Positions 1-64,000 of a DNA stretch of 64,000 nucleotides are shown piece after piece. A program made the translations under genes and the position numbers. The notes beneath the pieces were generated by a model. The model saw only the letters and a program-made list of their open reading frames with translations, was not told where the DNA came from and ran no database searches. Origin of the DNA: Candidatus Sulfotelmatobacter sp. (GTDB lineage: Bacteria > Vulcanimicrobiota > Vulcanimicrobiia > Vulcanimicrobiales > Vulcanimicrobiaceae); contig DATJRY010000017.1 of the NCBI GenBank assembly GCA_035504415.1, positions 124,001 to 188,000 on the forward strand. The letters run 5' to 3'. Numbering within the stretch: position 1 is the first letter of the stretch; each line of letters begins with the position of its first letter.

Positions 1-66
1 AGCGGCGCGCTGGCGCCCGTGCTCGACGCGCGCGCCAACCTCGCGACCATCTTGGGCCTGCGCTGA
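1..66 (+). CDS. 3' end of an upstream gene (partial)
   Basis: Reading frame 1 is open from the window edge and ends with TGA at 64-66. The last 21 residues end in ATILGLR. There is too little sequence to name the product. The stop lies 2 bp before the ATG of the GrpB-family gene (TGAGGATG), so the two genes are probably translated together. Confidence 0.6.
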   Translation, partial: SGALAPVLDARANLATILGLR

Positions 67-68
67 GG

Positions 69-626
69 ATGCGCGACCGCGACCTGCTCTCGCCCGAAGA
101 TCGTGCCGAGCCGGTCGTCGTCGTGGACTATGATCCCGCCTGGCCGGCGACGTTCGCGGTGCTGCGCGACCGGCTCGCGACGGTGCTCGGCGACCTGGCG
201 GCCGGGATCGAGCACATCGGCTCGACGGCCGTCCCGGGGCTCGCCGCCAAGCCGATCATCGATCTCGACGTCGTCTTGCGGCGCGCGTCCGACTTCGCGC
301 GTGCCGCCGAACGGCTGGAACGGATCGGCTACACGCACCTGGGCGATCTCGGGATCATCGAACGGGCGGCCTTTCGCGCGCCGCCCGGCTCGCCGCGGCA
401 TCACCTCTACGTCTGCCCGGCCGGCGCGCCGGCCCTGCGCGCGCACCTGGCGCTGCGCGACACGCTGCGTGCCGAGCCGGCGCTGTTGGCGGCGTACGCC
501 GACCTCAAGCGCAGCCTGGCGGCGCAATTCCGCGACGACCGCGACGCCTACGCCGAAGGGAAGACGGCGTTCATCACCGCCGCGCTCGGCGAGCGCAGCG
601 GTCAGCGCCGCGCGCGGCGCAAGTAG
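69..626 (+). CDS. GrpB family (UPF0157) nucleotidyltransferase-like protein
   Basis: This 185-residue protein matches the GrpB/UPF0157 family, a nucleotidyltransferase-like fold often found beside or fused to dephospho-CoA kinase. The family signature is clear: VVVVDYDPAWP near residue 16, then EHIGSTAVPGLAAKPIIDLD at about 47-66, followed by the conserved histidine stretch RHHLYVCP at about 110. The length is normal for a stand-alone GrpB protein. The start ATG follows the previous stop by 2 bp. A dephospho-CoA kinase could therefore be the partner just outside the window, but this cannot be seen. The 3' end overlaps the convergent aspartyl protease gene by 25 bp. The biochemical activity of stand-alone members is not established. 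Confidence 0.88.
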   Translation: MRDRDLLSPEDRAEPVVVVDYDPAWPATFAVLRDRLATVLGDLAAGIEHIGSTAVPGLAAKPIIDLDVVLRRASDFARAAERLERIGYTHLGDLGIIERAAFRAPPGSPRHHLYVCPAGAPALRAHLALRDTLRAEPALLAAYADLKRSLAAQFRDDRDAYAEGKTAFITAALGERSGQRRARRK

Positions 627-2155
627 ACCGCGTTCGCGCGGTAGTCGAACCACAGCTCGTACGAGCGCAGCAAGTCCGTTCCGAGCGTCCCGTCCACCTC
701 GTCGCTGCCCAGGTCGGCGTTGGAGACGTCGGCGGTGACGTCGCGCAGCCAGAGGCCGGCGATCTCGAGTCCGGGCAGGCGCGTCGGCACGGCGAACGCC
801 GAGCCGCCGATGCCGCGCACGCGGGTCGTCCCGCTGAAGCGGTCGGGCGCGAACTCACCGCGATCGGCGAACCCGTTCTCGAAGACGGTCTGGTTCGCGC
901 CGGTGTCCAGCACGACGCGGCCGAGCGCGCTGCCGGCGCTGATGTGAATGGCCGGCGTGCGGTCGTCCAGACTCAGCGTCGCCGAGGCGGCGTCGGACGG
1001 CGGGTGAAAGCGCTCGGGCGCGATCGCTTCGGCCAGGTTGTGCTCGAGGTCGAGATGCACGACGACGTCGGCGAAGAAATCGAAGCCGAGCAGCCCGACG
1101 ATGCGCGTGTGCGAGTCGGGCTGAAACGGGATCGCCACCACCCGCGCGGCGAGGTTGCGCATGCGCAGGTCGCCGACCGTCAGCAGCGGGATGACCGTCA
1201 TCGACTCCTGGAACGCGCCCATCGTCGAGCCGATGTGCGTGCCGAAGCGCTCGAGCTTCTGCTGGTCGGCGACGGTCGGGTCGATGAAGATCCCCGCCGC
1301 GCCGGAGTCCAGCAAGAAGTCGTAGGCGCTGCGGCCGACGATGACCCGAATGACCGGTAACCCGTCGACGAAGCGCACCGGCAGCCGCACCGTGCCGCCG
1401 GGCTTACCGGTGAACTCGACGACGCGCCGGCTGGGCGGCATCTCGACGTCGCGCGGATCCGGCGTCGTGTCCAGCCCGCGGTTGACCAGCAGCTGCTCGC
1501 GCTCGTTGCCGAGCGTGTCGGTGGTGAAGATGCGCGAGGGATCCCAGACTCCGTCGAACAGCCGATAGTCGTCGTACGTCGTCGTGATCCGCGCGTGCCG
1601 CTCGACGGCCTCGCTGCGCGTGAGCAGCCCGGTCCTCTTGTCGATGAACAGCCACTCGTGGATGCCGGCCGGCGGGTCGACTTCGACGACGTACGCGCCG
1701 GTCGCCGGCGACTCGCCGACCAGCCGCACGTCGCGGTCGTCGCCGGGGTCGCGGAACGCGCGCTCGCTCGCCGCCAAGCGCTGATCGTGCAGGCCGGCGT
1801 CGACGAACGTGATGCCGTTGCGGTCCTGCTGCCAATGGATGCCGTGCAGCACGCCTTTCTGATAGCTGACCGGCCCCAGCGTGGTGATCGCGCGGACGTC
1901 CTTGCCGAGCTGGTAGACGCGGTACTCGCCGACGGTGCCGTCCTGGAACAACCGCCAGTCTTCGATTACCGTCGCGGCGCGCGTGTAGTCGCGCTGGTGC
2001 GCGCGCTCGTAGAGCGCGCGCACTTTGGCCAGCGTCGCGGCGGTGCCGACCAGCCCGCCGGGTTCGTCGTCGTACGCGGCCTGTGCCGCTTGTGCCAGCA
2101 GCAGCGCGGCCAACGCGGCTGCCGCGGCCCAGCGGCGAGGCCGCACCGGGCTCAT
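602..2155 (-). CDS. Exported protein with two retropepsin-like aspartyl protease domains
   Basis: This is a 517-residue protein with a Sec-type signal peptide (basic MSPVRPRRW, hydrophobic stretch to about 26). Residues about 30-240 form a beta-rich N-terminal region resembling the lipoprotein-carrier-like domains that precede some bacterial aspartyl proteases. Two aspartyl-protease halves follow: DSGA at about 283-286 with LLGFDFF near 356, and DTGA at about 417-420 with GTLGTDLL near the end. Retropepsins normally dimerise, so a chain with two DS/TGA motifs could form a pepsin-like active site internally. The gene lies 13 bp downstream of the 2-oxoacid dehydrogenase E2 gene on the same strand and may be read from that transcript. 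The substrate is unknown; a periplasmic location is inferred. Confidence 0.8.
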   Translation of the reverse strand: MSPVRPRRWAAAAALAALLLAQAAQAAYDDEPGGLVGTAATLAKVRALYERAHQRDYTRAATVIEDWRLFQDGTVGEYRVYQLGKDVRAITTLGPVSYQKGVLHGIHWQQDRNGITFVDAGLHDQRLAASERAFRDPGDDRDVRLVGESPATGAYVVEVDPPAGIHEWLFIDKRTGLLTRSEAVERHARITTTYDDYRLFDGVWDPSRIFTTDTLGNEREQLLVNRGLDTTPDPRDVEMPPSRRVVEFTGKPGGTVRLPVRFVDGLPVIRVIVGRSAYDFLLDSGAAGIFIDPTVADQQKLERFGTHIGSTMGAFQESMTVIPLLTVGDLRMRNLAARVVAIPFQPDSHTRIVGLLGFDFFADVVVHLDLEHNLAEAIAPERFHPPSDAASATLSLDDRTPAIHISAGSALGRVVLDTGANQTVFENGFADRGEFAPDRFSGTTRVRGIGGSAFAVPTRLPGLEIAGLWLRDVTADVSNADLGSDEVDGTLGTDLLRSYELWFDYRANAVYLRRARR

Positions 2156-2168
2156 GCGGTGCTCGTCG

Positions 2169-3581
2169 TCAGAGCGATCCGCTGGGCCCCATCGCCTCGA
2201 GACGTCGCTTGAGGTCGGAGAGGAACCCGCTCGCGACGGCGCCGTCGACCACCCGATGATCGAGCGAAAGGCAGACGTTCATCATCGAGCGCACGACGAT
2301 CGCGTCGTCGTCGCGCACGACCGGGCGTTTCACGATCGCTTCGGTGGTCACGATTCCCGTCTGACCCGGCACCAGGATCGGTGCCGAGAGCACCGAGCCG
2401 TTGGCGCCGGTGTTGTTGACGGTGAACGTTCCGGCGGCCAGATCGTCCGCACCGAGCTTGCCGCGCCGCGCCTTGTCGATCAGCGCGCCGGCGGCGATCG
2501 CCAGACCCTTGATCGACAGCCGGTCGGCGTTGCGGATCACCGGGACGATGAGGTTGCCGTCGGCCGCGATCGCCAGGCCGATGTTGACCTCGGCGTGGAC
2601 GCGGATCCCTTCCTCGGTGAAGGACGCGTTCATCAGCGGGAACTGCGCGAGCGCTTCGACCGCGGCGCGCACGAAGAACGGCAGCAGCGTGAGCTTGACG
2701 CCGTTCTCGCGCTCGAAGGCGTCCTTCTCGCACGTGCGCCACTTCCACACGTTGGTGACGTCGACTTCGACCATCGTCCAGGCGTGCGGCGCGGTATGCT
2801 TCGACTCGACCATGCGCTGCGCGATGATCTTGCGCGCCTGGGTGAGCGGGATGAGGTCCCCGGGCCGCGCCTGAGCGTAGGTGGCGCGGCCGCCGCCGGC
2901 CGGCGACGGCGCGGGCGCGGCCGGCGCGCTCGGCGGCGCGGGCGCGGTGTAGACCGCGTTGTCGGCCGAGATGGTCGCGGCGACGCCGGCGCTGGGCCCG
3001 GCTTTCGCGGCGGCCAGGATGTCGTTGGCCGTGATGCGGCCGCCCTCGCCGCTGCCGTGCACGCGCGCGAGATCGATGCGATGCTCGCGCGCCAACCGGC
3101 GCACGGCGGGCGAGACGCGCAGTCCGCCCGGCGCCGCGCTCGCGGCGACGAAGCCGTTGGCGACGACGGCGCTGCCGTTCCCGTTGGCCAGGCTCGGCGC
3201 GGTGAAGGTCGTGCTCGAGAGGCCGACGTTGCCGCCCGGCACCGGCTCGTCGGACGCCTGATGGTTGGCCTCGGCGGCCAGGTTCGCGACCTGTTCCGAT
3301 GGTGAGGCGCTGCCGTGCGGCGCCGGCGTCTGCGCGGCGGCGCCGACTTCGTCGATGATCGCGATCGGGGCGCCGGTCGGGACCGTCTCGCCTTCCTTGA
3401 CGATCAGCTCGCGGATGACGCCGCTGACCGGCGCGGGAACCTCGGCGTTGACCTTGTCGGTCGACACTTCGACGAAGGCTTCGTACTTTTCGACCGAGTC
3501 GCCGGGCTTCTTGAGCCACTGCGCGACGGTCCCTTCGGTGACCGTCTCGCCCAGCTGCGGCATCGTAATCGTGGTCGGCAT
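2169..3581 (-). CDS. Branched-chain 2-oxoacid dehydrogenase E2 (dihydrolipoyl acyltransferase)
   Basis: This is the E2 core of a 2-oxoacid dehydrogenase complex. It carries the acyl group on lipoyl-lysine and transfers it to CoA. The 470-residue protein has an N-terminal lipoyl domain (TMPQLGETVTEGT at about 6-18, lipoylated Lys43 in STDKVNAEV), Ala/Pro-rich linkers, a peripheral-subunit-binding domain (SPAVRRLAREHRIDL), and a C-terminal acyltransferase domain ending in SLDHRVVDG with the catalytic His and Asp. I chose the ATG at 3581 because MPTTITMPQLGE is the canonical E2 start; an upstream extension is possible but looks non-coding. It begins 2 bp after the E1-beta stop. An E3 subunit is not in the window. 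Confidence 0.93.
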   Translation of the reverse strand: MPTTITMPQLGETVTEGTVAQWLKKPGDSVEKYEAFVEVSTDKVNAEVPAPVSGVIRELIVKEGETVPTGAPIAIIDEVGAAAQTPAPHGSASPSEQVANLAAEANHQASDEPVPGGNVGLSSTTFTAPSLANGNGSAVVANGFVAASAAPGGLRVSPAVRRLAREHRIDLARVHGSGEGGRITANDILAAAKAGPSAGVAATISADNAVYTAPAPPSAPAAPAPSPAGGGRATYAQARPGDLIPLTQARKIIAQRMVESKHTAPHAWTMVEVDVTNVWKWRTCEKDAFERENGVKLTLLPFFVRAAVEALAQFPLMNASFTEEGIRVHAEVNIGLAIAADGNLIVPVIRNADRLSIKGLAIAAGALIDKARRGKLGADDLAAGTFTVNNTGANGSVLSAPILVPGQTGIVTTEAIVKRPVVRDDDAIVVRSMMNVCLSLDHRVVDGAVASGFLSDLKRRLEAMGPSGSL

Positions 3582-3583
3582 GG

Positions 3584-4609
3584 CTAGAACGCGGCCAGCG
3601 AACGCATGGCCTCGACCATCGCGTCGGTCGAGATCATGAACTCGTCCTCGAGCGTGAGCGCGTAGCCCATCGCCGGGACGTCGGGGCCGCACAGGCGGCG
3701 GATCGGGGCATCGAGGTCGAACAACGCTTCTTCGGCGACCATCGCGCTGATCTCCGCGCCGATGCCGCCGAACTTGTTGTCCTCGTGGACGATCAGCAGC
3801 TTGCGCGTCTTGCGCACGCTCTCGAGGATCGTCGTCTTGTCCATCGGCCGGATCGAACGCAGGTCGATCACTTCGACCGAGACGCCTTCGCCCTCGAGCC
3901 GGTTGGCCGCGTCGAGCGCCTGATGCAGGTTGTAGCCGTAGCTGACGACGGTGACCTGGGTGCCCGTTTTCTTGACGTCGGCCTTGCCGATCGGAATCGT
4001 GTAGTAGCCCGCCGGCACCTCACCCTTGACGCTGCGATACGTCTTCTTGTGCTCGAGGAAGAGCACCGGGTCGGGGCACTCGATGGCGGCGTTGAGCAAG
4101 CCCTTGATGTCGGCCGGGGTCGAGGGCGCGAGAATCGTCAGGCCGGGGACGTGGTAGAAGAGCGCTTCGATCGAGACCGAGTGCGAGAGCGCGCCGCGCA
4201 CGCCGCCGCCGTACGGCGTGCGGATGACCAGCGGACAGGTGTAGTCGCCGTTGGAACGATAGCGCGTCTTGGCCGCCTCGCCGACGATCTGGTTGAACGC
4301 GGGATAGATGAAGTCGGCGAATTGGATCTCGGCGATCGGGCGCAGGCCTTCCATCGCCATGCCGATCGCGACGCCGATGATCGAGGCTTCGGCCAGCGGC
4401 GTGTCGACGACGCGCTGCGGCCCGAACTCGTCGAGGAAGCCTTTGGTGATGAGGAAGACGTTGCCGCGCGCGCCGACGTCCTCGCCCATGATCAGGACGC
4501 GGTCGTCGCGCACGAGCGCGTCGTGCAACGTCGAGCGGACGGCTTCGACGTTCGTCATCACGCTCGTGCCGGTCGTGCTCTGCGGGCCGGCCGCAGCGGT
4601 GGTCGCCAT
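3584..4609 (-). CDS. Branched-chain 2-oxoacid dehydrogenase E1 beta subunit
   Basis: This is the beta subunit of the thiamine-diphosphate-dependent E1 enzyme, which decarboxylates branched-chain 2-oxoacids from Val, Leu and Ile. The 341 residues show the transketolase pyrimidine-binding region (MGEDVGARGNVF at about 41, DTPLAEASIIGVAIGMA, AEIQFADFIYPAFNQI) and the segment RTPYGGGVRGALSHS, which is typical of the branched-chain rather than pyruvate branch. A C-terminal transketolase domain follows. The start at 4609 has a GGCAGGAG-type ribosome site about 10 bp upstream and lies 1 bp after the E1-alpha stop. The gene order E1alpha-E1beta-E2 supports one transcript. Substrate choice between branched-chain acids and acetoin or pyruvate is inferred from motif likeness. 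Confidence 0.93.
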   Translation of the reverse strand: MATTAAAGPQSTTGTSVMTNVEAVRSTLHDALVRDDRVLIMGEDVGARGNVFLITKGFLDEFGPQRVVDTPLAEASIIGVAIGMAMEGLRPIAEIQFADFIYPAFNQIVGEAAKTRYRSNGDYTCPLVIRTPYGGGVRGALSHSVSIEALFYHVPGLTILAPSTPADIKGLLNAAIECPDPVLFLEHKKTYRSVKGEVPAGYYTIPIGKADVKKTGTQVTVVSYGYNLHQALDAANRLEGEGVSVEVIDLRSIRPMDKTTILESVRKTRKLLIVHEDNKFGGIGAEISAMVAEEALFDLDAPIRRLCGPDVPAMGYALTLEDEFMISTDAMVEAMRSLAAF

Positions 4610-4610
4610 T

Positions 4611-5651
4611 CTACGAGAACTCCTGCCAGGGATGATAGTCGCCTGCGACGACGTTGTCGTACAAGCTCTGGGGGGTCGGGTACGCCTGCGCCTCGGCGGC
4701 GTCCGTCGCTTCGTTCGTCTCGCGCAGCACCTCTTGGCGCAACGCCTTGGCGCGCTCGGCGTCGATCACGCCGGCGTCGATCAGCAGCTGCTCGAAGCGC
4801 GGCACCGGGTCCATCTTGCGCTGCTCTTCGATGATCTCGCGGCTGCGGTAGGTGCGATCGTCGTCGTCGGTCGAGTGCGAGAGGAAGCGGTAGCACTTGG
4901 CTTCGACGATCGAGGGGCCGCCGCCCGAGCGCGCCCGGTCGAGCGCTTCGCGCATCGCCTTGTAGGTCGCGATCGGCTCGAAGCCGTCGCAGACGCTGCT
5001 GGGCAGCCCGTAGCCGGGCGCCTTGTCGGCGACGTTGGCGACGCGCATCTGCATGTTCTGCGGCGTCGAGATCGCCCACTCGTTGTTCTCGACCAGGAAC
5101 ACGATCGGGAGCTGGTGGACGGCGGCGTAGTTGACCGATTCGTGCCACTCGCCTTGCGAGGTCGCGCCTTCACCGGTCGTGCACAGCACCGCGCGCCCGC
5201 TCTCGCCGCGGTACTTGAACGCGGCCGCGACGCCGACGGCGTGGGTGCAGTGCCCCGCGATGATCGACGAGATCGAGAGCACGCCCTTGTCGTGGTTCGT
5301 GTAGTGGTTGGGGAATTGCCGGCCGCCCGAGCGATCGGTCACCCGGGCGAACAGCGAGGAGAGGATCTCGTAGGGCGTCATCCCCACGCCCAGCGCGAGC
5401 CCCAGGTCGCGGTAATACGGCACCAAGACGTCCTTGCCGCGCACGAACGCCATCGCGGCGCCGGCCTGCACGCCCTCGTGCCCCTCGGAACCGAGCGCGA
5501 ACGGGATCTTCCCCTGGCGATTGAGTTGAAAGCCGCGGTTGTCGAGCTGGCGCTGGAGCAGCATGTTGCGGAGCATCGCGACGAGCTGCTCGTCGGTCAG
5601 ATCGCCGCGTTCGAGCTCCCGCCGCTCGCGAGCCGTGGTCGTTTTCGCCAT
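4611..5651 (-). CDS. Branched-chain 2-oxoacid dehydrogenase E1 alpha subunit
   Basis: This is the alpha subunit of the E1 decarboxylase. It contains the thiamine-diphosphate motif GEGATSQGEWHES...VENNEWAIS (GDG...NN type), an early RQLDNRG segment, and the phosphorylation-loop-like stretch SHSTDDDDRTYR. The length of 346 residues is usual for bacterial BCKDH E1 alpha. I chose the ATG at 5651 (MAKTTTARER) over one 30 bp upstream, because CCAGGGGATC lies about 9 bp before it and gives a good ribosome site. It is the first gene of the E1alpha-E1beta-E2 operon. The 127 bp between it and the divergent TPR gene must hold the promoter, but I could not identify -35/-10 boxes with confidence. Confidence 0.92.
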   Translation of the reverse strand: MAKTTTARERRELERGDLTDEQLVAMLRNMLLQRQLDNRGFQLNRQGKIPFALGSEGHEGVQAGAAMAFVRGKDVLVPYYRDLGLALGVGMTPYEILSSLFARVTDRSGGRQFPNHYTNHDKGVLSISSIIAGHCTHAVGVAAAFKYRGESGRAVLCTTGEGATSQGEWHESVNYAAVHQLPIVFLVENNEWAISTPQNMQMRVANVADKAPGYGLPSSVCDGFEPIATYKAMREALDRARSGGGPSIVEAKCYRFLSHSTDDDDRTYRSREIIEEQRKMDPVPRFEQLLIDAGVIDAERAKALRQEVLRETNEATDAAEAQAYPTPQSLYDNVVAGDYHPWQEFS

Positions 5652-5778
5652 CGAGTCGATCCCCTGGACCTGAAGTGACAACCGCGGATACTCGCGCGCC
5701 GGGCGGCTCGACTCCTGCGGCGGCCACCGGCCGCGCGTCGGAAGGAGCCGCGCGTCCCAGCGCCTACGAGATGGGCGA

Positions 5779-7461
5779 ATGGACGAGGATGAGCGGATTC
5801 GCTCACTTCACGCCCGCGCCGTGGCGGCGTTCGCCCGTCGAGACTTCGACGTGGCGGAGGCGGAGCTGCGCGCGCTGCTGGCCGTGCGGCCCGGCGACCG
5901 CAACGCGCGCTTCAACCTGGGCTACGTCCTCGAGGCGCTGGGCCGGACGCGGGAGGCCGGCGAGGCCTACGAGCCGCTGGCGGCCGCCGGTGACGGGCCG
6001 GCGCTGGCGCGCCTGGGCCGCCTGCGTTCCGTTCAAGGGCGGCTCGACGAAGCGGCGGCGTACCTGAGCCGAGCCGCGGCCGCGGCGCCGGACGACCTCG
6101 GCCTCACGCGCGACCTAGGCATCGTCGAGAACCTGCGCGGGCACTTCACCGACTCGGTCCGGCTGCTCGAGTCGGTCGCCCCGCATCCCGCCGCCGACGC
6201 CCAGACCTGGAGCGCGCTGGCGGACTCGCTGCGCGCGCTGCGCCGTCACGACGAAGCCGAGGCCGCGGTCGACGAGGCGCTGCGCCGGGACCTGGGCCTG
6301 CTGCACGCGCGCATCGTGCGGGGCCAGCTGGCCTACGACCGCGGCGACTTCGAGCGCGCGTGGACGGCCTTCGTCCGCGCCGCCGAGCTGGCGCCCCAGG
6401 ACGCCGAGCCGGAGCTCAACCTGGGCGTGCTGGCGCACGGCCTCGGCCGGCTCGACGAGGCGCTCGAGCACCTGCGGCGCGCCGTCGCGTTGGCGCCCGA
6501 CAACCCGCTGGCGCACTTCGACCTGGGGATGACGCTGCTGCTCGGCGGCGACTTCCCGGCCGGGTTCGCCGAATGCGAGTGGCGGCTGCGCGACCCCCAC
6601 CTGCGGCGCGACCGGTTGGGCGAGCTGCTCCCGCGCTGGGACGGCGCCGCGCGCGCCGGCACGGTCGTGGTCACGCGCGAACAGGGACTGGGCGACTTCC
6701 TCTTGTGGTCGCGGTTGTTTCCGGCGGCGCGCGCGCGGGGCGTGCGGCTCGCCGTCGAGTGTCCGGCCGCGCTGGCGCCGCTCTTCGCCGGCTTCCCCGG
6801 GATCGACGAGCTGCTGCCGCCGCAGGCGCCTCGCGAGCCGCGCTTCGCGGCGGCCATTCCGCTCTGCAGCCTCCCGCTGGTGCTCGGTTTGGAGGCGGCC
6901 GCGATCCCGCCGCCGCTGCCGCCGGCCGTCGATCGGGCCCGCACGGCGGCGTTTCGAGCGCGCTTCGCGGCCTTGGGCGCGCGGCGGACGATCGGGATCG
7001 TGTGGGCGGGCGAGCCGGCGCACGCGTTGGATCGCTTCCGTTCCAGCGGGTTGGACGCGTTCGCCGCGCTCGCGACCGTACCCGACGTCGCCTGGGTCTC
7101 GCTGCAGAAGGGGAGCGCGGCGCGCGAAGCGCTGGCGCCCCCGGCGGGTCTGGAGCTGCTGCGGCTCGACGAGGAGCTGCACGACTTCGGCGACACCGCC
7201 GCGGCCGTCGCCGCGCTCGACCTGGTGATCGCGGTCGACACGTCGGTCGCGCACCTGGCGGGCACGCTGGGCGTTCCCGTCTGGTTGCTGCATGGCTTCG
7301 GGAACCATTGGCTCTGGCAGCTCGACCGGACGGACTCGCCGTGGTACCCGAGCCTGCGAATCTTCCGTCAGCACCAGCCGAACCGCTGGGACGGCGTCTT
7401 CGCCGACGTGCGCGCGGCGCTCGAACGAACGGATTCGGTCACGGTGCCGAACGGTACCTGA
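5779..7461 (+). CDS. TPR-repeat protein with C-terminal glycosyltransferase-9-like domain
   Basis: The 560-residue protein starts with about eight tetratricopeptide repeats (residues about 10-260; for example [20 protein letters not shown] and [20 protein letters not shown]-type units). A C-terminal domain of about 300 residues follows, with [30 protein letters not shown] and [20 protein letters not shown]. These resemble the ADP-heptosyltransferase/GT9-like fold attached to TPRs in many Gram-negative bacteria. The motif [11 protein letters not shown] is the usual nucleotide-sugar-site region. Such proteins are thought to glycosylate proteins or act in envelope polysaccharide assembly, but the acceptor here is unknown. 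There is no signal peptide, so it is probably cytoplasmic. The next gene, for a Thr-Pro-rich lipoprotein, starts 25 bp later on the same strand and could be a substrate, which is speculation. Confidence 0.85.
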
Positions 7462-7486
7462 CCCGCGGCGGCGAAGGAAGAACGCC

Positions 7487-8167
7487 GTGAGCGTCCGCCT
7501 CGGGTTTCTCGGACTCGTTGCGGCGACGATCGTCGTCGCCGGCTGCGGTCCGACGACCGAGCCGCCCTTGAACCTGAAGATTCCGACGCCGTCGCCGACC
7601 GCTTCGCCGACCGCCTCGCCGACTCGGTCACCGTCGCCGGCTCCGAGTCCCACCGCGACGGCGACGTCGAGTCCGAGTCCGAGTCCGAGCCCGACCGCGT
7701 CGCCGACGCCGACCGCGACGACTTCGCCGACGGCGCGTCCCACCGCGACGCCGTCGCCGACGCCCACGCCGACACCCACGCCGACGCCGACACCCACGCC
7801 GACACCGACACCCACGCCGACGCCCACACCCACGCCGACACCAACGCCCACGCCCACGCCGACACCTACGCCTACGCCTACGCCAACGCCGACACCGGTG
7901 CCGTTGACGCTCAACCCGACGTCGCTCTCCTTCAACACGCTCGGCACGCAGCAGACGTTCCAAGTCAACGAGGCCGGTTATACCGGGACGTTCACCTTGA
8001 ACGACGGTGGCAGCTGCAGCGGCATCGCGTTGTACGCACCGAGCAGCGGCCCCGGCCCGAGCTTGACGGTCACGGTGACGTCGGTGACCACCGGCAGCTG
8101 CACGATCACCGCTTCGGACGCGAACGGTCAGGTCGCGACGGAAAGTATCGTCGTCTCGTTCCGCTGA
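7487..8167 (+). CDS. Thr/Pro-repeat lipoprotein with two-cysteine Ig-like domain
   Basis: I start this gene at GTG 7487 because GAAGGAAG lies 6-7 bp upstream and the product then begins with a lipoprotein signal (lipobox VVAGC, Cys20). A long Thr-Pro/Ser-Pro linker (about residues 25-140) leads to a C-terminal beta domain of about 85 residues beginning [14 protein letters not shown]. That domain has two cysteines (GGSCSG and [12 protein letters not shown]) that could form a disulfide. It would be anchored to a membrane with the linker acting as a stalk. The function is unknown. The same domain plan recurs at 11794 and at the C-terminus of the FecR protein at 28767. The antisense frame also has a very long open frame, but only because of the repeat. 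Confidence 0.82.
7755..7895 (+). repeat. In-frame hexanucleotide repeat encoding Thr-Pro
   Basis: This is a degenerate tandem array of ACGCCG/ACACCC/ACGCCC hexamers giving an unbroken Thr-Pro run in the lipoprotein at 7487. Its unit is a multiple of three, so slippage would change stalk length without breaking the frame. Confidence 0.85.
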
Positions 8168-8191
8168 TCGCGGCGCCGTTGGCCGCCGGCG

Positions 8192-9853
8192 TTAGGCGGT
8201 GACGATCTTCGCCGCGCCCTCCAGGCCCAGCAAACGGATCGACTCCTCGCGCATCTTGTACTTCTGCACCTTGCCGCTCACGGTCATCGGCCAACCCTCG
8301 ACGAACAGCACGTAGCGCGGAATCTTGTAGTGCGCGATCTTGCCGCGGCAGTAGTCGCGGATCTCGTCCTCGCCGGCCTGCGCGCCGTCGCGCAGAACGA
8401 CCCACGCGCACAGCTCCTCGCCGAACTTCTCGTCGGGCACGCCGATGACTTGGACGTCTTTGACGGCCGGGTGCGCGTACAAGAACTCTTCGATCTCGCG
8501 CGGGTAGACGTTCTCGCCGCCGCGGATGACCATGTCCTTGATGCGGCCGCTGATGTTGACGTAGCCGTCCTCGTCCATCGACGCGATGTCGCCGGTGTGC
8601 ATGTAGCGCGCGGCGTCGATCGCGCCGGCGGTCGCCTCGGGGTTTTCCCAGTAGCCGAGCATGACGACGTAGCCGCGCGTGCACAGCTCGCCCGGCGTTC
8701 CGCGCGGGACGATCTCTCCGTCCGCGTCGACGATCTTGACCTCGACGTGCGGGTGCACCCGCCCGACGGTTCCGGTGCGCTTCTCGACCGGATCGTCGGT
8801 CAGCGTCTGCGTCGAGACCGGCGAGGTCTCGGTCATCCCGTAGCAGATCGTCACCTCGGGCATGTGCATCTCGGCTTGCACCCGCTTCATCACCTCGACC
8901 GGGCACGGGCTGCCGGCCATGATCCCGGTGCGCAGCGAGGAGAGGTCGAAGTCGGCGAAGTTCGGCATCGCGAGCTCGGCGATGAACATCGTCGGTACGC
9001 CGTACAGCGACGTGCAGCGCTCCGTCTCGACCGCGCGTAGCGTCAGGTCCGGATCGAACGTCCAGTTGGGGATGACGATCGCCGCGCCGTGCGTCGTGCA
9101 GGCGAGGTTGCCGAGCACCATCCCGAAGCAATGATAGAACGGGACCGGGATGCAAACCCGGTCGAGCTCGGTGTAGCGGCAGCCCTCGCCGATGAAGTAG
9201 CCGTTGTTGAGGATGTTGTGGTGCGAGAGCGTCGCGCCCTTGGGGAAGCCGGTGGTCCCCGAGGTGTATTGGATATTGATCGCCTCGTCGAATTGGCAGC
9301 GCGCCTTGCGCTCCGCCAGCGTCGCGTCGTCGCACTCGACGGCGCGCGCGAGATAGGCGTCCCACGCGACCTCGTCGGACCGCGGCGGCTCTTCGCCCAG
9401 CACCACCACCTCGCGCAACGCCGGCAGGTTGGGACGCACCTCGCGCACCATGGCGAGATATTCGCTGGTCTTGTACCGGTCGAGCGTCACCAGCGTGGAG
9501 ATCCCGCTTTGGCGCAACGCGTACTCGAGCTCGTGGAGGCGGTACGCCGGGTTGACGTTGACCAGGATCGCGCCGATCTTCGCGGTCGCGTATTGCACCA
9601 GCACCCACTCCAGCGAGTTGGGCGACCAGATACCGACCCGCTCGCCGTGGGCGACGCCGGCCGAGACGAAGGCCTTGGCCAGCCGGTCGGTCTCGGCGGC
9701 GAGCTGCGCGTAGCTCAGCCGCTTGTTCTGGTGGACGGAGACGACGGCATCCCGGGACGGAAATCGCCCCGCGACGCGATCGAGGTTGTCGCCGATCGTC
9801 TGCCCGATCAGCGGCACCGGGCTGGCCCCGTGCGCATAGCTCGACTGCGTCAT
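8192..9853 (-). CDS. Long/medium-chain acyl-CoA synthetase (AMP-binding, FadD-like)
   Basis: This enzyme activates a carboxylic acid with ATP and CoA through an acyl-adenylate. The 553-residue protein carries the P-loop-like motif [16 protein letters not shown], the A5 motif CYGMTETSP, the hinge and A8 region [21 protein letters not shown], and the C-terminal catalytic lysine in [12 protein letters not shown]. It is most like fatty-acid CoA ligases of the FadD/acyl-CoA synthetase type; the chain length cannot be read from sequence. I chose ATG 9853 (MTQSSYAHG) because GAGGAG lies about 6 bp upstream; a longer start at 9910 lacks this. It could act with ETF-QO (31087) in fatty-acid oxidation, but no acyl-CoA dehydrogenase is in the window. 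Confidence 0.92.
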
Positions 9854-10120
9854 CTGGTGCTCCTCGTTGGCTCGCGGTCGCGTGGTCGGCATACGATCCG
9901 ACGCGTGCAAGAAATTTTCCTCACCACGCTCGGCTTGGAGGAGGGGCGGACAGAGGGCTGGGCTGCGTCACATCTTGCTTGTAGGACAAGGAATGGTGAA
10001 GGTGCTCCGAAACGTCGGGGTGACTGAGCAGCTGGGTGTCGCTCGGTCGATTCTCGACGCGGCCGGGTCGCGCGTCGCGCCTCCGGGTTGCTGTTTGGCC
10101 AGATATGAGGAGACAGGCGT
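9854..10120. promoter_or_regulatory. Divergent intergenic region with a small CTTGT/ACAAG palindrome
   Basis: This 267-bp gap separates the acyl-CoA synthetase (minus) from the propeller lipoprotein (plus), so it should contain both promoters. The only ordered element I see is the palindrome CTTGT-AGG-ACAAG at 9978-9990, a possible operator. No convincing -35/-10 pair was found, and the short open frames here look like noise. Confidence 0.35.
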
Positions 10121-11767
10121 ATGCGCACGCCTTTTGACGTTCTCCGCGAACCGCGTGCGACGGCGCGCGCGGTCGGCGCGGCTCTCGCCCTTACGCTGGG
10201 CGCCGGTTGTTCGGGCGGCGGGGGCTCGCCGCCCGTTCCGACGCAGTCGCAGAAGACGCCCACGGCCGTGCTGAAGGCCGTGACGTTCACGATGCACTGG
10301 AACTCGGCGTCCGGCACGTCGTCGCTGGTGCGCACGCCGAAGTACGTGCCGGCGACCGCGGCCAGCGTGTCGGTTTCCGTCAACGCCGGCGTGCCGCTGT
10401 ACCTCAACTCCCCGGCGACAACGCTCACGATCAATGCTCCGGTCGGCACCGACACCTTCGCCTTCGAGACATACGACGCGCCGAACGGAAACGGCAACGT
10501 GCTCAGCAAGGCGACCGTGACCCAAGCTATCGTCGACGGGACGGCTAACACCGTGTCGGCGGTGCTGAACGGCGTTGTGGCCTCGGTCGGTGTGAGCGTG
10601 AACGGCACGTTTCCGGCGGGAACGACCGGCACGTTTGCAATCAGCGCGGTGGCGAAGGACGCTGACGGCAACGTGATCGTCGGCAGCAGCAGCTACTCGA
10701 CGCCGATCACGCTGTCGATCTCGGATCCGGCCGACACCGGGACCTTGTCGCTCTCGTCGAACACCATCACCTCGCCGAGCAGCGGCGCGAACCTGGTGTA
10801 CAACGGCGGCACCCTCGTGAGCGCCACGCTGAACGCGAGCGCGACCGGTGCGACCGGGGGGAGCACGGCGATCGCACCGACGCCGACCGTGTACGAGTGC
10901 CCGGTCGCCGGCGAGCCGCAGTACATCGCTCCCGGCCTCAGCGGCGTGATGTGGTACACCGACAACAACAACACCGTCGTCAAGATCACGACGAGCTGCG
11001 TGCTCTCGCCGTTCGCCATTCCCACCGGGAATGCGAATCCGCAGGGCATCACCCTCGGTGAGAACGGCAACGAGTGGTTCACCGAGTCCAACTCGAGCAA
11101 AATAGCCGAGGTCACGCTGGGTGGCTCGATCTCGGAGTTCGGCACGCTGTTCGGCTCCGACGCCCCGCAGATGCTGGCCGACCGCGGTGACGGTAACGTC
11201 TGGTACGCCGGTTACGGCGGCAATCACGTCGGCTACGTCAACGAGTTCAACGGCGTCGCGGGCGAGACGACGCTCCCGACCGGAGGGTCGGGACCGTGGG
11301 ACCTGGCGGAAGCCGCCGACGGCAACCTGTACGTCAGCGAAAACCTCAACGACGACATGGCGCGCCTCGCGACGCTCTTCCAGAGCCCGATCCCGCAGAC
11401 GGCGGTCACCGGCGGCTCGGAGTCCGAGTCGGTGGTCAAAGGTCCCGACGGCAACTTGTGGTTCACCCAGTTCGGGCTCAACCACATCGGCGTTGTCTCG
11501 CCGGCCTCGTTCACACAGGTCGGCTACTACGCAACCGCATCTCCGAGCAGTGCCCCGGTCGACATCACCGTGGGTCAAGACGGCAACCTCTACTACAGGG
11601 AGTCCGGTATCGACCGCATCGGCCGCATGAACACGAGCGGAACGAACAACGGCGAGTTCCTGACGATCTCGAGCAACACGGGCCTCAAGGGCATCGCAAC
11701 CTCGACGGACGGGTCGATCTGGTTCTGCGAATCGAACACGAGCAAGGTCGGAAGGCTGGTGTACTGA
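10121..11767 (+). CDS. Lipoprotein with virginiamycin-B-lyase-like beta-propeller
   Basis: The 548-residue protein has an N-terminal export signal ending in a lipobox (TLGAGC, Cys30). About 230 residues of Ser/Thr-rich beta-sandwich sequence follow, and then a propeller of repeated units with the signature G.dGNlWFte (for example GENGNEWFTESNSSKIAEV, GDGNVWYAGYGGNHVGYV, GPDGNLWFTQFGLNHIGVV). These resemble Vgb/streptogramin lyase and NHL/SMP-30 propellers. Most exported relatives lack proof of lyase activity, so I call only the fold. The start ATG has GAGGAGA about 8 bp upstream. The next gene, another lipoprotein, begins 26 bp after this stop and is probably co-transcribed. Proteins of this type are numerous in some uncultured high-GC phyla. 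Confidence 0.85.
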   Translation: MRTPFDVLREPRATARAVGAALALTLGAGCSGGGGSPPVPTQSQKTPTAVLKAVTFTMHWNSASGTSSLVRTPKYVPATAASVSVSVNAGVPLYLNSPATTLTINAPVGTDTFAFETYDAPNGNGNVLSKATVTQAIVDGTANTVSAVLNGVVASVGVSVNGTFPAGTTGTFAISAVAKDADGNVIVGSSSYSTPITLSISDPADTGTLSLSSNTITSPSSGANLVYNGGTLVSATLNASATGATGGSTAIAPTPTVYECPVAGEPQYIAPGLSGVMWYTDNNNTVVKITTSCVLSPFAIPTGNANPQGITLGENGNEWFTESNSSKIAEVTLGGSISEFGTLFGSDAPQMLADRGDGNVWYAGYGGNHVGYVNEFNGVAGETTLPTGGSGPWDLAEAADGNLYVSENLNDDMARLATLFQSPIPQTAVTGGSESESVVKGPDGNLWFTQFGLNHIGVVSPASFTQVGYYATASPSSAPVDITVGQDGNLYYRESGIDRIGRMNTSGTNNGEFLTISSNTGLKGIATSTDGSIWFCESNTSKVGRLVY

Positions 11768-11793
11768 TGAACGGCACAGGAGGCAACCAAAAC

Positions 11794-12297
11794 ATGCGCC
11801 TTCGTCTCGCACTCGCCGCGGCGCTGGTCTCGTCGGCCTTGATCGTCGGCTGCAGCGGGGGTGGCGGCACGACCACGTCGACGGCGAGCCCCGCGGCACC
11901 GACCGCGACCCCAGCAGTCAACCCGATGCAGCTCTACCTGGCGACCGCATCGGAGACCGCCGGCACGAGTCCGATCGTCCAGCCGTCACCAGGCAGCATC
12001 GGCGCAACGACGCTGTCGCTGTCGTACACGACGACCGGCTCGACGCAAGGCATCCTGGCCTTCGAGCCGGGCTTCGTGGGGGAGTTCTACACGCAGACGA
12101 AGTGCTCGCTGTCGCCGGACGCCGTCACGGTGAGCCCGACGAACTCGGTAGGATCGAACATCGGGCTGTTCGTCATCACAACGGTCGCAGCGGGCAACTG
12201 CGCGATTTCGATCACCGACGGCATCGGCAATTACGCCTCGGTCCAAGTCGACGTGACCACGACGACCGGCACCATCTCCGCCACCAAGCGGAACTAG
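11794..12297 (+). CDS. Small lipoprotein with two-cysteine beta domain
   Basis: The 167-residue product begins MRLRLALAAALVSSALIVGC, a clear lipoprotein signal (Cys20). A Gly/Thr/Ala-rich linker follows, then a beta domain holding KCSLSPDAVTVSP and GNCAISITDG. The cysteine pair and the surrounding strands match the domain at 7487 and the tail of the FecR protein at 28767. I chose ATG 11794 because AGGAGG lies 10 bp upstream; an ATG at 11767 overlapping the previous stop would put the ribosome site inside the gene. The function is unknown. It probably shares a transcript with the propeller lipoprotein. Confidence 0.8.
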   Translation: MRLRLALAAALVSSALIVGCSGGGGTTTSTASPAAPTATPAVNPMQLYLATASETAGTSPIVQPSPGSIGATTLSLSYTTTGSTQGILAFEPGFVGEFYTQTKCSLSPDAVTVSPTNSVGSNIGLFVITTVAAGNCAISITDGIGNYASVQVDVTTTTGTISATKRN

Positions 12298-12314
12298 CCG
12301 CCGCCACGGTCGAA

Positions 12315-12349
12315 TCGTGCGGGATGACGTCCCTGGTCATCCCGCACGA
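12315..12349 (+). promoter_or_regulatory. Perfect 14-bp inverted repeat covering the M20 start codon
   Basis: The arms 12315-12328 and 12336-12349 are exact reverse complements (left arm TCGTGCGGGATGAC) with a 7-nt loop GTCCCTG. The ATG at 12324-12326 lies inside the left arm. The hairpin starts 18 bp after the previous stop codon. It may terminate the lipoprotein transcript, hide the start codon of the next gene, or both. No T-tract follows. Confidence 0.75.
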
Positions 12350-13478
12350 CGACCTGGTCGCCGTCCGCCGGCGGCTCCACGCCGCCCCCGAGCTGTCGAT
12401 GGTCGAGCACGACACGGCGGCCTTCGTCGCCGACGCGCTCCGCGCGCTCGCGCTCGACGAGGTCCGCACCGGGATCGGCGTCACCGGCGTGCTCGGGACG
12501 CTGCGGGGCGGGAAACCGGGCCCGGTGACGCTGCTGCGCGCCGACATGGACGCGCTCCCGATCACCGAGCTCAACGAGGTGCCCTATCGCTCCGAGCGGC
12601 CCGGCGTCATGCACGCCTGCGGCCACGACGGGCACGTCTCGATCTTGCTGGCCGCCGCGCGAACGCTGGCCGAGCGGCGTGCCGAGGTGCCCGGGACGCT
12701 GGTGTTCTGCTTCCAGCCCGGCGAAGAGGGCCACGCGGGCGCCAAGAAGATGATCGCCGACGGCGCGCTCGAGCATCCGCACGTCGACCGTACCTTCGCG
12801 CTGCACCTCTACAGCGGGCTGGACGTCGGCAAGATCGGCGTGCGCGACGGCGCGTTCTTCGCCTCGGCCGACGAGTTCGACCTGACGATTCGGGGCAAAG
12901 GCGGTCACGGTGCGATGCCGCAGCTGGCGGTCGACCCGATCGCCGCCGGCGCCTACGTGGTGACCGTGCTGCAGACGATCGTCAGCCGCGAGGTCGCGCC
13001 CAAAGATCCGGCCGTCGTCACCGTGGGCCAGTTCACCGCGGGCACGACCTTCAACGTCATCCCCGACCAGGCGACGATGAAGGGGACCGTGCGCGCGTTC
13101 GACGCCACGGTGCGCGCGTCGATGCCGGCGCGGATGGAGCGCATCCTGCGCGGCTTGGGCGAAGCGCTGCGCTTCGAGTACGAGTTCGTCTACCACTGGT
13201 CGTATCCGCCGACCGTTAACGCGCGCGAGGTCAACGACGTCGTGCGCGCCGTCGGGCGCGCGGAGCTGGGCGCGGAGGACGTCGTCGAGCACGACATCGT
13301 CATGTGGGCCGAAGACATGTCGTTCATGCAGGAGGAGCGCCCGGGCGCGTACTTCGTCGTCGGCGCGCGCGGCAGCGAGGGGACGGCGTATCCGCACCAC
13401 AACGCGCGCTTCGACGTCGACGAGCGCGCGCTCGACGTCGGTTACCGGATGATGGTCGCGCTGGGACTCACGGGCTGA
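12324..13478 (+). CDS. M20 family amidohydrolase (hippurate/N-acyl amino acid hydrolase type)
   Basis: This 384-residue enzyme is a zinc-dependent M20D amidohydrolase, a family that cleaves N-acyl amino acids such as hippurate, indole-acetyl-amino acids or N-acetyl-diaminopimelate. Evidence includes RRRLHAAPELS at the N-terminus, LLRADMDALPI, HACGHDGHVS (metal ligands), QPGEEGHAGAKKM (catalytic Glu pair), the dimerisation domain segment IRGKGGHGAMPQLAVDPI, and the late metal ligand in YPHHNARFDVDE. There is no signal peptide, so it is cytoplasmic. The ATG at 12324 is the only usual start that keeps the N-terminus, yet it sits within a perfect hairpin. The gene overlaps the convergent cupin gene by 11 bp at its end. 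The actual substrate is not known. Confidence 0.92.
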   Translation: MTSLVIPHDDLVAVRRRLHAAPELSMVEHDTAAFVADALRALALDEVRTGIGVTGVLGTLRGGKPGPVTLLRADMDALPITELNEVPYRSERPGVMHACGHDGHVSILLAAARTLAERRAEVPGTLVFCFQPGEEGHAGAKKMIADGALEHPHVDRTFALHLYSGLDVGKIGVRDGAFFASADEFDLTIRGKGGHGAMPQLAVDPIAAGAYVVTVLQTIVSREVAPKDPAVVTVGQFTAGTTFNVIPDQATMKGTVRAFDATVRASMPARMERILRGLGEALRFEYEFVYHWSYPPTVNAREVNDVVRAVGRAELGAEDVVEHDIVMWAEDMSFMQEERPGAYFVVGARGSEGTAYPHHNARFDVDERALDVGYRMMVALGLTG

Positions 13479-14700
13479 TCGTCGCGAGACCTTCGAGCAC
13501 CAGCGCGCGCGCGAACGCGCGCCCCGTGCCCGGCGCCGCCGCGTCGAGCTCGGCGACGGAGGCCGGGCCGGCCTCGAGCCGGCGCAGCGCCGCGACGCAC
13601 GCGAGCGGATAGCCGATCGACTTCCCGGCCAGCACCAGCTCGAAAGCGTTCGCTTCGACGCGCGCGTGATACGGCACGTCGGCGCGCAGACGCACGGTCG
13701 GGTTCGCGTCGAGCTCGGTCAGCGCGCCGACCTGATCGAAGATGCCGCCGGCATCGGTGCGGGTGAGCCCGAACAGCTCGTTGGCCAGCAGGTCGCGCGC
13801 GGCGCCGATGATCGCCGGCGTGCAGGCCGCCGCGAAGCGGTCGACGGCCAGCGCGCGAAAGCGCGCCACGAAGTCGGGCGCGTCCAGCCAGTCCGGCCCG
13901 AGCGAGCGTCGCAGGTCGAGCGCTTGGAGCGGCGCGAGCCGCACCAGCGCGTCGAGCAGGTCGACGACGCGCACCGGCAAGAGCGCCAACGTCAGGTGCA
14001 GCGAGCGCACCTCGCTGGTCGCGGCCGCGTGCGGGTAGCCACGCGGGATGTAGAGCGTGTCGCCTTCTCGGAGCGTCACCTCGCGCAGCAGGACCGCGCG
14101 CGGGTCGCCGTTCTCGGTGCGGAACGGTTGGCTCTCGATCGGCAGCTCGACCAGCGGCTTGTAGATGCGCCAGATCTTGGTCCCCTCGAGCTGCAGGATC
14201 AAGGTGTCGTGCGTGTCGTGGTGGAGCCCGAAGCCTTGCGCGTTCGGCGGGGTGAGGTAGACGTTGGACTGCACGAAGGCCGCCAGCCGGCGCTGCAAGG
14301 CGGTGCACAGACGCTGCAGCCGCGCGCTGAAGAACGACGCGTCCTTGATCAGCATCGAGTAGCCCGAGGCGAAGGCCGTCGCGATGGCTCGCGGGTCGAG
14401 GTAGAGCTGCGGCACGCGGCCGGTGGCCCGGGCGCGCGGGGCGGGGCGCTCGATGGTGTACTGCTCGGCCGGTAAGGGCGGCCCCCCGGTGCGCACCAGC
14501 GCGAAGCGGTCGACGTCACGGGCGCCGACGGCGATCGCGTCCTCGACGTCGCCGATCGCGTACAGCGCTCGCCAATGTCCGGGGGCGTTCCGCTCCACGT
14601 GCAGCGGTTCGCGCTCGAAGTAGCGCTCCAGGAAGGTCGACTCGTCGACGGGGGCGATGAGCGTCGCGAGCGTCTCGTCCGTCTGCCGCACGGCTGGCAT
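13468..14700 (-). CDS. Cupin/JmjC-type 2-oxoglutarate oxygenase (ribosomal oxygenase-like)
   Basis: The 410-residue protein matches the Cupin_4/JmjC family, whose studied members (YcfD/RoxA and human MINA53/NO66) hydroxylate ribosomal proteins. The N-terminal domain opens with TFLERYFEREPLHVER, a typical entry to these oxygenases. The iron site is visible as GFGLHHDTHDTLILQLEG (HxD) and later PRGYPHAA (second His). A basic residue for 2-oxoglutarate is expected in WRIYKPL. A winged-helix-like C-terminal region (RRLEAGPASVAELDAA) closes the chain. I chose ATG 14700 (MPAVRQTDE) because the upstream part of the frame has no family character. The target, ribosomal or otherwise, is not known. The stop overlaps the M20 gene end. 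Confidence 0.85.
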   Translation of the reverse strand: MPAVRQTDETLATLIAPVDESTFLERYFEREPLHVERNAPGHWRALYAIGDVEDAIAVGARDVDRFALVRTGGPPLPAEQYTIERPAPRARATGRVPQLYLDPRAIATAFASGYSMLIKDASFFSARLQRLCTALQRRLAAFVQSNVYLTPPNAQGFGLHHDTHDTLILQLEGTKIWRIYKPLVELPIESQPFRTENGDPRAVLLREVTLREGDTLYIPRGYPHAAATSEVRSLHLTLALLPVRVVDLLDALVRLAPLQALDLRRSLGPDWLDAPDFVARFRALAVDRFAAACTPAIIGAARDLLANELFGLTRTDAGGIFDQVGALTELDANPTVRLRADVPYHARVEANAFELVLAGKSIGYPLACVAALRRLEAGPASVAELDAAAPGTGRAFARALVLEGLATISP

Positions 14701-14888
14701 GTTCGTGCCAGCATTCCGCCGCGAGCTGAATCTGGCCTTGGATGCGAGGGCCGCTCGAGCGTCCCCTCGGCCCAAGCCGGCGTGCCAGCGATCACTTCCC
14801 AGCCCCAACCCACACACCGCTCAAACTTTTCACAGCGCGGCGGAGTAGAGTGCGATGTAATCCCCTGCATCCCCGGGAGTTCATCCGC

Positions 14889-15269
14889 GTGTACGCTCCA
14901 CAGCCGCTGCCGGTTCCCGCCCCGGTCGCTCTCCGCTTGATCGGCCTCCTCGACGCCGACCTGGTCACCTCGTTCGCGCAGCTCGGGGACGACCTCACGC
15001 AGCCGGCCGGCGGAACGGTGCTGGTCGACGTCCGCGACCTGCACGTCGCCGCGGAGCAGGACATGGAGGCGCTGGTCGGCGCGATCCGCGCCGCCCGCAC
15101 CGGAGGCCGCGACCTGCGGCTGGATGCCAAAAGTTTGCCGTGGCGGCGATTGCTGAAAGCCCAGCTGTCGGGGCAACCGGTCGTCGACGCCGGGCTGCGG
15201 GCATCCGTCCGCCGCACGGTGATCCTGGCCCACAGCGGCAACCAGCCGAAGTCCAAGAAAAAGCGCTGA
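14889..15269 (+). CDS. Possible STAS-domain (anti-sigma antagonist-like) small protein
   Basis: From GTG 14889 (with GGGAG about 9 bp upstream) a 126-residue protein reads LRLIGLLDADLVTSFAQLGD, then TVLVDVRDLHVAAEQDMEAL and AIRAARTGGRDLRLDAKS. The pattern of a beta strand ending in a D-x-x-x-L loop, an amphipathic helix, then another strand is like STAS domains (SpoIIAA type). The phosphorylatable Ser/Thr of true antagonists is not obvious, because the loop reads DLHVAAEQ. The C-terminus is very basic (PKSKKKR). It stands alone on the plus strand between the cupin gene and gltB. The function is uncertain. Confidence 0.5.
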   Translation: MYAPQPLPVPAPVALRLIGLLDADLVTSFAQLGDDLTQPAGGTVLVDVRDLHVAAEQDMEALVGAIRAARTGGRDLRLDAKSLPWRRLLKAQLSGQPVVDAGLRASVRRTVILAHSGNQPKSKKKR

Positions 15270-15347
15270 TCGTTCAGCCGGGTCGCGGCCCGGTTCGCCA
15301 TTTGTCGAATGACCGTGGCCCCGAAATGGACTAGAGTAGGGGTTCCC

Positions 15348-19499
<4,152 letters not shown>

Positions 19500-19500
19500 G

Positions 19501-19851
19501 TCAGGGCTTCGGCTGCGCGTTCTTGACGGCGTTGACCGCCGCGTCGGCGGCTTTTTTCGCTTGATCCGCCAGGGTTTCGAGGTGCGGGCGGGCGGCCTGC
19601 GCGCCTTGCGCCAGCACCGTCTTGCCGGTCTCGATGAACGTGCCCGCGTGTTCGACGGCCGCGTCGTACTGCTGCTTCGCGGCGGCTTGCACGTGCGGTG
19701 CCTGGTCGACCAGCGTCTGCTGCAGCTCTTGCGCGCGGGTGACCGCGTCGGCGACCAGCGGCTGCGCCTGGTCGGCCGTTTTCTGCAGCGCGTCGGCGGC
19801 CAGCTGCTGCAGCTGCTTCGCCTGGTCGATCGCCCGGTTCAAGAAGTCCAT
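19501..19851 (-). CDS. Phasin-like amphipathic-helix protein
   Basis: This 116-residue protein (MDFLNRAIDQAKQLQQLAAD...) is almost wholly Ala/Gln/Lys helix with heptad-like spacing and no cysteine. This is the character of phasins (polyhydroxyalkanoate granule coat proteins) and of apolipoprotein-like helices. No phaC or other PHA gene is in the window, so the granule role is inference from composition only. The start is well placed, with GGAGAA about 6 bp upstream. The stop is 1 bp after the convergent gltB stop, and its last codons hold the gltB terminator on the other strand. The 114-residue unknown gene lies 15 bp upstream on the same strand and is likely co-transcribed. Confidence 0.65.
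   Translation of the reverse strand: MDFLNRAIDQAKQLQQLAADALQKTADQAQPLVADAVTRAQELQQTLVDQAPHVQAAAKQQYDAAVEHAGTFIETGKTVLAQGAQAARPHLETLADQAKKAADAAVNAVKNAQPKP
19536..19557 (+). terminator. Intrinsic terminator of gltB, embedded in the phasin-like gene
   Basis: CCGCCG-CGT-CGGCGG (19536-19550) forms a perfect 6-bp stem with a 3-nt loop and is followed by C and six T residues (19552-19557), 37 bp after the gltB stop. On the minus strand the same bases encode the AKKAADAA part of the phasin-like protein. Confidence 0.75.
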
Positions 19852-19866
19852 CGCAGATCGTTCTCC

Positions 19867-20211
19867 TCAGGTCGGGTCGCCACCGTCGACGGTGAGGACC
19901 CAGCGCAACGCGCGCGCGTATTGGTCGAGCTCGCGGACCGTGCGGCGCAGCCAGCGGAAGGCCGGGTCGGTGCGTTCTTGGGTACCGGCGGTCGCTTCGA
20001 CCTGTTTCACGTAGGCCACGATGGTCGCCAGTTGGGTCTCGACTCCGTCCCAATGGGCCTGCAGCGTGCGGGCCGAGGCGTCGGGCAGGCGGTCGAGCAC
20101 GGGCGGTGCGGGCCGCTCGGCGAAGCGCAGGGCGAACTCGAGGCGCGCCAGCGCGTAGTCGCTGGTCGCGCGGATGAAGCTCGCGAGCAGGTTCACCAAG
20201 CGAGGGTTCAT
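19867..20211 (-). CDS. Small protein of unknown function (helical)
   Basis: From ATG 20211 a 114-residue protein reads MNPRLVNLLASFIRATSDYA..., with LEFALRFAERPAPPVLDRLPD and a Trp/Tyr-containing helical C-terminal part (AFRWLRRTVRELDQYARALRWVL). I do not recognise a family. The likely start is ATG 20211 because the upstream frame reads antisense to the oxidoreductase. It is divergent from the FAD oxidoreductase, with starts about 43 bp apart, and 15 bp upstream of the phasin-like gene. The pairing with the phasin-like gene suggests a shared role in a granule or envelope context, but nothing in the sequence proves it. Confidence 0.6.
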   Translation of the reverse strand: MNPRLVNLLASFIRATSDYALARLEFALRFAERPAPPVLDRLPDASARTLQAHWDGVETQLATIVAYVKQVEATAGTQERTDPAFRWLRRTVRELDQYARALRWVLTVDGGDPT

Positions 20212-20254
20212 AGTCGTAGCGGGAGTACCCGGGGTTGGGAGAGAGTGGACGTCT

Positions 20255-21484
20255 GTGGCTAGGAAGTACGTAATCGTCGGGAACGGGTTCGCGGGGACGA
20301 CCTGCGCGGAGCAGCTGCGCAAGGCCGATCCGACCTGCTCCATCGTTCTCTTCGGCGACGAGCCGTACTGTCTCTACAACCGGATCGCGCTGCCGCCGCT
20401 CCTGCGCAAGCAGGTGACGGAGCAGAAGGTCATCATGCGCGACCTCGCTTGGCACGAGAAGCTGGGCATCGAGCTGCACTTGAACACGCGGGTCGAGGCG
20501 ATCGACGTCGCGGGCCGGGCGGTCACGGCCGGCGGCGTCAGCTATCCGTACGATGCGCTGCTGCTGGCCACGGGCGGGCGCCCGAACCCGACCGAGGCGC
20601 CGGGTGCCGCCGGCGCGGGCAACGTCTACAACTTCCAATACCTCGACGACACCAAGGCGATCTCCGAGGCGCTCGAGACCGCCAAGGTCGGCGTCGCGGT
20701 GGGCGGCTCGTTCATCGCCTACGAGCTTGCCGAGGCGTTCGTCTCGCGCGGCGTCGAGACGCACTGGCTGATCCGCGGCCCGCGTTTCCTGCGCCGCATG
20801 CTCGACGAGGCCGCCGGCGAGCTGCTGCACGAGGCGGCGCGCGCCGACGGCGTCCACCTGCACTTCGGCGAGGAGATCCGCTCGCTGGTGCGCGACAACG
20901 GCGCGGTCAGCAAAGTCGTCACCACCAGCGGAGAGGAGATCGCGACCGATCTGGTCGGCATCGGTCTGGGTCTGACGATCAACCTCGAGCTGGCCGCCGG
21001 CACCCCGATCCGCACCAAGACCGGCTTCGTCACCAACGAGTATCTCGAGACCGACGTGCCGGGCATCTACGCCGCCGGCGACTGCGCCGAGTTCTACGAT
21101 CCGATCGCCGAGCTGCACTATCGCATGGGCACCTGGAACAGCGCCGGCGCGCACGGCAAGCTCGCCGCACACAACATGCAGGGCGGCGAGCGCAAAGCCT
21201 TCGACACCGTCCCGGAGTACAGCTCGCTGGTGTTCAGCGGTCAGACGATCACGCAGTTCGGCCTCTCGCCCGAGTACCACAGCGGGATCGAGACGGTGAC
21301 CCACGTCGACCGCGACAAGCTGTGGTACCGCGCGCTCTACTTCCTCGAGGGCCGCTTCGTCGGCGCCACGCTGATCGGCAAAGGCAACCGCGCCGGCAAG
21401 CGCCGTTACGTCGAAGCGATCAAGACGAAGCAGCGCTTCGAGCACGCCGAACGCCGCGCGCTCCTGGAGTGGACGGCCGACTAG
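20255..21484 (+). CDS. FAD-dependent NAD(P)H oxidoreductase (Pyr_redox_2 family)
   Basis: The 409-residue protein has an N-terminal FAD-binding Rossmann motif VIVGNGFAGTTCAEQLRK (GxGxxG), the conserved ATGGRPNP segment, a second nucleotide-binding motif VGVAVGGSFIAYELAEAF, and the FAD-contact motif GIYAAGDCAEFYDP. This is the architecture of NAD(P)H-nitrite reductase N-domains and rubredoxin/ferredoxin reductases. It lacks the redox disulfide of lipoamide dehydrogenase and the siroheme domain of NirB. I start at GTG 20255 (VARKYVIVGNG) because GGGAGAGAG lies about 10 bp upstream. The electron acceptor is unknown; no partner ferredoxin or rubredoxin is nearby. Confidence 0.85.
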   Translation: MARKYVIVGNGFAGTTCAEQLRKADPTCSIVLFGDEPYCLYNRIALPPLLRKQVTEQKVIMRDLAWHEKLGIELHLNTRVEAIDVAGRAVTAGGVSYPYDALLLATGGRPNPTEAPGAAGAGNVYNFQYLDDTKAISEALETAKVGVAVGGSFIAYELAEAFVSRGVETHWLIRGPRFLRRMLDEAAGELLHEAARADGVHLHFGEEIRSLVRDNGAVSKVVTTSGEEIATDLVGIGLGLTINLELAAGTPIRTKTGFVTNEYLETDVPGIYAAGDCAEFYDPIAELHYRMGTWNSAGAHGKLAAHNMQGGERKAFDTVPEYSSLVFSGQTITQFGLSPEYHSGIETVTHVDRDKLWYRALYFLEGRFVGATLIGKGNRAGKRRYVEAIKTKQRFEHAERRALLEWTAD

Positions 21485-21533
21485 GCACGGGCAACGAACG
21501 CACGCCGCGGCCCGTCACCGTCGGCGAATATCA

Positions 21534-22301
21534 CTACCAGCCCGCGACGAGAAAGGTCGCGGGACAGGTATCCTGATCGATCGGCGTGTGCGTCAACGAC
21601 GTCGCCGATGGGAACGCTGCCAGGCGGTTCGCGCGAATCGTGAGCCAGAGCTGCGTGAGCACCGTGCGCCCGTGAGGGTCGCGACGGCATTGCAGCTGGA
21701 TTGCGCGCGCATCGGCCGTCCGAAAGCCGCGTTCGAACGCCGCGACGAGGCTGTCGTGCGTCACCGTCCGGCCCGCCCGGCCGACCAGATACGTGCCGAA
21801 CGAGGAGTCCGCGACGACGCGGCGCATGGCGAGCTCCGTCGTGAAAAAGCGCGTGGGGTCGAACCCGAAGCACTGCACGTGCTTGTCGTACTCGTGCCGG
21901 AGCAGGTCGGTGCGCAGGCGCGGCATCGCGTCGGCCAGCCGCGCGCGTAGCGCGGGCGAAAGCGGCGGCACCGCATTGCTGCGATGCAAGAGGTCGCAGC
22001 CCTGTGACCACCACGCGCGAACGGGCACGTGCGCGCGCACCAGCGCCTGTGGCCGCGACGGCCATAGGCCGTGCAGGCCGATCAGCGGCTCGCGCGGCTG
22101 GCCGGGAGCGCAGCTCTGCGGTTGCCGCGCGCCGGTCAGGGGAGCGTCGTCGACGCTGCACAGCCCGGGCTGCCACGTCAACGCGAAGGTGTAGTGGCCG
22201 AAGTCGCCGTGTGCCGCCGGCGTCAACGGCGTCGCGGCAACGGCGAGACCGGGCCACGCCAGCGACGCGGTCAAGGCGAGGGCGGCGAGCGCGGCCCTCA
22301 C
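21534..22301 (-). CDS. Secreted ribonuclease T2
   Basis: This is an extracytoplasmic RNase of the T2 family, which cleaves single-stranded RNA through 2',3'-cyclic phosphates. The 255-residue protein has a signal peptide (VRAALAALALTASLAWPGLAVAA) and both active-site signatures: LIGLHGLWPS (CAS I His) and RHEYDKHVQC (CAS II with Glu and His). Cysteines are spread as in disulfide-bonded members. The GTG start overlaps the stop of the upstream acid phosphatase gene (GTGA at 22298-22301), so the two are translationally coupled. Together they would degrade external RNA and then remove phosphate. This supports a nutrient-scavenging role. Confidence 0.9.
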   Translation of the reverse strand: MRAALAALALTASLAWPGLAVAATPLTPAAHGDFGHYTFALTWQPGLCSVDDAPLTGARQPQSCAPGQPREPLIGLHGLWPSRPQALVRAHVPVRAWWSQGCDLLHRSNAVPPLSPALRARLADAMPRLRTDLLRHEYDKHVQCFGFDPTRFFTTELAMRRVVADSSFGTYLVGRAGRTVTHDSLVAAFERGFRTADARAIQLQCRRDPHGRTVLTQLWLTIRANRLAAFPSATSLTHTPIDQDTCPATFLVAGW

Positions 22302-23011
22302 GGTAAGTAGTACATCGGGTTGGGCAGCTTGTAGGCGCGCTCCGCGTGGCCACCTTTCAAGTCGCTCCACTGGTCGCCGACCGTCTCGAGAATATGGTAT
22401 CCGGCGCGTTCGATCGCGGCGCGCGTTCCGCTCTTGAACGGGACGACGGATTTGTCGTGATCGGCAACGGGACGCATGTAGAGCGCGGTGAACGCGTAGC
22501 CATCCGCCCGTAGGTTCGCCGCCGTCAACGACTTCTGCGGCGTTCGCCGGCCGGTGATGAAGAAGACCGTGACGCCCGCGCGGTGCGCGGCGCGCGTGAG
22601 CGCGAGCGTGGCGGGGATCGCCGGGAACCCGCGACGAGCCGCCGCGTTCCAGGAGGCGGCGTCGTACCCGAAGTCGTGTTCGGCCTCGTAACCGAAGGTG
22701 GACAGCGCGGTGTCGTCGATGTCCAGCACGATCGCCGGGTGGGTGACGTGCGCGGCGACGCGGCGTCGCAGGTAACCCGCGGCGTCGTGTTCGATCGTCG
22801 CCGTCTCGGCGGCGTAGGCACCGTTCGTGTAGTAGGTCTTGATCTCGGCCTTCAGCCGGCCGAGGTTCTCGAGCTGCGAGGATGCGAGCGGCGCGACGCA
22901 TGTCGAAACCGGGCACGACGGTGGAACCGGAATCGTCGCTTGGGCGCGGGCCGCGGTCGACGACGCCGCGATCAGGACGAGCGCGGCAAGCCCGCGCGCG
23001 AAACCCCGCAC
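22298..23011 (-). CDS. Secreted HAD-superfamily acid phosphatase (class IIIB type)
   Basis: The 237-residue protein has a Sec signal peptide (MRGFARGLAALVLIAASSTAARA) and the HAD nucleophile motif AIVLDIDDTALS (both Asp residues), followed by TVFFITGRRT (motif II) and a DQWSDLKGG late acidic motif. It matches the acid phosphatase subfamily IIIB (class B/plant vegetative-storage-like and lipoprotein e(P4) relatives). It would dephosphorylate nucleotides or other phosphoesters in the periplasm or outside the cell. It is encoded directly after the garR-like gene (1 bp gap) and overlaps the RNase T2 start by 4 bp. It therefore sits in one transcript with both, although garR belongs to a different pathway. 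Confidence 0.88.
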   Translation of the reverse strand: MRGFARGLAALVLIAASSTAARAQATIPVPPSCPVSTCVAPLASSQLENLGRLKAEIKTYYTNGAYAAETATIEHDAAGYLRRRVAAHVTHPAIVLDIDDTALSTFGYEAEHDFGYDAASWNAAARRGFPAIPATLALTRAAHRAGVTVFFITGRRTPQKSLTAANLRADGYAFTALYMRPVADHDKSVVPFKSGTRAAIERAGYHILETVGDQWSDLKGGHAERAYKLPNPMYYLP

Positions 23012-23884
23012 CTAGGCCTCGTAGAGGGTGCGCAGCGCGCTGTGATCGAGCTCGCCGTCGCCGCGCGCGATGAGTTGGTCGAAGCGCTCGCGCACGAGCT
23101 TGGCGGCGACCAGGTCGAGCCCGTTCGCGTCGCCGGCTCCGGCCGCGATGTTCATGTCCTTGCGGTGCAGCTTCGACTTGAAGCCGGGGTTGAAGGCGCG
23201 GTCGATCATGCGCTGACCGTGCACCTCGAGGATCTTGCTCTGCGCGAAGCCGCCGAGCAGGGCGGCGCGCACCTTGACGGGATCGACGCCCGCCGCGGCG
23301 GCCAGCGCCAGCGCCTCGGCGACGGCCTCGATGGTCACGCCGACGACGATCTGGTTACAGGCCTTGGTCACTTGACCGGCACCGAGCGCGCCGACGTGCA
23401 CGACGTTCTTGCCGAGCACCGCGAAGATCGGCTCGGCACGCGCGAACGCCTGGTCGCTGCCGCCGACCATGATCGAGAGCGTGCCCTCGATCGCGCCCTT
23501 CTCACCGCCGCTGACCGGCGCGTCGAGCGCATCGACGCCGCGTTGCGCGAGCGCCGCGGCGACGCGCGTCGTCGTCGCCGGTGCGATGGTGCTCATGTCG
23601 ATCCACAGCGCACCGCGTTTGGCGCCGGCGAGCAGGCCCGACTCGCCCAGCGCGACGGCCTCGACGTCGGGCGAGTCGGGCAGCATCGTGATGAGGACGT
23701 CGCTGCGCGCGGCGACATCCTGCGGCGAGCTGCCGCCCTGCGCGCCGGCCGCGACCAGCTCGTCGAGCGGACCGCTCGAGCGGTTGAGCGCGATCAGCGG
23801 GTAGCCCGCGGCGAGGAGATTCTTCGCCATCGGCTTGCCCATGATGCCCAGGCCGATGAAACCGATGGTCGGTCGATCCGTCAT
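23012..23884 (-). CDS. garR: 2-hydroxy-3-oxopropionate (tartronate semialdehyde) reductase family protein
   Basis: The 290-residue protein is a beta-hydroxyacid dehydrogenase: the N-terminal Rossmann motif IGFIGLGIMGKPMAKNL (about 7-23), the substrate motif DAPVSGGEKGAIEGTLSIMVGG, and the catalytic lysine in GAGQVTKACNQIVV. This family includes tartronate-semialdehyde reductase and 3-hydroxyisobutyrate dehydrogenase. It is divergent from a GntR regulator and glcDEF, and shares their operator. I therefore favour the glycolate/glyoxylate-to-glycerate route: glycolate to glyoxylate by GlcDEF, condensation elsewhere, then reduction here. No clear ribosome site precedes the ATG, and an upstream frame ends overlapping it. 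Confidence 0.85.
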   Translation of the reverse strand: MTDRPTIGFIGLGIMGKPMAKNLLAAGYPLIALNRSSGPLDELVAAGAQGGSSPQDVAARSDVLITMLPDSPDVEAVALGESGLLAGAKRGALWIDMSTIAPATTTRVAAALAQRGVDALDAPVSGGEKGAIEGTLSIMVGGSDQAFARAEPIFAVLGKNVVHVGALGAGQVTKACNQIVVGVTIEAVAEALALAAAAGVDPVKVRAALLGGFAQSKILEVHGQRMIDRAFNPGFKSKLHRKDMNIAAGAGDANGLDLVAAKLVRERFDQLIARGDGELDHSALRTLYEA

Positions 23885-24091
23885 GCGGCGCGGCTTCGAA
23901 TCGAACCCGCGCGCGGCCTCGTGGACAGGCGAGCGACGCGACCGGGCCGCCGCGGGCAGCGGTCCGGAGACCGCCAGTCCGTTGGGCGGAACGGGGACGC
24001 GATCACGAACGCGGCCGGGCCGGGGCCTTGCGTCGCGCCGAGCTCCAACCCGCGCTGCCTAGGGACCCGCTTCCCGGCGAACGTCCGTCCC
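23885..24091 (-). other. Long untranslated leader of garR (no gene seen)
   Basis: The region between garR and the operator cluster is more than 200 bp. If the minus-strand promoter at 24127-24156 is used, most of it is 5' leader. A GC-rich open frame on the minus strand runs through it and ends in an ATGA overlap with the garR start, but its composition looks random. I see no riboswitch or terminator-like structure with a T-tract. Confidence 0.4.
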
Positions 24092-24106
24092 GGGATACGG
24101 CATCCC
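24092..24106. promoter_or_regulatory. Operator copy 1 (GGGATACGGCATCCC)
   Basis: The 15-bp inverted repeat GGGAT-ACGGC-ATCCC is repeated exactly 68 bp away at 24160-24174. This copy would lie just downstream of the predicted garR transcription start. It is probably bound by the GntR regulator encoded at 24214, though that link is inferred. Confidence 0.7.
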
Positions 24107-24118
24107 AAAACTCGCCTG

Positions 24119-24134
24119 TGTACGCCAGCGTACA
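24119..24134. promoter_or_regulatory. Palindrome TGTACGC-CA-GCGTACA over the garR -10
   Basis: A perfect 7-bp inverted repeat with a 2-bp centre overlaps the predicted minus-strand -10 box (24127-24132). It could be a second regulator's site or a spacing element between the two GGGATACGGCATCCC copies. Confidence 0.55.
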
Positions 24135-24156
24135 GCGGCCGATCCGAGCCTGTCAA
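24127..24156 (-). promoter_or_regulatory. Predicted garR promoter (TTGACA-N18-TACGCT)
   Basis: On the minus strand, a perfect -35 TTGACA (24151-24156) is followed after 18 bp by TACGCT (24127-24132), a TANNNT-type -10. The -35 overlaps the outer edge of the 27-bp palindrome at 24154-24180, so a bound repressor would block it. Confidence 0.6.
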
Positions 24157-24180
24157 TATGGGATACGGCATCCCGTATTG
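24154..24180. promoter_or_regulatory. 27-bp near-perfect operator between garR and the glc regulator
   Basis: Two 11-bp arms (24154-24164 and 24170-24180) are inverted copies with a single mismatch around the centre ACGGC. The core is the second GGGATACGGCATCCC copy (24160-24174), and it also contains ATACGG-N4-CCGTAT (24163-24178). The ends run into TTGAC -35 boxes on both strands, making the site symmetric for both promoters. Binding by the adjacent FCD-type GntR protein is inferred. Confidence 0.75.
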
Positions 24181-24207
24181 ACGGGTGGAGCGGTCGTGCG
24201 CTAGGGT
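24178..24207 (+). promoter_or_regulatory. Predicted promoter of the GntR-glcDEF operon (probably leaderless)
   Basis: TTGACG (24178-24183), an 18-bp spacer and TAGGGT (24202-24207) form a promoter whose start point would fall at or next to the ATG at 24214. No ribosome-binding sequence is visible before that ATG, which fits a leaderless mRNA. The -35 is inside the operator's right edge, which suggests autorepression. Confidence 0.55.
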
Positions 24208-24213
24208 ACCCGC

Positions 24214-24903
24214 ATGGATGGCAGGACGCTCCAGCCCTTGCGCCGCGAGCAGCCGCTGCGGGATCGGATCCACGACCGGCTGCGGACGGCCATCCTTTCG
24301 GGCGAGTTGGCGCCCGGGACGCCGGTCATCGAGGCCGAGCTGGCGGCCCGCCTGGGCGCCAGCCGAACCCCGGTTCGCGAGGCGTTGCGACGGCTGGAGG
24401 CCGCCGGGCTGCTCGAGCCCCGCGGTCAGCGCGGCAGCGTGGTGCGGGTCCTGGCGGCCTCGGAGATCGAGGCCCTGTTCGAGATCCGCGAGGCGCTCGA
24501 GTCACTGGCCGCGCGCCGTGCGGCGCGAGCCGCCAACAACGCGGTCCTGCGGCGCGTCGAGCGCCATCTGGCCGGGATGCGCGCCGCGATCGACGATCCC
24601 AACGAGATGGAACGGCACGACACCGACTTCCACGACGCGATCGTCGCCGCCGGCGGCAGCGAGCGGCTCAAACGCATGCTCAGCGACATTCGCGAGGAGC
24701 TGATCGTCCATCGCTTTCTCTCGCTCTCCGACCCGCTGCGGCGGCGGGCGACGCTGCGCGAGCACGAGGCGATCGTCGTCGCGCTGCGCGCCGGCGACGA
24801 GGCGGCGGCGGCGGCGCGCTCGGCCGAGCACGTCGCGGCCGTGCGCGAGACGCTGCTGCAGCGTGCAGCCTTGGGCGCCGCGAGCGCGCGCGTGCGCGCA
24901 TGA
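24214..24903 (+). CDS. GntR-family (FCD domain) regulator of the glycolate cluster
   Basis: The 229-residue protein has an N-terminal winged helix (residues about 14-75; IHDRLRTAILSGELAPGTPV, ARLGASRTPVREALRRLEAAG) typical of GntR, and an all-helical FCD effector domain. The FCD metal/ligand residues are visible: D and H in DTDFHDAIVAAGG and later H in LREHEAIVVALRAGD and SAEHV. FadR/GlcC/PdhR-type proteins respond to small carboxylates, so glycolate or glyoxylate is a reasonable ligand. It is the first gene of an operon with glcD (ATGA overlap) and is divergent from garR. The lack of a ribosome site and a TANNNT box 6 bp before the ATG suggest leaderless translation. Confidence 0.9.
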   Translation: MDGRTLQPLRREQPLRDRIHDRLRTAILSGELAPGTPVIEAELAARLGASRTPVREALRRLEAAGLLEPRGQRGSVVRVLAASEIEALFEIREALESLAARRAARAANNAVLRRVERHLAGMRAAIDDPNEMERHDTDFHDAIVAAGGSERLKRMLSDIREELIVHRFLSLSDPLRRRATLREHEAIVVALRAGDEAAAAARSAEHVAAVRETLLQRAALGAASARVRA

Positions 24904-26372
24904 GCGCGACGCTCGGACCCACGACCCTGTACGAGCGGTTCGCCGCGATCGTCGGGCCGCGCAACGCCATCGTCGCGCCGACCGAGCTGCGCACCTACGA
25001 GTGCGACGGGCTGCTCGGCTATCGCGTGCGGCCCGAGATCGTCGTGCTGCCCGGCTCGACCGAGGAGGTCGTCGCCTGCGTGCGGCTGGCGCGCGCGCTC
25101 GACATGCCGATCGTGCCGCGCGGCGCCGGGACCGGTCTCTCCGGCGGCGCGCTGCCCAGCGAAGGCTGCGTCGTCATCGGGCTCTCGCGGATGAAGAAGA
25201 TCCTCGAGGTCGACCTCGATGAACGCATCGCGCGCGTGCAGCCCGGCGTCATCAACCTGGACATCAGCCGCGCGCTGGCGCCGCTGGGGTATTACTACGC
25301 GCCCGATCCCAGCTCGCAGAGCGTCTGCACGATCGGCGGCAACGTCGCCGAGAACTCGGGCGGCGCGCACTGCCTCAAGTACGGCTTCACCGTCAATCAC
25401 GTGCTGGGGTTGACGCTGGTGACCGGCGCCGGTGAGGTCGTGCAGATCGGCTCGGCCGACGGCGCACCCGATCCGCTCGGCTACGATCTGTGCGGCGTCG
25501 TGGTCGGCAGCGAGGGGATGACGGGAATCGTCACGGAGGTGCTGGTGCGCGTGCTGCGCACGCCCGAACGCACGCGCACGCTGTTCGCGACCTTTCCTTC
25601 CACCGACGAGGGCGGCGATGCCGTCTCGCGCATCATCGGCGCCGGCATCATCCCGGCCGCGATCGAGATGTGCGACCAGCTGGCCATCGAAGCGATCGTG
25701 CTGGCGACCGGGGTCGACTGGCCGCTCGACGTCGGCGCGCTCGTGCTGATGGACGTCGACGGGCCCGCCGCCGAGGTCGAGGAGACCGCGGCGCGTGCGC
25801 AGGAGCACCTGCGCGCGGCCGGCGCGATCGAGATCCGCACGCCCAAGGACGAGCACGAGCGCGCGCTGGCGTGGAAGGGCCGCAAGGCGGCCTTCGCCGC
25901 GATGGGCCGCATCTCGCCGAACTACTACGTCCAGGACGGCGTCATCCCGCGGCGGGCGATCGCGCCCGTGCTGCGCGAGATCGCCGCGCTCGGCGCGCAG
26001 CAAGGCCTGCGCGTCGCCAACGTCTTCCACGCCGGCGACGGCAACCTGCACCCGCTGGTGCTCTACGACGGACGCGTCGCGGGCGAGGAGCAGAAGGCCG
26101 AGCACGTCGGCGGCGAGATCTTGCGCGTCTGCTTGCGCTACGGCGGCTCGGTGACCGGCGAGCACGGCGTCGGACACGACAAGGCGTGCTACCTCGGCGA
26201 ACAGTTCTCGAACGACGATCTGGACGCGATGATGGCGATTCGGACCGCCTTCGACGCCGAGCGGCGCTTCAACCCGGAGAAAGTCTTTCCGACGCCGCGG
26301 CTGTGCGGCGATCGTCCCGGCACCTACGTCCCGCACGCGGTCGAGCTGGGCGGCGAGGCGGGACGCGGATGA
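24900..26372 (+). CDS. glcD: Glycolate oxidase subunit GlcD (FAD-binding)
   Basis: This is the main FAD subunit of glycolate oxidase, which oxidises glycolate (or D-lactate) to the 2-oxoacid and passes electrons to the membrane. The 490-residue protein has the PCMH-type FAD domain: VVLPGSTEEVVACVRLA, PRGAGTGLSGGALP, CTIGGNVAENSGGAHCLKYG, VGSEGMTGIVTEV. The C-terminal cap domain ends with HAGDGNLHPLVLYD (active-site His) and GEHGVGHDK. Length and motifs match GlcD more closely than single-chain D-lactate dehydrogenase. ATG overlaps the regulator's stop (ATGA), and the following glcE start overlaps its own stop, so the operon is tightly coupled. Confidence 0.95.
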   Translation: MSATLGPTTLYERFAAIVGPRNAIVAPTELRTYECDGLLGYRVRPEIVVLPGSTEEVVACVRLARALDMPIVPRGAGTGLSGGALPSEGCVVIGLSRMKKILEVDLDERIARVQPGVINLDISRALAPLGYYYAPDPSSQSVCTIGGNVAENSGGAHCLKYGFTVNHVLGLTLVTGAGEVVQIGSADGAPDPLGYDLCGVVVGSEGMTGIVTEVLVRVLRTPERTRTLFATFPSTDEGGDAVSRIIGAGIIPAAIEMCDQLAIEAIVLATGVDWPLDVGALVLMDVDGPAAEVEETAARAQEHLRAAGAIEIRTPKDEHERALAWKGRKAAFAAMGRISPNYYVQDGVIPRRAIAPVLREIAALGAQQGLRVANVFHAGDGNLHPLVLYDGRVAGEEQKAEHVGGEILRVCLRYGGSVTGEHGVGHDKACYLGEQFSNDDLDAMMAIRTAFDAERRFNPEKVFPTPRLCGDRPGTYVPHAVELGGEAGRG

Positions 26373-27463
26373 CCGACGCGCAGATCGCGATCGCGGGCGT
26401 CGTTCCACGCCGTGTCGTCACGCCGCGCGACGTCGACGAGCTGCGCGCGCTGCTCGTCGAGCTGAACGCGGCGCGGGCCGCGTTCGCGTTCGTCGGCGGC
26501 GGCACCGAGCTCGAGCTGGGCAACGCCCCGCGCGCGCTCGACACCGTCGTGCGCACCAACGCGCTGCGGCGGGTGGTCGACTACGCGCCCGAAGACCAGA
26601 CCATCACGGTCGAGGCCGGTATCACGTTCGCCGAGCTCGACGCCGTGCTGGCGGAACACGGGCAGATGCTGCCGCTCGACGTGCTCGACCGAACGCGCGC
26701 GACCGTCGGCGGTGCGCTCGCCACCAACGCCTACGGCGCGCGCCGGCAGCGCTACGGCACCGCCAAAGACTTGATCGTCGGCGTGCGCGTGGTGCGTCCC
26801 GACGGGACGCCGGCGCGCGGTGGCGGCAAGGTCGTCAAGAACGTCGCCGGCTTCGATCTCCCCAAATTGGCCGTCGGTTCGCTCGGCACGCTGTTCGGCA
26901 TCGTCGAGGCGACGCTGCGCGTCTATCCGGTCCCCGCCGCGCGCACGACGTTGACCTACGCGCTGCCGGCGCGCGAGACGATCGCGGCGGCGTCGCGCGC
27001 GTTCACCGCCCAGCGCTTGGAGCCCGAGACGTTCGTCGTTCACGACGGGCGCACGCTGACGGTCGAGATGGCGGGCACCGCGGCCGGCGTCGCCGAGCAG
27101 TGCGCGGCGGCCGACGCCGCGCTGCGCGCGCTCGGCGCGACGCCGGCCGAGCCGCCCGCGGTCGACGCGCAGCCGCGCGCATGGCGCGCGCGGGCGGTGA
27201 CGCCGCCGAGCCGCACGCCCGCCGGCGAGATCACCTTCCCGCTGCTCGGCGTCGCGCTGCGCGCGAGCGACGAGCCGTTCGACCTGGCCGCGATGCGCCG
27301 CGCGGCGAGCGCCGTCGTCGTCCACGCGCTGCCGCCGTCCGCGCGCGCGCAGGTCGACGTGTGGGGACCGCCGCCGCCGTCGTTCCCGCTCATGCAAGCC
27401 CTCAAGGCGAACTTCGATCCGCGCGGCCTGTGCAACCCCGGCCGCTTCGTGGGAGGGCTCTGA
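26369..27463 (+). CDS. glcE: Glycolate oxidase subunit GlcE (FAD-binding)
   Basis: The second FAD-binding subunit of glycolate oxidase has 364 residues. It shows a shortened PCMH FAD domain: AFVGGGTELELGNAP, EDQTITVEAGITFAELDAVL, DRTRATVGGALATNAYGARR, GGGKVVKNVAGFDLPKL and GSLGTLFGIVEATL. It lacks the long cap domain of GlcD, as GlcE does. The conserved end FDPRGLCNPGRFVGGL is typical. ATG 26369 overlaps the glcD stop (ATGA), and the next gene starts 1 bp after its stop. It acts with GlcD and GlcF in one complex. Confidence 0.95.
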   Translation: MTDAQIAIAGVVPRRVVTPRDVDELRALLVELNAARAAFAFVGGGTELELGNAPRALDTVVRTNALRRVVDYAPEDQTITVEAGITFAELDAVLAEHGQMLPLDVLDRTRATVGGALATNAYGARRQRYGTAKDLIVGVRVVRPDGTPARGGGKVVKNVAGFDLPKLAVGSLGTLFGIVEATLRVYPVPAARTTLTYALPARETIAAASRAFTAQRLEPETFVVHDGRTLTVEMAGTAAGVAEQCAAADAALRALGATPAEPPAVDAQPRAWRARAVTPPSRTPAGEITFPLLGVALRASDEPFDLAAMRRAASAVVVHALPPSARAQVDVWGPPPPSFPLMQALKANFDPRGLCNPGRFVGGL

Positions 27464-27464
27464 G

Positions 27465-28745
27465 GTGAGCGCGCGCGCCTACGCCGACCTGATCGCCGAC
27501 TGCGTGCACTGCGGCTTCTGTCTGCCCGCCTGTCCGACGTACAACGCGTGGGGTGAGGAGATGGACTCGCCGCGCGGGCGCATCGACCTGATGCGCGGCG
27601 TCGAGGACGGTACGATCGCGCTCGACGCGCTGGTCGGCGAGCACATCGACAAGTGCCTCGGCTGCATGGCGTGCGTGACGGCGTGTCCGTCGGGCGTCCG
27701 CTACGATCTGCTGATCGAAACGGCGCGCGCGAAGGTCGAGGAGCAGGTGCCGCGCTCGCCGGGCGATCGCGCGTTCCGCTCGTTCGTGTTCGCGTTGTTC
27801 CCGTACCCCGCGCGCTTGCGCGCGCTGGCGCCGCTGCTCTGGCTGGCGGAAAAGCTCGGCGTGCGCCGGCTCGTCGCCGGCCCGCTGGGGAACGTGCTCC
27901 CGGCGCGATTGCGGCAGCTGGCGACCGTGGCACCGCCGGTGGACCTGGCCGCGACCTTCGCCGCGCTGCCGGAACGCACGCCGGCGCGCGGCGCGCAGCG
28001 CGCCAAGGTCGCGCTGGTCGCCGGCTGCGTGCAGCGCACGTTCTTCCCGGGCGTCAACGCCGCGACGGTGCGGGTGCTGGCGGCCGAAGGCTGCGAGGTC
28101 GTCGTGCCGCGCGGGCAGGGCTGCTGCGGCGCGCTCTCGCTGCACAGCGGCCGCCTCGAGGAGGCCAAGGCGTTCGCGCGCGCGCTGATCGTGCGCTTCG
28201 AGCGCGAACCGGTCGACGCGATCCTGGTCAACGCCGCCGGCTGCGGCTCCTCGCTCAAAGAGTACGGCGACCTGCTCGCGGACGAGCCGGCGTGGGCCGC
28301 GCGCGCGGCGGCGTTCGCCGCTCGGGTGCGCGACGTCAACGAGTGGTTGGCCACGCTCGAGCCGCGCGCCCCGCGCAGCCCGCTTCCGCTCCGCGTCGCG
28401 TATCACGACGCGTGCCACCTCGCCCACGCGCAGCGCGTGCGCGAGCAGCCCCGCGCGCTGCTGCGTTCGATCCCGGCGCTCGAGCTGGTCGAGATCGCCG
28501 AGGGCGATCAGTGCTGCGGTAGCGCCGGTACCTACAACCTGTTCGAGCCGGCCGCGGCGCGTGAGATCGGGTTGCGCAAAGTCGACAACGTGCAGCGCTG
28601 CGCGCCGGACCTGTTGGCGAGCGCCAACCCGGGTTGCACGCTGCAGATCGGCTCGCTGCTGGCGGAGCGCGGCGCGCACCTGCCGGCCGCGCATCCCCTC
28701 GAGATCCTCGACGCCGCGATCAACGGAACGCCGCTGCCGCGCTGA
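27465..28745 (+). CDS. glcF: Glycolate oxidase iron-sulfur subunit GlcF
   Basis: This is the electron-transfer subunit that links GlcDE to the quinone pool. Two 4Fe-4S motifs lie near the N-terminus (CVHCGFCLPACP at about 13-24 and CLGCMACVTACP at about 64-75). Two CCG-type cysteine-rich domains follow (GQGCCGALSLHSG and GDQCCGSAGTYN), with YHDACHLAHAQ between them. The length of 426 residues is normal. The start is GTG 27465, just after the glcE stop, with GGGAGGG upstream inside glcE. It completes the regulator-glcD-glcE-glcF operon; the hairpin at 28746-28770 probably ends it. Confidence 0.95.
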   Translation: MSARAYADLIADCVHCGFCLPACPTYNAWGEEMDSPRGRIDLMRGVEDGTIALDALVGEHIDKCLGCMACVTACPSGVRYDLLIETARAKVEEQVPRSPGDRAFRSFVFALFPYPARLRALAPLLWLAEKLGVRRLVAGPLGNVLPARLRQLATVAPPVDLAATFAALPERTPARGAQRAKVALVAGCVQRTFFPGVNAATVRVLAAEGCEVVVPRGQGCCGALSLHSGRLEEAKAFARALIVRFEREPVDAILVNAAGCGSSLKEYGDLLADEPAWAARAAAFAARVRDVNEWLATLEPRAPRSPLPLRVAYHDACHLAHAQRVREQPRALLRSIPALELVEIAEGDQCCGSAGTYNLFEPAAAREIGLRKVDNVQRCAPDLLASANPGCTLQIGSLLAERGAHLPAAHPLEILDAAINGTPLPR

Positions 28746-28770
28746 GTGAGGCCGGCCGCGGCCGGCTCAC
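28746..28770. terminator. Bidirectional GC hairpin between glcF and the FecR gene
   Basis: GTGA (28746-28749) and GCCGG (28751-28755) pair with CCGGC (28762-28766) and TCAC (28767-28770), with one bulged G and a CCGCGG loop. It lies between two convergent stops. There is no T-tract, so it is a probable rather than certain terminator. Confidence 0.45.
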
Positions 28771-30242
28771 CGCTGCGGCGGGCGCCCATTGACGAAGGGG
28801 TTCGGTGCCGCGCGCGGCTGCGGTGAGGAGCCGCCGGCGGTCTTCTTCTTGCCGCTCACGCCGATCGAGCTCGTGTAGATGTCGACGTTGACGGTCGCGC
28901 TCTGACTGTTCGCGCCGGTGACGTGTACGGTGCAGGCGACGCTCGGCGCCGGCGAGACCGTCGGCGCCGCCTGCGCGGTGACCGTGATCGTCGTCGCCGC
29001 GGAGTTTGGCGCGATGTTGACGTTGCCGGGCGAGACGGTCGCCGCCGCGCCGTCGCCGCCGCAGCTCGGCTGTCCGATCGTGATGGTGCCGCTCGGACCG
29101 GTCTGCTGCACGGTGAACGTCGCCGAGCCCGGGACCTGCGTGATCTGGACGGTCGTCGGCGAGACGGTCAGCGCGCTGAAGCCCGGCGGGATCGTCGGCG
29201 TCGGCGATGCGGTCGGCGTCGGCGAGGTGACCGGGACGCCCGACGGGATCGGCGTCGGCGAGGGGCTGGCGGTCGGGACCGGCGTGGCGGTCGGCGTCGC
29301 CGTGATCGCCGGCGTCGGTGAGGCGGTCGGCGTCGCGGTGATCACCGGCGTCGGCGAGGCGGTCGGCGTCGGCGTGGCGACCGGCGTGGGCGTGGGCGTC
29401 GGCGTGCCGCGCGTCGCGTCGGCGACGATCAGCCCGGCCAGCGCGGCGCCGGCGGCGCCCAGCGCGAGCGTGGAACCGGCGATCCCGCCGGCACCCGCCC
29501 CGGCCCCGGCCCCGGCACCGGCTCCGGCGCCTGCACCGCCACCGCCGCCCGCGCCCGAACCGGACCCGGTCGGGTCGGACGGTGTCGAACCGGCCGGCGG
29601 GTTGAGGTTGCCGAACTGGTTGAAGGCCGGGTTGTTGATCAGGTTCGCGTTGGTCACTTGGAAGGTCGCGTTGAGGATCGAGTTGCCCAGAATCGTCGCG
29701 CCTTGACCGGTGACCAGGGTGAACGTCTTGGTTCCGATCTGCACGACGACGTCGCCCGGCTGACAGACGACGCATACGATCTGCGTGCCCTGCGGGCCGC
29801 TCGCGATGAAGCCTTCCGTCCCGCGTACCGCGATCTGCGAGGTCGGGGTGGTGAACGTGTAGTTCGACTGTCCGCCTTGCGGGTGCACGACCTTGAAGTG
29901 CATCGCGCCCTGCGCCAAGGTGATCTGGTTCTGTCCGGCGCCGACGGCGTTGAACGCGCCGACTTGCACGGTCGTCTTTTCGCCGATGTCGACTTGCGAG
30001 CTGTCGCGCAGCGTCAAGATCGCGGCCGAGTTGGCTTGGGTGACGGCGTACGCGTCGTCCGGCAAATCCTCGCGCGAGAACACCGGATGCAAGGTGTCGG
30101 TGAGCGTCTGCTTGTAGCCGACCGTGCCCTTGACGCGGGTCAGCTCCTTGTCACCGCTCGCTGCCCCCACGGGCGCGACCTGCCCGAACGCCGCAAAGGC
30201 GACGAGCACCGCCAGAAGGGCGGCGCTCACTTGACGAACCAT
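28767..30242 (-). CDS. Exported FecR-domain protein with Gly-Ala and Thr-Pro linkers
   Basis: The 491-residue protein begins with a signal peptide ([20 protein letters not shown]). Residues about 30-170 form a FecR domain ([46 protein letters not shown]). Next comes a Gly/Ser and Ala-Gly stretch (AGAGAGAGAGAG), a possible helix ([20 protein letters not shown]), a Thr-Pro-rich linker, and a C-terminal domain with [16 protein letters not shown] and VACTVHVTG that resembles the two-cysteine domain at 7487. FecR is best known as a signalling domain beside ECF sigma factors, but no partner sigma factor is next to it here; the free-standing exported form may bind peptidoglycan or ligands. The start codon overlaps that of the divergent gene if 30241 is used. 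Confidence 0.85.
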
Positions 30243-30258
30243 GAAGGGAAGCTTCCCG

Positions 30259-31047
30259 ATGGACCGCTTGCGACCCTATGAAGCCCTGGCTTCCGCCTGG
30301 CGTGCCGTGCGCGTTCGCGACGTTCGCGTGCGCGAGGTGGCTTGCGTGGGCGCTCCGCGCACGCTGCTGCTGGCCGAAATGGGGTCGGCCGGTGCTCCGA
30401 CGATCTCGCTCTCGGCGGGCGTCCACGGTGACGAGCCGGCCGCGCCCTGGGCGCTGCTCTCGTTGGTGCGGGACGGTCTGCTCGACGCGCGGTTCGCCTA
30501 CCGCATCTGGCCGTGCCTGAACCCGAGCGGGTACGTCGTGGGGACGCGGGAGAACGCGGAAGGAGACGACGTCAACCGCAGTTTTTCGCGCGGCGGCACG
30601 ACGCCTGAGGCGCGCGCCGTCATCACCGCCAACCGCGACCGCCGCTTCGTGCTCACGATCGACTTGCACGAAGACTACGAAGCGCAGGGTGCGTACGTGT
30701 TCGAACCGCTGGCTCCCGGCGCGTCGCCGCGCTTCGCGCCGATGGTCGTGCGCGCGCTCGACGACGCCGGCTTGCCGGTGCAGACGCTCGACGCGAGTTT
30801 CGATCTCGGCACGCCGCCGTCCGAAGAGCCGGCGTATCGGCTCGAGCGCGGCGCGGTGATCGTCGACGCGGAGGCGGAGGCGCGTTTGTTCAAGGGGTTG
30901 CCGGCTTCGCTGTTCCACTATCGCCGCGGCACCTCGCCGTTGACGATCGAGTCGCCGCGCCCGCGTCCGTGGGAGGAGCGGATCGCGACGCATCGCGTCG
31001 CCGTCACCACGGCGCTGGCCGTGCTGGCATCCGACAAAGAGCGCTAG
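30259..31047 (+). CDS. M14-like zinc carboxypeptidase / aspartoacylase-type hydrolase
   Basis: This 262-residue enzyme has the zinc-binding signature of the M14/AstE-AspA superfamily: [14 protein letters not shown] (HxxE), the substrate-site [24 protein letters not shown], and the later ligand in [12 protein letters not shown]. It would cleave a C-terminal amino acid or an amide bond. The N-terminal [11 protein letters not shown] segment resembles small M14-family proteins annotated as murein or gamma-D-glutamyl peptidases, but no signal peptide is present. I chose ATG 30259 because AAGGGA lies 10 bp upstream; an ATG at 30241 would overlap the divergent FecR start codon. The substrate is unknown. 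Confidence 0.8.
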
Positions 31048-31086
31048 GCCGGAGCCGTCGCCCCCGCTCGCGAAGCGTTCCGGGTC

Positions 31087-32742
31087 ATGGCACAGCGCGA
31101 TTCCCTGGAAGTCGACGTCCTCTTCGTCGGAGGTGGTCCTGCCTCGCTCGCCGGCGCGATCCGCTTGCGGCAGCTCGCCGCGGCGGCGGGCGCCGAGATC
31201 AGCGTGATGGTGATCGAGAAGGGAGGCGAGATCGGCAACCACGGTTTCTCCGGCGCCGTCGTCGATCCGAAGGCCTTGCACGAGCTGTTTCCCGGCGAGG
31301 ACATCACCGGCGGCCTCGACGTGCCGGTCTCGAGCGACGCGATGTGGTTCCTGACCAACTCGGGAAAGATCGCCGCCCCGTTCACGCCGCCGGTGCTCAA
31401 CAACCACGGCAAGTACGTCACCTCACTCTCGAACCTCACCAAGTGGATGGGCGCGAAAGCCGAAGAGGGCGGCGCCGACGTGTTCCCCGCCTTCCCGGGG
31501 CAAGAGCTGTTGTGGGACGGCGATCGCGTGATCGGCGTGCGCGTCGGCGACAAAGGCGTCGCGCACGACGGCTCGCACAAGCCCAACTACGAGCCGGGCC
31601 CCGATTTGATGGCGAAGGTCGTCGTGCTCGGCGAAGGTCCGCGCGGCACGCTGACCAAGACCGCCGTCGCGCGCCTGGGTCTGGACCGCGACCGCGATCC
31701 GCAAGTCTACGCGGTCGGCATCAAGGAGCTCTGGCGCGTCCCCGGCCGGCTCGCAGCCGGCTCGGTGATCCACACGCTGGGCGCGCCGCTGTGGAACACC
31801 TTCGGCGGCGGGTGGATCTACGCGATGACCGACGACGTCATCGACATCGGTCTGGTGACCGGGCTCGACTACGCCGATCCGACGACCGATCCGCACGACA
31901 ACTTCCAGCGCTACAAGCTGCACCCGGCGATTCGTCCGCTGCTCGAAGGCGGCGAGATGATCCGCTACGGCGCGAAGGCGATCCCCGAAGGCGGCCTGCA
32001 CGCGATGCCGCGCTTCTACGCCGACGGCCTGTGCATCGTCGGCGACTCGGCGGGGTTCCTCAACGGCTTGCGCCTCAAGGGCATCCACCTCGCGATCAAG
32101 TCGGGCATGCTGGCCGCCGAGGCGATCTTCGACGCGCTGCAAGCCGACGACACCAGCGCCGCCAAGCTCGGCGCGTACGACCAGAAGTTCCGCGCGTCGT
32201 GGGCGTTCACCGAGCTGCACGCTGCGCGCAACTTCCACCAAGGCTTCAGCAGCGGCATTTGGGGCGGGCTGGTCAACGCGCAGCTCAGCTTGATGACCGG
32301 CGGGCGCGGGTTCGGCATCCACGACAAGCTGGCCGGCGAAGAAGGCTACGCCCGGATGAAGCCGCTCGGCCAGGTCGAGACGGTCGCCAAGAGCAAGCGC
32401 GTCGTTCCCGACGGCAAGCTGACTTTCGACAAGCTGACCGACGTCTTCAAGAGCGGCACGATGCACGACGAGGATCAGCCGCCGCACCTCCACGTCGCCG
32501 ACACCAACATCTGCGCCGACCGCTGCACCGTCGAGTACGGCAACCCGTGCCAGTACTTTTGCCCGGCCAAAGTCTACGAGCCGCACTTCACCAAGGCCGA
32601 CGGCGCGCCGGCCGAGGGGCGCTTGCAGATCAACTTCTCGAACTGCGTGCACTGCAAGACGTGCGACATCATGGATCCCTACCAGATCATCACCTGGGTG
32701 CCGCCGCAGGGCGGTGAGGGGCCGGTCTACACGGGGATGTGA
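31087..32742 (+). CDS. Electron transfer flavoprotein-ubiquinone oxidoreductase
   Basis: ETF-QO moves electrons from ETF (reduced by acyl-CoA and other dehydrogenases) to quinone. The 551-residue protein starts with the FAD motif VDVLFVGGGPASLAGAIRL, has the conserved GAPLWNTFGGGWIYAM and GDSAGFLNGLRLKGIHLAIKSGMLAAEA segments, and ends with a ferredoxin-like 4Fe-4S site (CADRCTVEYGNPCQYFCP and NCVHCKTCDIMDP). This fits family members exactly in length and order. The membrane contact is through a hydrophobic patch rather than a helix. thiO begins 9 bp after its stop, so they may share a transcript although they belong to different pathways. ETF subunits are not in the window. Confidence 0.95.
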   Translation: MAQRDSLEVDVLFVGGGPASLAGAIRLRQLAAAAGAEISVMVIEKGGEIGNHGFSGAVVDPKALHELFPGEDITGGLDVPVSSDAMWFLTNSGKIAAPFTPPVLNNHGKYVTSLSNLTKWMGAKAEEGGADVFPAFPGQELLWDGDRVIGVRVGDKGVAHDGSHKPNYEPGPDLMAKVVVLGEGPRGTLTKTAVARLGLDRDRDPQVYAVGIKELWRVPGRLAAGSVIHTLGAPLWNTFGGGWIYAMTDDVIDIGLVTGLDYADPTTDPHDNFQRYKLHPAIRPLLEGGEMIRYGAKAIPEGGLHAMPRFYADGLCIVGDSAGFLNGLRLKGIHLAIKSGMLAAEAIFDALQADDTSAAKLGAYDQKFRASWAFTELHAARNFHQGFSSGIWGGLVNAQLSLMTGGRGFGIHDKLAGEEGYARMKPLGQVETVAKSKRVVPDGKLTFDKLTDVFKSGTMHDEDQPPHLHVADTNICADRCTVEYGNPCQYFCPAKVYEPHFTKADGAPAEGRLQINFSNCVHCKTCDIMDPYQIITWVPPQGGEGPVYTGM

Positions 32743-32751
32743 GCGGCGCCG

Positions 32752-33885
32752 GTGCCTGACGTCGCGGTCGTCGGCGCCGGCCTGATCGGCTGCAGCGTCG
32801 CCTACGAGCTGGCCAAACGCGGGCTCGCGGTCACCGTCTTCGATCGCGCCGAGCCTGCGCGCGCCGCGTCGTGGGCCGGCGCGGGGATGTTGGCGCCGTT
32901 CAGCGAGGAGATGCCGGACGCGGCGATGCTGGCGTTCTGCCGCGCCGCGCTGGACGCGTATCCGGTCTTCGTCGACGAGCTGCGCGAGCGCAGCGGCGTC
33001 GACGCGCGCTTTCGGCGCGAGGGAACGCTGCACGTGGCGCTCGACGAGCCCGCGCTGGCGGCGCTGACCGCGCGCGCCGCGCGGTACCGCGCCAACGGCG
33101 GTGAGGTCGCGCTGCTCGACCGCGCCGGCGCGCACGCGCGCGAGCCGCTGCTGGCGCGCGATCTGGCCGGCGCGCTGTTCGTGGCCAACGAAGCGCAGGT
33201 CGACAACCGCCGCTTGGGCCGCGCGCTGGTCGCCGCGTGTCGCGCGCTGGGCGTGCGGTTCGAATGGGTCGAGGGCCTCGCGCTCGAGGCCGACGCGCGG
33301 CGCGTGCGCGGGCTGCGCACCGCGCACGGCTTCGCCGCGGCGCCGACGGTGGTCAACGCGGCCGGCGCCTGGGCCGGCGAGCTCGCGGGCGTCCCGCCGC
33401 CCGCGCGCGTTCCCGTGCGACCGGTCGCCGGCGAGATGCTGGCGCTGGCGGTTCCGCCGACCGCCCTGCGTGCGCTGGTCTGGCTCGGGCACCGCTATTT
33501 GGTGCCGCGCGAGGACGGCCGGCTGCTGGTCGGGGCGACGGTCGAGGAGCGCGGTTTCGACGCCCGGGTGACGGCCGCCGGGATCCGCGACCTGCTCGAC
33601 GCGGCGCTCGCCGTCGCGCCGGCGCTCGGCGCGTTCGCGCTGGTCGAAACGTGGGCCGGCTTGCGGCCCGGCTCGCACGACGGCCGGCCGTACCTGGGGC
33701 GCACCGCGCTGGACGGATACCTGGTCGCGAGCGGCCACTACCGCAACGGCATCTTGCTGGCGCCCGCAACGGGCCGCGCCTTGGCTGCCTTGATCGTCGA
33801 CGGCGACGAGGACCGATTGGCGCCCTTCGCGCCGACGCGCATCGTCGGGGAGGTTGCCGCGAGGGGCGCGAACGCCACCTCGTGA
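32752..33885 (+). CDS. thiO: Glycine oxidase ThiO
   Basis: ThiO oxidises glycine to the imine used for thiazole synthesis in aerobic bacteria. The 377-residue protein is a DAO-type flavoenzyme: DVAVVGAGLIGCSVAYELAKRG (FAD motif), the ASWAGAGMLAPFSEE segment typical of ThiO, RPVAGEMLAL, ETWAGLRPGSHDGRPYLG, and YLVASGHYRNGILLAPATG. The start is GTG 32752. The stop overlaps the thiS start (GTGA), and thiG follows, so its assignment to thiamine synthesis rather than general D-amino acid oxidation is firm. Confidence 0.93.
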   Translation: MPDVAVVGAGLIGCSVAYELAKRGLAVTVFDRAEPARAASWAGAGMLAPFSEEMPDAAMLAFCRAALDAYPVFVDELRERSGVDARFRREGTLHVALDEPALAALTARAARYRANGGEVALLDRAGAHAREPLLARDLAGALFVANEAQVDNRRLGRALVAACRALGVRFEWVEGLALEADARRVRGLRTAHGFAAAPTVVNAAGAWAGELAGVPPPARVPVRPVAGEMLALAVPPTALRALVWLGHRYLVPREDGRLLVGATVEERGFDARVTAAGIRDLLDAALAVAPALGAFALVETWAGLRPGSHDGRPYLGRTALDGYLVASGHYRNGILLAPATGRALAALIVDGDEDRLAPFAPTRIVGEVAARGANATS

Positions 33886-34082
33886 CGATAACGGTGAACG
33901 GCGAGCCGCGCGAGGTCGCGGCCGACGCGACGGTCGACGCGCTGCTGGGCGCGCTGGGCGTCCGCCGCGACGGCACCGCCGTCGCGCTCAACGACGAAGT
34001 CGTGCCGCGCGCGCACCACGCGCGGGCGGCGCTGCGCGAAGGCGACCGGCTCGAGATCATCGTCGCCGTGGCCGGGGGATAG
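33882..34082 (+). CDS. thiS: Sulfur carrier protein ThiS
   Basis: The 66-residue ubiquitin-like carrier delivers sulfur to ThiG as a C-terminal thiocarboxylate. The sequence starts [11 protein letters not shown], has the [20 protein letters not shown] strand-helix segment, and ends with the essential Gly-Gly (VAVAGG). The GTG start overlaps the thiO stop. No thiF adenylyltransferase is in this cluster, so activation of ThiS must rely on a gene elsewhere (thiF or moeB-like). Confidence 0.95.
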
Positions 34083-34092
34083 AGGACCAATC

Positions 34093-34896
34093 ATGGATAC
34101 CGACGCCGATCTGCTGCGGATCGGCAGCTACACGTTCCGTTCGCGCCTGCTGGTCGGGACGGGCAAGTACCCCTCGCTCGAGATCATGCAGCAGGCGCAC
34201 GAGGCCAGCGGCGCGCAGGTCGTGACCGTCGCCATCCGCCGCATGCACCTCGACGAGCGCAGCGGCCGAACGCTGGTCGACTACATCGACCGCGCGCGCA
34301 TGACCGTGCTGCCGAACACCGCGGGGTGCTTCACCGCCAAGGACGCGGTGCTGACGGCGAAGCTGGCGCGCGAAGCGCTCGGCACCGCGCTGATCAAGGT
34401 CGAGGTGATCGGCGACCCGCAGACGCTCTATCCCGACACCGGCGAGACGCTGGTCGCCTGCGAACAGCTGGTACGCGACGGCTTCACCGTGCTGCCGTAC
34501 GTCGTCGACGATCCGATCGCGTGCAAGCGGCTCGAAGAGCTCGGCTGCGCCGCGGTCATGCCGCTGGCGGCGCCGATCGGCAGCGGCCTGGGCGTCTGCA
34601 ACCCGTACTCGATCCGGCTCATCAAGGAGCGCGCGCGGGTGCCGGTCATCGTCGATGCCGGCGTCGGCACCGCCTCCGACGCGACGATCGCGATGGAGCT
34701 GGGCGTCGACGCCGTCCTGATGAACACCGGCATCGCGCTGGCGCAGGATCCGGTGCGCATGGCGCGCGCGATGAAGGCCGGCGTCGAAGCCGGCCGCGAC
34801 GCGTTCCTGGCCGGCCGCATGGAACGGAAGCCGTACGCCAGCGCGTCGAGTCCGACGCGCGATCTGATCGTCACCAAAACCGGAGAGCGTCCATGA
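34093..34896 (+). CDS. thiG: Thiazole synthase ThiG
   Basis: ThiG joins deoxyxylulose phosphate, the ThiO imine and ThiS sulfur to make the thiazole of thiamine. The 267-residue TIM-barrel protein has [12 protein letters not shown], the Schiff-base lysine in [11 protein letters not shown] (about Lys102), [25 protein letters not shown] and [25 protein letters not shown] lies about 8 bp before the ATG. The stop overlaps the following rhodanese gene (ATGA). The order thiO-thiS-thiG matches known thiazole operons. Confidence 0.96.
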
Positions 34897-35210
34897 CCGA
34901 GATCGGCGTCGAAGAGCTCAAGCGCCGCCGCGACGCGGGCGAGCCGCATCTGCTGCTCGACGTGCGCGAGCCCGATGAGATCGCGACCGCGTCCGTCAGT
35001 GGCGCGACGACGATTCCGATGGCGCAGGTCCCCGAGCGGCTCGGCGAGCTGCCGCACGATCTGCCGATCGTCGTCATGTGTCACGGCGGCGGCCGCAGCG
35101 GCCGCGTCACCGCGTTCCTCAACGGCAACGGTTTCCCCAACGCCGTCAACCTGGCCGGCGGGATCGACGACTGGTCGGAGCGGATCGACCCCAGCGTCCC
35201 GCGGTACTGA
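34893..35210 (+). CDS. Rhodanese-domain sulfurtransferase
   Basis: A single rhodanese domain of 105 residues has the active-site loop [10 protein letters not shown] (catalytic Cys at about 68) and the usual flanks [14 protein letters not shown] and [11 protein letters not shown]. The ATG overlaps the thiG stop, so its amount is probably tied to ThiG. In enterobacteria the rhodanese domain of ThiI supplies persulfide sulfur to ThiS. A stand-alone rhodanese coupled to thiG may do that job here. This role is inferred from position; other sulfur transfers are possible. Confidence 0.88.
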
Positions 35211-35220
35211 CGGCCCGCGT

Positions 35221-36669
35221 TCACTGCTGGGTGTGCGCCGCCCCCGGCTGCTGCGCCAGACACGTCTGCCAGGCCGCGACCGTCAGGTCGACGTCGGCGC
35301 ACCAGTACGCGGGCCAGTTGGTGTCCGTCATCGACTCCACCGGGCTGCCGGAGACGAACCACTTCTCGAAGTTGGTGCGCACGGCCGGATCGGAGACCAG
35401 CTCGTCCTGCAGCGCGTGTAGGCCGTTGGCGTCGAGCCCCGGCAGGTGGAGATCCTTGGCGTAGCTGTACTCGGCGTCCCACGTGAGCGCCGGCGGCGCA
35501 CCCGAGGTGGCCAGCGTGGGCAGTCCGGCCAGCACGTAGGTCGTCGCGTCGACGATCGTCGCCTCGAAGACGCGCGCGTCGACGTAGGCCGGTGCGTTGG
35601 CGAAGATCGGGCTGATCGAGGGGATCGTCAGCAGCGGCACCGGGTGCGGACCGCCGAAGCCGACGATGCGGAAGCCGTCGGTGTGGAAGTGGCCGGTGAG
35701 AACCGTCTGCACGCCGGCCCACGGCGCGTCGATCAGGTCGGGAACCGCGCTCGTGTAGGCGGCGGCGTAGGTCGTCACCGGCGTCTTCCCTTGCAGCGAT
35801 GAGTAGACGTCGATCCCGGGCGGGATGTGCGTCACGAGCCACGTCGGCGCGGCGCTCGGACGGTGCAGCGTGCGGGTGAGCCACGCCAGCTCCGCCTGCG
35901 GCGGGTTGCGGTGCGGGTCGCCGCACTGGTCGTCGTAGTTGGCCGACCACACGACGCTGTTCGGCACCACCAAACGCAGGTGCATCCCGGGCACGTCGGT
36001 GACGTAGTGGCCGGCGGCCGAGATCCCGGCGACGAAATCGTCGGCGCCGCCGTCGGCGGCGTCGGAGGCGCCGTGACGGTGCACCAGCGGCGACCACGCG
36101 GCCGCGAAGTGGGCCAAGAACGGACTGCCCGGCGCGCTCTTGTAGTCGCCGCAGTAGGAGTCGTTGTTGCCGATCGACGGAACGAACTGCGCCTCGGGGA
36201 ACGTCTCGCCGAAGCGCAGCGCGAGATACGCGATCGTCTTGTCGACGAAGGCGCGATAGGCGGCGTCGGTGTGGACGTGCGCGGTTTTGTCGAACAGCGA
36301 CTGGAAGCCGTGCGCGAGGAAATCGCCGTCGATGACGACGACCAGCGGCGCGGGGTCGTTCAACCGCATCGAGGTCAGCGCGGAGTCGAGCAGCGCGTCG
36401 TTGGTGTCGGTGCCGTAGCCGCTGGGCGTGCGTTGGGCCGAGCTGGTGAAGATCGCCTCCCAGCCGGCGGGCGGTGCGGCGGCGAGCTTGTCGACCAGCG
36501 TCGCGTCGGCGAACGGGTTGAAGTGGACGTCGCTGACCAGCAGCCAGCGCTGCGTGGGCGGCCCGGGCGCCGGCGTCATCCGCGTCAGCGGCGTGCCGGG
36601 ACCGATCGGGACCGCCTGCGCGACCCCCAGCAGCGCCAGCGCGGCACAGAGCGCAATCCGCCGGATCAC
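35221..36669 (-). CDS. Secreted calcineurin-like metallophosphoesterase (sphingomyelinase-like)
   Basis: The 482-residue protein has a signal peptide (VIRRIALCAALALLGVAQA) and the metal-site motifs of calcineurin-like phosphoesterases in order: LLVSDVHFNPF (DxH), VVVIDGDFLAHG (GD), PSIGNNDSYCGDY (GN-N/H), then LVTHIPPG and LTGHFHTDGF (GHxH). The overall layout and length are like acid sphingomyelinase/3',5'-nucleotide esterase type exported enzymes. The GTG start overlaps the methyltransferase stop (GTGA at 36666-36669), so the two are coupled. The substrate is not known; phospholipid or nucleotide esters are possible. Confidence 0.82.
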   Translation of the reverse strand: MIRRIALCAALALLGVAQAVPIGPGTPLTRMTPAPGPPTQRWLLVSDVHFNPFADATLVDKLAAAPPAGWEAIFTSSAQRTPSGYGTDTNDALLDSALTSMRLNDPAPLVVVIDGDFLAHGFQSLFDKTAHVHTDAAYRAFVDKTIAYLALRFGETFPEAQFVPSIGNNDSYCGDYKSAPGSPFLAHFAAAWSPLVHRHGASDAADGGADDFVAGISAAGHYVTDVPGMHLRLVVPNSVVWSANYDDQCGDPHRNPPQAELAWLTRTLHRPSAAPTWLVTHIPPGIDVYSSLQGKTPVTTYAAAYTSAVPDLIDAPWAGVQTVLTGHFHTDGFRIVGFGGPHPVPLLTIPSISPIFANAPAYVDARVFEATIVDATTYVLAGLPTLATSGAPPALTWDAEYSYAKDLHLPGLDANGLHALQDELVSDPAVRTNFEKWFVSGSPVESMTDTNWPAYWCADVDLTVAAWQTCLAQQPGAAHTQQ

Positions 36670-37241
36670 GTGCGCTCCGCCTCGACGAACCAATGGACGC
36701 GGCCGTCCGAGCCGTCGGGATGGGCCCAACTGCCGACGACGTCGTCGACCTCGACCTCCTCGAGCGAGCGCGGCCGAAAGCCGCCGCGTTCGAGCAGCTC
36801 GAGCACGCCGTGACGGTCGAAGTAGGCGTGCGGGATCCCGGCCTCCTCGCCCTCGCCCGGCGCGAAGGTCCGTTCGTCGTGCGGGATGCCCAGGCCGTAG
36901 CGCGCGTCGCGGATCGAGCCGAAGGTCAGATAGACGCGGCTGCCGGGCTTGAGGACCCGCCGCAGCTCGGCCAGTCCCTGGCGCACCTTGTCGGTCTCGC
37001 CGTGCAGGTAGGCGTGGGTCGCGAGCGCGGCGCCGTAGTTGGCGCGGCCGCCCGGCAGCTGCGTGTACGGCGTCTGGTCGGGCACGCCGACCACCTGGAC
37101 ACCGGCCCGTACCAGGGCCCGGTTGTTGCGCCCCGAACCGATACCTATCTCGATGACCGGGGCATCGAGAGGATGCTCGTGCAGCGCGGTGATGAGCCGC
37201 GCTGCTAGCGGATGCGGAGACTCGGTCGAAGGCGATGTCAT
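36666..37241 (-). CDS. Class I SAM-dependent methyltransferase-like protein
   Basis: The 191-residue protein has a Rossmann-type SAM motif near the N-terminus (VIEIGIGSGRNNRALVRAG), a later LRRVLKPGSRVYLTFGS segment (post-motif III region of methyltransferases) and FDRHGVLELLERGGF. This is a compact methyltransferase 11-type fold, short for the family. The acceptor is unknown. A good GAGGA ribosome site lies about 9 bp upstream, inside the divergent potassium channel gene. Its ATG and the channel ATG overlap as CATG. The 3' end overlaps the phosphoesterase start by 4 bp. Confidence 0.78.
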   Translation of the reverse strand: MTSPSTESPHPLAARLITALHEHPLDAPVIEIGIGSGRNNRALVRAGVQVVGVPDQTPYTQLPGGRANYGAALATHAYLHGETDKVRQGLAELRRVLKPGSRVYLTFGSIRDARYGLGIPHDERTFAPGEGEEAGIPHAYFDRHGVLELLERGGFRPRSLEEVEVDDVVGSWAHPDGSDGRVHWFVEAERT

Positions 37242-38949
37242 GCGTTCGGTTCCTCTAATCCTCGTCGTGGGCGGCGACGCCCTGGCGGTGCGCGTCTGCG
37301 AGGAGCTCTGCGCGACCCAGGGGCACCGCGCCGCCTTGGTCTGGATGCACGATCACGCGCTGGCAGCCAAGCTGCAGCGCATCGATTGCGAGTACGTACC
37401 GCACGCGCCCAACGACTACGACGCGCTGGTCGTGGCCGGCGTCGGCGAGGCGACCGCGATCGTGGCGATCTCGGACGACGATCGCCTCAACTTGCAGGTC
37501 GCTCTCAAGGCTCGCGACCTGAACCCCACCATCCGCGTCGTGCTGCGGCAATTCAACCGCACCTTGGGCCGCAAGCTCGAGCAGAACCTGCCGGACTGCT
37601 CGGTGATCTCGCTGGCCTCCCACTCCGCGGCCTCGTTCGTCGGGGCCGCGCTCGACCCGTCGTGCTTCTATGCGCTGCAATTCCCGGATGCGGGCGGCGT
37701 GCAGGCCGGATTCGCCGAGCGCACGGCCGCCGAGCTGGGCGTGGTCGGGCTGGCGGTCCGCGAGGCGCAGGCGAAACTACGCCTGCGCGTGATCGCCAGC
37801 GCCGGGCTGCCGATCAGCGATTCGACGTTGCCGCTGGGACCCGACGATCGGCTGGTCGTGTTCGCGAAGGTCGATCAGCTCGCCGCCGGCAGCGTGTCCC
37901 GCCACGTCGTGCGCACCGAGCGGCGTCACAACCACCTGCGGCGGCTGCAAGTCGCGTTCACGAAGCGGCTCGCGTCGGCGCGCCGCATCGACCCGGTCCT
38001 GCGGCGGCTGGTGTTCGGGCTGGGCGCTTTCGTGGTGCTCGCGATCTTGTATTTCGGCGTCGCGCTGCAACTCGACCCCGTCACGGCCGTCTATTTCGTC
38101 GCGACGACGTTGACGGCCACCGGCTACGGCGACATCACGCCGCTGGGCCACGGCGGCGTCGCGATGCTGGCCTCGAACGTCGTGATGATCGGCGGCCTGG
38201 TCGCCAGCGGCATCTTCATCGCCTTCCTCAGCTCCGCGCTCACGCAGGCACAGTTCACCGCGCTGCAAGGCTTGCGGCAGATCCACACCCACGGGCACGT
38301 GCTCGTCTGCGGCGTCGGCAACGTCGGGCAGAGCGTCGTCGAGTATCTGCTCACGCTCGGCCACAAGGTCGTCGTCATCGACACGCACCCCGACGCCGCG
38401 ATCGTCGAAGCGTCCCGCGCGCGGCGCATCGAGCTGATGACCGCCGACGCGACGCGCGACGCGACCTTGGCGCTGTGCAACCTCGGCGCGGCGCGCGCGG
38501 TGATCGCCGTCACCGAGTCGGATACCGCCAACCTCGAGGTCGCGCTGGGCGTACACGGCCGCAACCCGCAGATCCCGGTCGTGATGCGCGTCCAGGACGA
38601 CGCCTTCGCAGTTTCGATAGCGAGCCAGTTCGACGCGATCCAGACCTTCTCGACGACCAGCCTGGCCGCGCCCGTCTTCGCGATGCTCTCGCGCTTTCCG
38701 GGGACGCGCGGCCGGATCGCCTTCGGCGAGGACACCTACAACGTGGGGGAGCGCCAGCAGGGAGAGGTGCCGCAACCCCCTCCGGCGGACCTGTGCATAC
38801 CCCTCGGCGTCTGGCGGCGAGGCTCGTTCCTCTTCATCGACTCCTTTGCCGAGATGGAGCCCTACGACCGGCTTCTGTTCTTGGTCCCGATGTCACAATT
38901 CAAACCGCCGGCGGGGACTCGCGAGTCCTTGGCGGCAACCAACACATAG
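37240..38949 (+). CDS. Potassium channel with RCK domains on both sides of the pore
   Basis: The 569-residue protein starts with a TrkA-N/RCK-like domain (LILVVGGDALAVRVCEEL; residues 1 to about 215). A two-helix pore follows (about 245-330) with the selectivity filter TLTATGYGDITPLG. A second RCK domain carries a full NAD-binding motif HVLVCGVGNVGQSVVEYL and DTHPDA (about 345-470). It would gate K+ flow according to nucleotides or ions. Channels with an RCK domain before the pore are less usual than the C-terminal type. GAAGG lies 7 bp before the ATG, inside the divergent methyltransferase gene. The peroxiredoxin gene starts 15 bp after the stop. Confidence 0.88.
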   Translation: MRSVPLILVVGGDALAVRVCEELCATQGHRAALVWMHDHALAAKLQRIDCEYVPHAPNDYDALVVAGVGEATAIVAISDDDRLNLQVALKARDLNPTIRVVLRQFNRTLGRKLEQNLPDCSVISLASHSAASFVGAALDPSCFYALQFPDAGGVQAGFAERTAAELGVVGLAVREAQAKLRLRVIASAGLPISDSTLPLGPDDRLVVFAKVDQLAAGSVSRHVVRTERRHNHLRRLQVAFTKRLASARRIDPVLRRLVFGLGAFVVLAILYFGVALQLDPVTAVYFVATTLTATGYGDITPLGHGGVAMLASNVVMIGGLVASGIFIAFLSSALTQAQFTALQGLRQIHTHGHVLVCGVGNVGQSVVEYLLTLGHKVVVIDTHPDAAIVEASRARRIELMTADATRDATLALCNLGAARAVIAVTESDTANLEVALGVHGRNPQIPVVMRVQDDAFAVSIASQFDAIQTFSTTSLAAPVFAMLSRFPGTRGRIAFGEDTYNVGERQQGEVPQPPPADLCIPLGVWRRGSFLFIDSFAEMEPYDRLLFLVPMSQFKPPAGTRESLAATNT

Positions 38950-38964
38950 CCATCAGGAGGCGCG

Positions 38965-39426
38965 TTGCTCGAAGCGGGTGCGAAGGTGCCGGACGTGGGC
39001 GCCAGCGATCAAGACGGACACCAGATCCAGCTGCGCGGCTTTGCCGGTAAGAAGCTGGTGGTCTACTTCTATCCCAAAGCCGACACGCCGGGCTGCACCG
39101 CCGAGACCCAGGCCTTCCGCGACCAGAAGGCCGCGCTCGCCAAGGCCGGCGCCGCCATCGTCGGTGTGAGTCGGGACACCGTCGAGGCGCAAAAGAAGTT
39201 TGCCACCAAGTACGAGGTGAACTTTCCTCTGTTGGCCGACACGACGTCCGCCATCTGCGATGCCTTTGGGGTCATCGTCGAAAAAAACATGTACGGAAAG
39301 AAGAGCATCGGCATCCAGCGTTCGACCTTTCTGATCGGCCCCGACGGGACGATCGTGAAAGTGTGGCCGCGCGTGTCCGTCGAGGGCCACGCCAAGGCCG
39401 TGCTCGAGGCGGTCCGATCGCTCTAA
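38965..39426 (+). CDS. Peroxiredoxin, BCP/PrxQ type without the usual resolving cysteine
   Basis: The 153-residue thiol peroxidase has the family start (GAKVPDVGASDQDGHQIQL), the FYPKADTPGCTAETQAF active site with peroxidatic Cys44, and FGVIVEKNMYGKKSIGIQRSTF-type C-terminal strands. Classical BCP proteins have a second cysteine five residues later (CTxExC); here that residue is Gln49, so it is of the 1-Cys or atypical type. The start is TTG 38965, preceded by a perfect AGGAGG at only 4 bp spacing. It is coupled to the potassium channel upstream and overlaps the MBL gene frame downstream. It reduces H2O2 and organic peroxides with an external thiol. Confidence 0.92.
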   Translation: MLEAGAKVPDVGASDQDGHQIQLRGFAGKKLVVYFYPKADTPGCTAETQAFRDQKAALAKAGAAIVGVSRDTVEAQKKFATKYEVNFPLLADTTSAICDAFGVIVEKNMYGKKSIGIQRSTFLIGPDGTIVKVWPRVSVEGHAKAVLEAVRSL

Positions 39427-40196
39427 CGGCGACGGCTCGACTGACCATCGCGGGTTCGAGTGCCTCGATCCCGCGGCCGGATCGCGCCTGTAGCTCGTAT
39501 TTGGTCGACGACGGTGAGACCCCGATCGTCTTGGATCTCGGTACCGGCGCGCTCGCGAACCTGCGCCGCTACGCCGACTACGACCGGCTCAGCGCCGTCG
39601 TGATCAGCCACATGCACGCCGACCACTTCATCGACCTGATCCCGCTCCGCTACGCGCTGCGCTACGGCTCTCGCCGCCGCACCTCCAAGCTGCCGGTGCA
39701 CTTGCCGCCGGGCGGCACCGCGATGCTGCGCACGCTGGTCTCGGCCTTCGCCAGCGAAGGCGGAGAGTTCCTCAGCGATGTCTTCGACCTGCGCGAATAC
39801 GACCCGTCGGCTGTGCTGCGCATCGACGGCGCAACGCTGCGCTTCGCCCACACCGCTCACTATATCCCCGCCTTCGCCGTGCGCTGGGAACGTGACGGCG
39901 CCAGCGTCACCTACTCCGCCGACACCGCGCCCGACGAACGCGTGGTGGAGCTGGCCCGCGAGAGCGACGTGTTTCTGTGCGAAGCGACCCTGCGCCACGG
40001 CGAATGCGAGGCCGGGATGCGTGGTCACTCCACCGCGGTCGACGCCGCCGAGATGGCGCGGGCCGCGGGCGTCCGCCGGCTCGTGCTCACCCACTACGGC
40101 GAAGAATCCACCGCGATGGATCTCGACGAGTCCGCCCGTGAGATCTTCGCCGGCGACATCATCGTCGCCGACGACCACCGCGTGCTCGATCTGTAG
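39363..40196 (+). CDS. Metallo-beta-lactamase-fold hydrolase (RNase Z-like subfamily)
   Basis: The MBL signature is clear: VVISHMHADHFIDLIPLRY (HxHxDH), AHTAHYIPAFAV, VTYSADTAP, and HSTAVDAAEMARAAGVRRLVLTHYG. This resembles the RNase Z/ComA-like single-domain hydrolases of about 250 residues. The family N-terminus corresponds to LTIAGSSASIPRPDRACSSY at about 39441, but no ATG, GTG or TTG occurs in frame between 39366 and there. The only canonical start is GTG 39363, inside the peroxiredoxin gene, so either that start is used with a 64-bp overlap or a rare start is used. The substrate is unknown. Confidence 0.82.
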   Translation: MAARVRRGPRQGRARGGPIALTATARLTIAGSSASIPRPDRACSSYLVDDGETPIVLDLGTGALANLRRYADYDRLSAVVISHMHADHFIDLIPLRYALRYGSRRRTSKLPVHLPPGGTAMLRTLVSAFASEGGEFLSDVFDLREYDPSAVLRIDGATLRFAHTAHYIPAFAVRWERDGASVTYSADTAPDERVVELARESDVFLCEATLRHGECEAGMRGHSTAVDAAEMARAAGVRRLVLTHYGEESTAMDLDESAREIFAGDIIVADDHRVLDL

Positions 40197-40213
40197 CCCG
40201 TAGCGCTTCGCGG

Positions 40214-40361
40214 GTGCGGTGGGCGGCAGACGCTGCGCTGCCGGGGACGCTCCCTGCGCGCATCCTGCGCTGCGGTCGCTCCGCGCTTCGTCGCTCTCGG
40301 CCTTCCGGGCCTTCGCGACGACGCGAGGCCCCGGCAGCGCACCGTCTGCCGCCCACCGCAC
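40214..40361 (+). repeat. Long hairpin repeat element, copy 1
   Basis: Arms of 33 bp at 40214-40246 and 40329-40361 are inverted copies with one mismatch. The 82-bp core between them is non-coding and GC-rich. Bases 40248-40290 (CGCTCCCTGCGCGCATCC...) match, base for base apart from a few substitutions and one gap, the opposite strand of copy 2 (40760-40802). It lies just after the MBL gene and before the small gene at 40382. Confidence 0.8.
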
Positions 40362-40381
40362 GGCCATGGATAGCGCTCGGA

Positions 40382-40582
40382 CTAGGCGTCTTCGATCGAA
40401 ACGACCTGGTCGATTACAATGAGCAATGAACCGCTGATCTTCTCGTCCGCACCCACGGTCGACAGGTTGGCCCATCGTGAACCTGTGCGAGGGGAATTGA
40501 GAAGAGCCCAAACGTCGTCACGGCTGCGCTGATCGACACTGACGACACGACCGCTCGTGAGCTCGATCTTGTGCTTGTTCAT
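40382..40582 (-). CDS. Small conserved-looking protein of unknown function
   Basis: The 66-residue protein starts MNKHKIELTSGRVVSVDQRS, continues DDVWALLNSPRTGSRWANLS and ends SLLIVIDQVVSIEDA. Predicted alternating beta strands with a central Trp suggest a small beta-barrel, of the size of Sm-like or cold-shock-like folds, but no family is recognised. AGGAG lies exactly 8 bp before the ATG, which is one of the best ribosome sites in the window. Its base composition is lower in GC than its neighbours, and it is framed on both sides by copies of the same long hairpin repeat. The function is open. Confidence 0.7.
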   Translation of the reverse strand: MNKHKIELTSGRVVSVDQRSRDDVWALLNSPRTGSRWANLSTVGADEKISGSLLIVIDQVVSIEDA

Positions 40583-40695
40583 GCGACGTGCTCCTATGGT
40601 TGCCTTGCTCGTCCCTGTGGAGCACGGTTGTCGACCATGTACGAGCTTGGCTGCCGCTATGATCTAGAATCGAGACCTTCGGCGAGCTTTCGCGG
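40583..40695 (-). promoter_or_regulatory. Upstream region of the small gene
   Basis: This stretch, relatively rich in A and T for the window, contains the ribosome site of the small gene and presumably its promoter. I see a TCTAGA palindrome near 40667 but no convincing -35/-10 pair. Confidence 0.3.
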
Positions 40696-40831
40696 GCGGT
40701 TGGTGCGCGGTGCGTTGACGGGGCGTCGCGGAGCGGCGTGAGCCCGGAGGGCGGTAGGCGCGGAGCGCAGAGCGACGGAGCGCTGGATGCGCGTAGGGAG
40801 CGGCCCCGCCAACGCACCGCGCACCAACCGC
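40696..40831 (-). repeat. Long hairpin repeat element, copy 2 (inverted relative to copy 1)
   Basis: Arms of 29 bp at 40696-40724 and 40803-40831 are inverted copies with a single mismatch. On the minus strand the core begins CGCTCCCTACGCGCATCC and follows copy 1 closely for about 43 bp, then diverges apart from a shared CCGGGC. The arms differ in sequence from copy 1 except next to the core (GGTGCG-TG-CGGGGC), yet remain self-complementary. It ends 11 bp before the pyrE stop. Confidence 0.8.
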
Positions 40832-40842
40832 TGCCACGACGG

Positions 40843-41391
40843 TTAGTTCTCGGTTTTTGCGTCGCTTCTCGGGAGCGAGAACTGGATCAGCGAGTTGACG
40901 GGGGCGAGGCCGCGCGCGACGACCGCGTAGGGTGTTACCTTGAGGTTCAGTTCTTCGAGGCGCGCGCGCGCCGCCAGCAGGTCGCGGCCGGTGGTGACGA
41001 CGTCTTCGAGCAGCAGCACGTGTTGGCCGGCGCTGAACGGGCCTTCGACGTATTCGTCGGCGAAGGCGCCGTATTGTTTGGGGGTCTTGCGGACGACGAT
41101 CATCGGCAGCCCGGTCATCTGCGAGACGGCCGTGGCGATGATCACGCCCCCGAGCTCGGTTCCGCCGATGACGTGCGGGCTGATGTCGGAGACGATCGGC
41201 GTGAACATACGAGCGATGCGCCGCAGCACGTGCGGGTCGCTGAAGAGGCGGAACTTGTCGATGTAGTAGTCGCTGCGCGCGCCGCCGGCGAGCAGATAGT
41301 CGCCGCGCGTCAGCGCGCGCTCCACGATGATGTTCTTGAGCCAGCGCAGCTCCGGGATGCGAGCGATCGGGCTCAGCGGCTCGTCGAACAT
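40843..41391 (-). CDS. pyrE: Orotate phosphoribosyltransferase
   Basis: PyrE converts orotate and PRPP to orotidine 5'-phosphate in pyrimidine synthesis. The 182-residue protein has the type I PRTase fold: FRLFSDPHVLRRIARM, IGGTELGGVIIATAVS, VVRKTPKQYG and the PRPP-binding loop VLLLEDVVTTGRDLLAA. The N-terminal LTRGDYLLAGGARSDYYIDKF is the orotate-site region. It is the last gene of a minus-strand series pcp - PHP protein - peptide-binding protein - pyrE; the gap to the upstream gene is 28 bp. The other pyrimidine genes are not in the window. Confidence 0.94.
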   Translation of the reverse strand: MFDEPLSPIARIPELRWLKNIIVERALTRGDYLLAGGARSDYYIDKFRLFSDPHVLRRIARMFTPIVSDISPHVIGGTELGGVIIATAVSQMTGLPMIVVRKTPKQYGAFADEYVEGPFSAGQHVLLLEDVVTTGRDLLAARARLEELNLKVTPYAVVARGLAPVNSLIQFSLPRSDAKTEN

Positions 41392-41419
41392 GGGGCTTCC
41401 TTCGTCAGGCTCGATCCCG

Positions 41420-43060
41420 CTAGATCGACCACTGCCAGGCGTTCCACGACTCGTTGATCGGATTGGGATCGAAGCCTTGGAACGCGGGGTTGATGGCCTG
41501 CGGGAACACGGCGAACCAGAGGTAGTCGGTGGGCTGGTCGCTGGCGATCAGCTCCTGGATCTTGTCGTAGGCTGCCTTCCGCGGTCCCTCGTCGTACGAG
41601 GCGAGCGCAGCGCGCTGGTCGGCATCCATCTCTTTGGAGCAGTAGTGGGTGTAGTTGGTGCCGGTCGGAGGCGTTTGATCGCACGCGTACAGCGAGTGAT
41701 CGTCCGGGTCGATGCCCGCCACCCAGCCGGAGACGGCGAGATCGTACTTGGCGGTGCTGAGGATTCCGCCCTGGCCGTAGGTGGCGAAGAAGAGGTTCCC
41801 CGGATAGCTCTTGACCTGCACGTCGATCCCCGCGTCGTGCAGGTTCGACTGGATCTCGACCGCGGCCAAGCGGCGCGTCGCGTTCTCGCTGTTGTACGAG
41901 ACCTGCAGCGAGAGAGGCTTGCCGCCCTTGCGCATGATGCCGTCGGCGCCCGGCGTCCAGCCGTCCTGCTCCAGCAGCTGCTTGGCTTTGGCGGCGCTGT
42001 ACGGATACTGGGTGACGTGCGGATTGTACGCCCACGAGTACGCCGGCTGATCCGACCACGCGATCGAGGCCGAGCCGCCGGTGAACTTGTCGACCAGCGC
42101 GGCTTTGTCGATCGCGTAGGCGATCGCGCGGCGCACCTGCACGTCGTTGAGCGGCGGACGCGTCGTGTTCATCAGCATCCACAGCGCCTGCGGGCTCCGG
42201 TCGAGCACGACCTTGACGCCCGGCATCGTCTTGAGCGTGGTGTAGAGATTCGGCGAGGGCTCGAGCATGAAGTCGACGTCGTGCGAGCGCAGCGCGTTCA
42301 TCTCGGTGTTCTCGTCGGGGATCATGCGTACGATGATGCTTTTGAGCTTCGGTGCGCCCCGCCAGTAGTCGGGGTTGGCGACCAGCTCGATGTGATCGCC
42401 GCGCACCCAGCGCGCGACCTTGAACGGTCCCGTCCCGATCGGCTGCTCGTTGAACGGGATGCGGTTGAGGTCGTGGAACTTTCCCAGGATGTGCTCGGGA
42501 ACGATGCAGATCGGGTTGTCGCTCTCGGCGAAGATCGTGTTGACGAACGGCGCGAACTTCTGCTTGAGGTGGAAGACGACGACGTCGTCGCTGGGCGTGT
42601 CGACCGACTTGATGTCCGCGTAGCCGACCGTCGTGTTGACGTTGTTGTTCGGGTTCACCATCGCTTGCCAGGAGAACTTGACGTCCTTGCTGGTGAACGG
42701 CACGCCGTCTTGCCACTTGACGCCGTGGCGCAGATGGTAGGTGATCGTCAACCCGTCTTTGCTGATGCCGCCGTTTTGCGTCGTCGGAACGTCCGTCGCC
42801 AAGTCCGGCACGAGCGTTTTGCCGTCGCCCGCGACCTCGATCAAGTTGTCGAAGCTCAGCCGGTTGACGAATCCTTCGATGGTGAACGCGGAGAGAATCG
42901 GGTTGAGGCTATTGGGCTCGCGTTGGACCGCGACGCGCAGCTCGCCGGGGACCGTCCCGGCGTTCGGCGCCGTGGTGCCGCCGGCAGTCTGATCGCCGAC
43001 CTTGGTGCACGCACCCAGAGCCAGCGCGCACGCGAGCGCGCCGATCGTGAGTCTTCGCAA
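41420..43060 (-). CDS. Extracellular solute-binding lipoprotein, family 5 (peptide/oligopeptide)
   Basis: The 546-residue protein has a lipoprotein signal (MRRLTIGALACALALGAC, Cys18) and the SBP_bac_5 plan of OppA/DppA-type receptors: GELRVAVQREPNSLNPILS at the N-terminus, TYHLRHGVKWQDGVPFTSKDVKFSWQA-like central signature, VARWVRGDHIELVANPDYW, and VQVRRAIAYAIDKAALVDKF. It would bind peptides or similar solutes for an ABC importer. No permease or ATPase of that system is next to it, so it is an orphan receptor here. It lies 12 bp after the PHP protein gene and 28 bp before pyrE. Confidence 0.93.
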   Translation of the reverse strand: MRRLTIGALACALALGACTKVGDQTAGGTTAPNAGTVPGELRVAVQREPNSLNPILSAFTIEGFVNRLSFDNLIEVAGDGKTLVPDLATDVPTTQNGGISKDGLTITYHLRHGVKWQDGVPFTSKDVKFSWQAMVNPNNNVNTTVGYADIKSVDTPSDDVVVFHLKQKFAPFVNTIFAESDNPICIVPEHILGKFHDLNRIPFNEQPIGTGPFKVARWVRGDHIELVANPDYWRGAPKLKSIIVRMIPDENTEMNALRSHDVDFMLEPSPNLYTTLKTMPGVKVVLDRSPQALWMLMNTTRPPLNDVQVRRAIAYAIDKAALVDKFTGGSASIAWSDQPAYSWAYNPHVTQYPYSAAKAKQLLEQDGWTPGADGIMRKGGKPLSLQVSYNSENATRRLAAVEIQSNLHDAGIDVQVKSYPGNLFFATYGQGGILSTAKYDLAVSGWVAGIDPDDHSLYACDQTPPTGTNYTHYCSKEMDADQRAALASYDEGPRKAAYDKIQELIASDQPTDYLWFAVFPQAINPAFQGFDPNPINESWNAWQWSI

Positions 43061-43072
43061 AACCGATTCCTC

Positions 43073-44971
43073 CTAACGGCGCTTCGAGGCCGTCTTCTTG
43101 ACCGTTTTCTTCGCGGGCGCGCCCCTGCGGACGGACGCGCTCCGCGCCGGAGCCGACTTCGCGCTGGCCTTCTTTCCGGAGGCCGGGCGCGCCGGCGCCT
43201 TCTTGGCGGCGGTCTTCTTGGCGACCGCCTTTTTTGCGGCCGGCTTGGGAGCCGCACGCTTGGGTGCCGGCTTCGCGGCCGGTTTGGCCGGCCGTGAGCC
43301 GGCGGGCTTGCTGCCCGCCTTCTTGGCCGCCGGCTTGGGCGCCGCGCGCTTGGGGGCCGGCTTGGCGGACTTTTTCGCGCTCGGCTTGGCGACCGGCTTC
43401 GCCGGAGCCGCCTTGACGGACGTCTTCTTGGCCGGCGCCGCCTTGGCGGCGATGGGCTTGGCCGCGGGCTTGGCGGGCGCGGGCTTCGCGGGCGCGGGCT
43501 TCGCGGGCGCCGCTTTGGCGGGCATCGGTTTGGGCGCGGGGGCCTTGGCGGGCGCCTGCGGCTTGCGCGCCGGGGCCGCCGGCGAGGGACTCACCGGCGC
43601 CGGACTCGGGGCTGCCTGCTCGGCGGCCGGCGGAGCGGGGGCGGTGCTGCCGTTCGCGTGCGGGGGTGCGGCGGGGCGCGCCTCGGCGACCGGTTCGACC
43701 GCGGGGGCGACGGCTTCGGGCGCCGGCCCCGGCGCGGCGGCAACGGCCGGTTCGGCGGGGCGGGCGGGGCGCTTGGGTCGCCGTGGCGCGGGCCGGACCG
43801 GTTCTTCGGTCGACGCGGTGCCGTTGGCGGCGGCGGGCGCGGCCTCGGCGGGGACAGCGGGTTCGGGTGCGGCCTGCTCGGCACGCACGGGGGCGGGCGC
43901 GCGTTCGACCGGCGCCTTGGCGCGCTTGGGCGGTCCCGCCTCGACCGGCGGTGGCGGCGGCGGCTCGGGGACCGGCGCGGGCTCGGGTTCGGGCTCGCGG
44001 ACGACGCGCAGCGCGACGCGCCGCAGCAGACCACCGATCGGGAAGACCAGCTCGTTGATCTCCAGCTCGTCGAGCACGTCGAGGACGATCTCGAAGGCGC
44101 CGCCCTGGTCGCGCGGCGAGTGGGCGTCCGAACCGATCGCGATGCCGACGCCGCGGTCGCGCGCTTTGCGCAACAGCCGCTTGTTGGCCTCGAGGTAGCG
44201 CGCCTTGTCCTCGTCGGAGTGCTCGCGGTACAGGAAGCGCGTGTTGAACTCGACCGCCATTCCGCGTGCGCCGGCGGCGGCCAGCATGCGGTCCTCGTAC
44301 TCTTCGAGCTTCGCCTGCTCGGGCCAATGGCCGAACACCGCCGGCACGTAGAAGTGGCCGACGATGTGGCCGGGCAGCCGTTCGATCGCGTCGATCAGCG
44401 CGGCGACGTACAGCTCCCAGGTCTGGTCGGTGCCGACGACGTCGAAGAACTCCTGGAACTCCGGGTTGTCGAACGGCCAGCTCCAGTTCTCGCCGTGCAC
44501 CGGGTGCGTGATCGGCAAGAAGTGGACCGAGCGAATCATCGCGTCGGGGCGCATCGCTTCGACGATGTTCTGCGCGTCGGGGCGCGAGCGCGGGTCGTTG
44601 TCGACCTCGGCGCCGATCGAGAAGCGCATGCCGCGGCGCAAGCCCTCGCTGACGACCGCAGCGTGACCGACGTCGACGCCGGCCGTCTCGGCCGCGCCGT
44701 AGAGATCGCCGGCCTGCGCCAGCTTGAGCGCGCGCCGCACGAGATTGACCGACGCCGGATCTTCGAACGTCAGGTAGTTCATGTGGTCCGCGACCATCAG
44801 GAAGCGCGGATACCCGCGCCGGCACGCGTGATAGAACCACAGGAACAGCATCCGCGCGGTCAGCGGGAGCGGGCGTTCCTCGGCGTACGGCTTGTGTTCG
44901 CCTTTGCAGTGACCGTGGACGTCGGGAATCGCGTACAGGCGCGGGTCGTCGCGCTCGGTGTTATCGTTCAA
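43073..44971 (-). CDS. PHP-family metal-dependent hydrolase fused to a histone-H1-like Lys/Ala/Pro tail
   Basis: Residues 1 to about 324 form a PHP (polymerase and histidinol phosphatase) domain: PDVHGHC (Asp17, His19, His21), MVADH (Asp62, His63), the RSVHFLPITHPVHGENW ligands, VEFNTRF and AIGSDAHSPRDQG. Residues about 325-632 are low-complexity. They run from a Pro/Glu-rich part through Ala/Pro-rich sequence to a strongly basic end with repeated PKPAAKK and APAKPA units, like bacterial histone-H1/HU-tail proteins. The fusion would bring a phosphoesterase to DNA, RNA or another polyanion. The start is TTG 44971, and the first 11 bp overlap the pcp end. No shift of frame is visible between the two parts. 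Confidence 0.82.
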   Translation of the reverse strand: MNDNTERDDPRLYAIPDVHGHCKGEHKPYAEERPLPLTARMLFLWFYHACRRGYPRFLMVADHMNYLTFEDPASVNLVRRALKLAQAGDLYGAAETAGVDVGHAAVVSEGLRRGMRFSIGAEVDNDPRSRPDAQNIVEAMRPDAMIRSVHFLPITHPVHGENWSWPFDNPEFQEFFDVVGTDQTWELYVAALIDAIERLPGHIVGHFYVPAVFGHWPEQAKLEEYEDRMLAAAGARGMAVEFNTRFLYREHSDEDKARYLEANKRLLRKARDRGVGIAIGSDAHSPRDQGGAFEIVLDVLDELEINELVFPIGGLLRRVALRVVREPEPEPAPVPEPPPPPPVEAGPPKRAKAPVERAPAPVRAEQAAPEPAVPAEAAPAAANGTASTEEPVRPAPRRPKRPARPAEPAVAAAPGPAPEAVAPAVEPVAEARPAAPPHANGSTAPAPPAAEQAAPSPAPVSPSPAAPARKPQAPAKAPAPKPMPAKAAPAKPAPAKPAPAKPAAKPIAAKAAPAKKTSVKAAPAKPVAKPSAKKSAKPAPKRAAPKPAAKKAGSKPAGSRPAKPAAKPAPKRAAPKPAAKKAVAKKTAAKKAPARPASGKKASAKSAPARSASVRRGAPAKKTVKKTASKRR

Positions 44972-45662
44972 CTTCTCGGAGTCCGCGGGGAATCCACATC
45001 TTGTCGCCGGCTTTCTTGGCCGGCTGCGCGGGCCGCGCGTCGAGCCAGCTGAGCGTCGTTTCGATCGCCGACTCGAGCGCCTTGCGCATCAGATCGAGCG
45101 TCATCGAGGGCGTCCGCTCCGCACCCTGCTCGATCGCTTGCGCCGGCAGCGCGGGGACGTGGATGAAGCCGGTCGCCACCGGCGGCGAAGCGTTCGCGGT
45201 CAGCGCGAGCGCTTCGTAGAGCATCTGGTTGCACAAGAACGTGCCCGCCGAGTTCGAGACGTAGCCGGGGACGCCGACGGCGTGCCAGGCGGTGACGATC
45301 TCCGTCAGCGGCAGGGTGGCCAGCCGGGCGTCGGGCCCGCCGCGCTGGATGGGGTCGTTCTTGCGCATCGTCCCGACGGCGTCGGGGATCTCGAAGTCCA
45401 GCACGTTGAGGGCGGCCCGCTCGACGGCAATCCCGGCGCGGCCGGGCGCGTAGCCGCAGGCCAGCACCAAAGCCGGTTGCGTCTCGGCCAGCGCGGCTTC
45501 CAGCCGGTCGCGCAGGGTGCGCGTCTCGGAGGGAAACACTCGCGTGGCCAGCGTGTACCCGGCGAGGGTACGGCCTTCGAAGCTGCGGACGAGCAGCTCG
45601 CTGGGGTTGACCGTGTGGGGGCCGAACGGTTCGAAGCCGGTCAGTAAAACGTGCCGGGACAC
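44961..45662 (-). CDS. pcp: Pyroglutamyl-peptidase I (C15)
   Basis: This cytoplasmic cysteine peptidase removes N-terminal pyroglutamate. The 233-residue protein starts HVLLTGFEPFG, has the catalytic Glu segment VERAALNVLDF, the nucleophile in VSNSAGTFLCNQMLYEAL and the catalytic His in TGFIHVPALPAQ. The start is GTG 45662 with a weak ribosome site. Its last bases overlap the TTG start of the PHP gene. With the peptide-binding lipoprotein downstream it suggests use of peptides, though the operon also holds pyrE. Confidence 0.93.
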   Translation of the reverse strand: MSRHVLLTGFEPFGPHTVNPSELLVRSFEGRTLAGYTLATRVFPSETRTLRDRLEAALAETQPALVLACGYAPGRAGIAVERAALNVLDFEIPDAVGTMRKNDPIQRGGPDARLATLPLTEIVTAWHAVGVPGYVSNSAGTFLCNQMLYEALALTANASPPVATGFIHVPALPAQAIEQGAERTPSMTLDLMRKALESAIETTLSWLDARPAQPAKKAGDKMWIPRGLREVER

Positions 45663-45729
45663 GAAACGAAAGTTTTCTGCGAAATCCGTGAAGGACCTGC
45701 GGCGCTCGGTCGCTCCCTCCGCTGGGCCG

Positions 45730-45757
45730 AAAAAAAGCCGCCCGTTGCCGGGCGGCC
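45730..45757 (-). terminator. Intrinsic terminator (minus strand)
   Basis: GCCGCCCG (45737-45744) and CGGGCGGC (45749-45756) form a perfect 8-bp stem. On the minus strand it is followed directly by seven T residues (45730-45736 on the plus strand are A). It would end transcription coming from the sigma-factor/alkyltransferase operon or from the short frame at 45787-45852. Confidence 0.85.
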
Positions 45758-45786
45758 GAGAGGGGTTTTCTTCGGTTTGAGGTCGG

Positions 45787-45852
45787 CTACGGCGCCGAAC
45801 CTCCGATCATCGTAGAACCTTGGTAAGAACTGTCACTAGAAACGATGACCAC
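45787..45852 (-). other. Possible 21-codon ORF with a strong ribosome site
   Basis: On the minus strand AGAGGAG directly precedes a short frame that reads VVIVSSDSSYQGSTMIGGSAP if started at GTG 45852, ending with TAG. A start at the ATC two codons later would give better spacing. The perfect terminator follows about 30 bp after the stop. It may be a small peptide gene or a chance ribosome-site match in the 3' untranslated part of the preceding operon. Confidence 0.3.
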
Positions 45853-45927
45853 CTCCTCTGGGTCCGCTCGTTAGCCTTCGTTCGTCTCTCGTCTGAAGGA
45901 GCCGCGGACGTCGTGTGACCACCGCAT

Positions 45928-46662
45928 TCAGCGGCGGACGGGGTGATACCCTTCCAGCTCGAGGATTCGCGCTTTTACCTCGACGCCGTACGCGTACTGA
46001 TGCAACGCGCCGCTGGCGTCGACGACGCGGTGGCAGGGGTAGAGCAGCGGCACCGGGTTGCGCGCCATCGCGCGTCCGACCGCCCGCGCCGCCGCCGGTT
46101 GTCCGATCGCCTCGGCGACCCAGCCGTAGGAGCGCACCTCGCCGGGCGGAATGGTCGCCGCCGCGCGCAGGGCCGACTGCTCGAACGCGGTCAGCTCGCT
46201 GATATCGACCTTGGCGAGATCGGGGCGGTGGGTGCGGAAGAAGACGTCGACCGTGTCGCGCACCCACTGCGGTGCTTGCGAGGGGACGACCGCGCGGCCC
46301 AGGCGACGCTGCAGCCGGGTCAGCACCGCTTCCTCGCCCTCGCCGCGATCCATCGCGATCGCCGTGATGCCGGAGTGCCGGAACGCCACGAACAGCGTGC
46401 CGATCGGCGATTCGACCGTCGAGACGGAGTCCGGCGCGACGATCTTCACCGTCTGCTTGATGTGGTCGAGGATCTTAGGGACCATGCTGCCGGGCGGTTC
46501 GACCGGCGGCAAACAGGTCAGACAGTACGCGATGCCTTCGTTCTCGCGGTAGATCTCTTGGCAGACGGCGCAGCCGCGTAGGTGGGCCAGCACGTGCTCG
46601 CGGCGCGGCTCGACCCCCTCGCGCATCTCGTCCCAGAGCCGTTCGACGTCGGCACAGCGCAT
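45928..46662 (-). CDS. Zinc-finger anti-sigma domain fused to O6-alkylguanine-DNA alkyltransferase
   Basis: Residues 1 to about 55 carry a zinc-binding anti-sigma (ZAS) motif: Cys3, then His27-x3-Cys31-x2-Cys34 (AHLRGCAVC), plus YCLTC at 46-50. Residues about 83-244 are a complete alkyltransferase (AGT/Ogt) domain: VRSYGWVAEAIG, ARAVGRAMARNPVPL, the acceptor Cys210 in YPCHRVVDASG, and VKARILELEG. Catalytic residues look intact, so repair of O6-alkylguanine is expected. The ATG at 46662 is preceded by GAGGAAGAGGAG with 8-bp spacing; the sigma-factor stop lies within that spacer. Gene order and overlap mark it as the cognate anti-sigma of the upstream ECF factor. The idea that alkylation of Cys210 releases sigma is inference. 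Confidence 0.9.
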   Translation of the reverse strand: MRCADVERLWDEMREGVEPRREHVLAHLRGCAVCQEIYRENEGIAYCLTCLPPVEPPGSMVPKILDHIKQTVKIVAPDSVSTVESPIGTLFVAFRHSGITAIAMDRGEGEEAVLTRLQRRLGRAVVPSQAPQWVRDTVDVFFRTHRPDLAKVDISELTAFEQSALRAAATIPPGEVRSYGWVAEAIGQPAAARAVGRAMARNPVPLLYPCHRVVDASGALHQYAYGVEVKARILELEGYHPVRR

Positions 46663-46667
46663 GGGGT

Positions 46668-47318
46668 TCACTCCTCTTCCTCGGTGACGGGACGATCGTT
46701 CGGAACGATGCGTCCGACTTGGGGTCCGAGGATCCGGCGAAGAATTCGCACGGCGCGGTGAACGTGTGATTTCACCGTGCCGATGGGCTGGTTGAGGATC
46801 TCGGCGATCTCGGGATGACTGCGTCCTTCGATGAAGCGCAGCGTCGCCGCCGCGCGCAGATGCATCGGAAGCTGCAGCAGCGCCTGCTCGACCAACACCA
46901 TGTCGGCCGCGCGGTCGACGATCTGCTCGGGCTGATCGGGACCCTCTTGGGTCTCGTTGAGCAGCGCGTCGGGGTCGGCCAGCGCGTCGAGCGCGACGTT
47001 GGTCGGGCGCTTCGAACGCAGCCGGTTGCGGGTGACGTTCAAGGTGATCGTGTAGAGCCACGGCTGCAAGCGCAGCTCGGCCCGTTGCTGCGGGTCCATC
47101 TTCGCCAGCGCCCGATAGGCGCGCACGAAGGCGTCCTGCACGATCTCCTCGGCGTCCTCACGGTTGCCGGTCATGCGCAAGGCGAAGCCGTACAGCCGAC
47201 GTTGATAGTCGTCGACGATCGACTCGAATGATTCGGGGCCGGGAACCGGGCGGTTCACGGTCGCCGGTGCGGTCACGCGGTAGCGGTCTCCGAAGATCGG
47301 TGCTGCGAGCGCACTCAT
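46668..47318 (-). CDS. ECF-type (sigma-70 family) RNA polymerase sigma factor
   Basis: The 216-residue protein has sigma region 2 (SFESIVDDYQRRLYGFALRMTGNREDAEEIVQDAFVRAYRAL, including the DAEEIVQDAF core element) and region 4 (LPMHLRAAATLRFIEGRSHPEIAEILNQPIGTVKSHVHRAVRIL). The linker is long and Asp/Gln-rich. This places it among RpoE/SigW-like ECF factors controlled by ZAS anti-sigmas. The next gene starts 5 bp after its stop and encodes such an anti-sigma fused to an alkyltransferase. I did not find a clear GGAAC-type autoregulatory promoter in the 95 bp upstream. The N-terminal 25 residues may be an extension; the start is uncertain. Confidence 0.93.
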   Translation of the reverse strand: MSALAAPIFGDRYRVTAPATVNRPVPGPESFESIVDDYQRRLYGFALRMTGNREDAEEIVQDAFVRAYRALAKMDPQQRAELRLQPWLYTITLNVTRNRLRSKRPTNVALDALADPDALLNETQEGPDQPEQIVDRAADMVLVEQALLQLPMHLRAAATLRFIEGRSHPEIAEILNQPIGTVKSHVHRAVRILRRILGPQVGRIVPNDRPVTEEEE

Positions 47319-47413
47319 CAGGGTCCAAGACCGGAGCCTGGGAGTGCCGGTTGCGGCTGTTCCTTACCCGCGACGCCACGCCCTCGGGAACCAAGGGCCT
47401 GGCAACGATTTCC

Positions 47414-48184
47414 TTAGGAGGCCCGTGGCGTGGGGGCGCGCGCCGCCTGCTGGGCGAGCGGTCGCAGCGAGCGTTGATACAGGATGGAGACCGGCGAGCG
47501 TTGGGCGTCGGCGTCGAGGTTGCCGGCGATCTCCAGCGTCGCGTCGAGCGCGATCAAGAGCGCCGTGTCATACGCATAGTACGCGGTGCCGCTCATGTGG
47601 ATGTGGCCGGCCAGCGCCAATTGCGGGTGGTCGGGCAGCGACCCATGGAGCGGACCGGTCGCTTCGAACGCGATTCCCATCGCGCGCACCCCGCCGACGG
47701 TCGCGTCGGGGACGCGGCGCAGCGTGCCGCGCAGCGGCGCGCCGGTGATCGGCGAGGGAAATTCGAACGGAACCGGGCGCTTGACGTGACCCAGATCACG
47801 CAGGGTCGGCGCGTCGAGCTGGACCGCGAACGGTTGATCGAGCACGGTCAGATAGTCGGGATCGTTCGTTTGTCCGTCTTCCATCTGGCCGGACGGCAGC
47901 AGCGTCGAGGTGTACGACGCGGTCGCATGCTGATCGGCGCCGTCCGTTCGCTTGTCGTACTCGACGCGCGCGACGTACTGGGTCTGCGTACCCGTGCGCG
48001 TGATCACGAGTTGCTGGACCCCCGTGTACTGGGTTTGGGTCCGTTCGTCGTGCCCGCCCAGCTGGAAGACGTCCTTTCCGCTGACCGCATAAGCTTGGTC
48101 CGCGCTTGCTATGGCGGCATTTCCCGCCATGGCGAGCAGAAACGCGAACGAGCCGGCGCATGCGGCGCGGCGGCGGAAAGTCAT
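47414..48184 (-). CDS. Exported protein of unknown function
   Basis: The 256-residue protein has a signal peptide (MTFRRRAACAGSFAFLLAMAGNAAIASA). It is then rich in beta-strand sequence: DVFQLGGHDERTQTQYTGVQQLVITR, VARVEYDKRTDG, PLRGTLRRVPDAT and HIHMSGTAYYAYDTALLIALDATLEIAGNLD. There are no cysteines after the signal region and no lipobox. I do not recognise a family. It precedes the ECF sigma gene by 95 bp on the same strand and is divergent from the GH125 gene (68 bp apart). A link with the sigma factor is possible from position only. Confidence 0.7.
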   Translation of the reverse strand: MTFRRRAACAGSFAFLLAMAGNAAIASADQAYAVSGKDVFQLGGHDERTQTQYTGVQQLVITRTGTQTQYVARVEYDKRTDGADQHATASYTSTLLPSGQMEDGQTNDPDYLTVLDQPFAVQLDAPTLRDLGHVKRPVPFEFPSPITGAPLRGTLRRVPDATVGGVRAMGIAFEATGPLHGSLPDHPQLALAGHIHMSGTAYYAYDTALLIALDATLEIAGNLDADAQRSPVSILYQRSLRPLAQQAARAPTPRAS

Positions 48185-48252
48185 CGGGTTCCTCGGACGG
48201 ACGGGCAGGTGTTTTACGTTCCCAGATTATGGTACTACGGAAACGTGCCGAT

Positions 48253-49536
48253 ATGTACGGTGAGTTGCTCAGACGGAATCTAGGTCGACTCCTCGCCGTA
48301 GCCGTCGCGCTGGCCGTAGGTACGAGCGCGATGCCCGCGCGTGCGGTCGGCGGTCTGACCCTGAGCCCGAGCCTCAACGCGAAGCTCGATCGGCTCTATC
48401 TGACCGCCTACGACGAGACGATCCAGCGGCACGCGACCCTGACGCGGGACGGGACGACCTACGTCTCGACCGGCGACATCGACTCGGAGTGGCTGCGCGA
48501 CGCCAGCGCGATCGTCAAACCGTACATCGGGCTCTCGCAACACGACAACGGCGTCCAAGCGACCCTGCGCGGCGTGGTGGCGCGCCAGGCCAAGTACATC
48601 CTGATCGACCCCTACGCCAACGCCTTCTCGCGCAACTACAAGGTCACCGAGCGCAAGTTCGAGGTCGACTCGCTGCTCTACCCGATCTGGTTCGCCTACG
48701 ACTACTACCGGCAGACCGGAGACCGGAGCATCTTCACGCCCACCGTCCGAGCCGCGTTCGAGAAAGTGCTGGCGACCCTGCGGGTCGAGCAGCACCACCC
48801 GCAGCGGTCGCACTACACGAACCCGCAGCTCGCCAACGGCGGGCACGGGAGTCCGGTGCGCTACACCGGGATGGTGTGGACGGCGTTCCGCCCCTCGGAC
48901 GACCCGGTGCGCTACCACTTCAACATCCCGGTCAACATGTTCGCCGTGGTCGTCATGCGCGATCTGACCGACCTCGCGCGCGACGTCTGGCACGACAACC
49001 GCATGGCGGAGAACGCCTGGGGTCTCTCGGTCGAGATCCAGCGCGGCATCGAGCAGTACGGGACGCTCGACCTCAAGCCGTTCGGCCGCATCTACGCGTA
49101 CGAAGTCGACGGGCGCGGTCATGCCAACGTGATGGACGACGCGAACATCCCCTCGCTGCTCTCGATCCCGTACTTCGGCTACCTGCCCAAGACGAACTCG
49201 CTGTACCTGGCGACGCGCAAGTTCGCGCTCTCGGATCGCAACCCGTACTACTTCAGCGGCCGCTACGCGCAGGGCGAGGGCAGTCCGCACACCCCGCACG
49301 GCTACGTGTGGCCGCTCGCGCTGTGCGTCGAGGCGCTGACGGCGACCGACGAGGCCGAGGTCGGCCGCGTCTTCGGCTACATCGCCGCGTCCGACGTCGG
49401 CGACCACCGCTTGCACGAGTCGTTCAACGCCAACTGGCCCGAAGCGTACACGCGCGAAGACTTCGCGTGGCCCAACGCGCTGTACGCGGAACTGGTGCTG
49501 ACCCGCCGCGGCGAGCTCTACGCGCAGTCGCCTTAG
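48253..49536 (+). CDS. Exported glycoside hydrolase family 125 (exo-alpha-1,6-mannosidase)
   Basis: The 427-residue protein has a signal peptide (MYGELLRRNLGRLLAVAVALAVG) and the main GH125 signatures: STGDIDSEWLRDASAIVKPYI, TGMVWTAFRPSDD, YEVDGRGHANVMDDANIPSL and LHESFNANWPEAYTREDFAW (catalytic Glu). Characterised GH125 enzymes remove alpha-1,6-linked mannose by inversion, so it may trim yeast mannan or envelope mannans from outside the cytoplasm. I start at ATG 48253 because the signal peptide begins there; an ATG at 48229 is also possible and no ribosome site is strong. No other glycan gene is near. It overlaps the convergent membrane protein by 4 bp. Confidence 0.88.
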   Translation: MYGELLRRNLGRLLAVAVALAVGTSAMPARAVGGLTLSPSLNAKLDRLYLTAYDETIQRHATLTRDGTTYVSTGDIDSEWLRDASAIVKPYIGLSQHDNGVQATLRGVVARQAKYILIDPYANAFSRNYKVTERKFEVDSLLYPIWFAYDYYRQTGDRSIFTPTVRAAFEKVLATLRVEQHHPQRSHYTNPQLANGGHGSPVRYTGMVWTAFRPSDDPVRYHFNIPVNMFAVVVMRDLTDLARDVWHDNRMAENAWGLSVEIQRGIEQYGTLDLKPFGRIYAYEVDGRGHANVMDDANIPSLLSIPYFGYLPKTNSLYLATRKFALSDRNPYYFSGRYAQGEGSPHTPHGYVWPLALCVEALTATDEAEVGRVFGYIAASDVGDHRLHESFNANWPEAYTREDFAWPNALYAELVLTRRGELYAQSP

Positions 49537-50303
49537 CGAGAGAGGCGGCCGGCGCGGCGGGCGAAGTCGAGCGCGAACGCCGTCTGTACCGCGGTCAGCG
49601 GCGCCAGCGTGAGCGCTTCGATCGGCGCGTTGCACCAGAAGTAGGCGTGCGAGATCGTCGGCACCTTGGGGCCGAGCGCGTCGATGAGCACGATGGCGAG
49701 CAGTGAAGGCGCGACCGCGAGCAGCGCGAGCAGCGCCAAGCGCGGCAGGTTCGCCGCCTGGAGGCTGAAGCCGGCGGCGCGGACGAAGCTGGAGAGCGCG
49801 GCGAAGGCACCCCGCTCGCCGCTGAGCGCCGCCATCGGCGGCGCCAAGCCGAGCACGCCCCACAAGAACCACACGAACGGCGCCAGCGCCAGCGCGAACG
49901 GATCGAGCGGACCGGTCAGCGCGCCGGCGACTTCAGTGTTGTCCAGTACGAACTGCAAGAGGATCGCCGCGACCGCGACGCGTCCGAAACGCAGCGCCGC
50001 GCCGCGCGCGAGCGCGCCGGTCTCGGCCCGCTCGCCGGCGACGCGGCTGCCGACGTCGAGCGCGACGACGGCGATCGCGTACGCGCTGATCAGCACCGTC
50101 GCCCACTCGACGAACTCGGTGCGCCATTCGAACGCGGTCATGTCGCGCGCCGGCATCAGATACTCGATCGCCGCGGTCGCGCCGATCATCACCAGCGCCA
50201 GCGCGAGGTAGAGCCAGAAGCGGGTGACGACGCTCTCCAAGGCGAGGTCCACCAACCCGCCGATGGTCGACGGGAGGCGCTCGCCGTCTCCGGCCGCGTT
50301 CAC
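49533..50303 (-). CDS. Multi-pass membrane protein of unknown function
   Basis: From GTG 50303 a 256-residue protein shows about six hydrophobic segments, including FWLYLALALVMIGATAAIEYL, ATVLISAYAIAVVALDVG, AILLQFVLDN, PFVWFLWGVLGLAPPMAAL, RLALLALLAVAPSLLAIVLI and a less hydrophobic C-terminal part. No transporter or enzyme motif is visible. The GTG overlaps the stop of the 100-residue gene upstream (GTGA at 50300-50303). The general look is of DUF-type proteins with a glycerophosphoryl-diester-phosphodiesterase-membrane-domain-like helix pattern, but I do not assign it. Confidence 0.7.
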   Translation of the reverse strand: MNAAGDGERLPSTIGGLVDLALESVVTRFWLYLALALVMIGATAAIEYLMPARDMTAFEWRTEFVEWATVLISAYAIAVVALDVGSRVAGERAETGALARGAALRFGRVAVAAILLQFVLDNTEVAGALTGPLDPFALALAPFVWFLWGVLGLAPPMAALSGERGAFAALSSFVRAAGFSLQAANLPRLALLALLAVAPSLLAIVLIDALGPKVPTISHAYFWCNAPIEALTLAPLTAVQTAFALDFARRAGRLSR

Positions 50304-50602
50304 GCGGCCAGTGCGCGTCGGAGGAAGAAACGCAGAGCGACGGTACCCGAGCACACCGCGACGTCGTCGGGGTCCGTGTACGTACGGCCGTCGATCTCGA
50401 CGATGAACGTACGGTCGCGCAGCCCCGCCAACGTCGAGGCGATCACGCGCGCACGCTTGTCCGCCGGTGCGCGCGGCCCCAGCGCTTCGACGACGGCCGC
50501 GGCGAGCAAGTCGCCGACGCGTAGCGGCGTGGCCAGCGCGAATGCGGCCGATGCGGTGCACGAGACGGTCGTTACGTCGATGGGAACAGCGACCCGGAGC
50601 AT
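50300..50602 (-). CDS. Small protein of unknown function
   Basis: From ATG 50602 a 100-residue protein begins MLRVAVPIDVTTVSCTASAA and continues with ATPLRVGDLLAAAVVEALGP and DRTFIVEIDGRTYTDPDDVAV. No family is recognised. It is translationally coupled to the downstream membrane protein by a GTGA overlap. Its start codon is 11 bp from the ATG at 50614 on the other strand. The ribosome site is weak. Confidence 0.6.
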   Translation of the reverse strand: MLRVAVPIDVTTVSCTASAAFALATPLRVGDLLAAAVVEALGPRAPADKRARVIASTLAGLRDRTFIVEIDGRTYTDPDDVAVCSGTVALRFFLRRALAA

Positions 50603-50613
50603 ACTCGAGGGTG

Positions 50614-51561
50614 ATGATTCCCGCAAGGGCAGGGGGCTTCCCGGTGTATCCGCGGAACTCGGCGGCGATGCCGGAACCGCCCCGTCGCCGCCGTTCGCCG
50701 TCGTCGCCGCCGCGTCGCTCCACGTCGCGCGAAGGCGGCGGACTCCTGCCGACGATCGCGCTCGGCATCGGCGTCGTCGTCGCCGGACTCGGCATCGGTG
50801 CCTTTCTCTCCGCGCTGCAGAGCAAGAACGGCGGCGGTCCCGCGCCGAGCCCGACCGGCGCGTTCCCGATCGTGACGCCGGTCGCGCAGGCGACGCGCGG
50901 ACCGGTTGCGACGGCGACCCTCGTCGCGCGCGCGACGGCGACGCCGACGCTCGCGCCTACCGCCACGCCCGCGGCGACCAACACGCCCGCGGCGACGGCG
51001 ACGCCGGCGGCGAGCGCGACCCCGCACGCGAACGCGACGCCGGCGGCGCTGGCCAAGGCGGCGACCGCCGCGCCGACCCCGCACGCCACCGCCGCATCCA
51101 CCGCCGCGCCGCCCGCGACGCCGCACCGCCTCGCCGCGGCGCCGCGCGCGGTGCCGACCGACGTCGTCATCACGCCGGCGCCGCGCGTCGAGCCCACGCT
51201 GCCGACGTACGCGGAACGCGCGCCGACGGCGCGCCCGGTCGAGCGCACCGCCGACACCTTCGCCGCGCAGGCGCAGGGCACGGTCCGCCGGTACCTCGAC
51301 GCGATCATCGGCGGGGACGAGAACGCCGCGTACGCCGCCTTCGGGGCGAGCCCGGGCGACCCGAACGTCGAGCTGACGGAACAAGCCTTTCTCGACTCGG
51401 GTGCGCGCATCACCTCGCTGCGCACGCGCCACGTCGACGCGCAAGGGGTGACGATCGAAGCGGAGCTGAGCACCGCGCGCGGCGCGTACGCCGCCACCTA
51501 TCACGTCGTTCGCGGCGCCAACGGACCGGTCATCGACCAGCACGACTACATCAAGATCTGA
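50614..51561 (+). CDS. Single-pass membrane protein with Ala/Thr/Pro stalk and C-terminal NTF2/DUF4878-like domain
   Basis: The product of about 315 residues has a Pro/Arg-rich cytoplasmic N-terminus (EPPRRRRSPSSPPRRS), one membrane segment (LLPTIALGIGVVVAGLGIGAF), a long Ala-Thr-Pro linker (ATPTLAPTATPAATNTPAAT...), and a C-terminal domain of about 100 residues (TVRRYLDAIIGGDENAAYAAFG, then strands ending VIDQHDYIKI). The terminal domain looks like the small cone-shaped NTF2-like domains (DUF4878 type) found on exported proteins. The start is uncertain: ATG 50614 (weak ribosome site, 11 bp from the divergent start) or ATG 50668. The acetyl-CoA-synthetase-like gene follows by 22 bp with a strong ribosome site. 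Confidence 0.7.
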   Translation: MIPARAGGFPVYPRNSAAMPEPPRRRRSPSSPPRRSTSREGGGLLPTIALGIGVVVAGLGIGAFLSALQSKNGGGPAPSPTGAFPIVTPVAQATRGPVATATLVARATATPTLAPTATPAATNTPAATATPAASATPHANATPAALAKAATAAPTPHATAASTAAPPATPHRLAAAPRAVPTDVVITPAPRVEPTLPTYAERAPTARPVERTADTFAAQAQGTVRRYLDAIIGGDENAAYAAFGASPGDPNVELTEQAFLDSGARITSLRTRHVDAQGVTIEAELSTARGAYAATYHVVRGANGPVIDQHDYIKI

Positions 51562-51583
51562 TCGCCGCGAGGAGGAGCCCGCC

Positions 51584-53476
<1,893 letters not shown>

Positions 53477-53479
53477 CGG

Positions 53480-54361
53480 CTAGCGGAAGACTTCGCCGAT
53501 GACGCGGCCGACGTCGGCGATCGCGGCGTCACGGCGGTCGCCGTCGATCGCCGTCGCGCCGGTCAGGTAGACGGCGACCAGGAGCGGCTTGCGGCCGACG
53601 GGGCGCACGATGCCGATGTCGTTCGCCGTACCGTTCTCGCCGGTGCCGGTCTTGTCACCGACGGCCCAACCGCGCGGGAGGCCGGCGCGCAGGCGCGCGG
53701 CGCTGGTCTTGCAGGCGTCCATCCAGCCCTGTAGCCGGAGCTGTGCGGGGCGCAGCAGCGCGTTGCCGATCAGCACGTCTCGCAGGTCGGCCGCCATGGC
53801 CGCGGGCGTCGTCGTGTCGCGGGGATCGCCGGGGATCGCGGTGTTGAGGCTGGTTTCCGTGCGATCCAGCCGGGTGACCCGATCGCCCAGCGCGCGGGCG
53901 AAACGCGTGACCCCTTCGGGACCGCCCAGGCTCGCCAGCAAGAGGTTCGCGGCGGTGTTGTCGCTGTACTCGATCGCCGCGGCGCACAGCGCTTCGACCG
54001 TCATGCCGCCCTCGTGAACGTGCTCGCGGGTGACGGGAGCGTACGCGAGCAGGTCGGCTTGCGTGTACGGGATGCGGCGGTCGAGCTGCTCCTCGCGCGA
54101 CTCCACGCGGCGTAGCACCGCGGCGACGGCGAGCGCCTTGAACGTGCTGCACATCGGGAAACGCTCGTGCGCGCGGTAGGCCAGCGTGTGGCCTGTCCCG
54201 GTGTCCGATACGGCGACGCCGAGGCGACCGCCGGTGCGCAGCTCGATCGTCGCCAGGCGCCGTTCGGCGGCGTCGGCTGCCGGCGCGCGCGTCGGCACGG
54301 CGAGCAGCGCCGGCGCGGCCAGCGTCGCGGCTGCGCTCGTGAGCAGGGTGCGGCGGTTCAT
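53480..54361 (-). CDS. Class A beta-lactamase
   Basis: The 293-residue protein has all class A serine beta-lactamase motifs: CSTFK (nucleophile Ser72, Lys75), YSDN at 132-135, the omega loop ETSLN at 169-173 (general-base Glu) and DKTGTG with Lys237. The signal sequence starts MNRRTLLTSAAATLAAPALLA, with a twin arginine that may direct Tat export. The overall similarity is to chromosomal penicillinase-type enzymes. Its start overlaps the stop of a 56-residue acidic protein (ATGA), which itself follows livF. It is thus the last gene of a liv operon, an unusual place for a resistance gene. Regulation by a BlaR/AmpR-type gene is not seen. Confidence 0.93.
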   Translation of the reverse strand: MNRRTLLTSAAATLAAPALLAVPTRAPAADAAERRLATIELRTGGRLGVAVSDTGTGHTLAYRAHERFPMCSTFKALAVAAVLRRVESREEQLDRRIPYTQADLLAYAPVTREHVHEGGMTVEALCAAAIEYSDNTAANLLLASLGGPEGVTRFARALGDRVTRLDRTETSLNTAIPGDPRDTTTPAAMAADLRDVLIGNALLRPAQLRLQGWMDACKTSAARLRAGLPRGWAVGDKTGTGENGTANDIGIVRPVGRKPLLVAVYLTGATAIDGDRRDAAIADVGRVIGEVFR

Positions 54362-54528
54362 CCGGGTTTCTCGTCCTGCTCGTGCTGTTCGTGCGCGTGG
54401 CGCACGGTCCCCTCGACGTTCCGCCGCGCTTGGCGCAAGAGCGGATCGTCCCCGATGTCCTCGTCGAGCGCCGGATCGAGCCCGAGGTCGTGGATCATCT
54501 CTTTGGAAGGGTCGTCGTCGGAGTACAT
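54358..54528 (-). CDS. Small acidic protein between livF and the beta-lactamase
   Basis: From ATG 54528 the 56-residue product begins MYSDDDPSKEMIHDLGLDPA and continues LDEDIGDDPLLRQARRNVEG. It is highly acidic in its first half and His/Glu-rich at the end (HAHEQHEQDEKPG). No family is recognised. The stop overlaps the beta-lactamase ATG (ATGA), and it begins 13 bp after livF. The composition would suit a metal- or protein-binding helper, but nothing firmer can be said. Confidence 0.6.
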   Translation of the reverse strand: MYSDDDPSKEMIHDLGLDPALDEDIGDDPLLRQARRNVEGTVRHAHEQHEQDEKPG

Positions 54529-54541
54529 GACGTCTTCGAGT

Positions 54542-55257
54542 CTAGACGTGGAGGTAACGGCGGCGCAAGTCCGCGTTCTCACGAATCTGCTCGGGCGTCC
54601 CTTCGAACTTGATCTCGCCCTGGTCGATGATGTAGCAGCGGTCGGCGACGGCCAGCGCGCTGAACAGGTTCTGCTCGACCAGCAGCGTGGTGATCCCGGA
54701 GGCCTTGATCTCACGGATCACGTTCTCGACCTCGCGGACGATCAGCGGGGCGAGGCCTTCGGTGGGCTCGTCGAGCAGCAGAACGTGGACGTCTTGCACC
54801 AACGCGCGCGCGATGGCGAGCATCTGCTTCTCGCCGCCGGAGATCTCATCGCCCTTGTGCGTGAGCCGCTCGCGCAGACGGGGGAACTTCTCGTAGACGT
54901 GGTCGAGCGTCCAGCCCGGCTTGCGGGCGGTGACCTGCGCCAGCTTGAGATTCTCGGCGACGGTCAGGTTGGTGAAGATGCGCCGCTCCTCGGGGACCAG
55001 TGAGACGCCCATCCGCGCGATCGTCATCATGTCGCGCCCGACCAGCTCCTGGCCGTCGAGCGTGATGCTGCCGGCCTGCGGCGTGAGCCAGCCGACGATC
55101 GACTTGAGGGTCGTGGTCTTGCCGACGCCGTTGCGGCCGAGCAGCGCGACGGTCTCGCCGGCGCCCACGTGCAGCGAGACCCCGCGCAGGACTTGGCTGT
55201 CGCCGTAATAGGTGTCGATCCCCTCGACGCGCAGGCGCGTTTGAACGGCGGTGGCGG

Positions 55258-55261
<4 letters not shown>
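54542..55261 (-). CDS. livF: Branched-chain amino acid-type ABC transporter ATPase LivF
   Basis: The 239-residue ATPase has Walker A GRNGVGKTT, the LivF-type signature ISGGEKQMLAIARAL, Walker B VLLLDEPTEGLAP and the switch region TLLVEQN. The length is usual. The ATG overlaps the livG stop (ATGA at 55258-55261). It belongs to the receptor-livH-livM-livG-livF operon. The substrate is set by the receptor (58066), so amino acids, amides or aromatic acids are all possible for this family. Confidence 0.95.
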
Positions 55262-56027
<766 letters not shown>

Positions 56028-56028
<1 letters not shown>

Positions 56029-57113
56029 CACTTCACCCGCACCGAAGCCAACAGCGTCTTGCGTGCTCGGCTCCGCTTGAGGATCGTCCCGACGATGCCG
56101 TTGGGCAAGAACACGACGACCAGGACGAAGATCACCCCTTCGATCAGCTGCCAGTAGGAGACGACGCCCGAGAGCACGTTCTCGAGATACATGATGATCC
56201 CGGTCCCGATGACCGGGCCGAACAGCGTCTGGATGCCGCCGACGACGGCGTAGATGACGAACGATCCGCTGCGTTCGATACCCACCGAGTCGACCGAGAC
56301 CGTCCCGTCGTAGAGCGCTTTGAGCGCGCCGGAGAACCCGGTGAGCGCCCCGGCGATCGCGACCGCCATCACCCGGTACGCGGCGGCGTTGAAGCCCACG
56401 AAGACGCTGCGCTCCTCGTTCTCGCGGATCGCGTCGAGCACTTCGCCGAATTGCGAGCGGGTCAGCGCGCGCACGAACCACAGCACCGCGAGCAGCATGA
56501 CGGCGGCGAAGACGTACCACAGCTTGAGGTCGCCGAGGTTGCCGAACGGTCCCAGCGCGATCGCCGGGAGCGGCGTTTGCAGATCGACGTTCCAGGGTCC
56601 GAGCGCAAGCAGCGCGTTCGGAAACGATTGCAGGCCGTCGTCTCCGCCGGTCCACGAGCGCGCCTGTTCGACGATGAAGAACACCATCTGCGCGAACGCC
56701 AACGTCAGCAGAGCGAAGTAGATGCCGTACAGGCGAACGCTCAGCGCGCCGATCAGCGCCGCCAGCGCGGTCGTGACGATCGTCGCGCCCAGCACCGCCA
56801 GCCACAGGTTCGGATGGTCCGGCATCGTGTGGAGCAGCAGGATCGCCGCCAGATAGCCGCCGCCGCCGAAGAACATCGACTGGCCGTAGGAGAGCATGCC
56901 GGCGTACCCGAGCAGGACGTTGAACCCGATCGTCGCGATGCTCACGATCAGGATCTGCGTGGCCAGGCCCGCATACCCGCCGATCAGGTGCAGCGCGAAC
57001 GGGAAGACGACCAGCCCCAGCGCCGTCAGCGCGAGGAAACGCAGGTCCGCGCCGAGCAAGCCGGTGCGCGGGGAGGCGACGGCGGGCGTCGCCTCGCTCG
57101 TGGTCGAGGTCAT
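56028..57113 (-). CDS. livM: Branched-chain amino acid-type ABC permease LivM
   Basis: The 361-residue permease has 8-10 hydrophobic segments and the LivM signatures IATIGFNVLLGYAGMLSYGQ and, further on, SVRLYGIYFALLTLAFAQM and GEVLDAIRENEERSVFVGFN (cytoplasmic EAA-like loop). The N-terminal MTSTTSEATPAVASP is a polar leader. ATG overlaps the livH stop at 57110-57113, so all four membrane and ATPase genes are coupled. The substrate family is broad. Confidence 0.94.
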
Positions 57114-57985
57114 GACTGGCGAATGACCTCGCTCTCGCCGAGCAGTCCTTGCGGTCGCAGCAACAAGATCAGCGCCATACAGACGTAGATGACCACGTCG
57201 GCGGCGGGAGCGTAGTAGAGCGTGGTGACCGCCTGCAGCTCGCCGATCAGCAAGCCCCCGATGACGGCTCCCCAGAAGCTGCCCAGCCCGCCGACGACGA
57301 CGACGACGAACGAGGGGACCAGGAAGCCGAAGCCGATCTCCGGGTCGAGGCTGTAGATGGGAGAGGCCGCCGCGCCGACCAAGCCCGCGATCGCGGCGCC
57401 GAGCGCGAAGACGATCGTCGAGGCGAGCCGCACGTTCCCGCCCAGCAACTGCACCATGATGCGGTCGCGCACGCCCGCGCGGACGATCAGCCCGTAGGTC
57501 GTGTATTGGATGAAGAGCCAGACCACCACCAGCATCACGATGACGCCGAGCGCGAACAGGAGCTGGTACGTCGGGTAGGTGATCGGCCCGATCGTGGTCG
57601 ACGCCGACGCCAGCGCCGCCGGCATCGGGTACTGCACCGTCGTCCCGCCGAAGATGAGCCGCAGCGTCTCCTCGACGACGAGCGCGATGCCGAACGTCAC
57701 CAGGATTTGCAGGGTCGGTCCCTTGTCGTAGAAGTGGCGCAGCACCACGCGGTCGAGGAAGACCGCGAAGATCGCCACCGCGATCGGCGCCGCCAAGAAC
57801 GCGGGAATCAAACCGAAGTGCTGCGCGACCACCAGGCCGACGTACGCGCCGATCGCGTAGAAGGCTCCGTGCGCGAAGTTGACCAGCCGCAGCGTTCCGA
57901 AGACGATCGTGAGACCGACGGCGATCGCCACATAGATCAGGCCCCGTACCAATCCGTTGAGCAGTGCTTGGATGAGCGCTTCCAC
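57110..57985 (-). CDS. livH: Branched-chain amino acid-type ABC permease LivH
   Basis: The 291-residue permease has about eight transmembrane segments. Typical LivH sequences are NGLVRGLIYVAIAVGLTIVFGTLRLVNFAHGAFYAIGAY near the N-terminus, and GGLGSFWGAVIGGLLIGELQA near the C-terminus. It follows the receptor gene after an 80-bp gap that contains a stable hairpin. It starts the tightly overlapped livH-livM-livG-livF series. Confidence 0.94.
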   Translation of the reverse strand: MEALIQALLNGLVRGLIYVAIAVGLTIVFGTLRLVNFAHGAFYAIGAYVGLVVAQHFGLIPAFLAAPIAVAIFAVFLDRVVLRHFYDKGPTLQILVTFGIALVVEETLRLIFGGTTVQYPMPAALASASTTIGPITYPTYQLLFALGVIVMLVVVWLFIQYTTYGLIVRAGVRDRIMVQLLGGNVRLASTIVFALGAAIAGLVGAAASPIYSLDPEIGFGFLVPSFVVVVVGGLGSFWGAVIGGLLIGELQAVTTLYYAPAADVVIYVCMALILLLRPQGLLGESEVIRQS

Positions 57986-58010
57986 GTCTTACCTATGTTG
58001 AGATACGGAA

Positions 58011-58042
58011 ACGGGTCGGCGTCCGTGCAGGCGCCGACCCGT
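58011..58042 (-). promoter_or_regulatory. Hairpin between receptor and permease genes
   Basis: An 11-bp perfect inverted repeat (ACGGGTCGGCG and its complement, 10-nt loop) lies 24 bp after the receptor stop on the minus strand. It lacks a full T-tract. Such hairpins often protect the receptor mRNA or partly terminate transcription, giving more receptor than permease. Confidence 0.65.
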
Positions 58043-58065
58043 GGGGAGCTTGGGGACCCGAAGGC

Positions 58066-59313
58066 TTATGCCGACTCCATCTTGCAGACCAGGCTCGAGA
58101 GCGGCGCGACGACGCTTTCACCGGGGTGGACTTCCAGCACCCGGCCGTAGCCGAACCCGTTCTCGGTGCGCTGCGCGACCGGCAGGCCCTCGACGACCAG
58201 GCACGAGTTGACGCCCTGGTGATCCTCCGGGCGGTACCATTCCACTTCCTTGGTGAACTGGAACTTGTTCCCTTCGAGCGCCGAGATGATCTTGGCCGGG
58301 TCGATCGAGCCCGTCTTCTCCGCGGCCCACTTGTAGATCAGGATGTCGGCGTAGGCGCACTCGCCGCCGTTCGAGGGCGGGAAGCCGTACTTCTTGGTGA
58401 ACGCGTCGACGAAACGCTTCGCGCCCGGATATTTGTCGGCGTGGTACTTGTAGTAGAACGGCGCCGTCGAAGCGACGTTGTCGAAGTTCGCGCCGGCGCC
58501 CTTGGCCATGTACTCGTCGACGAGCGGGACGAGGATCTTGGCCGACTTGGTGAGGCCGAACTGCGCCGCCTGATTGACGCACTTGACCATGTCGCCACCG
58601 AACTGAATGATGCACAGCACGTCGGGCTTGGCGGCTTGCGCCTCGGCGAGACCGGACGAGAAGTCGGTCGTTCCCGGGAACGGCGTGAGCACGTTCTTGA
58701 CGACCTTGGCGCCCTTCGGATTGATGACCGAGGTGATGTTGTCGAAGTTCGAGTGCCCCCACGCGTAGTCAGCCGTGATGAAGAACCACTTGCCGGTCCC
58801 GTACTTGCTGACCATCGTGCGCGCCAACGACTGCGCGCTCATGTAGGCGTCGTTGTAGCGCCGGAACGTGTGCTTGTGGCAGTTCTGATTCGTCGTCTCG
58901 TCGCCGTGCGTCAGCGTCGCCATGAAGATCGTCTTCTTCTCTTGGCATAGCGCGGAGACGGCCACGGCGACGCCGGTCGACGAGCCGCCGGTGATCATGA
59001 TCGCGCCGTCGCGATCGATCATGCGTTCGGCGTTGTCGCGCGCTACGGCGGGCTTGGACTGGGTGTCGCCGCTGACGGCGCGGACCGGCATGCCGAGGAT
59101 GCCGCCCTTCGCGTTCACTTCTTCGATGGCGAGGTTGTAGGCGCGGATCTGGTCGGCGCCTTGGTCGGAGTAGGGCCCGGTCAGCGGAACGTTGAGGCCG
59201 ACGACGATTTCCTTGGTCGGTGCGGCGATGACGTACGGGGCGCTGCCCAGCGTAATGGCGGCTGCGCCGGCGGTGCCGGCGACGAAACGACCGCGCGACA
59301 GAGTGTTCTTCAC
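58066..59313 (-). CDS. ABC transporter substrate-binding protein (Liv/urea/amide type)
   Basis: The 415-residue periplasmic receptor belongs to the type I branched-chain amino acid-binding family. The N-terminus (VKNTLSRGRFVAGTAGAAAITLG) resembles a Tat-type or Sec signal, with mature protein from about 31. Family segments include IVVGLNVPLTGPYSDQG, IRAYNLAIEEVNAKGG, ITGGSSTGVAVAVSALCQ and KWFFITADYAWGHS. AAAGGAG lies about 8 bp before GTG 59313. It is the first gene of the liv operon. The precise ligand cannot be told; related receptors bind amino acids, urea, amides or aromatic acids. Confidence 0.92.
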   Translation of the reverse strand: MKNTLSRGRFVAGTAGAAAITLGSAPYVIAAPTKEIVVGLNVPLTGPYSDQGADQIRAYNLAIEEVNAKGGILGMPVRAVSGDTQSKPAVARDNAERMIDRDGAIMITGGSSTGVAVAVSALCQEKKTIFMATLTHGDETTNQNCHKHTFRRYNDAYMSAQSLARTMVSKYGTGKWFFITADYAWGHSNFDNITSVINPKGAKVVKNVLTPFPGTTDFSSGLAEAQAAKPDVLCIIQFGGDMVKCVNQAAQFGLTKSAKILVPLVDEYMAKGAGANFDNVASTAPFYYKYHADKYPGAKRFVDAFTKKYGFPPSNGGECAYADILIYKWAAEKTGSIDPAKIISALEGNKFQFTKEVEWYRPEDHQGVNSCLVVEGLPVAQRTENGFGYGRVLEVHPGESVVAPLSSLVCKMESA

Positions 59314-59369
59314 GGGCTCGACTCCTTTAAGTGGACGGCCGGATAAGGACTTGGCAGCCGCTTTAGCTG

Positions 59370-59387
59370 GGAACGAGGAAACGTTCC
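59370..59387. promoter_or_regulatory. Inverted repeat GGAACG-N6-CGTTCC upstream of the liv operon
   Basis: A perfect 6-bp inverted repeat with a 6-bp spacer lies 57 bp upstream of the receptor start and about 90 bp upstream of the divergent SDR gene. It is a candidate operator in the shared 165-bp region. No clear -35/-10 pair was recognised. Confidence 0.4.
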
Positions 59388-59478
59388 TGCGTCCGACCCA
59401 CCCTCCGTTCGGAAGAAGTCTCGGCGAGGGGCGGCGAGAACGCGAGGGCCAGCCCGTGGACGCGGGCCAGGGGGACGG

Positions 59479-60225
59479 ATGGAGTGGTTCGGCGAGCCGC
59501 CGCGCACGGCGCTGGTGACCGGCGGCGCCGGCGGAATCGGCCGGGCGACGTGCGAGCTGCTGGCCGAGGCCGGTTACCGGGTCGCCGTCGCCGACCGCGA
59601 CGTCGAGGCCGCGCGAGCGCTGGCATACCAGATCGACGGCCACGCGTTCGCCGTCGACGTCGCCGACGAGACCTCCGTGACGCGCTGCTTCGACGAGGTG
59701 CTGGCCGCGTTCGCGGGCAGCCTCGACGCGCTGGCGACCCCGGCCGGCATCGTCGACACGACACCGTTCCTCGAGCTCGACCCGGCCACGTTCCGGCGTC
59801 TCCACGACGTGAACGTGATCGGAACGTTCCTTTGCATCCAAGCGGCGGCGCGGCGGATGCGGCCCGGCGGGCGGATCTGCACCGTGGCCAGCGTCGCCGG
59901 AAAGCGCGGCGGCGGGCTGTCGGGGACGGCGGCCTATGCCGCCAGCAAGGGTGCGGTCCTGGCGCTCACGCGCAACGCGGCCCGCGCGCTGGCGCCGCTG
60001 GGCATCGCCGTCAACTGCGTCGCGCCCGGGCCGGCCGACACGGCGATGCTGCGCGAGGTCTTCGCCGACCCCGCTCACCGCGCGCGCATCGAGGGCTCGA
60101 CGTTGCTCGAACGGGTCGGGGAGCCGCGGGAGATCGCCGAGGCGATCGTGTGGCTCCTCTCGCCGCGCGCCGCGTTCGTGCTGGGTGAGACGCTGACCGT
60201 CGACGGCGGACTGATGCTGGACTGA
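59479..60225 (+). CDS. Short-chain dehydrogenase/reductase (SDR)
   Basis: The 248-residue classical SDR has the cofactor motif ALVTGGAGGIGRATCELL, the Asp/Arg recognition segment VADRDVEAARAL (Asp suggests NAD), the catalytic Ser near VASVAG and the YAASK motif with Tyr and Lys, then VNCVAPGPADTAML. The usual NNAG motif is replaced by TPAG, which is uncommon. It ends with GETLTVDGGLML, typical of FabG-like enzymes. The gene precedes an orphan TRAP receptor by 17 bp and may share its transcript. The substrate is unknown. Confidence 0.88.
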   Translation: MEWFGEPPRTALVTGGAGGIGRATCELLAEAGYRVAVADRDVEAARALAYQIDGHAFAVDVADETSVTRCFDEVLAAFAGSLDALATPAGIVDTTPFLELDPATFRRLHDVNVIGTFLCIQAAARRMRPGGRICTVASVAGKRGGGLSGTAAYAASKGAVLALTRNAARALAPLGIAVNCVAPGPADTAMLREVFADPAHRARIEGSTLLERVGEPREIAEAIVWLLSPRAAFVLGETLTVDGGLMLD

Positions 60226-60242
60226 CGCCGAAAAGGGTGCCG

Positions 60243-61268
60243 ATGCCGATGCCGACCGATAGGATCTCCCGCGGCCGTTTCGCCGCCGCCGGCGCAGCCG
60301 CGCTGGCGAGCGTCGCGTTCGCGCGCACGCCGGCCCGCGCCGCGCAGTGGACGTACAAGTACGCCAGCAATCTGCCGATCGAGCATCCGCTCAACGTGCG
60401 GATGCGCCAATGCTGGGATGCGGTGCGCGCGCAGACCGCCGGCCGGCTCGACGTGCAGCTCTTCCCGAACAACCAGCTGGGCGGCGACACGGCGGTCCTG
60501 CAACAGCTGCGGTCCGGCGCGGTCCAGTTCTTCACGCTGGACGGCGGCATCTTGCAGGGGGTCGTTCCGATCGCGGCGATCCAGGCGATCGGCTTCGCGT
60601 TCCGCGACTCGAACGAAGCGTTTCGCGCGATGGACGGCGCGCTCGGCGACGACGTGCGCGATCAGATTCGGGCCGCCGGCCTGTACGTGCATCCCAAGAT
60701 GTGGGAGAACGGGATGCGCCAGATCACCGCGTCGAACCGCCCGATTCGCAGCGCCGCGGATCTGGCCGGCTTCAAGATCCGTACGCCGGCCGGCGAGCTG
60801 TGGGTCGATCTGTTCCGTTCCCTCGGCGCCGCGCCGGGGCCGTTGAACTTCAGCGAAGTCTACACCGCGCTGCAAACCAAGGTCTTCGACGGTCAGGAGA
60901 ACCCGTTCGCGATCGTCGAGACGGCGCGTCTGTTCGAAGTGCAGAAGTACTTGAGCGTCAGCAACCACATGTGGTCGGCCTATCATCTGCTCGGCAACCA
61001 AGACGCGTGGAACGCGTTGCCGCGCGACGTGCAGACGATCGTCGAGCGTTCCCTGACGCGTTTCGCGCTGCTGCAGCGCGGCGATACCGCGCGCCTCAAC
61101 GACGCGCTGGCCGACAAGCTGGCGCGCCAGGGCATGACGATACTCCGCCCCGATACCGGCAGCTTTCGCGCCAAGCTCGCCGCCTCGGGGTTCTACGGCA
61201 AATGGAAGACCCGCTTCGGCGATCGGGCGTGGGACCTGCTGGAGAAGACCTCGGGGCGGTTGGGCTGA
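60243..61268 (+). CDS. TRAP transporter solute receptor, DctP family
   Basis: The 341-residue protein has a Tat/Sec-like signal (TDRISRGRFAAAGAAALASVAFA) and the DctP family layout: YKYASNLPIEHPLNVRM, LDVQLFPNNQLGGDTAVLQQLRSG, GFKIRTPAGELWVDLFRSLGAAPGPLNFSEVYTAL and VFDGQENPFAIV, with the conserved Arg of RTP that binds a carboxylate. The start is chosen at ATG 60243 because AAAAGGG lies 5 bp upstream; GTG 60237 and ATG 60249 are alternatives. No membrane subunits (DctQ, DctM) follow, so the receptor is an orphan here. Confidence 0.9.
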   Translation: MPMPTDRISRGRFAAAGAAALASVAFARTPARAAQWTYKYASNLPIEHPLNVRMRQCWDAVRAQTAGRLDVQLFPNNQLGGDTAVLQQLRSGAVQFFTLDGGILQGVVPIAAIQAIGFAFRDSNEAFRAMDGALGDDVRDQIRAAGLYVHPKMWENGMRQITASNRPIRSAADLAGFKIRTPAGELWVDLFRSLGAAPGPLNFSEVYTALQTKVFDGQENPFAIVETARLFEVQKYLSVSNHMWSAYHLLGNQDAWNALPRDVQTIVERSLTRFALLQRGDTARLNDALADKLARQGMTILRPDTGSFRAKLAASGFYGKWKTRFGDRAWDLLEKTSGRLG

Positions 61269-61269
61269 G

Positions 61270-62211
61270 TCAGCGCCGTCCCTCGCCGGGGCTGGTGCCG
61301 AAGGCGGCCTTCCACGCACGGCGCAGGTGGCGTGCGTCCTCGAGACCGCAGCGCTGCGCGACCTCTTCGATGGTGAGGCGGCGGTTGGGGAGCAGCGTGC
61401 GCGCGTGCTCGAGCCTGATGCGCATGTGATACTGTCCGACCGTCATGCCGGTCGCGGCGCGGAAGGTGCGGCTGAGGTGGCGGCGGCTGAGCCGTGCGAT
61501 CTCGGCCAGCTCGTCGAGCGTGTGGCGCTCGGCCGGGTGGTTGACGATCCGGTCCTGCACCAAGTGCACGGCCGCGTCGAGGTGGTCGCGCCGGTCCAGG
61601 AACGAGTTCAACTGCGCGTCGGCGCCGGGGCGCCGCACGTGGACGACCATCTCGCGCGCCACCGTCGCGGCGACGCGCGGCCCGGCGTGCGCTTCGACCA
61701 GCGCCAGCGCCATGTCGACGCCGGAGGCGATCCCCGCGCTGCTGACGATCGGGCCGTCCTGCACGTACAGGCGATCCGAGAGGACGCGTGCCTTCGGAAA
61801 GCGGCGTTGCAGCTCGTCGACGTGTTTCCAGTGCGTCGTGCATTCGCGTCCGTCGAGCAGCCCCGCGCGAGCGAGCAAGAATGCGCCGACGCAGACCGAA
61901 GCGATCGTCGCGCCGGCCGCGTGAGCGGCCTTCACCCACGCGACCAGCGCCGGCTGGTCGGGCGTGCCGCGCCGACCCGCTTCGCGCAGCAGCCGAGAAC
62001 CGGGCACGACGATGAGGTCGCCCCGCGCGGCGCGCGGCAGACGCTGCAGCTCGGCGAGCGCGACGCCCTGTTCGCTGGCGACGGAGCGCGCGGTGCCGGC
62101 GAAGACGATCTCGTAGCCCGCGCCCAGCGCGTTCGCTTCGTGGAAGACCTGTACGGGGCCGGCGAGGTCGAACAGCTCGACGCTCTCGCCGATCAGGAAG
62201 ACGACGCGCAT
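61270..62211 (-). CDS. GlxA-family regulator (DJ-1/PfpI domain plus AraC HTH)
   Basis: The 313-residue protein has an N-terminal class I glutamine-amidotransferase-like (DJ-1/PfpI) domain of about 190 residues, with VVFLIGESVELFDLAGPVQVF and the nucleophile-elbow region ASVCVGAFLLARAGLLDG (Cys present). The C-terminal AraC HTH pair reads LDELAEIARLSRRHLSRTF and LTIEEVAQRCGLEDARHLRRAW. Members regulate amine, carnitine or glycine-betaine catabolism. It lies 9 bp after the isochorismatase-family gene, and the two likely form one transcript. It ends 1 bp after the convergent TRAP receptor stop. Confidence 0.92.
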   Translation of the reverse strand: MRVVFLIGESVELFDLAGPVQVFHEANALGAGYEIVFAGTARSVASEQGVALAELQRLPRAARGDLIVVPGSRLLREAGRRGTPDQPALVAWVKAAHAAGATIASVCVGAFLLARAGLLDGRECTTHWKHVDELQRRFPKARVLSDRLYVQDGPIVSSAGIASGVDMALALVEAHAGPRVAATVAREMVVHVRRPGADAQLNSFLDRRDHLDAAVHLVQDRIVNHPAERHTLDELAEIARLSRRHLSRTFRAATGMTVGQYHMRIRLEHARTLLPNRRLTIEEVAQRCGLEDARHLRRAWKAAFGTSPGEGRR

Positions 62212-62220
62212 GTGCGCATG

Positions 62221-62802
62221 TTAGGCGACTTCGGCGAGGATGTCATCCACGCTCGCGATGCGCGCGAAGCGCCGCCGCAGCGCGAACTCGGTGCGCTCGA
62301 CCACCGCCTCGACCGGCAGCTCACCCTCGCGCCGGCCCGGCACCAGCGGGATCGGGAACGTCAGGGTCGCCTCGGAGACGAAGTCGACGTCGTAGCCGAG
62401 GTCGCCGCCCAGCCGCGCCGTCGTCTCGCAGCACTGCTCGGTTTGGATGCCGGTGACGATCAAGCGCCGGATCCCGCGCTGCGTGAGCAGCTGCTGCAGG
62501 CGGGTGCTGGTGAAGCAGTTGCGGGTCGTCTTGTGGAGCAGCGTCTCGCCGGGCAGCGGCTGCACGAAGTCCATCAGCCGGTAGGCCGGGCTGTCGGTCT
62601 GGAAGTGCTCGTCTTCGTCGCTGTGCAGGAAGAAGATCACCGGCAGGTGTGCGGCGCGGTAGGCGGCCAGCAGGCGTCGCAGGTTGTCCTCGAAGCGCGG
62701 GTTGCCGCGCTGTGCCCAGCGCGCGCCGGCTTTGAACGAGTCTTGCACGTCGATGACCAGCAGGGCCGAGGAAGCGATGGGAGCGGGCGGTGTATGCGGC
62801 AT
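62221..62802 (-). CDS. Isochorismatase-family cysteine hydrolase
   Basis: The 193-residue protein has the catalytic triad of the family: Asp in LLVIDVQDSFK, Lys in LLHKTTRNCF and Cys in VTGIQTEQCCETTARLGGDLG. It belongs to the nicotinamidase/isochorismatase-like group, which hydrolyses amides or enol ethers. I chose ATG 62802 (MPHTPPAPIAS), since the upstream frame has no family character. It is followed at 9 bp by a GlxA-type regulator. The substrate is unknown. Confidence 0.9.
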   Translation of the reverse strand: MPHTPPAPIASSALLVIDVQDSFKAGARWAQRGNPRFEDNLRRLLAAYRAAHLPVIFFLHSDEDEHFQTDSPAYRLMDFVQPLPGETLLHKTTRNCFTSTRLQQLLTQRGIRRLIVTGIQTEQCCETTARLGGDLGYDVDFVSEATLTFPIPLVPGRREGELPVEAVVERTEFALRRRFARIASVDDILAEVA

Positions 62803-62894
62803 GCGACTATTGTCGCGGGCCCGCGGCGCATGCGGAAGACCGCCGCGAGACCGGCAGCGGACATTTCGGGCCACGTCCGGAACTCGGTGGGATC

Positions 62895-63347
62895 GTGACC
62901 CTGCGCCCGTTCCTTCCGCTCGCGGTGGCGCTGCTGGCGGCGTGTTCGCCCCACGTACCGCGCCTGCAGATGCCGTTGACCGTTCACGCCGACTGCGAAA
63001 ACCGCGCGGTCAAGCAGACGGCGATCGAGTCGATCGTCGCCTCGACCGACGACCGGATCCGCAACGAGCCCTATCCGGGCGACGCGGCGTTGGACAAGAC
63101 GATTCACGCGGTCGGCGGCGGGTTCGCGTACTGGCCGAGCCAGCCGCTGCGCTTGCCGAACACCGCGCGCGCGCTGGGTCTCGACGGCGACTACGTGACG
63201 ATGACGCGCGTCGTCGTCACGAATCAGGTCGAGAACGGCTCGCGACCGATCTGGCTGACGCTCGAGACGCCGCACGGCCCGAAGGTCGTGCTCGAACGCG
63301 CCTACGACATCCAGAACGTCTGCATCGAAGGCGCCCGCGACCTCTAA
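62895..63347 (+). CDS. Small lipoprotein of unknown function
   Basis: From GTG 62895 the 150-residue product has a short lipoprotein signal (VTLRPFLPLAVALLAAC, Cys17). The mature part reads LQMPLTVHADCENRAVKQTA, PYPGDAALDKTIHAVGGGFAY and VYDIQNV-like strands near the end. No family is recognised. The stop overlaps the convergent membrane protein stop by 4 bp. Confidence 0.65.
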   Translation: MTLRPFLPLAVALLAACSPHVPRLQMPLTVHADCENRAVKQTAIESIVASTDDRIRNEPYPGDAALDKTIHAVGGGFAYWPSQPLRLPNTARALGLDGDYVTMTRVVVTNQVENGSRPIWLTLETPHGPKVVLERAYDIQNVCIEGARDL

Positions 63348-63691
63348 CGACGGGTCCGCCGCAGCGCGGGGCCGACCAGCATCTCGAGCAGCAACGCGGC
63401 GATCAAGATGCCGGTCTCGGCCACCGTGAAGGTGCGGCGGTCGGGCATCACCGGGCCGACGGCGAGCGCGGCGAGCCAGATCAGTGCCAGCCCGCACACG
63501 AATCGAATCGCACCGGCGGCGATCCCGCGCCGCGTACCGAGTGCCCTGCGCACGTCGGCGAACAGCGTGAGCGGAGGACGCGTCCCGACGTCCCACACGA
63601 TGAACGCCCCCGCGTTGAGGACGACCGCGAACGCGACGCGGATGGCGAGCACCGAAAACAGGAGCACGCCCGTTTGCTCCGCGCGCGGCAC
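63344..63691 (-). CDS. Small membrane protein of unknown function
   Basis: From GTG 63691 the 115-residue product has three hydrophobic segments (GVLLFSVLAIRVAFAVVLNAG, RFVCGLALIWLAALAVGP, and ETGILIAALLLEMLVGPAL). A longer upstream frame reads antisense to the monooxygenase and is not credible. No family is recognised. It is divergent from the flavin monooxygenase gene by 57 bp. Confidence 0.6.
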   Translation of the reverse strand: MPRAEQTGVLLFSVLAIRVAFAVVLNAGAFIVWDVGTRPPLTLFADVRRALGTRRGIAAGAIRFVCGLALIWLAALAVGPVMPDRRTFTVAETGILIAALLLEMLVGPALRRTRR

Positions 63692-63748
63692 GCGCGCATC
63701 CTGCCGGCCTCGCAGGGAGGCCCAAGCCCACCGTCCTACCCCTGCGCC

Positions 63749-64000
63749 ATGAGCGAGAGCACCGGACTCCCCGAACGCGTACGGTGTTGCATCGCCGGCG
63801 GCGGGCCGGCCGGGATGATGTTGGGCTTCTTGCTCGCGCGCGCCGGCATCGAGGTGCTCGTGCTCGAGAAGCACGCCGACTTCTTCCGCGACTTCCGCGG
63901 CGACACGATCCACCCGTCGACGCTGACACTGATGCAGGAGCTCGGCCTGCTCGACCAGTTCCTGGCGACGCCGCACGACGAGATTCGCGAGTTGACCGCG
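63749..64000 (+). CDS. FAD-dependent monooxygenase (PHBH/UbiH type), 5' part
   Basis: The first 84 codons are visible before the window edge. The protein begins MSESTGLPERVRCCIAGGGPAGMMLGF with a GxGxxG-type FAD motif (GGGPAG), then GIEVLVLEKHADFFRDFRGD and TIHPSTLTLMQELGLLDQF, which are typical of p-hydroxybenzoate-hydroxylase-like flavin monooxygenases. The rest lies outside the window, so the substrate cannot be guessed. Confidence 0.88.
   Translation, partial: MSESTGLPERVRCCIAGGGPAGMMLGFLLARAGIEVLVLEKHADFFRDFRGDTIHPSTLTLMQELGLLDQFLATPHDEIRELTA

Follow-up and report, generated by a model that had tools for sequence, protein, structure and literature searches.

The window, a 64,000-nt stretch of one contig from a Candidatus Sulfotelmatobacter sp. 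genome of the family Vulcanimicrobiaceae, carries a two-gene operon on its minus strand. An ECF sigma factor gene comes first, followed by a gene in which a zinc anti-sigma domain is fused to a DNA alkyltransferase. The features are as follows:

47326..47355, minus strand: ECF-type operon promoter, CGCAACC-N15-CGGTCTTG
46668..47318, minus strand: ECF sigma factor gene, 216 aa, with Sigma70_r2 and Sigma70_r4_2
45928 (stop) to 46662 (ATG), minus strand: fusion gene, ZAS anti-sigma domain plus O6-alkylguanine-DNA alkyltransferase, 244 aa (span includes the stop codon)
46447..46662, minus strand: ZAS (zinc anti-sigma) domain, residues 1-72, with Cys3 and His27-x3-Cys31-x2-Cys34, invariant in 90/90
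45946..46431, minus strand: alkyltransferase domain, residues 78-239, PF01035, with the codon of acceptor Cys210 at 46033-46035

The operon is followed on the minus strand by a pyroglutamyl peptidase gene (44961-45662). This family is the one most often seen next to the ZAS-bearing form, with 18 of 75 scanned genes, and has no apparent alkylation link. A 632-aa open reading frame, also on the minus strand (43073-44971), has a long Ala/Pro/Lys-rich, histone H1-like tail as its C-terminal half.

The product of the first gene has the architecture of ECF sigma factors, with sigma2 and sigma4 but no sigma3 domain in about 200 aa (Pfam, Sigma70_r2 3.6e-17, Sigma70_r4_2 5.9e-14). Its nearest relative among solved chains is SigW (5wuq_A, E 8.6e-25). 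In every locus where the contig reaches far enough (88/88), the ECF gene lies directly upstream of the fusion gene on the same strand, and in 71 loci, among the 90 orthologues read, the fusion start codon overlaps the ECF stop by 14 nt.

The N-terminus of the fusion protein shows the pattern of class I ZAS domains: a cysteine and an Hx3Cx2C motif in a small helical domain, encoded beside the cognate ECF. Pfam gives no zf-HC2 hit for the window protein; among 20 N-termini of orthologues, however, 14 do have one, the best at 9.2e-7. A profile of these 20 N-termini matches RsiW (5wuq, E 2.4e-5), including the helix past the zinc motif, with RskA as second match (3hug, E 0.024). RsiW is the partner of SigW, to which the ECF is closest among solved chains. 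A single-sequence fold of the domain was poor (pLDDT 48.9), and in the AF2 model helices are placed at residues 3-14, 21-30, 32-40, 42-49 and 60-71, with pLDDT there of about 65-79. For the full fusion protein, the AF2 model has a mean pLDDT of 87.6, from an alignment that drew on sister-form sequences. Motif, profile matches and gene order together support the N-terminus as a ZAS-type anti-sigma domain beside its ECF, and this end of the protein most likely holds the sigma factor in check.

The C-terminal part is matched by PF01035 over residues 160-238 (2.5e-29), and no further Pfam domain is called. A fold search with the modelled domain finds alkyltransferases, with E. coli Ada-C closest by TM-score (1sfe, TM-score (target) 0.85, E 5e-12). 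The PCHR acceptor motif, the catalytic Asn, His and Glu and the Arg finger are all present. Asn202, Cys210, His211 and Glu237 are found in 90/90 orthologues and Arg193 in 89/90, while Tyr179 and Lys230 are invariant or nearly so. By its residues, the alkyltransferase is thus supported as catalytically complete. The host genome carries a separate canonical Ada (L002) and Ogt (L001) besides the fusion. A further alkyltransferase, L004 (G000:C11:207630-207878), groups with the solo alkyltransferases of the phylum's other families.

The fusion is conserved as a unit in the order to which the window belongs. Of 149 genomes of the phylum that were searched, 103 belong to the order (99 to the window's family and 4 to a second one), and in at least 92 of these the alignment spans residues 1-240 in full. 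The 14 genomes from the next family of the class lack the fusion and yield the alkyltransferase part only. IMG/VR contigs, phages and plasmids gave no full-length relative. The module appears to be present on the closed chromosome of a cultured strain of the window's genus, Vulcanimicrobium alpinum WC8-2. Cys3, His27, Cys31, Cys34 and acceptor Cys210 are invariant in all 90 aligned orthologues, which come from many genera, and His67 is invariant or nearly so. The two domains lie close together, with 20-24 residues from His67 to Gly88 in 89/90 orthologues. The original prediction, an ECF gene followed 5 nt past its stop by one gene with a zinc anti-sigma motif at its N-terminus and a full O6-alkylguanine-DNA alkyltransferase with PCHRV and acceptor Cys210 behind it, is therefore borne out at the window coordinates. 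The fusion is a real single gene with its ZAS cysteines conserved in homologues, and the residue numbers given for Cys3, His27, Cys31, Cys34 and Cys210, as well as the NPVP and PCHRV segments, are correct.

The operon promoter has its -35 element, GCAACC, at 47354-47349 and its -10 element, GGTCTT, at 47332-47327, 8 nt before the ECF ATG. Such a promoter, which the original prediction did not mention, has the form G[AC]AAC[CT], spacer and a -10 beginning with GT and was recognised in 77 of the 88 regions upstream of the ECF gene, a count that leaves out one further listed region with a misfitting -10. The presence of an ECF-type promoter ahead of the operon suggests that it is probably autoregulated. 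In nearly all of the 77 promoter-bearing regions the ECF ATG stands 36-39 nt after the start of the -35, so close behind the -10 that the transcript probably has little or no leader.

Strict promoter patterns, run on 23 and 19 ZAS-bearing genomes, for the most part hit the operon; sites elsewhere are isolated and few, and none is common to several of these genomes in promoter position. A looser pattern gives no excess over the reversed control in several genomes of the window's genus (10 vs 12 in the host genome, G000), and the other three alkyltransferase genes of the host have no convincing promoter site upstream. No alkylation-repair genes adjoin the operon in ZAS-bearing genomes. With neither a repair neighbour nor another convincing promoter copy, the regulon in this lineage may be the operon alone.

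A second form of the module was found in a scan of genome contigs, with 80 loci in Actinomycetota, Chloroflexota, Acidobacteriota, Dormibacterota, a Nostoc and WPS-2. A tblastn search of plasmid records also gave an ECF followed by an alkyltransferase in Nonomuraea and Rubrobacter. In this sister form the ECF gene is upstream in 79 of 82 loci, mostly with a 4-nt overlap, and in the protein the alkyltransferase is preceded by a short helical stretch at the N-terminus and usually followed by an Ada_Zn_binding domain. None of 79 sister proteins has Hx3Cx2C before the alkyltransferase; the N-terminus of the sister form does match ZAS helices 3-4, but no more than suggestively (P 8e-4, probability 25%). 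In the alkyltransferase tree, the ZAS form and the Ada-zinc form are sister groups (96/85), apart from Ogt and Ada. In the ECF tree, the window ECF falls with other alkyltransferase-linked ECFs and both forms make up one clade (93/88), although outgroups were limited and one sister-form ECF (L187) lies outside. Some genomes of the window's order have both forms (L258-L262).

The surroundings of the sister form point to repair. alkB is downstream in five sister loci. The pattern GCAACS-N14-GGTGTTC, derived from the sister operons themselves, has 68 sites in 40 sister genomes against 2 for the reversed pattern, and the genes just 3' of it include SDR (12), the ECF itself (10) and EamA transporters (5). 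It also precedes two independent ogt-like genes (L279, L296) and one Oxygenase-NA (PF09859) DNA-damage-repair gene. The SDR and EamA targets, seen in actinobacterial sister genomes (L270, L273, L274, L275, L286, L290 and others), suggest a detoxification or export arm of the response. The sister form probably does the same job as the ZAS form, with an Ada zinc domain and a wider repair regulon in addition. A promoter shared with alkylation-repair genes, which the original prediction had suggested looking for, is found in the sister form, ahead of ogt and the oxygenase; in the window's lineage the only target found is the operon. The proposed link to alkylation is likewise supported for the sister module, which lies beside repair genes and has its promoter before ogt and oxygenase genes, but it is indirect for the window, in whose own lineage no repair gene adjoins the operon.

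We consider it somewhat probable that the operon is an autoregulated ECF sigma/anti-sigma switch with a suicide DNA-repair enzyme as its sensor. At rest, the ZAS domain would lodge between sigma2 and sigma4 and keep the sigma factor bound. Transfer of an alkyl group from DNA to Cys210 would inactivate the alkyltransferase and destabilise it, as happens to other alkyltransferases: once these are alkylated, the contact between their two domains is disturbed, and they lose stability and are broken down (PMC4605297). By analogy, unfolding or degradation of the alkylated fusion would take the ZAS domain along and free the sigma factor; that is, we infer both that the fusion binds sigma and that alkylation releases it. 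Free sigma would transcribe its own operon and so replace the consumed repair protein, and fresh, unalkylated protein would rebind sigma and turn the response off. The switch would then be a one-for-one lesion counter. The broader reading, that every lesion repaired costs one anti-sigma molecule and sets one sigma free in an Ada-independent, lesion-counting adaptive response, and that the ZAS form is the anti-sigma branch of a cross-phylum family of sigma-linked alkyltransferases, seems to us evenly balanced. The weakest point of the mechanism is that an alkylation regulon is missing in the window's own lineage. The ZAS-bearing genomes, with no repair neighbours and no other shared promoter target, count against it, and the output could be the operon only. 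So does the sister form, which seems to work with no recognisable zinc anti-sigma motif (0/79), and so does the poor single-sequence model of the ZAS domain.

That same restriction to the operon, the only promoter target found in the lineage, together with the conserved autoregulation, would also be expected if the protein were a sensor of occupancy or dose. In that case DNA binding or repair-driven dilution would free sigma, with no conformational signal from Cys210 to the ZAS domain, and the operon would hold the level of repair protein constant. This is unlikely but deserves consideration; it leaves the tight spacing of the two domains (20-24 residues, 89/90) unexplained, which is weak evidence against it.

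It is also unlikely, to a marginally greater degree, that the sensor is the zinc-thiolate ZAS domain, responding to disulfide stress or to electrophiles that attack it directly, as in RsrA and ChrR, with the alkyltransferase as a tethered repair effector only. The fusion is soluble, with no membrane part, and the zinc motif is enriched in soluble class I anti-sigma domains, which are frequently tied to redox sensing (PMC7406223). A second cysteine pair, Cys47 and Cys50, is present in 73/90 orthologues and would fit such a role; however, this pair has been lost in several clades and acceptor Cys210 never. Moreover, the sister form has no zinc motif and still keeps the alkyltransferase and the ECF. 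Thus, what stays with the ECF throughout is the alkyltransferase.

Repurposing of the alkyltransferase domain as a sensor for another alkyl donor or ligand, with loss of its role as a DNA-repair enzyme, is improbable. The active-site loop is unusual for Ogt, with His221 and Tyr225 at the places of Gly156 and Gly160 in the human alkyltransferase. Bulky residues at the Gly160 place confer resistance to O6-benzylguanine, and with Tyr225 the fusion may respond poorly to that compound. However, the catalytic and DNA-contact residues are all kept, E. coli Ada is likewise bulky at that loop position and is an active enzyme, and the Ada-like L002 reads GYRWG there. The joining of two separate genes by a sequencing or assembly error can be rejected as practically negligible, as the full-length fusion occurs in at least 92 genomes of several genera, the closed V. 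alpinum chromosome included.

If the switch with the alkyltransferase as sensor is correct, its input is a defined reaction at one cysteine, so the sensing step is directly testable, and a cultured strain carries the module. It would also suggest an input for an ECF type that is listed with unknown mechanism. That type is ECF122, described with a 6-O-methylguanine-DNA methyltransferase neighbour, without an anti-sigma factor and with mechanism unknown (PMC8999054). Its representative is WP_057211282.1 from Cellulomonas sp. Root930. As in the window, the ECF gene of this group has the methyltransferase as a conserved neighbour. However, ECF122 is free of anti-sigma factors by its listing, whereas the methyltransferase in the window itself bears a ZAS domain. 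A second, less related coupling of ECF and alkyltransferase was seen in L114 (1230-3696), L353 (1471-4429) and L354 (1884-4079), from Arthrobacter, Tsukamurella and Rhodococcus plasmids. These operons have an ECF, one or two methyltransferases and a repair partner, namely a 2OG oxygenase, AlkB or an Ada zinc protein. This Micrococcales/Mycobacteriales type is possibly the true ECF122. Both the alkyltransferase and the ECF of Arthrobacter L114, the one of the three that was tested, lie outside the window's clades. Given these differing lineages, the window's ECF may fall outside ECF122 altogether.

The original prediction knew of no described system of this design. For the fusion this stands: no description of a ZAS-alkyltransferase protein was found in the open-access journal literature searched, and in a 2023 review of this enzyme family (PMC10779285) EndoV and histone-like fusions are named but the word "sigma" is nowhere used. 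The methyltransferase neighbour of ECF122, in contrast, was already published.

Among the modules discussed here, the sister modules (L112, L113, L115-L194, L258-L262) are like that of the window in alkyltransferase, ECF, gene coupling and autoregulatory promoter, but their proteins begin with only a short helical stretch lacking Hx3Cx2C, where the window fusion has its ZAS domain, and end in an Ada_Zn_binding domain. The pairs SigW/RsiW, RsrA, ChrR and RskA share with the window an ECF beside an Hx3Cx2C anti-sigma domain. RsiW is membrane-anchored and is proteolysed, whereas in the window a soluble DNA-repair enzyme holds the place of the sensor. Ada of Escherichia coli is a suicide alkyltransferase, as the fusion is predicted to be, and the fusion could likewise convert alkylation into transcription of its own gene. 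Unlike Ada, the fusion has neither the methylphosphotriester zinc domain nor the AraC-type helix-turn-helix for DNA binding, with PF01035 as its only Pfam domain, and its output would pass through a sigma factor. If so, it would be a second design, beside Ada, by which a consumed repair enzyme is turned into a transcription signal.
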